Origin: a virus
Direction: 5' to 3' (one strand)
IMG/VR virus record: IMGVR_UViG_3300031566_000330
Span: 1-25,414 of that record
DNA: 25,414 nt
The notes under the pieces were generated by a model that saw nothing but the letters and a program-made list of their open reading frames with translations, had not been told where the DNA came from and searched no databases. This document shows positions 1 to 25,414 of the stretch, in pieces. Position 1 is the first letter of the stretch. Each line of letters begins with the position of its first letter. The position numbers and the translations under genes were made by a program.

Positions 1-460
1 GACGTGGGATGTTCTCCGGTTCGCGTAACTTCAGGTACTCCAGCAGTTTGACAGCGCCGGGCACGTCGCCTCTGTCATAGGCCGCGTCAATCTCCAACCA
101 CGCCTTGTCGTGAACCCGCTTGTCCTCGATGCCCTTCGCCTGCCGTGCAAACGCATCGGTATAGCGCGCTTGCGCACCCTCGTAAAACTGCGCGTACCCC
201 TGCTGGACGCGGGGGTTCTCCGACTCGATGGCCGACACCGACAACGCTGCCTCGTCGTATATCTTCTGCGCGGCTTCGGGGGTTGGCGCGGAGGAGGCAC
301 GCAGGTACGCCGCGCTCATCGTCTCGTCGTGACGCCGCTTCCACGCCGTCAGGTTGATGGCGTCCTCGGCGGCTTCGTGTGCCTCAAGCGTTTCCAGACG
401 GCGGCCACGCCGGACGAACGTGGTCGGCGGTGCGGTCGGGGACTGGGGGAAGGTTGGCAT
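1..460 (-). CDS. Internal-virion-like helical protein, N-terminal part (runs off the left edge)
   Basis: The reading frame opens with ATG at 460 and stays open to base 1, giving 153 visible residues; the 3' end lies outside the window. The visible part starts with a Pro/Thr-rich stretch (MPTFPQSPTAPPTTF), then becomes charged and predicted helical, rich in Ala, Glu, Lys and Arg, without membrane segments or signal peptide. Its ATG overlaps the TAA of the upstream 58-residue gene by one base (TAATG), so the two are probably translationally coupled. Position after a T7 gp11-like protein and a GNAT-like gp13 counterpart suggests an internal virion or ejection protein (T7 gp14/gp15 region). That role is inferred from order only; I do not recognise the sequence family. 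Confidence 0.75.
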   Translation of the reverse strand, partial: MPTFPQSPTAPPTTFVRRGRRLETLEAHEAAEDAINLTAWKRRHDETMSAAYLRASSAPTPEAAQKIYDEAALSVSAIESENPRVQQGYAQFYEGAQARYTDAFARQAKGIEDKRVHDKAWLEIDAAYDRGDVPGAVKLLEYLKLREPENIPR

Positions 461-636
461 TATTGAAACCTCCGCTGCCCCGTCAGGAGCGTGCCCTTGC
501 TGGCCTGCTTGGGCGGCTTCTGCATACTCGCGAGTTCCTGCTGCGCCTGTTGCCGGGCACGTTCAAGCAAGTCGTCAGGCGGCTGCGGTTCCGTCCGCTC
601 GTCCTGCGCTGTCCGCTGTGGGAATAGAGCCGCCAT
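460..636 (-). CDS. Small hypothetical protein, 58 aa
   Basis: An ATG at 636 is preceded by GGGAGACTGACG, a Shine-Dalgarno site that overlaps the stop of the GNAT-like gene (TGA at 639-641). The product is 58 residues, very Gln-rich with many charged residues, beginning MAALFPQRTAQDERTEP and ending GTLLTGQRRFQ. The start MAALFPxR is similar to that of the protein encoded at 16294-16842 (MAALFPGRKPY), which is the only visible link. It has no cysteines, membrane segment or recognisable domain. Tight packing between two late genes and coupling to the downstream gene support it being real. A small virion or assembly protein is possible, but no function can be assigned. Confidence 0.7.
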   Translation of the reverse strand: MAALFPQRTAQDERTEPQPPDDLLERARQQAQQELASMQKPPKQASKGTLLTGQRRFQ

Positions 637-638
637 CG

Positions 639-1055
639 TCAGTCTCCCGCCAGCCTGACAAACATGAGCGCTGGCCTGTCATCAATCCAGTTCGGCATGA
701 CAGATTCTTCGTGGAACCCCAGGTGTTGGGCCATGCGCACAGCCTCCGGGAAGTCCACTTCCACGGCCGCCATGAGCCGCGTCAGTCCCTTCTCGTGCAT
801 CAAGTACCCGATGTAGTCGCGGAGTATCCTGAACAGGGCAATCTGGTTCTCCAGCGCCTGCGGCGCGAGGTCAACCCAGACCCAACCGCAGGTCGGGTTC
901 ATCTGCTTGATGCCGCCGACCGCCAGCAACTCGCCGTCGTGTTCCAGTGCGTACACCACGTCGGTCGTCGCGGGCATCTCGCTGAAACAGCCGTGGCTGA
1001 CGGATCGCTCCCCGATGGCTTGCAGGTCCGCTTCGGTTGCAGGGCGAATGTGCAT
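639..1055 (-). CDS. GNAT-fold acetyltransferase-like protein (T7 gp13-like position)
   Basis: The chosen start is ATG at 1055, one base after the TGA of the upstream gene; it gives 138 residues beginning MHIRPATEADLQAIG, the typical first strand and helix of a GNAT fold. A central segment (ELLAVGGIKQ) matches the beta4 position, and the C-terminal part (EAVRMAQHLGFHEESV) resembles the last conserved GNAT region of the type xxA...LGFxxE. The GNAT family transfers acetyl groups from acetyl-CoA. In T7-like podoviruses a degenerate GNAT-like protein (gp13) sits beside the internal virion genes and helps virion assembly. The location here, between tail genes and an internal-virion-like gene, suits that structural role better than an enzymatic one. 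Catalytic activity cannot be judged. Confidence 0.75.
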   Translation of the reverse strand: MHIRPATEADLQAIGERSVSHGCFSEMPATTDVVYALEHDGELLAVGGIKQMNPTCGWVWVDLAPQALENQIALFRILRDYIGYLMHEKGLTRLMAAVEVDFPEAVRMAQHLGFHEESVMPNWIDDRPALMFVRLAGD

Positions 1056-1056
1056 A

Positions 1057-1677
1057 TCAACTGGTCCTGAGTGCGCGGGTGTACTCGATCCAGGCGGCGT
1101 ACAGATAGATCGTGTCCGCGTCATGCGCGTCGGGCAAGAGCGAGATGTTCAAGAACCCCGGATGTCCGGTGATGTTGGCGGCAGCCAGCGCCACAATCTG
1201 TTCCTCGATGTTCGTGGTTGTCAGGGCGTCCGTCTTGCCGCCCATTTCCGTGTCGCCCGTATAAGCCCCGATGCCGTTGAAGTAGGCCAACACGTCGATA
1301 TCGCAATCGTCCGTGCTGCCGCTGCGCTGAAGCAGCAGGTGAACCACCACGTCCTCGTCGGAATCAAGGTCAGGGGGGATGGGAATAGGCGGGAACTGGA
1401 CCTCCGCCACGTCCTCTCCTACCCACGAGACGCGCAGGGCCTTGTCGGTAGCGCCGTTGACGCGCTGGAGAATCGGCGTGGAATTACTCGCCAGGATACC
1501 GCCATACGCCGCCAGGTTCTGAATCGCGTTCGTTGCGATTTCCCGCAGCCCGCAGATGTCCAACGGGATGAACGCCTGTACGGAAAGCACGTCCGTTTGC
1601 AGGGCGGCTTCCAGGTCCGACACCTGCGTCGGCGTTCCAAAGAACTCCTCGCGCGTCTGATACGTTACCCGTCCCAT
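1057..1677 (-). CDS. Hypothetical virion protein, 206 aa
   Basis: A strong Shine-Dalgarno (AAGGAGG, then CGAAC) precedes ATG at 1677. The product begins MGRVTYQTREEFFGTPTQV and has 206 residues with alternating hydrophobic strands (VVVHLLLQR, DTIYLYAAWIEYTRAL) and an acidic Pro-rich middle (FPPIPIPPDLDSDED), compatible with a beta-sandwich. There are no export signals, membrane segments or catalytic motifs. It lies in the tail end of the late operon and is followed one base later by the GNAT-like gene. It resembles hypothetical beta-rich structural proteins common in uncultured podoviruses, but I cannot name a family. A minor virion or tail-associated protein is the best inference. Confidence 0.8.
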   Translation of the reverse strand: MGRVTYQTREEFFGTPTQVSDLEAALQTDVLSVQAFIPLDICGLREIATNAIQNLAAYGGILASNSTPILQRVNGATDKALRVSWVGEDVAEVQFPPIPIPPDLDSDEDVVVHLLLQRSGSTDDCDIDVLAYFNGIGAYTGDTEMGGKTDALTTTNIEEQIVALAAANITGHPGFLNISLLPDAHDADTIYLYAAWIEYTRALRTS

Positions 1678-1687
1678 GTTCGCCTCC

Positions 1688-2887
1688 TTAGTACGATGAG
1701 AACCCGCCGCTGCGGTCCCAGTGGACCACGGCGTACTCGTCCGCTACCACCCAGCCGTAGTATTCCCACGGCCCCCAGGGGGCCGCGTACCAGTGGCCCG
1801 GCTCCGTCAACGCCGCGCCGAGATAGGCGCTGCTGACGATGTCGGTGTCGTCCGTGGCCGGGGCGTCTTCGAGCCAGTCGCTCCACTTGCCTTCCAGAAT
1901 GTCCGGGTCGTCCTGCGCGCTCCAGCGGTCCCCCGCAACGGCCATGCACCGGACATACCACGTCACGTCCCGCGCCAACCCGTCGTAAGCCGTCGTTTTG
2001 GCAAGACTGATGGTGCGCGTGACCCTGCCCGTGTAGGCACCGCCAACAAACGTCCCGGCCGTCGCGGCGCCGGGCCGCGCCTCGTCGTTCTCCGATTCGT
2101 GGTTCCAATCGGCGTGCGCCCCCCCGATGGCAAGCGCCCACGACGCCTGCCCGCCGGAATCGCCGTACATCTCGTTGTTGATGCCGCCCGAACTCCAGGC
2201 GACGACGCCCGGCGTCCAGACCATCGCGTTGAACAACTTCATCAGGTCTTCCCAGACCCAATGGCCGAGAATGTCACCGGCCGCGATAGTGCCTTCCAGG
2301 TCGGCCCCTGCATCGTCCGGGTGCGTGGTGTACCGGCGGAACGTGTCCGTGCCCAATCCTGCCGCATCAAACAGGTCGGCGAGCGACTGATACCGAAAGA
2401 GCGTGCCGGGGTCGTAGGTTTCATTCTGCGTCGAGTCGCCGAACCAGTCCCTGTCCCGCTTCACGCCCGCGTCGTGGCTCTTGACGAAATTGCTCCAACG
2501 GTCCGTGATGAAGTCCTGGAACGTCGCCCAGAATGACGCCGCCTGAATGTCCGTCCCATTCAGGATGAAGCCCTTGTCTTCACACGTCGCGTCGGCGCTG
2601 AGCGTGACCTCCGTTCCCGACGTGTAGGCCGCGATGGTCCGCGTGCCGATGTCCCTGATGTCAACCGTGTGCCCGACGTAGGCCGCCGTGAAGATGCTGT
2701 CTTCGGCCGTCAAGGTCGTGCCGACGACGGTGCAGGTGCTGGCCTTGCTCAAGAGGATGTCGGCCAGGAGCGTCTCGCCGCCGATGGCGAGCGAGCGCTG
2801 GTTCAGCGCATCGACAAACTCCTGAACGACAGCGATCGCCGTCCAGTCAACGCCCGCTTCCCAGGTTGTGACCGTCCATCCTGGCAT
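1688..2887 (-). CDS. Hypothetical tail/virion protein, 399 aa
   Basis: ATG at 2887 overlaps the TGA of the upstream gene by one base (TGATG), so coupling is likely. The product has 399 residues. Residues about 50-110 form a beta-rich module of Thr/Val/Ala repeats (STCTVVGTTLTAEDSIFTA, then GHTVDIRDIGTRTIAAYTSG) similar in style to the small beta domain inserted in the tail tubular protein at 4444-5259. The C-terminal half is rich in Trp, Tyr and Asp (for example HWYAAPWGPWEYYGW), which is typical of extracellular or carbohydrate-facing surfaces. No signal peptide or enzyme motif is visible. Its place after the tail tubular gene suggests a tail component. The family is not recognised. Confidence 0.8.
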   Translation of the reverse strand: MPGWTVTTWEAGVDWTAIAVVQEFVDALNQRSLAIGGETLLADILLSKASTCTVVGTTLTAEDSIFTAAYVGHTVDIRDIGTRTIAAYTSGTEVTLSADATCEDKGFILNGTDIQAASFWATFQDFITDRWSNFVKSHDAGVKRDRDWFGDSTQNETYDPGTLFRYQSLADLFDAAGLGTDTFRRYTTHPDDAGADLEGTIAAGDILGHWVWEDLMKLFNAMVWTPGVVAWSSGGINNEMYGDSGGQASWALAIGGAHADWNHESENDEARPGAATAGTFVGGAYTGRVTRTISLAKTTAYDGLARDVTWYVRCMAVAGDRWSAQDDPDILEGKWSDWLEDAPATDDTDIVSSAYLGAALTEPGHWYAAPWGPWEYYGWVVADEYAVVHWDRSGGFSSY

Positions 2888-3321
2888 CAGTGTGCCCTGA
2901 CGTGATCGAATCCCAGGCTGTCATCCGCCTTGCGCTGGAGCACTTGGAACTTGGCAGTCGGCGCATCGAGAATCGCCCAGTCCTTCGCGGTGTTGTCCCA
3001 CCGCAGCATTTCGTTTTCCGCGTCCCCGTCGGGAACACTCCGGGCCAACAGCCCTTCTTCCTGCGGCGGCCCCGGCGGTTGCTCGGCCGCTCTCAGCCGG
3101 TTCACTTCCGTAGCAACTTCTTCGGCCCACGCCGTTAGCCGTTCCGGGTCCGGCGTGACTGACATCGTGCGCAAACTCTGCTGAAAGTCGCGGAACCAAC
3201 GTTCCAGGCCCTGAACGCCTTCCGCCTCACGGGGCGGTTCGAGGTCCCGCAACTGGCGCAGCGTATCGACAACGATGGAGTATTCCGCCGCGAAGGTCTC
3301 AACTAGCGTCGTGTCAACCAT
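2887..3321 (-). CDS. Hypothetical late protein, 144 aa
   Basis: The start is taken at ATG 3321, which overlaps the upstream stop (TGA at 3314-3316) by eight bases. A longer in-frame extension upstream lies inside the neighbouring gene and has an Arg/Thr-rich shadow composition, so it was rejected. The 144-residue product is predicted to be mostly helical in its first 100 residues (ETFAAEYSIVVDTLRQLRDL, EEVATEVNRLRAAEQ), possibly a coiled coil. After a Pro-rich linker (EQPPGPPQEEG) comes a short terminal domain (ENEMLRWDNTAKDWAIL) that looks like the WDxxxxxW attachment motif seen in phage fibre and tail proteins. Function is unknown; a small tail-complex protein is plausible. Confidence 0.75.
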   Translation of the reverse strand: MVDTTLVETFAAEYSIVVDTLRQLRDLEPPREAEGVQGLERWFRDFQQSLRTMSVTPDPERLTAWAEEVATEVNRLRAAEQPPGPPQEEGLLARSVPDGDAENEMLRWDNTAKDWAILDAPTAKFQVLQRKADDSLGFDHVRAH

Positions 3322-4444
3322 AGAGAGGCGTTCCCCCGCCCAGATAGCGGTCGATGACCGCGAAACTCGCGAGGACCCCGCCCAGCAGTTTCTTGGTCTC
3401 CGTGTTCGGCACGGGCACCCAGACGCCCATCCGCTGCCACTGGCCCGTGTTCGTCGTGCCGTCGTCTTCGTAGACCTTCGTTTGATCCACGCGGTATTCC
3501 TGCAACTCGGCGATGGTCGCGGCATCCCAGCCTGCCGGTTCGTACATCAGGTAGACGATGGTGTCGTACCGCTTCCCCTCGGCCCGCTTGCGCTGCCGCA
3601 GGGCAAGATCGTTGAACCAGAGCGTGTGCTTGGGCGCGTTAACGATGTGCTTGCAGCCCTTGTTGTTGATCTTGCCTACCAGCGGCGCCAGCGCGCCCAG
3701 TTGCGATTGATTCAGCAGCACCCGTATTCGCAACTGCGCCCGGACGTAAGGCCAGGCGTTGGCACCTTCGATGATGGCCCAGCGCCGACGCGTCTCGGAC
3801 GTGCTATCTTTGAAGGGGACGTTGGCAACGTAATTCGTGCCGGGAATCTTGAAGTTGTTCCACATGCGGACGGCCGACACGTCGGCTTCGAGGATGCCGC
3901 GCCCCGTGGGCTCGAGTTCGCCCTGTTCAGCGTAGGTGTCGAAGACGGCGGTGATCTTGGCAAGCCCGACGCGCCATCGGTGTTCGAGGATGCTCTCGCG
4001 GAGCAGGGCGGCAGCCCACTGGCCGCTCTGGGCCATCGGCAAGCCTTCGGGCAAGGCGCCCTCTATCAGCCCGCCGGCCGCGCTGTCTTCGGCGTAGAAG
4101 ATGCGCGTGCCCATCCGCCGGCCGCGCCGGCCCGTCTCGAACTTGCGGTACGCTTCGCGCAGGCCGGTGATGCCGCTGGTGAAGGGGGTCTTGACCTTGG
4201 CGTAGACGACGTTCGTGACCTGCGCGCCCTGGTCGGGGGTCTTCCGGGTCGTCTCGGAACCCGTCCCGATTACGATGAATCCCCAGGGGGCCGTGTCGTC
4301 GGGGTAGGCATCGCCGGGTCGCGGAACCTGCGCCTCGCGCTTGGAGAACGGCAGATTGTAGTCCACGGTCTTGAGTTCGTCCGTCAGCGTGTCGCCGTAC
4401 CGGACGTTCTGCGGAATCAGTTTGACGTTCGCCCCGAGTGCCAT
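3314..4444 (-). CDS. Hypothetical virion protein downstream of the tail tubular gene, 376 aa
   Basis: ATG at 4444 overlaps the TGA of the tail tubular gene (TGATG). The 376-residue product starts MALGANVKLIPQNVRYGDTL and has a mixed alpha/beta composition with a basic segment (RKFETGRRGRRMGTR) near residues 100-115. There is no signal peptide, no membrane segment and only a single cysteine. In T7-like phages a large tail tubular protein B follows gp11, but this product is much shorter than T7 gp12 (about 790 residues) and shows no similarity I can recognise. It may be a nozzle or tail-surface protein of another family. The assignment as virion protein rests on operon position. Confidence 0.8.
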   Translation of the reverse strand: MALGANVKLIPQNVRYGDTLTDELKTVDYNLPFSKREAQVPRPGDAYPDDTAPWGFIVIGTGSETTRKTPDQGAQVTNVVYAKVKTPFTSGITGLREAYRKFETGRRGRRMGTRIFYAEDSAAGGLIEGALPEGLPMAQSGQWAAALLRESILEHRWRVGLAKITAVFDTYAEQGELEPTGRGILEADVSAVRMWNNFKIPGTNYVANVPFKDSTSETRRRWAIIEGANAWPYVRAQLRIRVLLNQSQLGALAPLVGKINNKGCKHIVNAPKHTLWFNDLALRQRKRAEGKRYDTIVYLMYEPAGWDAATIAELQEYRVDQTKVYEDDGTTNTGQWQRMGVWVPVPNTETKKLLGGVLASFAVIDRYLGGGTPLYG

Positions 4445-5259
4445 CAGTACCGTGACTCCAACCAGGTCTTGCCCGAAGGTTCCGTCAACGCTTCTTGCTG
4501 GTTCACGACGCGCGCCCGCGCCCGCACGTCATCGAGTTCCAGGAGCAACTGCTGGTGCAGGTTCTTGTCGTGCATCAGCGGCATACACAACTTCAAGGCG
4601 AGTTCCGCCGCCAACAGGTCCGCAAAGAGCGGGTCGAACTTGCCGGCATCCGTAATCGCCCAGACGTACTGGATGGTCACGGCGTTCTCGTCGGACTTCA
4701 ACTGCGTCCCGACAATCTCGAATCGCTCATGCTGCGGGTCCGTCCGCACGAATCGCATGAAGTCGCTCGGCAGGTCGAACTGGTACGCCCACGGGTACGG
4801 GGGTTCGCTCGCCCAGATGTTGTAAGTGCTCGTGGTGTCAGGGGTAGTCGCCCAAGCCCCCGTCACAGTCAGCGTGTCGGCGGTGTTGGATGCGATAGGC
4901 CGAATCTGACCCGCGCCCGTCCCGCCCGTGATGCGAACCCAATAGTCGGCGTATCCGTTCACGTCCCATGTCTGGTCGGTGTCCTCAAGCGTGGTCGAGG
5001 ATGCGTCTGTGGCCGTGCCGTAATCTGTCCGCACGTCCACAACGAGGTCAACCCATTTCAGGGCGAACCGCCAGGCGTGCGAGCGCAGGAGCGCGTCCCG
5101 CGTGGGCGCGTAGTAGAGGTCGCACTGGATGGATTCGGCGCTGCCTTCTCCGAGAGCCGCGATGGTGCTGGCGCCGATTCGGCCCAAGGCGATGTTGCAG
5201 ATAGCCACGTCCGCTGTAGCGGCCGCTGTCGGGGTTCCTTCTCCACTGCCTTCCGCCAT
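4444..5259 (-). CDS. Tail tubular protein A-like (T7 gp11 family) with an inserted beta domain
   Basis: The N-terminal region (AICNIALGRIGASTIAAL around residues 19-36, then ESIQCDLYYAPTRDALLRSH at 42-61) is the hallmark of the T7 gp11 tail tubular family, which forms the ring joining portal and tail nozzle. The later part (PYPWAYQFDLPSDFMRF) also matches the family. The protein has 271 residues against 196 for T7 gp11. The extra length is mainly a Thr/Asp-rich beta segment at about residues 79-149 (including GGTGAGQIRPIASNTADTL) inserted between conserved parts. ATG at 5259 follows AAGGGGCTGGACT, a good ribosome-binding site 12 bases after the fibre gene. Function: head-tail adaptor in the virion. 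Confidence 0.92.
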   Translation of the reverse strand: MAEGSGEGTPTAAATADVAICNIALGRIGASTIAALGEGSAESIQCDLYYAPTRDALLRSHAWRFALKWVDLVVDVRTDYGTATDASSTTLEDTDQTWDVNGYADYWVRITGGTGAGQIRPIASNTADTLTVTGAWATTPDTTSTYNIWASEPPYPWAYQFDLPSDFMRFVRTDPQHERFEIVGTQLKSDENAVTIQYVWAITDAGKFDPLFADLLAAELALKLCMPLMHDKNLHQQLLLELDDVRARARVVNQQEALTEPSGKTWLESRY

Positions 5260-5270
5260 AGTCCAGCCCC

Positions 5271-8200
5271 TTACGGCACGGCCTCGGTGTCCGGGTTCGT
5301 GAACGAGTACCCGGCCTTCGAGCGCCAGAAGTAGTACGTCCCGGGGTCGAGGTAGAATGTGACCTTGCCCAGCGTGCTGGTGTACCCGCTGGCAACGACA
5401 GTATCACCGCCCACGTCCGTTGTCACCCAGACCAGGACGTTCGGGATGGCGCTGGCGTCAACTGACGATGTGACGGTGTAGATGTAGGTGGTTGACCCGC
5501 CGCCCAGACTGCTGGCGTCGAGAATCAGATCCAGCCGCCCGCCGTTGTGCCAATCGGTCTGCAACTCGTTCGTGTCGGCCACGATGAGGACGGTCTCGGC
5601 CTTGATTGCAGCGATATCGACCGAAAGGGATGCCCCTACGGGAGCGCCGAGACGGGCAAACGAGTCGCCCGTTTGCAGGGTGTTCCCCGTGTAGGTCGTC
5701 AGGGTCGAGACGGTTCCAATCAGGTTCCCGGTGATGTTGCCGGTAAGGTTGACCGTCCAAGCCGTGACTGAGGCCAGTCCATTGCTCGCCAACGCATAGC
5801 CAGTCTTGGAGGCAGCGGCAACCACAACGCCGTCCGTTCCCGTGTCGGCGAGGATTTCGGCACCGGGCGGGACGTGGGTGATGGCGCCAGAGGTCTTGGT
5901 TATGTCGTAGGTGGTACTCGTTACGTGAAGTGTGCCCGTCGCCCGCTTGAGGTCGAAGACATCACCCGCGCCAACAACAGACGTGATGACGTTGCACCCC
6001 TTCAACAGCACGCTCGCGTCGGTATCGTCGGTGGCTATTCCAATCACATCATTCGGACAGTCCGCGTGGCTGGACGAAGCCATAATCAGACAGCCTTCAA
6101 CGACCAACTGATTACGGACCAGCAACCCATAGGTGTCGTTTGCATTGGTGTCCGTCCTACCAGCGTAGAGAATGCAATTGCGCAGTGTCCCATAGCCATC
6201 TTGGGCCAGGACAGCGCGGGCCTCAGTCGTCTTTGAAGCATCAGTTGTGAAAGTGCAATTCTCAACAAGGAAGCCGCTGACCCCGATGTTCATTCCATCG
6301 TAGGGGCTGAAAAAGTGGCTGTCGCGGATGATAACGTGTTTGCCAGGGGCAGTTGCCGCGATGCCATCGAACTCGCCTTCCCCGTAACAGCGTTCAATGA
6401 GCAGGCGCGATTTGCCAGCCGCATAGATTCCAGCGCCGGAGGCGTGTGTGTTCACGGCCGAGAGGTCACGCAAGATACAATCGTCTTCAAGGATGATGGT
6501 GTTGTCCGAGGCGGTTGTGATGACGGTTTTGCCAAGCCCGGCGCCCTGGAGTGTCAGGCTCTTGTTCGCCGTATCGAGGTCCACCTGCTCAGAGTAGGTG
6601 CCAGGGCCGATGAAGATGGTATCGCCGGAGGCCGCCTCGGCCACCGCCGCCGCGATGGTCAGTTCCGGCTTTGCTGCCGTTCCGTCGCCCGTACCGTCGT
6701 TCCCGTCTTTTGAGACATACCAGACCGTCTCGCCCGGATGGACGAGCAGCGTGTGGGCGGTCCAGTAATCGGCGGCGAACGTGGCCTTGTCGAGCGCGGC
6801 GTCGTTGATGGAGGCCGCCGTGATGACGTTGGCGGCAAGGCCGTTGACCGTCGTGACGTTCGTGGCCGTGGTCGCGGTCGTCACCGTGTCAAGCGTACCG
6901 TGAATGTCGGCGTTCAGGTCGTACTGGCTGGCCCCCACGCCTATGAGCGTCATTCCATCACCGAGCGTTATGCCCTCGGCGCGGATACCGTCGCCGCTCG
7001 TATCACCGCCCGTGGCGTAGATTCCGTGTTTCGTTGTTCCAGCGGCAACAGACTGAATGCCGTGGCCTTCGGTTGGCGCTTCGGACACGATGCCGTCACC
7101 GCTCGTATTCCCACCCAAGGCGTAGATGCCAGCGCTGGTCGTGTCCCCGCCGATAGCGTAGATGCCGTGTTGGGTTGTGCCCATACCCTGAGCGTAGATG
7201 CCGTCACCCTCAGTCTGGGCTACGGCATGCAGGCCGTTCCCGCTTGTGACGCCGCCACGAAGGTACAGACCGTGCCCCGTCGCTCCGCCTGTGATGAGCA
7301 GCCCAGCCCCGGTAGTGTTCCCGGTCACGGTCATACCCGCGCTGGTCGCGTTCGTGCTGACGATGGTGAGCCCGACACCGCCGGTGTTGCCGAGGGTCGT
7401 GCCGCCCGTCACTTCCAGCGTCGAGAGTTTCAGGCCCGTGCCGCCCGTGCCGTCCAGAATGTCGTCGAGTTTGGCGGCGCTCGCAGCAGCCAACCCCGAC
7501 AAAGTTCCGACCGACCCGGAGAGGTTCCCGGTGATGTCGCCGGTGATGTTCACCGTCCACGCCGTCACTGCGTCCAGGCCCGTGGACACCAGCGAGAACC
7601 CCGTCTTGTCGCTACAGGTCGTCGCGGTTGCGGTAATCCATGCGCTGTCGCCCTGGTCGCGAACGGCTTGCAGGCTGTCCGTTGTCCGATCAAACGCCGA
7701 CACGTCCGAAATGGCAAGGAGGATTCCCATGACCGACGTGTCGTGTACGATGTTATCCAGTTCCGTCCCCATGTCGTTCAAGAGCAGGTCGAGATTGTAC
7801 GTTTCGATGGCTGTATCGCAGGCGGCATTGGCCAAATCGCCGATGGTATCTGTGGCGTCGGCGCCTTCGACCTGAACCACGTCCACCTGCAACTTGTCCG
7901 TCGAGTACTTCGAGTCGTAGATGTTCGCGGGCAGGACGTTGAAATCCTCGTGGAAGATGAGCACGTTCGCAACCGAGAACGTGATGCGCAGGTAGCCCGC
8001 CGTGCTGGTGTCGGTTTCTGTCAGTTCCAGGCTGTAGTACCCGTCCTCGACGTGGACGCAGTCGTTGATGCCATCCGCAGCGGTAAGGCCGGGGTCCAGG
8101 TCAACCTTCGTGGCGTCGTTCTTGTAGAGGTTGCAGTCGATGGTCGTAACGTCGAGGGCCGTCTCGGCAAGCACGCCCGCCGAGTCGATGAACGGGCCGA

Positions 8201-8306
8201 CAATCTTCGTGACGGCCGTGTCTTCCTTGAGGTCGCGGGCGCCAAAGACCGGCCCCGCAGCCACGAGCACCAGCAACAGCATGAGGTACAGCATTCGCGA
8301 TTTCAT
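5271..8306 (-). CDS. Exported right-handed beta-helix tail fibre/adhesin, 1011 aa
   Basis: ATG at 8306 overlaps the TGA of the discoidin-domain gene (ATGA). The product starts with a Sec-type signal peptide: MKSR, a hydrophobic core (LYLMLLLVLVAA), then GPVFGA, a plausible signal peptidase site. Next comes a domain ending in LPANIYDSKYSTDKLQVD, a type common in environmental phage tail proteins. Residues about 300-470 are Gly/Thr-rich short repeats (GDGIYAQG, HGIYAIGGDT). A pectate-lyase-like beta-helix follows from about residue 524 (VWYVSKDGNDGTGDG) to about 790. The C-terminus (TDVGGDTVVASGY, LDPGTYYFWRSKAGY) resembles a carboxypeptidase-regulatory-like beta domain. A segment near residues 235-262 is repeated near 835-862. 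Probable receptor binding or glycan depolymerisation; the signal peptide is unusual for a virion protein. Confidence 0.88.
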   Translation of the reverse strand: MKSRMLYLMLLLVLVAAGPVFGARDLKEDTAVTKIVGPFIDSAGVLAETALDVTTIDCNLYKNDATKVDLDPGLTAADGINDCVHVEDGYYSLELTETDTSTAGYLRITFSVANVLIFHEDFNVLPANIYDSKYSTDKLQVDVVQVEGADATDTIGDLANAACDTAIETYNLDLLLNDMGTELDNIVHDTSVMGILLAISDVSAFDRTTDSLQAVRDQGDSAWITATATTCSDKTGFSLVSTGLDAVTAWTVNITGDITGNLSGSVGTLSGLAAASAAKLDDILDGTGGTGLKLSTLEVTGGTTLGNTGGVGLTIVSTNATSAGMTVTGNTTGAGLLITGGATGHGLYLRGGVTSGNGLHAVAQTEGDGIYAQGMGTTQHGIYAIGGDTTSAGIYALGGNTSGDGIVSEAPTEGHGIQSVAAGTTKHGIYATGGDTSGDGIRAEGITLGDGMTLIGVGASQYDLNADIHGTLDTVTTATTATNVTTVNGLAANVITAASINDAALDKATFAADYWTAHTLLVHPGETVWYVSKDGNDGTGDGTAAKPELTIAAAVAEAASGDTIFIGPGTYSEQVDLDTANKSLTLQGAGLGKTVITTASDNTIILEDDCILRDLSAVNTHASGAGIYAAGKSRLLIERCYGEGEFDGIAATAPGKHVIIRDSHFFSPYDGMNIGVSGFLVENCTFTTDASKTTEARAVLAQDGYGTLRNCILYAGRTDTNANDTYGLLVRNQLVVEGCLIMASSSHADCPNDVIGIATDDTDASVLLKGCNVITSVVGAGDVFDLKRATGTLHVTSTTYDITKTSGAITHVPPGAEILADTGTDGVVVAAASKTGYALASNGLASVTAWTVNLTGNITGNLIGTVSTLTTYTGNTLQTGDSFARLGAPVGASLSVDIAAIKAETVLIVADTNELQTDWHNGGRLDLILDASSLGGGSTTYIYTVTSSVDASAIPNVLVWVTTDVGGDTVVASGYTSTLGKVTFYLDPGTYYFWRSKAGYSFTNPDTEAVP

Positions 8307-8890
8307 TGGCCTCGCATCCTGAAGTAGTAACTGGCTTGCGGCGCAGCATCACCGCTCGGCACGCCCTCATACAAAAAGAGTTCGCCCATCTGGACATACG
8401 CATGCCCATTGTTCAAGGTGACGTTCAGGCGAAAATACCGATAGGCTGTCGTCACCACGTCGCAGGTGTATGTCCGCTTTTCCCCATCGCCCCACGCGGT
8501 TTCGCCGGATACGGTGTCGAGCGTGTCAAAGTCCGTACCGTTGTTGGACCCCAAGAGCGTCCAATCCTTCGGCATCCGAGTGGGTTCCGGTATCGTGTTG
8601 GCCTGGAGCGCATAGGTGCCGATGACGACCTCATTCCCGGAACCGAGGTCAATTTGCAGCCAGCCCGTATTGACGCCGTCCGTTAACCAATACTTCCCCG
8701 TACCTAGCTCGCCATCAAATGCCTTGTACGCCGGCAAAACAGAGTACTCTGTCGATGCCAATGCGACAAACGGCTCCGGCGCGTCGTTCGCTGTCATGTT
8801 GTGTGGGGCGTGGTCGTCACCAAGTCCCGCAAGCGCCAGATACGTCACCGTAAGCACAACGGCCACGGCCAGCAGCACCGCTCGCTTCAT
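8303..8890 (-). CDS. Secreted F5/8 type C (discoidin) domain protein
   Basis: The ATG at 8890 is preferred over the one at 8908 because TAGGAG stands 7 bases before it and because it starts directly with a signal peptide (MKRAVLLAVAVVLTVTYLAL, then AGLG). Residues about 50-176 form a discoidin/F5-8C fold: AYKAFDGELGTGKYWLTDG (calcium and loop region), GWLQIDLGSG, PKDWTLLGSNNGTDFDTL, YRYFRLNVTLNNGHAYVQMG and ELFLYEG are its successive conserved strands. Such domains bind sugars or lipids on cell surfaces. The gene is coupled to the fibre gene downstream (ATGA) and follows a 60-residue gene. A role in host-surface recognition together with the fibre is the likely use. A secreted, non-virion effector is the alternative. 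Confidence 0.85.
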   Translation of the reverse strand: MKRAVLLAVAVVLTVTYLALAGLGDDHAPHNMTANDAPEPFVALASTEYSVLPAYKAFDGELGTGKYWLTDGVNTGWLQIDLGSGNEVVIGTYALQANTIPEPTRMPKDWTLLGSNNGTDFDTLDTVSGETAWGDGEKRTYTCDVVTTAYRYFRLNVTLNNGHAYVQMGELFLYEGVPSGDAAPQASYYFRMRGQ

Positions 8891-8900
8891 GGTCCGACTC

Positions 8901-9083
8901 CTACTCATGTCCGAACGCGCGCTGGAAGTTGTTGCTGTACTTCCGCGACCAGCGCGAGACGATTTCCCGGCGCAGCATCGGCTGCCCGTCGCGGTCGGTG
9001 TACCCGGCCCGGTGCGTGCGCCGGTTCACCTCGTCGCGCACGGACTTCTCGTTGGCGCCGGGCGGAACCAAGTCGCCGTCCAT
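8901..9083 (-). CDS. Small hypothetical protein, 60 aa
   Basis: ATG at 9083 follows AAGGGGTAATGCA, a usable ribosome-binding site just downstream of a strong stem-loop (9097-9130). The 60-residue product is charged and soluble (MDGDLVPPGANEKSVRDEV ... ending NNFQRAFGHE). It contains many Arg residues and no cysteine, signal peptide or membrane segment. The short stretch TDRDGQPMLRREIVSRW near residues 29-45 looks like a folded core. It lies between a 35-residue gene and the discoidin-domain gene. Function unknown. Confidence 0.7.
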   Translation of the reverse strand: MDGDLVPPGANEKSVRDEVNRRTHRAGYTDRDGQPMLRREIVSRWSRKYSNNFQRAFGHE

Positions 9084-9096
9084 TGCATTACCCCTT

Positions 9097-9130
9097 GGGG
9101 CAGCGGGGCGCGGAGGGACCCCGCTGCCCC
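9097..9130 (-). promoter_or_regulatory. Perfect 12-bp stem-loop between two small late genes
   Basis: The arms at 9097-9108 (GGGGCAGCGGGG on the plus strand) and 9119-9130 (CCCCGCTGCCCC) are perfectly complementary over 12 bp, with a 10-base loop. The element fills most of the gap between the 35-residue and 60-residue genes and ends 13 bases before the next ATG. There is no T-tract after it on either strand, so it is not a standard intrinsic terminator. An RNA processing site, a 3'-end stabiliser for the upstream capsid messages, or partial attenuation are reasonable roles. Confidence 0.7.
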
Positions 9131-9141
9131 CGGCACAGGTG

Positions 9142-9249
9142 CTACTTCTCGTCCTTCTTGTCCTTCTTGGCCTTGAGTTCCGCGAGTCGCCGCCCCACAT
9201 AATCGGGGGCAGGACCGCTCGTGTCTTTGGGGTCGCTTTCCTTGGCCAT
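9142..9249 (-). CDS. Very small Lys-rich protein, 35 aa
   Basis: ATG at 9249 is preceded by AAAGGAG with a 6-base spacer, one of the best ribosome-binding sites in the window. The 35-codon frame reads MAKESDPKDTSGPAPDYVGR and ends in a Lys/Asp-rich tail (KAKKDKKDEK). No similarity is recognised. Position between the 254-residue structural gene and a strong stem-loop, together with the ribosome-binding site, supports a translated peptide. It could be a small virion or assembly cofactor. Confidence 0.65.
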   Translation of the reverse strand: MAKESDPKDTSGPAPDYVGRRLAELKAKKDKKDEK

Positions 9250-9263
9250 CGTAGTCTCCTTTC

Positions 9264-9294
9264 GTGCAGGGGTTCCCGGTCGGGCACACCCCAC
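9264..9294 (-). promoter_or_regulatory. Intergenic imperfect hairpin
   Basis: On the minus strand, GGGGT (88-92 end) pairs with ACCCC (69-73 end), with an inner CCC/GGG stem. The element spans the short gap between the 254-residue gene and the 35-residue gene, just before AAAGGAG. It shares the 11-mer ACCCCTGCACG with the large hairpin at 17065-17102. There is no T-tract. A processing or stabilising structure is possible; the pairing is weaker than that of the stem-loop at 9097-9130. Confidence 0.4.
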
Positions 9295-9306
9295 TTTGCC
9301 TTGTTC

Positions 9307-10071
9307 TCAGATCGCGATTTGCAGCATGATGAGCGGGCCGTTGTCGCTGTTGTAGTTCAAGACGAATCCGGCCCTCTGCAACCCGTGGGCGTAGTACGTT
9401 TCCATGAGGAAGACCGCGCCGTTCGTCCCGAAACCGACTTCTCGCGCATCGCCCGACGGCGTCAACGTGTGGCCCGGCGAAACGACGCACGGTCCCCAGG
9501 TCTGCGCCCAGAAGTAGTAGCCGCTGGCTGCGGTGCAGGCCGGGACACCGACGCAGGACGATTTGTTGGTGGCTGTCTTGGTGCAGAGTGTCCACGGGTT
9601 CTCGAACATCTCGCAGTATTCCGTCCCTGCGATGGCCTGGTCGAACGGCTCGGAGACGTAGCAGATGGTGTACGTCGCGCCTGACTCCTCGTTGCCGGTG
9701 ATGTACCGCAACTGCCCGCCGGTCGAGGCGTAGATGAAGGCATACGCCCCAATCAGTTGGTCCTTGGTGAACCCGGTTTCGGTGATGGAAAACTGCCTGT
9801 CGCCGATGGCTGCGGCAACAGCCAAGGTTTCGCCGATCACGTCGTCCGCGAGCGACATGCACCCGTGGTATGCATCCACGCCGCCGGTTGTCGCCAAGCC
9901 GTACCTGTAGACCCGACCATCCGGCCGGATCAGCCGCTGCCCGCAGACGTAGCGCTGATCGGTTTCGGTCGCGTGGATTCCCAGGCTGTATCCCGTGTTG
10001 ACCAAATCCTGCGGGTCCGAAATCGCCGTCAGTGCCGGCAGCAGGTTTTTCACTGAAAGTTCGGTACTCAT
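9307..10071 (-). CDS. Hypothetical head/virion protein next to the capsid gene, 254 aa
   Basis: The start is ATG at 10071 because AAGGAGG lies 7 bases upstream. The 21 codons before it in the same frame look untranslated. The 254-residue product begins MSTELSVKNLLPALTAISDP and is beta-rich with many Gly, Thr and Tyr residues. It has several cysteines (FENPWTLCTKTATNKSSCVG, VPACTAASG) that could form metal sites or disulphides. It has no signal peptide. The gene follows the major capsid gene, where phages often encode head decoration, head fibre or capsid-stabilising proteins. That role is inferred from order alone; no family is recognised. Confidence 0.8.
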   Translation of the reverse strand: MSTELSVKNLLPALTAISDPQDLVNTGYSLGIHATETDQRYVCGQRLIRPDGRVYRYGLATTGGVDAYHGCMSLADDVIGETLAVAAAIGDRQFSITETGFTKDQLIGAYAFIYASTGGQLRYITGNEESGATYTICYVSEPFDQAIAGTEYCEMFENPWTLCTKTATNKSSCVGVPACTAASGYYFWAQTWGPCVVSPGHTLTPSGDAREVGFGTNGAVFLMETYYAHGLQRAGFVLNYNSDNGPLIMLQIAI

Positions 10072-10137
10072 TGTGCATCCTCCTTGTGCTTGTGTTTTCA
10101 GACAGCAACAGTCTCGCCGGTCGTACACCCACACGGG

Positions 10138-11085
10138 TTACGCCTGCGAGAAGTCGGCCGCCGGGTCCTTGTCGAGCATGATCTTGACGACGCCCGGACC
10201 TTGCAGACGCACCGCCCCGATGCGCATCTTCGCGTAGGGCTGGACGCTGTACCGCTTGGTCGGAAGCGTGTCGATCTTGGTCGTGATGTCCTTCGCCGTC
10301 GCCATCAGGACCGCATCCCGATGGTAGGCGAAACAGTCGTAGCACCCGGTATCCGTGGCCGAGATGGTGAGGCGGCCACTGGGCATCCAGATGAAGTGGA
10401 ACCCCAGGTAGGTGTCGATCTCGCCCCGGACCAGCGCCTTGACGCCGGCGTAGTCCATGCTCGTGGCCTTGGTCGAACCGAGCAGGTAGTTCCCGTTCTG
10501 GAAGTTGGCGACGAACGTGCGTCCCTCGGCCGGCACGTCGGCGTCGTCCATCAGTTGCTTGACGAGGGCGATCTTGGCCAGGGTCAGGCCCGTCTCGGTC
10601 GAACCGGCGTCGTTGCTCCCGGCCGCCACCAGCGTTCCGTCGCCGGAGATGACGCGAGACTCGCCGGCGGCGTAGAAGTTGACGCTTGTGGTCCCCTCCT
10701 TGCCCGTGAGGACGGCTGCGCCGAGCGCTTGCAGAATGCGCTCGTCCTTCGCCCGGTTCATGGCCGCGACGGCGACGCGCAGGTAGTCCGACGTGGGGTC
10801 TTTGAGCGACTGAATCTTGTCGTCCTCGTCCACCAGGTCGGCCCACTCCGCCGAGTGCAATTTTAGCGCACGGCGGCTGTGGGGGGTGTCAATCTGCGGG
10901 GTGTCGGCGTGACGGGCGAGATCCCACACGGGCGAGACTTCGCCGATGAAGTCCCAGAACTTGACTTCGGCCTCCTGGGTTTCCTTCCGCACCGTGTTTT
11001 CGAGTTTGCTCTGCATCTGCTGGTAGAGCAACTCGAAGGATGCGGAATACTGTTTGGCAAACGCTGCGGTGATTTGTGTACTCAT
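10138..11085 (-). CDS. Major capsid protein (putative)
   Basis: AAGGAGG stands 6 bases before ATG at 11085, the strongest site in the late operon, as expected for the most abundant virion protein. The product has 315 residues (MSTQITAAFAKQYSASFELL). It starts with a helical N-arm containing ENTVRKETQEAEVKFWDFIG, then a segment LHSAEWADLVDEDDKIQSLK, and later DERILQALGAAVLTGKEG, a pattern typical of the phage capsid family found in podoviruses with this head module. The C-terminus contains RIGAVRLQGPGVVKIMLDKD. Location directly after the scaffold gene is the classic order. The upstream GTG at 11148 would add 21 atypical residues and was rejected. Confidence 0.85.
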   Translation of the reverse strand: MSTQITAAFAKQYSASFELLYQQMQSKLENTVRKETQEAEVKFWDFIGEVSPVWDLARHADTPQIDTPHSRRALKLHSAEWADLVDEDDKIQSLKDPTSDYLRVAVAAMNRAKDERILQALGAAVLTGKEGTTSVNFYAAGESRVISGDGTLVAAGSNDAGSTETGLTLAKIALVKQLMDDADVPAEGRTFVANFQNGNYLLGSTKATSMDYAGVKALVRGEIDTYLGFHFIWMPSGRLTISATDTGCYDCFAYHRDAVLMATAKDITTKIDTLPTKRYSVQPYAKMRIGAVRLQGPGVVKIMLDKDPAADFSQA

Positions 11086-11255
11086 GGCAATCCTCCTTGT
11101 TGGGTTTTTGATGCTGCCAAACGACCCGATTTCGGAGAATTGCGCCACATTAACGACTGTGGATTCGTCCTAGCGCTTTACGCCTGCTCGGCGGCCTTCT
11201 TCCAGGCTTCCCGCCCGGACCCCAAAGGGTTGTGCCGGGACTTTGCACTCCTTCC
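11086..11255 (-). other. Leader region between scaffold and capsid genes
   Basis: This 170-base gap holds no gene I would call. Just after the scaffold TAA there is GGAAGGAG, and the scaffold frame stays open for 25 more codons with a protein-like composition (ending GSGREAWKKAAEQA) but no usable start codon. Near the capsid gene there is the capsid ribosome-binding site and a small CCGA-AA-TCGG palindrome. I see no convincing promoter or terminator. Confidence 0.5.
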
Positions 11256-12203
11256 TTATGGTCGCGTGGTGGCTGCGGCTTCTGGGAACTTGCGCCCGTA
11301 CAGCACGTCAAGCCGAGCCACGATTCGGTCATGTTCCTTACGGTTCGTCCGCTTCAGTTCGCCGTTGGCAAACCCCGGCGTGGCTTGCAGCCGGTCGATC
11401 TCCGACGTCACGCTGCTTGGGGGTTCCTCGTCCGTGGAGATCACCTTGTCCTCCAGGTACGCCTCGCCGAGTTTGGCGAACAGCCTGGCGACCTTCACGT
11501 CGTTGCCGATGACCGCCAGGACCGCCACCTCGTCCTCCTGCGGCACGTTCTCGGCGATGACACGGTTTGCCAGGCGCACCTTGGCATCGTAGTTCTCGCC
11601 CCATTCCTCGCGCAGCGCCGTTTCACATTCCGCACGGGCGTTGGCTGCGGTCTGCTCGTTCTCCTCGATGCCGTCCCGGAGTCGCTTCTCGTCGAGACCC
11701 ATCACCCCCGCGACCTGCGCCGGGCTCAGGTGCAGGGCATGGAGGGCCTTCAGGGCATCCTTCATGCCCTGTTCGTCGTAGTACTCGCCCAGACCTTCCG
11801 GCACCTTGACCTTGTACCCGTCCGGCGTCTGCGGAACCCCCATCGCCGCCCGGTACAGTTCCAGTTCCGTCGCGGTCGGTTCCTTGCCAAGCGGGATAAT
11901 ACCCTTGCCTTCTTTGCGATGTGCCTGAAGCGTCCGGTTCTGGTGCGCCAACTGCTTCAGCACGGCCTTGAGGCTGTTGACGCTGCCGTAGGCCACCTTG
12001 TCGGCGGCCGTGCGGAAATCCTCCGGCGTCAACGCCTCGACCCATCCCTCCTTGAAAGTCCCGTCCGCTTCGAGGAACTCCAGCACCGTCGACTCCGGCA
12101 GTGTTTCTGGCGGCGGTGTCTCCGGTGGCGGTGTCTCCGGTGGCGGTGTCTCTGGTGGCGGTGTCTCTGGCGGCGTGTCTGGTACTATTGGTTGTTCAGG
12201 CAT
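11256..12203 (-). CDS. Scaffolding/capsid assembly protein (putative)
   Basis: ATG at 12203 follows GGAGG with a 9-base spacer and overlaps the TGA of the Bbp19-like gene by eight bases. The 315-residue product begins with a Pro/Glu/Thr repeat tract (TPPPE repeated about five times, residues 9-34). A Glu/Lys-rich, predominantly helical body follows (KDALKALHALHLSPAQVAGV; TAANARAECETALREEWGEN), and the C-terminus is basic (RKEHDRIVARLDVLYGRKF). The region VPEGLGEYYDEQGMKDALKA-LHALHLSPAQ resembles the conserved part of podovirus and siphovirus scaffold proteins. Scaffolds guide capsid assembly and then leave the prohead. The basic C-terminal helix is the usual capsid-binding part. Position between portal and capsid genes supports the call. 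Confidence 0.87.
   Translation of the reverse strand: MPEQPIVPDTPPETPPPETPPPETPPPETPPPETLPESTVLEFLEADGTFKEGWVEALTPEDFRTAADKVAYGSVNSLKAVLKQLAHQNRTLQAHRKEGKGIIPLGKEPTATELELYRAAMGVPQTPDGYKVKVPEGLGEYYDEQGMKDALKALHALHLSPAQVAGVMGLDEKRLRDGIEENEQTAANARAECETALREEWGENYDAKVRLANRVIAENVPQEDEVAVLAVIGNDVKVARLFAKLGEAYLEDKVISTDEEPPSSVTSEIDRLQATPGFANGELKRTNRKEHDRIVARLDVLYGRKFPEAAATTRP
12106..12179. repeat. 15-bp tandem repeat encoding PPPET units
   Basis: Five near-identical 15-base units (plus-strand consensus TCYGGYGGCGGTGTC) lie in tandem at 12106, 12121, 12136, 12151 and 12166, the last shortened by one base. They encode the repeated PPPET motif near the scaffold N-terminus. The unit length is a multiple of three, so copy-number change would not break the frame. 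Confidence 0.9.
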
Positions 12204-12453
12204 TGCCCGTTTCCTCCGTGAGTGCCTTGGCAGGTTCCACGTCGTCCGGCTTCGCGGCGAGCATCGCTCTCAAGTAGAGGATGACCCAGCGCTTGCCTTC
12301 CGTGAAGGCCGACATCCGTTCGCTGTCGCCGAAGAACGTCGTGTGGTTCTCGAAGCAGACCCGCGACAGGTCCGCCAGGACGTTCGCCCCTTCGGCGGAG
12401 AGGAACGTCTTGTGGAAGTCGAGTATCCGCTGCTTGCGTTCGTCAGGCGTCAT
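12196..12453 (-). CDS. Bbp19-like small phage protein
   Basis: ATG at 12453 overlaps the TGA of the upstream 46-residue gene (ATGA). The 85-residue product has the pattern of the Bbp19-like phage family: a helix with FHKTFLSAEGANVLADL near residues 13-29, a short loop with FENHTTFFGDSERMS, then EGKRWVILYLRAML. The family is named after Bordetella phage BPP-1 and occurs between portal and scaffold/capsid genes, as here. Its role is not established; it is generally regarded as a small structural or assembly protein. Length is normal for the family. Confidence 0.75.
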   Translation of the reverse strand: MTPDERKQRILDFHKTFLSAEGANVLADLSRVCFENHTTFFGDSERMSAFTEGKRWVILYLRAMLAAKPDDVEPAKALTEETGNA

Positions 12454-12590
12454 CGTTTCCTCTTGCGCGCCTTGGCGTACTTCGCGCTGGCAGGCAACTT
12501 GCCGGGGTTGTCAAAGTGGTGTTTCTTCGCCCACTTTGCACCCATGCGACCAAAGGCCCACCGGCGTTGCGCCTCGCTTTTTGCTGGCAT
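12450..12590 (-). CDS. Small basic protein, 46 aa
   Basis: This 46-codon gene starts two bases after the portal TAG and ends in an ATGA overlap with the Bbp19-like gene. It reads MPAKSEAQRRWAFGRMGAKW and then a His/Lys-rich middle (AKKHHFDNPGKLPAS) with a very basic end (AKARKRKR). Short basic proteins starting MPAxSxAQRR are common in tailed phages and environmental viruses; I know of no assigned function. Its ribosome-binding site (AAGAG) is weak, so translation may depend on coupling to the portal gene. Confidence 0.75.
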   Translation of the reverse strand: MPAKSEAQRRWAFGRMGAKWAKKHHFDNPGKLPASAKYAKARKRKR

Positions 12591-12592
12591 GG

Positions 12593-14230
12593 CTATTCTC
12601 TTGCCGCCGCCATGAGTTCCCCGGCGGGACTGCCCGACTCGGGCGCTTCGCGCGTCTGCTTGTACCCCTGCGCCGCCATCGCGGCCAACTGTGCCTGCTG
12701 CTGCGCCTCCAGCGCTTCCTGCCGCGCCTTCCGCTTCGCGGCAATCGCTTCCGGCGTGGCGATATGGCTGACCTTCATCCCGTAGGTCCGCGCCACGTCC
12801 GGCAACATGGCGTCGAAGTCTATCATGTCCAGGCTTCCCGGCGCGACCTCCGCCATGCTAATCACCAGTTCCGTGAACTGAATCGCCGCCGTCGCCTGCT
12901 GGTCACGCAGGGCAAGCGCGAGTTGCCCGAGGTACTCGATCTTGTAAGCGTTGAGCCCGTCGGGCGGCCTCGGGATCACGTTCCAGTTCATCAGGATTGC
13001 GATGGTCCGCGTGATGATGGGCGTCAGCAACTCTTCCTGAAGCCGGGCAACCGGCTGTGCCAACAACTTCAGACCTTCCATCGCCCTTGCCCGAATCTCC
13101 ACGGTCGTCATACGCTGGGTCAGGTCCGTGAATTGCAGAAACACTTTACGGAAAAAGGCATCGTGGATAATCTCCTGCTGTTTTTCAACGGCCTCTACCG
13201 TGATCGGGTAGTTGCCGATGGCCCCCATGTCCACGGCCTTGAAGGAACCCATCTTCTTCGTCCAGTTGACGGCGTTGGGCCGGAGGTCCGGCGTCACGTC
13301 CATCTCTATCGAGTCCGCTTCCATCGGCGGCTCGGCTAGGCGGTTCGCCAACTTCTGAAGCGACTGCCGCATCGCCTGAAGCATCTTGATGTCCGCCAGG
13401 GCCACGAGCGCCTGCCCGATGCCGTACTTCTCCCCCCAGGACTTCCGCCAGCGCGGCACGGCGAACGGGAACGTCTCGTACCCGTGCTCCTTCACGACTT
13501 GCTTGGCCTTCACGTCCACGTGCAGGGATTCCCAGCGCAGGCGGTCCTTGACCTTCTTCGAGAGCGGGTTGATGTCGCGCGGCCGGACGCAGTGAATGAA
13601 CTCGAACCGCTTGCTCTCGTTCTCCAGGTCGTTCGCCGCTTTCTGAATCTCCTCGGAACACTTCTCGTGGCCGTAGTCCTGAACGGCCTGCCGCGCCGTG
13701 AGTTCGTAGGAGAGGATCACCGTGTCCACAAAACCCTTCGAGTCCTCCTTAATCTGGTAGAGTGAGATGTCGTAATCCTTGTAGGTCACGGTCGCGGTCT
13801 TGTTGTCCCAATCCACGTAGAGGCATCCCGTTCCGAGACACGACAGGACATAGATGGTCTCGTTGATGTTCAGGGTGAAGTTCGAGGAAAACATCTTCTG
13901 GTGGACTATCTCCTCGACCATCGCAAAGTAGCGCTTCACGTCATCGCGCTCGGCATACTTCGGGTCGTCCGCCGAGAGCGCAAAGAACTTCTGCCCCGCC
14001 GGCAAGAGGGTCGTCGCCAAGCCCGCCGCGAGAATCTGCGCGTCCTGTACCGCCGTCCCGTCCACGTAGCGCTGCGACACGTCCTCGCCGGGCGACCGCT
14101 TGTGCGTGATGTTGGTGTCGCGGGGAACCGTCAGGTCGGCGGCCTTCTGGTAGAGGGCGCGGATATTCGCCTGCTTCTCGACCTCGCGGTCGCGGAGTTT
14201 GATGATCGCATTCGCGCGGTCGTCGCCCAT
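12593..14230 (-). CDS. Head-tail connector (portal) protein, podovirus type
   Basis: The 545-residue product belongs to the T7-type bacteriophage head-to-tail connecting protein family. Recognisable parts are LYQKAADLTVPRDTNITHK at residues about 26-44, YVDGTAVQDAQILAAGLATT near 55-74, LPAGQKFFALSADDP, and the long helical region with LQKLANRLAEPPMEADS near the middle. The C-terminus is Ala/Gln/Lys-rich (RKARQEALEAQQQAQLAAMA), as in many portal C-terminal barrels. ATG at 14230 follows AGGAGACTGAACCG, which overlaps the terminase stop. Twelve copies form the portal vertex through which DNA is packaged by the terminase encoded upstream. Length is close to that of T7 gp8 (536). Confidence 0.95.
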   Translation of the reverse strand: MGDDRANAIIKLRDREVEKQANIRALYQKAADLTVPRDTNITHKRSPGEDVSQRYVDGTAVQDAQILAAGLATTLLPAGQKFFALSADDPKYAERDDVKRYFAMVEEIVHQKMFSSNFTLNINETIYVLSCLGTGCLYVDWDNKTATVTYKDYDISLYQIKEDSKGFVDTVILSYELTARQAVQDYGHEKCSEEIQKAANDLENESKRFEFIHCVRPRDINPLSKKVKDRLRWESLHVDVKAKQVVKEHGYETFPFAVPRWRKSWGEKYGIGQALVALADIKMLQAMRQSLQKLANRLAEPPMEADSIEMDVTPDLRPNAVNWTKKMGSFKAVDMGAIGNYPITVEAVEKQQEIIHDAFFRKVFLQFTDLTQRMTTVEIRARAMEGLKLLAQPVARLQEELLTPIITRTIAILMNWNVIPRPPDGLNAYKIEYLGQLALALRDQQATAAIQFTELVISMAEVAPGSLDMIDFDAMLPDVARTYGMKVSHIATPEAIAAKRKARQEALEAQQQAQLAAMAAQGYKQTREAPESGSPAGELMAAARE

Positions 14231-14234
14231 CGGT

Positions 14235-15899
14235 TCAGTCTCCTATCGCGCTCGCCGCGTGCAACGCCACACGCGGCCTCTCGACGGCGCCCCACGGTGA
14301 GACAACCTGAAGTCGCTGCGCGGCCAACCAGAAGTACCCCAGCGCGTGCCGGTAATGGTCATCGCTCGAATTCGTGTACCGATACTTCGCCACGCCGGTC
14401 TTCTTGTCCTTCTCAAGAATCTTCGCAAGCGCGATGGCGTGCTCTGCGAAGACTTTCACTTCGGGGCATCGGCGTGGAAGAGTCAGGAGTTTGCCCGCGA
14501 TGAGTCCGTGTGTCGTATCGCACAGACCCGTCCGGTAGGATTTTACAATCACATTGTCCGGGTCCACGGTGTTATCCTTCAGGGCGTTCTCGGTATACTC
14601 AGCCAGAAGCACTCGGTAAGGTTCTTGTTCCCGGAACTTGCGTGCGCTGTGCTCGTAGGGTCGAATGTCTACAACGGCTGACTTCACGTTGAAAGCGCGG
14701 GCAAGGTCATGTACTCTCGCCCATGCCTGCTCCATCGTGACCTCACTTGCTGCACAGGGCACCCGCGTCAGTCTTAGAATCTCAAATCGGTCGCGGGCCG
14801 TCCTGATGCCAATGACGACGTGGAACTCCCTGCCGATGTCCACGCCCATCCCGCACGGGCCCCTGTGCCGCTGAAGCATCGGCTCGGCGCCGCAACAGTC
14901 GTAGACCTGGCCCTCCGTCAACTGGTCCTCTTTCGGGATATAGGCGCGGCCAAGACGGAGCCGGTGCGTGTCGGCGATGTTCGGATTCTGCGGATCGTTG
15001 AACTCGCACAGAATCTCGTAGGGGTCGTTGAAGTCGCTGTTGAGTTGACTCCACAGACGCCCCTCCAAATCCTTGATGTCCGGCCTCTTCGCCACCCATT
15101 CCCCGGTCCCCGGCCCGGCATACAGGGGAAGCGGCTTCCCGCATTTCGTACAGGCGATGTAACCCCTGCCGTCCGGACCCTGCTGGACACAATCCGGGAA
15201 CGAGTCATCCGCGCTCGTCCAGGTTCCGCACCGACAACGACGAAACCACAGTCGCTGGTCGGACAGGTTGTACAACCTATCGATGCCCCGGCCCGGAATC
15301 GTCGGGTTCGAGATGTACAGTTCCTCTTTGACCATCGAGTGACCCATGCGGCCCAGGGCCTTCCCGATGGCGTCCTCGTCCATCAGGTCCAACTCGTCGA
15401 ACACCACGCAGTCAACGGGCACCGACCGCAACTTCGAGGATTCCTTGTCTGTCCCGCCACCGCCTTCAATCGCCTGTGACAGCCGCGCGCCGCGAAGGAA
15501 CAGGAACGCATCCCGAATCTTCTTCAGACTGGTCGTGTCCGTGCCACGACCACCGGACTTGACATACTGGCCGATGCTATTCTTGTTGGCGTCAATCAAC
15601 GGCCCGAACCGCGACTTGGAGAACTCGCCAACGTCATCCGCCGTCGGGAACAGGTACAGCACCCCCTGCGGATACCGTCCGTGAATCAGGCCGTGCAACA
15701 CGCGCAGAACCGCTCCCTCGGTGAACCCGCCCTGCGTTCCCTTCATCCAGCACTGCCGCCGCGCCCGGCTCTGCATCGGTTCCAACTGGTACTGGTGATT
15801 CGTGAACGAGAATACCCCCGCGCCCAAGCGAATCTTGTTCAAGACCGCCCAGTACGCCGGGTCGAGTGCCGCAAGGTCGGCTGGAGAGAGTTTCGTCAT
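14235..15899 (-). CDS. Terminase large subunit, GpA-like
   Basis: ATG at 15899 overlaps the upstream TGA (ATGA), giving 554 residues. A Walker A-like motif KGTQGGFTE lies at 53-61 and a Walker B VDCVVFDELD at 162-171, marking the packaging ATPase. A zinc site is formed by C222, C224, C250 and C253 (RCRCGTW and ACTKCGK), typical of the GpA-type terminase group. The nuclease domain has acidic residues at D354 (MGVDIGREF) and D411 (VVDIRPYEHS), matching the RNase H-like fold that cuts concatemers. Although the small terminase gene is separated by four small genes, both are in the same operon with the portal gene directly downstream. Confidence 0.95.
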   Translation of the reverse strand: MTKLSPADLAALDPAYWAVLNKIRLGAGVFSFTNHQYQLEPMQSRARRQCWMKGTQGGFTEGAVLRVLHGLIHGRYPQGVLYLFPTADDVGEFSKSRFGPLIDANKNSIGQYVKSGGRGTDTTSLKKIRDAFLFLRGARLSQAIEGGGGTDKESSKLRSVPVDCVVFDELDLMDEDAIGKALGRMGHSMVKEELYISNPTIPGRGIDRLYNLSDQRLWFRRCRCGTWTSADDSFPDCVQQGPDGRGYIACTKCGKPLPLYAGPGTGEWVAKRPDIKDLEGRLWSQLNSDFNDPYEILCEFNDPQNPNIADTHRLRLGRAYIPKEDQLTEGQVYDCCGAEPMLQRHRGPCGMGVDIGREFHVVIGIRTARDRFEILRLTRVPCAASEVTMEQAWARVHDLARAFNVKSAVVDIRPYEHSARKFREQEPYRVLLAEYTENALKDNTVDPDNVIVKSYRTGLCDTTHGLIAGKLLTLPRRCPEVKVFAEHAIALAKILEKDKKTGVAKYRYTNSSDDHYRHALGYFWLAAQRLQVVSPWGAVERPRVALHAASAIGD

Positions 15900-16297
15900 G
15901 GCATCCTGAACCTGTCCCCGTTCCCGCCGGGCCGGAACTGCGGGTGCGGGACGAGGATTTGCCGCTGTGCCTCGCGGACCTGTTTCTCGAGGCGCTTCAC
16001 GAACGCCGGACCTGCCGCTTCCAGGTGTTCCCGCATCTTGGCAAACGCATCCGCCACGTCCGCTACGCCGGTGATCCGAAACCAGAACTCCAACGGTGGC
16101 GCGCACGGCTGCTGATGCGCATCGACCGGCTGGAAGAGACCATGACCCGCCCAGATGCACTCGCCGCCATCTACGGGGTCCAGCCGGCGAATCAGCGCTC
16201 CCGACCCGTTCTCGAACGTCCGAACCTCGTGCGGACCGTGGAAGCCGATGTCCAGCAGGGCATCGCCGTCCAACTCCGTTTCCTTTGGTTTGCTCAC
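15896..16297 (-). CDS. Hypothetical protein before the terminase gene, 133 aa
   Basis: The gene starts with GTG at 16297 in a GTGA overlap with the upstream gene and ends in an ATGA overlap with the large terminase, so it is fully embedded in the operon. The 133-residue product begins MSKPKETELDGDALLD, has a central hydrophobic/aromatic part (PLEFWFRITGVADVADAFAK) and a helical C-terminus (FVKRLEKQVREAQRQIL). There are no export signals or catalytic motifs. Function is unknown. Confidence 0.75.
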   Translation of the reverse strand: MSKPKETELDGDALLDIGFHGPHEVRTFENGSGALIRRLDPVDGGECIWAGHGLFQPVDAHQQPCAPPLEFWFRITGVADVADAFAKMREHLEAAGPAFVKRLEKQVREAQRQILVPHPQFRPGGNGDRFRMP

Positions 16298-16842
16298 GCC
16301 CGCCTCCGCTTCGGTCTCACCTTCCCCGTTATCGGCTTCCCCTCCGCCAACTGCCGCAACCCCGCCGTCCCCCCCAGCAGAAACGCCTGCCGACGAGCCT
16401 CTGACGCCGCACGTAACTTCCGGTCCTTCTCCGTCACCTTCACGTCACGAACGCCCCCGTACCGCTGAATCTCCCCGGTTGGCGCCTTGTCCACGTCCCG
16501 GCCTACGCTCGCCGCGGCTCGGCGTATCTCGCCGGCACGAGCACTCGCCCCACGACCCGCCCAACCCCCACGGGCCGCAGCAGCATCACGCTCCGGACCC
16601 TCCGGCATGAACTCGTGGTACGGCGTCCCCGCAATCCGCCGCTCCCGCTTCTCGGCCGCGAACCCCGCCTCCGCTTCGCGTGTCCCGGCCAACACGCTCT
16701 GCACCCGGCCGGCCGTCGCCGCCGACCGCGCTCCGGAACCGCGCAGCCACGTCTCGGCTCGCCGCATCTTCTCCAACTCCACCGGCTCAAACGGCGGCTG
16801 AATGCCCGTGTACGGCTTCCGACCCGGAAACAGAGCAGCCAT
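16294..16842 (-). CDS. Basic hypothetical protein, 182 aa
   Basis: ATG at 16842 has AAGGAG 7 bases upstream, although it lies inside the 3' end of the preceding gene (56-bp overlap in another frame). The product is highly charged and helical (ELEKMRRAETWLRGSGARSA; EARRQAFLLGGTAGLRQLAE) with a strongly basic end (KVRPKRRRA). It starts MAALFPGRKPYTG, similar to the 58-residue protein at 460-636. It may bind nucleic acid or act in DNA packaging next to the terminase. That is inference from charge and position; no domain is recognised. Confidence 0.7.
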   Translation of the reverse strand: MAALFPGRKPYTGIQPPFEPVELEKMRRAETWLRGSGARSAATAGRVQSVLAGTREAEAGFAAEKRERRIAGTPYHEFMPEGPERDAAAARGGWAGRGASARAGEIRRAAASVGRDVDKAPTGEIQRYGGVRDVKVTEKDRKLRAASEARRQAFLLGGTAGLRQLAEGKPITGKVRPKRRRA

Positions 16843-17038
16843 CGGTCAACTCCTTCTGCAAGTCGTATTCCTCGCAGACCAACTCCTTGCAACGTGGGCA
16901 CCGGCCCACTCGAATGTGGGTCCGCTCACAGTCGGAACCGTCGTGGCGATACGGACCCATCGAGTGCCGGTAAAACCACGTCCCGACAATGTGCCCGCGA
17001 AAGGCACACCACAGCCTGCGGAAGAATACGCCAACCAT
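16787..17038 (-). CDS. Small Cys-containing protein, 83 aa
   Basis: AAAGGAG lies 7 bases before ATG at 17038, right after a structured RNA element (17056-17142). The 83-residue product starts MVGVFFRRLWCAFRGHIVGT, which is aromatic and basic, and contains a possible metal site from CERTH and CPRCKELVC (residues about 37-55), a treble-clef or zinc-ribbon-like arrangement. The last residues (SGSEAVHGHSAAV) overlap the start of the next gene. Function unknown; a zinc-binding small regulator is possible. Confidence 0.65.
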   Translation of the reverse strand: MVGVFFRRLWCAFRGHIVGTWFYRHSMGPYRHDGSDCERTHIRVGRCPRCKELVCEEYDLQKELTDGCSVSGSEAVHGHSAAV

Positions 17039-17055
17039 CCCACAACTCCTTTCCC

Positions 17056-17142
17056 ACCCGACGAACAAGGCCGTGCAGGGGTGTGGCCCCACACGGCCTT
17101 GTGTATCGTTTACCTTCGGCCCGTCAGCCGAAAGCGTCGGGT
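17056..17142 (-). ncRNA. Candidate three-way-junction RNA element in the late operon
   Basis: Three perfect or near-perfect stems nest without conflict. The outer stem pairs 17135-17142 with 17056-17063 (ACCCGACG/CGTCGGGT, 8 bp). One arm pairs 17127-17134 with 17113-17120 (CTTTCGGC/GCCGAAGG on the minus strand, 8 bp including one G-U). The other pairs 17092-17102 with 17065-17075 (ACAAGGCCGTG/CACGGCCTTGT, 11 bp) and has an inner GGGG/CCCC. The wobble pair works only in the minus-strand RNA, which agrees with the direction of transcription. The element lies entirely between the Tat-protein stop and the ribosome-binding site at about 17046. It could be a processing site or a regulatory leader. 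It is not a tRNA. Confidence 0.65.
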
Positions 17143-17143
17143 T

Positions 17144-17698
17144 CTATTCAGTTGTCAGGATCGACTGGCTTCCACACTTGCAGTAGATTTGCGGCTGCCC
17201 GTCCGGACCTATGCGGCGCGTGCCCAAGGGATACTGCTGGAGACTGGTCGGCCCCGGAAAGCGCGGTTTCCAAACGCAGATTCGCTTCGGCTTCAGCAGC
17301 GCCTCGGCCTCGGCAGCGGTGATCTCCTTCCAGTAGCCTTCCTCAAGCCAGCGAACAACGTCTGCAATGGTCGCAGCGTGCTGGCCCGGCCACGGGATGC
17401 TGTTGTCGGGCACCCACAGCGGGATTGTCAGCAGGGACGGCAGGTGAATCCTGGAAACCCCGTGGGGGCTGTCCATGCAGAAAAGCACGTCCGCTTGGTC
17501 CGCGTTGGCGTCCATGCAGCGGAACCACCGCGGGTAGCCGTAATGGACGTAGGGCAGGGGGTTTGGCTGGGGCTTGGGGACGCTCGGCACTGGCTTCGGC
17601 TCGACCTGCGCCTTCGCCTTCCCCGGCACCAGCGCCAGCACCGACCCCAGCAGCCCCCCCAGCCCGGTCTTCGCAAAGTCACGACGGGTCAGGTGCAT
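17144..17698 (-). CDS. Tat-signal exported protein of unknown function
   Basis: The second of two adjacent ATGs (17698) is chosen because GGAGG is 7 bases upstream; the first, at 17701, differs by one residue. The N-terminus MHLTRRDFAKTG followed by a hydrophobic stretch (LGGLLGSVLALVPG) and KAKAQ is a twin-arginine signal, with the TRRDFxK consensus and an AxA cleavage site. The mature part of about 150 residues has a Pro-rich linker (KPVPSVPKPQPNPLP) and a compact domain with several cysteines, ending YCKCGSQSILTTE. Tat export implies folding in the cytoplasm, often around a cofactor. The domain is not recognised. It sits between the two terminase genes, a place where accessory genes are often inserted. 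Confidence 0.8.
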   Translation of the reverse strand: MHLTRRDFAKTGLGGLLGSVLALVPGKAKAQVEPKPVPSVPKPQPNPLPYVHYGYPRWFRCMDANADQADVLFCMDSPHGVSRIHLPSLLTIPLWVPDNSIPWPGQHAATIADVVRWLEEGYWKEITAAEAEALLKPKRICVWKPRFPGPTSLQQYPLGTRRIGPDGQPQIYCKCGSQSILTTE

Positions 17699-17842
17699 CA
17701 TATGGCCTCCGGTTAATGCGTCCCAAAACCGGCGGTACAAAAGAGCAAGGAGATTCAGTTCGAGCCCCCCGCCCCCCGGGGGGTTAAGGGGGTCGCGCTC
17801 CCGCCCACAACAACAGCCACAACAACAGCCACAGCCACAGCA
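17699..17842 (-). other. Intergenic region with C/G palindrome and tandem repeat
   Basis: The gap between the small terminase and the Tat-protein gene holds a CCCCCCGGGGGG palindrome (17772-17783) within C/G runs and a 12-base direct repeat (ACAACAACAGCC at 17807 and 17819), followed by two shorter ACAGCC copies up to the terminase stop. It also has the Tat gene's ribosome-binding site at its other end. No gene, promoter or standard terminator is seen. Confidence 0.6.
17807..17841. repeat. Short tandem repeat after the small terminase gene
   Basis: Two identical 12-mers ACAACAACAGCC stand back to back at 17807-17818 and 17819-17830. They are followed by ACAGCC at 17831-17836 and a partial copy up to 17841, one base before the terminase stop codon. 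The repeat could arise by slippage; a terminase recognition function is possible but unsupported. Confidence 0.8.
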
Positions 17843-18526
17843 CTAAAGGTCAACAGCATGGACAACACCCTCGTCCCCCTCCCGGTCCAGTCCAGGCTCC
17901 TCTACCACTACACCATCAGCCACACTGGACCCCTCAAGTAAGGCCGGCTCGCCTGCTTCCACAAGCAGCAACCGTGTCAACCGCGCCGCCTCTATCTGCT
18001 CAGCCTCAGTGTAAGCACGCTGCGCACCCAGGTCGATGGTCACGTTGTCAGAGTACAAGCCGCGCGTGCGCCCGATCAGCTCCAGGTTGCGAGTGGCCAC
18101 GGCCAGGTTACCATCCTTCTCCGCCCGCTCCATTAGCCGCTCGTGCTCCCCGACAATCTCGTCAAGGTCCCAACGCCTCTCGAAAGACTCGCGCGCTTCT
18201 CGGTCCTGCTCATATTCGAGAAGTGCCTTCGTAACGCGCTTGCCACGTTTGACGTTGTATGCATTTCTCCTGCGGTGTTCGGTATCAGTACCGCCAGGAT
18301 CGTAACCTGCTGTCTCATAAGCAGTTGCCGCAGACTCGCCGCTTACGTACACCCTGACGAAGATTTTACCCTTGCGTGACAGGCTGTGCCACGTCTGTTG
18401 CGTGATCCCTGCGGGCTTCTGTGGCGGGCTGTGGCGTGGTGCTGCTTCGGGCGTGTCTTCAGGCGGGAGTGTGTCTGGCGTCTCTTGCTCTTCTGCTGGC
18501 ATATCCATCACGGCTGCTTGGCTCAA
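17843..18526 (-). CDS. Terminase small subunit (putative)
   Basis: The start is probably TTG at 18526, because AGGAG lies 8 bases before it. The internal ATGs at 18508 and 18502 have no ribosome-binding site. The 227-residue product has an acidic Pro-rich N-terminus, then a helix-turn-helix-like region KGKIFVRVYVSGESAATAYE-TAGY (about 52-75) and NAYNVKRGKRVTKALLEY (88-105). These are typical of phage small terminases that recognise the packaging site. The segment GNLAVATRNLELIGRTRGLY (139-158) matches the oligomerisation part of this family. It is the first gene of the late leftward operon, preceded by a candidate promoter, and works with the large subunit at 14235-15899. Confidence 0.85.
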   Translation of the reverse strand: MSQAAVMDMPAEEQETPDTLPPEDTPEAAPRHSPPQKPAGITQQTWHSLSRKGKIFVRVYVSGESAATAYETAGYDPGGTDTEHRRRNAYNVKRGKRVTKALLEYEQDREARESFERRWDLDEIVGEHERLMERAEKDGNLAVATRNLELIGRTRGLYSDNVTIDLGAQRAYTEAEQIEAARLTRLLLVEAGEPALLEGSSVADGVVVEEPGLDREGDEGVVHAVDL

Positions 18527-18557
18527 GTCGGAGGCTCCTGTGCGCCGTTTCTGGAAC

Positions 18558-18584
18558 GGTATACATCGGCCCGGGACAAGTCAA
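18558..18584 (-). promoter_or_regulatory. Candidate leftward promoter of the late operon
   Basis: On the minus strand TTGACT (18584-18579) is followed after 15 bases by TATACC (18563-18558); spacing of 16 applies if CTTGAC is used. The predicted start near 18551 would leave a leader of about 25 bases before the TTG start of the small terminase. The spacing is short of the optimal 17, so this is a moderate candidate. No other good leftward promoter is visible in the divergent region. Confidence 0.4.
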
Positions 18585-18679
18585 GTGCTGCGGAAAGATT
18601 TGCGCCTGATAATGGCCCTGGCGCGTGCTTAAGGGCCGATTTGTCTGAAAGTTTTTTTTCTCTTGCTGGATTTTGTCTC

Positions 18680-18708
18680 TTGACTTTGCGGGCATTGTGT
18701 CGTATAGT
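18680..18708 (+). promoter_or_regulatory. Near-consensus sigma-70 promoter for the rightward mini-operon
   Basis: TTGACT at 18680-18685 and TATAGT at 18703-18708 are separated by exactly 17 bases, matching the sigma-70 consensus at 5 of 6 positions in each box. An AT-rich stretch with eight T residues lies just upstream (around 18652-18659). Transcription would begin near 18715, directly in front of the inverted-repeat leader. Confidence 0.8.
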
Positions 18709-18717
18709 TACTGTAGA

Positions 18718-18813
18718 AGCGCCATGCGAAACCCAACACGTATACACGGACTCTTCGGCCGCCCATCCTGGCCACTCCATTCGCATGGCGCTGGCTCAGG
18801 CTCTGGGCGGCCG
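18718..18813 (+). promoter_or_regulatory. Structured leader with interleaved inverted repeats (pseudoknot candidate)
   Basis: A perfect 13-bp pair (18718-18730 with 18780-18792; core GCGCCATGCGAA) interlocks with a perfect 10-bp pair (18756-18765, CGGCCGCCCA, with 18804-18813, TGGGCGGCCG). The arm order A-B-A'-B' allows an H-type pseudoknot with loops of about 25, 14 and 11 bases, or two competing folds. It starts about three bases after the predicted transcription start and ends 22 bases before the ATG at 18836. A small 43-codon frame beginning inside arm A (18724-18855) spans it and could be a leader peptide. A protein- or terminase-binding DNA site is the alternative. Confidence 0.65.
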
Positions 18814-18835
18814 TCTATTTCAAAGGGGCAGACCA

Positions 18836-19033
18836 ATGACACGCGAATACCATAAGTGCCCGTGGGGCGGCAAACGTCGGCAGTGCCGTGGCGTTCTCAC
18901 GCGCAAGACCGCTCACGCGACGTGGTACCTCCACACCATCAACTGTTCCGACACCTGCGCAGGTCACAACCCAGTGCCCATCGGCCGAGAGAACAACGGC
19001 ACGCCGCCGGCGTGCCTTGCAGTCGTGGCCTAA
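18836..19033 (+). CDS. Small Cys-containing protein, 65 aa (rightward operon)
   Basis: This is the first gene behind the strong rightward promoter. ATG at 18836 is chosen because AAAGGGGC stands just upstream. An in-frame ATG at 18785 exists but lacks a ribosome-binding site and lies inside a repeat arm. The 65-residue product (MTREYHKCPWGGKRRQCRG) is basic with four spaced cysteines (C8, C17, C37, C41) that may bind zinc, and a stretch HATWYLHTINCSDTCAGHNP. No family is recognised. Being transcribed alone against the main direction, it may be an early or regulatory protein. Function unknown. Confidence 0.6.
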   Translation: MTREYHKCPWGGKRRQCRGVLTRKTAHATWYLHTINCSDTCAGHNPVPIGRENNGTPPACLAVVA

Positions 19034-19039
19034 CCCTCA

Positions 19040-19056
19040 CCCCGCGCCATGCGGGG
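19040..19056 (+). promoter_or_regulatory. Small hairpin repeating the leader 10-mer
   Basis: CCCCGC (19040-19045) and GCGGGG (19051-19056) form a 6-bp stem with a 5-base loop in the gap between the first two rightward genes. The sequence GCGCCATGCG at 19044-19053 is identical to the left arm of the leader repeat (18719-18728). The following TGGCGTTGG-CTCT and AAAAGGGGC also resemble the end of that leader. There is no T-tract, so it is not a terminator. Confidence 0.5.
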
Positions 19057-19093
19057 CGGCTGTGGCGTTGGACTCTAACAAAAGGGGCTTGAA

Positions 19094-19333
19094 ATGAACG
19101 ACGCAAACACCTGCATCGCCGCTGGACACACGCCTACAACGACATGGCACAGCCAGCCATGTTGTGAAGCGTGCGCGGTCTCGTGGTCACAGTCGATGAG
19201 TATACACGCCCACGTTCGTGAGAAAATGCGCGCTGAGGGCCGGATTGACACCGATGGCCGATTCCTCACGCGAGCGGACGACGCGGCATACTGGCGGCGC
19301 GTTGAGGCCGCGCTCGCCAAGGCCCGGCCATGA
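19094..19333 (+). CDS. Small hypothetical protein, 79 aa (rightward operon)
   Basis: ATG at 19094 follows AAAAGGGGCTTGAA. The 79-residue product starts MNDANTCIAAGHTPTTTWHS, has CCEAC near residue 23 with one more cysteine at 7, and a second half that is charged and helical (HVREKMRAEGRIDTDGRFL; DDAAYWRRVEAALAKARP). The Cys/His-containing N-terminus could be a small zinc site. It ends in an ATGA overlap with the next gene. No family is recognised. Confidence 0.65.
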   Translation: MNDANTCIAAGHTPTTTWHSQPCCEACAVSWSQSMSIHAHVREKMRAEGRIDTDGRFLTRADDAAYWRRVEAALAKARP

Positions 19334-19503
19334 ACCCCGCCGAACCCGTCGAGTGGCAGGGCCGGACCTGCACCCGCGCTGATTTGCGCCGGGAACTGCG
19401 GCGGATGGAGATGGCGCCGGAACTGGTGCGGAGCGTGGTCACACACCTATCGCGCACTGCCCAACAGTTGCCGAGCCCGCGCCTTCGTCGCCGCCGGGCG
19501 TGA
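19330..19503 (+). CDS. Small basic protein, 57 aa, overlapping the radical SAM gene tail to tail
   Basis: This short frame starts in an ATGA overlap with the 79-residue gene and has 57 codons (MNPAEPVEWQGRTCTRADLR; then a helix with RELRRMEMAPELVRSVVTHL; ending in RRRRA). Its last 57 bases overlap the 3' end of the convergent radical SAM gene. Stop-codon coupling supports translation. The Arg-rich end could reflect the overlap with the opposite gene. Helix-rich, possibly DNA-binding; unknown. Confidence 0.55.
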   Translation: MNPAEPVEWQGRTCTRADLRRELRRMEMAPELVRSVVTHLSRTAQQLPSPRLRRRRA

Positions 19504-20298
19504 CCACGCACGCGCCAAATGGCGCCACTCGTCGGGCCATTCCCGGCGCTTCGCCTCCGTTGGGCTCCGATACAACTGGCAAAACGGCGTCGCCCCCGCT
19601 TCCCAAACCTCAACGAGCCGAGCCTCGGCATCTTCAACCGTCTCTTGCGCATCAAAACCACAAAGTACATAGCATCGCAGCACGTTCCGCGAAACGCCAC
19701 CAAGAAGCCGTAGCGCTTTCCGCAGCGCGCCGATCCGGTGAACCGTGTCACACGCGAACCACATCTCATTGACCCGCAGCGACCGCAGGCGCGCGGCATC
19801 CCACGCGGTCAACCGGCCCGCCGCCAGCCCACCCTTAAACTGAACCGTAGGCACCCCCGCGAGCATATCGTACACGCGCCGACGGTGTGCTTTCGGACAC
19901 GCCAGAAGGTTGTTATCCTGGACCACCCGACCCGGCGATATGTGGTCCAACGTCCGCAGGCGCCCTTCCCATTCGGGCACGAGACACCACGGGCACCGAT
20001 CGTCACACCCCCGACTCGTGTAGGTGATACCTGCCTTGACGTACCGGCATGGAGTGAAGGTGTCGCACGGCGACTGATACGCAGGGCCGCCGACTCGGAC
20101 CTTGCCAGGATAGAGCATTTCCCACGATGGCTTGAGTATCCGCTCGGCACGGTCCTTGTCCCACGTGAAGCAGACGCTGATGTGAACTTCGCTGACCCGA
20201 TGCGCGGCGGGGGTCCACAGCGGCGGTTCGCAGACAAATGCGTGCCGGTCATCTGGCGTGTACTGTTTGCTTCGGCGTGGGAAGACCCGGAGGATCAT
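19447..20298 (-). CDS. Radical SAM enzyme with B12-binding-like N-terminus
   Basis: ATG at 20298 has GGGAG 5 bases upstream. The 283-residue product has a B12-binding-like N-terminal part (VHISVCFTWDKDRAERIL, residues 38-55, and KVRVGGPAY) and a radical SAM core opening ITYTSRGCDDRCPWC, with the CX3CX2C cluster at C98, C102 and C105. VVQDNNLLACPKAH (125-138) and VQFKGGLAAGRLT resemble the conserved second half of a radical SAM family known from environmental phages. It generates a 5'-deoxyadenosyl radical; the substrate is unknown. It ends the leftward early operon with a PP-loop enzyme two genes upstream. The C-terminus overlaps a convergent small gene. Confidence 0.88.
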   Translation of the reverse strand: MILRVFPRRSKQYTPDDRHAFVCEPPLWTPAAHRVSEVHISVCFTWDKDRAERILKPSWEMLYPGKVRVGGPAYQSPCDTFTPCRYVKAGITYTSRGCDDRCPWCLVPEWEGRLRTLDHISPGRVVQDNNLLACPKAHRRRVYDMLAGVPTVQFKGGLAAGRLTAWDAARLRSLRVNEMWFACDTVHRIGALRKALRLLGGVSRNVLRCYVLCGFDAQETVEDAEARLVEVWEAGATPFCQLYRSPTEAKRREWPDEWRHLARAWSRPAATKARARQLLGSAR

Positions 20299-20307
20299 CG
20301 CCTCTCC

Positions 20308-20628
20308 CTACCCATGCGTCCGCTTCCTGTGCCCCACGTACTCCGCAATCCACGGGTGCCGTTCCTCGAGGATCTGGCCGATGTATGTCACCAGGTTGTT
20401 GTTCACCTTGAACTCCCCGTCTACCCGCTCGACGCCAGGCGCGTCTCTCACCCGTTCCGCGACCGCCTTCCATCCAACCCGCCCGTAGTCACGTATCATG
20501 TCCCGCGCGAACTGCTCGAACAGCGCCATGCCGATGGGATGCGTCTCGGCCCACACTTCGGCCTGGGCCTCGTAGGACTGGTCCTCGGCCAGCGCCTCGC
20601 CTGCGAGGTTGAAGAGGGTGTCAGTCAT
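20308..20628 (-). CDS. Hypothetical phage protein with FKVNNN motif, 106 aa
   Basis: The start at 20628 overlaps the upstream TGA by eight bases. A longer upstream extension is an Arg/Ser-rich shadow and was rejected. The 106-residue product contains MALFEQFARDMIRDYGRVGW (34-53), RVDGEFKVNNNLVTYIGQIL and HPWIAEYVGHRKRT. This FE-x-FA ... EFKxNNN ... HPxxxxYxxxR pattern is shared by a widespread family of small phage proteins of unknown function, often found near early DNA-metabolism genes. No catalytic role is known. It lies between the PP-loop and radical SAM genes and may act with them. Confidence 0.75.
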   Translation of the reverse strand: MTDTLFNLAGEALAEDQSYEAQAEVWAETHPIGMALFEQFARDMIRDYGRVGWKAVAERVRDAPGVERVDGEFKVNNNLVTYIGQILEERHPWIAEYVGHRKRTHG

Positions 20629-21454
20629 CCGCCAACTCCACCGGCGGCCCGAACAGGCCACACTCGCCGTCATCGTGGTCCGGGCGCGTCCGTTCAGCCA
20701 ACAACCATGACTGCCAGAGTTCTTCTTCGCTCCTAAAGTTCTGCGCGGCTTTTCCCGCGCAGGCCCATACTTCCCGAGAGACCATCCGCCAGATTCGCGT
20801 AATCTCCGGCCAGCGTTCCATCTCCTGGCGGGCCTTGGCCTGATATGCCGGACTCGGGTTCCGCGCCAACGGGCAGAGGACACACCCGAGACGTTTCCAG
20901 CCTTCACGGTAGAGGTCACAATACGGCAGGCCGCGCTCGTGGATGTACTGCCATACGTCAGTTGTTTCCCAGCCGATGATGGGGTTAATGATTTTGCCGG
21001 AACCACTACGGCGCTGCTCAAAGGTAGTTCGTCCTCCCCGTTGCCGGGATTCCGCCCAGCGCAGACCTAGAATCGTTGTCCTGCCGGGAGGCGTGCGCCG
21101 GTGTTTGTAGAGAGTGCAGCACCAACGGGCACCGTCGCGCGGCATGAATTGCACTTCGCGCGCGGCAGCCTTCAGCGATTGCTCCGGTGGGTCAATCGTC
21201 AGGCGGTTGCTCGGGTCCTTTGCCTGCTCCCGAATAAACGCCCGCAACTCCGGCGGGTCCAAGGGCGTGTAGTGGTAATGGGCCTCGAACGGCACGCCTG
21301 AGCGCTTCGCCAGGTCCAGGATCACACACGAATCTTTCCCGCCTGAGTAGGCGACGAAGTAGGGCACCCCGTCCTGGCGGAATCCCGGCAGCGGGTTACG
21401 CAGAACGTCGATGGCCACGTCGTCAATCGGCCTGCCGCTCAGGTGCATCTGCAT
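20621..21454 (-). CDS. PAPS-reductase-family PP-loop enzyme
   Basis: ATG at 21454 is chosen because GGAG stands 8 bases upstream. An alternative TTG at 21511 would couple to the previous gene but adds 19 Ala/Gly/Arg-rich residues. The 277-residue product has a PP-loop SGGKDS at 37-42, binding ATP, and four cysteines in C112-C113 (ARWCCTLYKHR) and C191/C194 (LGCVLCP) that suit a [4Fe-4S] site as in assimilatory reductases and DndC-like proteins. IINPIIGWETTDVWQYIHE is also typical. Phage members are often annotated as PAPS reductases, but real substrates (sulphur or nucleotide modification) are mostly unproven. Neighbouring radical SAM and three-Cys proteins suggest a joint pathway. Confidence 0.88.
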   Translation of the reverse strand: MQMHLSGRPIDDVAIDVLRNPLPGFRQDGVPYFVAYSGGKDSCVILDLAKRSGVPFEAHYHYTPLDPPELRAFIREQAKDPSNRLTIDPPEQSLKAAAREVQFMPRDGARWCCTLYKHRRTPPGRTTILGLRWAESRQRGGRTTFEQRRSGSGKIINPIIGWETTDVWQYIHERGLPYCDLYREGWKRLGCVLCPLARNPSPAYQAKARQEMERWPEITRIWRMVSREVWACAGKAAQNFRSEEELWQSWLLAERTRPDHDDGECGLFGPPVELADD

Positions 21455-21507
21455 CAGCCCTGCTCCTGCGCCAGCAGCGGCGCGGCGTCGGCTATGCCTC
21501 CGGCCCG

Positions 21508-21843
21508 TCAAAGCGTCTCAAATGAGTACTGCCCCGTCCGCCGCACACGACCCTCTAGTCCGCAGGCACCCAGCATCTCGCGTACATACCGTTCGGCCCG
21601 CAACGCTTCGGCGTGGTCATTCGCCGCCTTCATCGCTGCCGCCAGCATCGCCCCTTCTTGTTCCTCTTCCCAAGAGAGTTCCCTGTCTCGCGCACCCATG
21701 AGCCACAACACGCGCCCCAAGGTCATCGGGGTACCGTCCAAGAGCGGCGGGGGCGGGTGCTTCATCAATTCCTCAACTCGGCAGCGCCTGAGCCCCGCTC
21801 TTTCAACCGACTCCTGTGACACTACCGCTTCGCAACGCACCAT
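21508..21843 (-). CDS. Hypothetical protein, 111 aa
   Basis: The start is taken at ATG 21843, which has GGAG and a suitable spacer upstream; an ORF extension to 21891 overlaps the DUF5131 gene and is Gly-rich shadow. The product begins MVRCEAVVSQESVERAGLRR, contains a Pro-rich turn (MKHPPPPLLDGTPMTLGRV) and a long helix (EEEQEGAMLAAAMKAANDHA), and ends RRTGQYSFETL. No domain is recognised. It may be translated with the following PP-loop gene. Confidence 0.65.
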   Translation of the reverse strand: MVRCEAVVSQESVERAGLRRCRVEELMKHPPPPLLDGTPMTLGRVLWLMGARDRELSWEEEQEGAMLAAAMKAANDHAEALRAERYVREMLGACGLEGRVRRTGQYSFETL

Positions 21844-21854
21844 CGCCTTTTCTC

Positions 21855-22958
21855 CTATCCCTCCGGACCCGCCCGTTTCTTCAGGTGCCACGGCGTGGCG
21901 TCGTGTATCACGCCGTCGACGGTGCGGCCGGTACGCTTGCGGCCCAGACGCACCATGTCCGCCCGCGTCTTGCAGTCATGGCCACGCCCCCACTCGCCCC
22001 AACTCTTGAAGAAGAACGGGACGCCGGCGGCGGCGCACTGGTCGCGGATGGCGCGGACCCAATCCGGGTGCATGGGCCGGGCGCCGGGGCCGGTCTCGCC
22101 GCCGACGATGACGGCGTCAATTGGACTGTGCCAGGTGTCGCGGTCCGGGTTATACAAACCGCCCTGGGCCACGCATATGGGCAGCCAGGCGGGGGTTTTC
22201 TTGCCGCAGAACGTACAGCGTTCTCCGACGTCCCCTTCATCGTGGCCACAATACGGGCACCAGCAGTTCAGGCACCGGCCGACGTCCACCGGCCCCAGCA
22301 GCGGCTCCAGGCTGAGGGCCGTCTTCCACCCCGCCGCGCCGAGTTGCATCAGGTGGCTGATACCGGCGTCGAGGTCGAGGTCGGGCTGGTTGGACGCCGA
22401 CATGCCGAGGTAGACGTTGGGCAGGGGAAAGAGGTACTCCTTTTCCAGGCGCTGTGCCAGGGCCTCCCTCTTGGGCCGCGGCCAACCGGCGCGCACGGTC
22501 AAGTCGCCCATCTCGCCGCAGACCCGCAGCGCCGCATGGGCCTCTTGCCCTCCCGCAAAGTACGCCGCCATCCGCTCCGGCCGCTTCGTTAGGAAGCAGA
22601 AATCGAGGTCGGGCCGCAGGGCGCACGCCGCCACGATGCGGTCCACCCATTCGCCCGGCACGTTCGGGTGCCAAAGGTCGGTCATGTCGCCCACGAAGAC
22701 CGATTCGCCCGTGGCGCGGCTGCGCAGAATCTTCCGCAACTCCGCCTCGTCGAGCCAGAACTCGACGCGGCCGGAGTCGATGGCCTCCTGGGTGTACCGC
22801 TCGCCCGTGCCGAAGCGCCGATTCAGCGTCTCGGCGTAGCAGTGCTGGCAGCCCGTCGCGCACTTCGTGCAGGCCCAGCCGACTTGGCCGTCGCTCGTGC
22901 GCCGGGCGCGGACGGGGTTCGAGACACGGTCACACCATTCGATTTTCGTCGGGTTCAT
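21855..22958 (-). CDS. DUF5131 (phage Gp37/Gp68, three-Cys-motif) protein
   Basis: ATG at 22958 overlaps the upstream TGA (ATGA). The 367-residue product begins MNPTKIEWCDRVSNPV and has GWACTKCATGCQHCYAE, carrying the C-x6-C-x2-C signature of the family with an extra Cys (C30, C33, C37, C40). VFVGDMTDLWHPNVP, FCFLTKRPERM, VIVGGETGPGARPMHPDWVR and GVPFFFKSWGEWG are further hallmarks. A zinc-ribbon-like insertion with six cysteines (C230-C252: CLNCWCPYCG and CTFCGKK) is present; I am not aware of it as a standard part of the family. The cysteines suggest a radical-SAM-like Fe-S fold, but the reaction is unknown. It is one of three putative Fe-S enzymes in this operon. Confidence 0.9.
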   Translation of the reverse strand: MNPTKIEWCDRVSNPVRARRTSDGQVGWACTKCATGCQHCYAETLNRRFGTGERYTQEAIDSGRVEFWLDEAELRKILRSRATGESVFVGDMTDLWHPNVPGEWVDRIVAACALRPDLDFCFLTKRPERMAAYFAGGQEAHAALRVCGEMGDLTVRAGWPRPKREALAQRLEKEYLFPLPNVYLGMSASNQPDLDLDAGISHLMQLGAAGWKTALSLEPLLGPVDVGRCLNCWCPYCGHDEGDVGERCTFCGKKTPAWLPICVAQGGLYNPDRDTWHSPIDAVIVGGETGPGARPMHPDWVRAIRDQCAAAGVPFFFKSWGEWGRGHDCKTRADMVRLGRKRTGRTVDGVIHDATPWHLKKRAGPEG

Positions 22959-23305
22959 GACGTCTCCTTTTCCCAGTTTGCGACGACCGCGGGCCAGTCG
23001 ATCTCGGCGGGGTCCACCGGGCAGTTGCCGGCGCGCATGACACTGGCAACTGCTTCCTGGATATCTGCGTGGAACAGGGCCTCGGGGCCGCCCTCGATTC
23101 CCCACCGTCCGTCGCTCGCAAGGAGGTCGGATAGGGGCGGCGTCTCTTTGATCCAGCGCGTGATCGCACAGTTCGCGCACCAGCCCTTGCGCGTGTTGCT
23201 GTGGCTCAACGGCCGTTCATCATCGCGCGGGCCGCGACGGACGATGCACGGTCGGCCGCAACGCGGGCACGCGACGCGGGTTCCCGGTGCCAGGGTCCTG
23301 CTCAT
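22955..23305 (-). CDS. Zinc-ribbon protein, 116 aa
   Basis: ATG at 23305 overlaps the TGA of the nuclease gene upstream (ATGA), and the 3' end overlaps the DUF5131 gene in the same way. The product has a CPRCGRPC motif near residue 13 and WCANC near 42, likely one zinc site. A second region GIEGGPEALFHADIQEAVAS is helical. It ends in WEKETS, like the GETP endings of neighbours that arise because the next ribosome-binding site is encoded in the C-terminus. No further homology is recognised. Similar zinc-ribbon proteins are often nucleic-acid binding. Confidence 0.7.
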   Translation of the reverse strand: MSRTLAPGTRVACPRCGRPCIVRRGPRDDERPLSHSNTRKGWCANCAITRWIKETPPLSDLLASDGRWGIEGGPEALFHADIQEAVASVMRAGNCPVDPAEIDWPAVVANWEKETS

Positions 23306-23694
23306 GGCGTCTCTCCTTTGCCGTCCTGTCGCTCCAACTGGACCTCGCCCATCACGTCTCCGTGCATCACGCGCCACCCGCCCTCGCCCAGACGCAGCCG
23401 CCGCGGTTCCTTCACGCGGTCGTCGTACCGCACAATCTCGACCACCGGGTACACCACGTCCGGCAGGTTCGCTCCAAGCCGTTCCAGCGTCAGGCGTTCC
23501 GCCGGCGGCGCCCAGATGTTGCTCTTGACCTGCGACAGCACCAGTTCGCTCGCACCGGCCAGGGGCACGACCAGCAGATCCGCCTCACCGAGACTGGCGC
23601 CGGACTTGACGACGCGGCAGGCACTGAGATAGTGCCGGATGTACCAGTCGCGGGCGCGGCGTTCCTGCCGGGCACCCTTGGCCTTGGCGTTCAT
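23302..23694 (-). CDS. PD-(D/E)XK nuclease, Holliday-junction-resolvase-like
   Basis: The 130-residue product starts at ATG 23694 in an ATGA overlap. The arrangement KGARQERRARDWYIRHY (E11), VVKSGASLGEADLLVVP (D39) and LVLSQVKSN (Q55, K57) corresponds to motifs of archaeal Hjc-type resolvases and related phage PD-(D/E)XK proteins, including the conserved SGAS-x-GxxD loop. The last acidic residue of the motif is replaced by Gln (QxK). Expected role: cleavage of branched DNA in replication or recombination. It is adjacent to a second PD-(D/E)XK-like gene. An enzymatically weakened or DNA-binding variant is possible. Confidence 0.75.
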   Translation of the reverse strand: MNAKAKGARQERRARDWYIRHYLSACRVVKSGASLGEADLLVVPLAGASELVLSQVKSNIWAPPAERLTLERLGANLPDVVYPVVEIVRYDDRVKEPRRLRLGEGGWRVMHGDVMGEVQLERQDGKGETP

Positions 23695-24341
23695 TGCTTC
23701 TCCCTCGCTTCGGCCCACCAGAGGCGTTGTCGCAGTCCCGACATTGCCGAAAACATGCTCTCCATGCTGGCGTAGTGGTTCGGCACGTTTTCAAAAACTT
23801 CACGACGGCTTGCTTGCGGGTGCTGCTTCCGGTATGCGTCAATGTCTTTCCGCACAGATTGGGCCGGGCCGACCCCCTTCACGCATGGCACCCCACCAAC
23901 GCCGCCCCGGTAAGCCTCTGGCTCGCTCTCAAGGCGCGTTCGCAGTTTCGTGCCGTACCCAAAAGCACCGTGGCCATCGCCGTTTTGGGGCGGGGCAAGA
24001 AGTTCTGACACCGTACCGTCGTGTACCCGCAGAACGCCAAACCCCCATGTAGGGTTGTCTCGACGCGCGGCCTGCTGCCAACACTGAGATGTTTTTCGCG
24101 GCTTAGTCGGCGCGGCCGCCCACACCAAAGACGATAGAATTCGCGCTGTGTGGCATTGGTAGGCCAAATGTTCGCTGAATGACGTTTTGAGTTGAACGAT
24201 TAAGAGCGGGCCTTCGCTCGGCAACCCCACCACGTCCATTGAACTAAGACACGCAAAAGGATACCCGACTTCCGCAAACACTTCACAGCCCTGTGCCTCC
24301 AGCCATGCCTTCACATATGGGAACAGGCTTGCCTCACGCAC
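23691..24341 (-). CDS. DUF2161-like PD-(D/E)XK protein
   Basis: The start is probably GTG at 24341, which overlaps the upstream TGA by eight bases; an open extension to 24422 lies inside the previous gene and looks like shadow. The 216-residue product has SLFPYVKAWLEAQGCEVFAE (E24), the D36 of SSMDVVGL, and VQLKTSF (Q50, K52). Then come helical segments (HLAYQCHTARILSSLVWAAA) matching the DUF2161 family of PD-(D/E)XK phosphodiesterases. The second half contains SVRKDIDAYRKQHPQAS, possibly a DNA-binding helix. As in the neighbouring nuclease, the ExK motif is QxK. Function in phage DNA metabolism is inferred. Confidence 0.7.
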   Translation of the reverse strand: MREASLFPYVKAWLEAQGCEVFAEVGYPFACLSSMDVVGLPSEGPLLIVQLKTSFSEHLAYQCHTARILSSLVWAAAPTKPRKTSQCWQQAARRDNPTWGFGVLRVHDGTVSELLAPPQNGDGHGAFGYGTKLRTRLESEPEAYRGGVGGVPCVKGVGPAQSVRKDIDAYRKQHPQASRREVFENVPNHYASMESMFSAMSGLRQRLWWAEAREKQ

Positions 24342-24498
24342 GCGCGTCCTCCTTCGCTTCGGCCCGCCGCTCGGCCATTTGCTCAAGCCGTTCCGCCCAC
24401 CGGCCAAGCGCATCCGAGCCATCGAGCCACAGTGGACCGTAGAGCAGTCCCTCCGCCCAACGTAGCGGGCGGGACAAGGTGCGCAGAATCCTATTCAT
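24334..24498 (-). CDS. Small hypothetical protein, 54 aa
   Basis: ATG at 24498 overlaps the TGA of the upstream gene (ATGA), with GGGGAG just before it. The 54-residue product is MNRILRTLSRPLRWAEGLLY followed by a helical Arg/Glu-rich tail ending EDARA. The N-terminus is amphipathic. The product is not recognised. Its stop overlaps the GTG of the DUF2161-like gene, consistent with an operon of coupled genes. Confidence 0.65.
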   Translation of the reverse strand: MNRILRTLSRPLRWAEGLLYGPLWLDGSDALGRWAERLEQMAERRAEAKEDARA

Positions 24499-24758
24499 GG
24501 CGTCTCCCCTTCAAGCCGCTCGCGTATCGCTTCCCAGTCAGGGTCCTCATCTTTGAGGTCGCCCATTTCAAATCCGTCGCCGTGGTGATACTTGGCCAGA
24601 ATCTCACGGCACACGTCGCACCAGTAGAGCCTGGAAAACTGTCCGTGCTCCACGTCCGTAACGCGCTGCAAACTGGACCCGGCCGGGAACCTGCGCCCGC
24701 AACCCCAACAGCAGTGCGGCTTGCGGGTGACAACCTGCGCGACATTGAGAACGGTCAT
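24495..24758 (-). CDS. Small zinc-finger-like protein, 87 aa
   Basis: The start is ATG at 24758 in an ATGA overlap with the preceding gene; a longer frame to 24881 is Arg-rich shadow and was rejected. The 87-residue product begins MTVLNVAQVVTRKPHCCWGC and contains two CxxC pairs (CCWGC, WCDVCREIL) with a Gly/Arg/Phe loop between, a likely zinc-ribbon. An acidic tail (LKDEDPDWEAIRERLEGETP) follows. The GETP end is encoded by the ribosome-binding site of the next gene. A small DNA- or RNA-binding protein is a plausible role. Confidence 0.7.
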   Translation of the reverse strand: MTVLNVAQVVTRKPHCCWGCGRRFPAGSSLQRVTDVEHGQFSRLYWCDVCREILAKYHHGDGFEMGDLKDEDPDWEAIRERLEGETP

Positions 24759-25144
24759 GGCGTCTCCCCTTTCTTCGCGGCCTCGGCGGCGGCGCGGGCT
24801 TCGCTTATTTCTTCGCACAGGGCCACGTATCCGCAACTTTCCCCGTGGTGGCCTCCCCCGGTAATGGTCTCGCCACACCACCGACAGACGTGGTACCCGT
24901 TTTCTGGAAAGCGTAGTACGCGCAGCAGCCGGTCCACGATGGCTTGCAGCGCGTCACGCCGAGAGCAAAGAATCTCAACGCAGTTCAAGAGTCTGCCTGC
25001 TCCGCTGCAGACACCACAATCCTGCTCCAGTTGCTTCTTCGGGTTTTTGAAGGATGTGCGTTGGGTCACGCCTGTTCCCGTACAACGTGGGCACTCAGCG
25101 TGGTCGACCCAGGCTTCGCCGCAATTCGGACACTTGTCATCCAT
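24755..25144 (-). CDS. Zinc-ribbon-rich protein, 129 aa
   Basis: AAAGGAG lies 10 bases before ATG at 25144 (GGAG then a 7-base spacer). The 129-residue product has three Cys groups: MDDKCPNCGEAWVDHAECPRC (C5, C8, C18, C21), CGVCSGAGRLLNC, and CRWCGETITGGGHHGESCGY with extra His residues. The first two groups resemble DnaJ-like CxxC zinc fingers (CPNCGEA, CPRCTGTG, CGVCSGAG). Such a double CxxC module may bind zinc and DNA or a partner protein. It is the first complete gene downstream of the ATPase gene. Confidence 0.75.
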   Translation of the reverse strand: MDDKCPNCGEAWVDHAECPRCTGTGVTQRTSFKNPKKQLEQDCGVCSGAGRLLNCVEILCSRRDALQAIVDRLLRVLRFPENGYHVCRWCGETITGGGHHGESCGYVALCEEISEARAAAEAAKKGETP

Positions 25145-25157
25145 CGTCGGTCTCCTT

Positions 25158-25414
25158 TCAGCCCCTTCCGCCGAACACCACGACTTCGCAGAACTCCCTC
25201 AGACGCCGAACCAGCGGCGCGCCGCGGTCGGCCGACGCTTTCCCGACAAGGTCCGCCCCTGTAAGGTTGCTCGTCGCCAGGATCGGCAACTCATTCGCCG
25301 TCCGTCGTTCCACCACCGCGAACAACTCGGATTCCACACGCTCGGTCATCGGCACTTTCCCCAAGTCGTCAAAGAAGCAGACCTCAACTTGCGCCAAGGC
25401 GTCCGTCCAGTCCG
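25158..25414 (-). CDS. DnaC/IstB-like AAA+ ATPase, C-terminal part (runs off the right edge)
   Basis: The frame is open to the window edge; 85 residues are visible. A Walker B motif CFFDDLGKV and the following ERVESELFAVVERRTANELP, ILATSNLTGADL (sensor 1), and APLVRRLREFCEVVVF (sensor 2/arginine region) match the DnaC/IstB helicase-loader family. The N-terminal Walker A is outside the window. Such phage proteins load the replicative helicase. It is probably the first visible part of the leftward early operon. Confidence 0.85.
   Translation of the reverse strand, partial: DWTDALAQVEVCFFDDLGKVPMTERVESELFAVVERRTANELPILATSNLTGADLVGKASADRGAPLVRRLREFCEVVVFGGRG

Follow-up and report, generated by a model that had tools for sequence, protein, structure and literature searches.

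Two perfect inverted repeats that interleave directly behind a promoter raise the question of what they do, and whether they do it as DNA or as RNA. We addressed this question for a locus in a 25.4-kb record of an uncultured virus (25,414 nucleotides, here called the window), a podovirus-like phage whose large terminase subunit (TerL) is a GpA ATPase of phrog_675 and whose head-tail connector belongs to PF12236. A preliminary description had reported perfect 13-bp and 10-bp repeats, and their positions were confirmed: arm A (18718-18730, AGCGCCATGCGAA) is fully complementary to arm A' (18780-18792), and arm B (18756-18765, CGGCCGCCCA) to arm B' (18804-18813). The arms follow one another along the window strand in the order A-B-A'-B', and the two pairs have no overlapping bases. 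This H-type topology is above chance: the real window contained one interleaved pair whose arms reach at least 12 and 10 bp, none of 200 dinucleotide shuffles contained any, and a 13-bp inverted repeat within 100 bp occurred 0.06 times per shuffled window. The second strongest inverted repeat of the window, a perfect 12-bp repeat with a 10-nt loop, is located at 9097-9130.

The near-consensus promoter that had been placed ahead of the arms was also found, and it is the top one of three promoter-like sites within 3 kb; the sites were scored with an E. coli promoter model, and the hosts are uncertain. Arm A starts 9 nt past the -10 hexamer, i.e. at about +1 to +3 of the predicted transcript. The statement that nothing in the coding content explains the repeats proved wrong, since the element overlaps a leader ORF. 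Neither this frame, which begins at an ATG in arm A, nor the next gene 22 nt past B' with its SD-like sequence had been recorded. The parts of the locus are:

18680-18708, + strand: predicted sigma70-type promoter TTGACT-17-TATAGT, 10 of 12 consensus matches; relatives have TTGACT-17-GATAAT or similar at the same place
18718-18730, + strand: arm A, the 5' strand of helix A, which holds the leader ATG (18724)
18724-18855, + strand: leader ORF of 43 aa, open across the element, with its stop 17 nt beyond the next start codon
18731-18755, + strand: loop 1, 25 nt; rich in A and poor in G in relatives, where it is often ACAATCAAACAA-like
18756-18765, + strand: arm B, GC-rich, pairs with B'
18780-18792, + strand: arm A', pairs with A; an ATG at 18785 is in frame with the 65-aa ORF
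18804-18813, + strand: arm B', pairs with B
18814-18821, + strand: T-rich stretch TCTATTTC, a weak form of the U-tract found 3' of B' in relatives
18822-18828, + strand: SD-like AAAGGGG of the first cargo gene, as read from the sequence
18836-19033, + strand: first cargo ORF, 65 aa, ATG at 18836
19094-19333, + strand: second cargo ORF, 79 aa, with AAAAGGGG just ahead

Neither cargo ORF matched Pfam or PHROG. Between them lies a hairpin (CCCCGC-GCCAT-GCGGGG, 19039-19056) in which 10 nt of arm A are exactly repeated (19044-19053); this copy could rival A for pairing with A', or it could be due to chance, and no copy of arm A was found within 500 nt in the other elements. On the minus strand, upstream of the packaging genes, the window encodes a radical-SAM-like protein (phrog_9298, 19450-20298) and a PAPS-reductase-like protein (PF01507, 20624-21511).

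No nucleotide match to the window was found among isolated phages, and neither the small ORFs nor the TerS gene, which the element adjoins, had usable relatives in the viral collection. The 65-aa ORF had a sole match, in L004, which was judged to be due to chance. Relatives were gathered by TerL and portal and comprised about 120 viral contigs and seven contigs from bacterial bins, three of them planctomycete bins (hosts uncertain). The nearest informative relative, L002, whose TerL is 72% identical, has two elements, unrelated in sequence, in which promoter, A, B, A' and B' follow one another as in the window; a GIY-YIG-like ORF (a weak Pfam match, under the cut-off) comes after one and an HNH ORF after the other. 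A first scan, in which interleaved stems had to follow a promoter, produced 22-23 matches above the best of two shuffled sets in 1.29 Mb, some of which were doubtful when inspected. When a gap-tolerant scan was confined to strong promoters, 21 matches were obtained at 848 promoters, compared with 2.3 expected from shuffled downstream sequence (Poisson p about 1e-13, approximate because the thresholds were chosen after the first cases were known). Among these 21, at least two seem to be false, including one within the TerL gene, and L083/L130 and L009/L012 are near-identical homologues. We set aside as doubtful or false L070 rc19893, L113, L074 and L070+ 11064, the last inside the TerL gene.

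A gap-tolerant duplex scan with no promoter threshold failed to distinguish real from shuffled GC-rich DNA, and the threshold was therefore raised; an energy scan that ignored promoters likewise yielded equal numbers of matches in shuffled DNA. The sequence pattern AATCAAACA...GGGGCTTTATTT was rejected as a marker, since it had only two matches in the viral collection, both by chance, and the sequence has no marker value elsewhere. In two planctomycete bins with such phage contigs among them, the remaining contigs (0.58 Mb) gave one match at 614 promoters versus 0.4 expected, indicating that the element is a property of the phages and not of the chromosomes in those two bins. It was absent from several contigs with sufficient upstream sequence, and the distant phages L151 (most of the genome) and L152 BcepC6B (24.5 of 42.4 kb) had no match. 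In all, the sample comprises about 22-28 elements, partly homologous and from metagenome contigs. The same anatomy with unrelated arm sequences, in the same order behind a promoter, was found in about 20 related phage contigs, which supports the pseudoknot or switch topology proposed for a transcript 5' end. The interleaved structure and its recurrence are well supported.

The shared layout consists of a σ70-type promoter, A-B-A'-B' from about +1, a T-rich run, an SD and a start codon. Across the elements, helix A has 7-20 bp, the A-rich loop 1 has 12-56 nt, helix B has 7-15 bp, and the gap between A' and B' is 0-15 nt (usually 0-11), for a total of 74-135 nt. The mean GC content is 79% in the B arms and 51% in the A arms. 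At each of the seven positions 3' of B', T makes up 52-75% (61% for the run, against about 30%), and the corresponding positions ahead of 533 control genes that have an SD contain 20-32% T; a U-tract after a GC-rich stem is present on average, good in L118 and L091, weak in the window and absent in L002+, L002- and L049-. In most elements B' ends 16-22 nt ahead of the next ATG, which corresponds to the edge of the 30S footprint. Such dimensions would also suit a 5'-terminal pseudoknot that stabilises the mRNA, its 5' end being enclosed where helices A and B meet and 5'-end-dependent decay being blocked, with the T-rich stretch and the SD as merely a good ribosome site alongside. The start of A at about +1, the usually short A'-B' gap, which would allow end-to-end stacking of the helices, the position of B' relative to the footprint and the constancy of the leader while the cargo genes vary all agree with this explanation. 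However, it predicts neither a start codon in A nor an open frame through B', and a translating leader would open the structure; we consider it unlikely.

The detection criteria were the promoter and the interleaved arms only, so that the start codon, the open frame and the T-run are independent of them. An ATG lies 3-34 nt past the -10 box at 19 of the 21 element promoters versus 339 of 822 others, and an ATG with at least 85 nt of open frame at 17 of 21 versus 150 of 822 (p 1.6e-9, approximate for the reason given above). Arm A contains or adjoins the start codon, and the frame is usually open through B': among 22 listed elements the chosen leader frame has a single stop, whereas the other two frames jointly have about 50. 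One element, L070 16336, has an early leader stop, which speaks against the mechanism proposed below. In L002+, L041, both copies of L012 (a and b), L036, L059, L070 and L080, the stop codon of the leader overlaps the next ATG or directly adjoins it, the junction being ATGA in L002+, L041, L070 (13613), L080 and L012b and TAATG in L012a; in L002-, L047-, L049- and L091 the leader is fused in frame to the next gene. By eye, the leader of the element at L047 835-948 (+ strand) appears to start at TTG, with an SD, GGAGG, within arm A, and to end with ATGA on the replication gene. Of the functions suggested in the preliminary description, control of translation fits a start codon in arm A and an open leader frame, whereas a free-standing small RNA is possible but leaves the reading frame unexplained.

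Twenty-five of 29 listed elements are oriented opposite to TerL, mostly 2-6.7 kb upstream of it. The remaining four are oriented as TerL and lie 6-9 kb upstream, before genes for replication initiators, which in L049 and L118 are followed by DnaB; in four phages a copy of the element heads the replication operon. In the leftward accessory region of L105 (rc strand), a pentapeptide-repeat ORF was found about 3.4 kb past the element. Two elements each are present in L002, L012, L047, L049 and L070. These positions do not agree with the suggestion of a packaging site next to the small terminase gene: pac or cos was rejected on account of the two elements per genome and of copies 6-9 kb from TerL, and the elements follow promoter, SD and ATG rather than a terminase gene. 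In a wider sense, the repeats could be an operator, a recombination or a packaging site acting as DNA, to which the vicinity of TerS in the window and a change of cargo precisely at the downstream ATG in L081/L083 would lend themselves. This is highly improbable given the strand-specific coupling with promoter, reading frame, T-run and SD, the copies distant from terminase genes and the different arms of copies within one genome. A riboswitch was rejected because there is no conserved ligand-binding core: arms and loops vary, and only the A-rich ACAATCAAACAA-like loop recurs. A host-type 5' UTR was considered and rejected as well.

In L002, L047 and L049 the elements head two separate early-type units, comparable to HK022, in which putL and putR lie downstream of two early promoters (PMC9378689). 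The leader might accordingly fold into a cis-acting antiterminator that, by binding RNA polymerase, carries it past later terminators of the early operons. The element has in common with put that it is a structured RNA close to the 5' ends of two early transcripts, with copies before replication genes. On the other hand, put makes conserved contacts with RNA polymerase and no pseudoknot is mentioned for it (PMC9378689), whereas the element has no conserved core sequence. In addition, the start codon and the reading frame through the element imply that ribosomes traverse it, and the leftward cargo unit of the window is only about 500 bp long. We regard antitermination of this kind as very doubtful.

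Pairing appears to be kept while the sequence is free in the group formed by L012a, L012b and L009; the window element itself has no close relative. The two L012 copies share about 68% of their sequence. Of 16 positions compared in their A arms, 9 are changed on both sides, yet each copy is self-complementary, with 14 of 16 pairs retained in L012b. L009, the homologue of L012a, shows a double change from G-C to T-A and a change from T-G to C-G in helix A, and helix B is kept in the group with a wobble and a bulge. The leader peptide differs between L012a and L012b, and only its openness is kept. Each L012 copy pairs with itself far better (-23.7 and -17.7 kcal/mol) than with the other (-10.1 and -4.9 kcal/mol). 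The hypervariable A arms, this self-preference and the GC-rich stem followed by a T-run could also be expected of a small RNA that ends past B' and targets either other RNAs in trans or the read-through transcript of its own locus, with A' blocking the leader start on another transcript and the arm sequence providing the specificity of a superinfection immunity; precedents are the c4 and P4 immunity RNAs and the IsrK locus of Gifsy-1 (PMC4825925 for the latter). Yet pairing in cis should prevail, as only about 50 nt separate A from A' in the one RNA; the U-tract is missing from several elements, and replication operons are also headed by copies. Action in trans is quite unlikely.

The genes behind the leader are exchanged as well. 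L081 and L083 have a common leader, and L083 has an extra gene of ~270 bp at the cargo start codon; L012a and L009 also have a common leader with different first genes. The gene inserted in L083 (4793-5062, compared with L081 around 1053) is flanked by a ~23-bp SD-ATG repeat, which looks as though genes swap behind the leader. The second ORF past the element of L081 (rc strand) is a small one with the sequence LIGCQTLKGVGEDLQWLGQ and by eye resembles an entericidin-type lipoprotein.

With Rfam 15 at curated thresholds, no match was found in the window or in L002, L012, L070, L047, L116, L118 and L059, and six further loci gave two weak matches (E<5), both outside the elements. Standard RNA-family searches miss the element because its sequence is not conserved and its pairs are interleaved. 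We found no description of such a leader in the open-licence literature, which is not proof of novelty, and this recurring start-of-message RNA design of an uncultured phage family is apparently undescribed.

Several known systems share some of its properties. The trp/his and erm leaders are ribosome-mediated transcription attenuators. Like them, the element has a short leader ORF, which runs across the putative regulatory stems, alternative pairings and, on average over the elements, a GC-rich stem with a U-rich run before the controlled gene. Unlike them, it has interleaved pairs instead of terminator and antiterminator pairings that share bases, and the start codon itself is in a helix; the peptide is not conserved, there is no regulatory codon run and the T-run is sometimes absent. 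The P1/P22 c4 and P4 immunity RNAs are phage leaders with a choice between read-through and a short RNA, which acts in trans on a separate complementary site. In the MS2 maturation-gene leader, translation is under kinetic control through nascent folding. The aapA3 type I toxin mRNA is likewise controlled kinetically by nascent folding (PMC6733600). In these last two, as in the mechanism proposed below, translation hinges on ribosomes preceding a pairing segment that is made later; in the element, however, the blocked start would be that of the leader ORF, and the blocking strand is within a pseudoknot that precedes a separate gene. In the timP mRNA, which belongs to a type I toxin-antitoxin system, a pseudoknot upstream of the ribosome site controls translation (PMC11228461), but there kissing stem-loops activate translation, an antitoxin RNA is involved and no leader ORF runs through the pseudoknot. 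The isrK locus of Gifsy-1 (PMC4825925) resembles the element: it, too, is a phage leader in which an upstream ORF and the gene under control are coupled, with read-through as opposed to a short RNA. IsrK (PMC4825925) acts in trans, as do the c4 and P4 RNAs, whereas both strands of the element lie within about 75 nt. None of the compared systems unites cargo exchange with interleaved helices from +1, of which the first holds a start codon and both are spanned by an open frame.

We calculated how the leader may fold as it is made. In nested folding of the growing window RNA, A:A' was predicted at -31 kcal/mol once A' was complete, and a B hairpin state at -41 kcal/mol and lower after B' was complete; the nested minimum-energy fold of the full leader retained B:B' and lost A:A'. 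Over 26 elements, the mean probability of the start codon being unpaired was 0.47 before A', 0.21 after A' and 0.44 with A' shuffled. In the window the leader ATG was locally paired even before A' was made (0.04). As A:A' and B:B' have no common bases, antagonism between them would depend on ribosome occupancy and not on competition for bases.

Based on these results, we tentatively favour the interpretation that early phage transcription begins with the element as a 5' leader, capable of forming a pseudoknot and overlapping a short ORF, that acts as an attenuator dependent on ribosome loading. Transcription would start at arm A, and while only A, loop 1 and B exist, the start codon in A would be accessible to a ribosome. 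With A' emerging, which in the window takes about 60 nt more, A:A' would form and the start codon would be locked. A loaded ribosome would translate the leader through B' and hold both helices apart; its translation would end at or near the next start codon, transcription would proceed and the next gene would be translated, often by coupling. With no ribosome loaded, A:A' and then B:B' would form, and B:B' with the U-tract would stop or slow RNA polymerase, or at minimum leave the leader silent. Use of the promoter, translation of the leader, its folding, attenuation and the direction of attenuation, and with them the mechanism as a whole, are what we infer from the arrangement. Several observations speak against it. 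The loop of the B:B' hairpin, about 25-45 nt, is long for an intrinsic terminator, and the U-tract is weak in the window and missing in the three elements named above. In the window, the leader ATG has no clear SD and is paired before A', and the leader stop lies beyond the next ATG.

Taken further, the start-codon-locking pseudoknot, at once coding sequence and attenuator, could be an exchangeable expression platform that serves the replication operon as well as a hypervariable accessory-gene slot, allowing early expression only if a ribosome loads within the first 60-100 nt; on the sequence comparisons presented here, this is a real but by no means assured possibility. If it is true, a group of uncultured phages would open their early messages with an RNA device that senses the ribosome supply of the host, and the sequence of the arms would be unconstrained provided that they pair with each other. 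The leader would then also offer a handle on accessory-gene slots, where the leader is conserved and the uncharacterised small genes right behind it vary.
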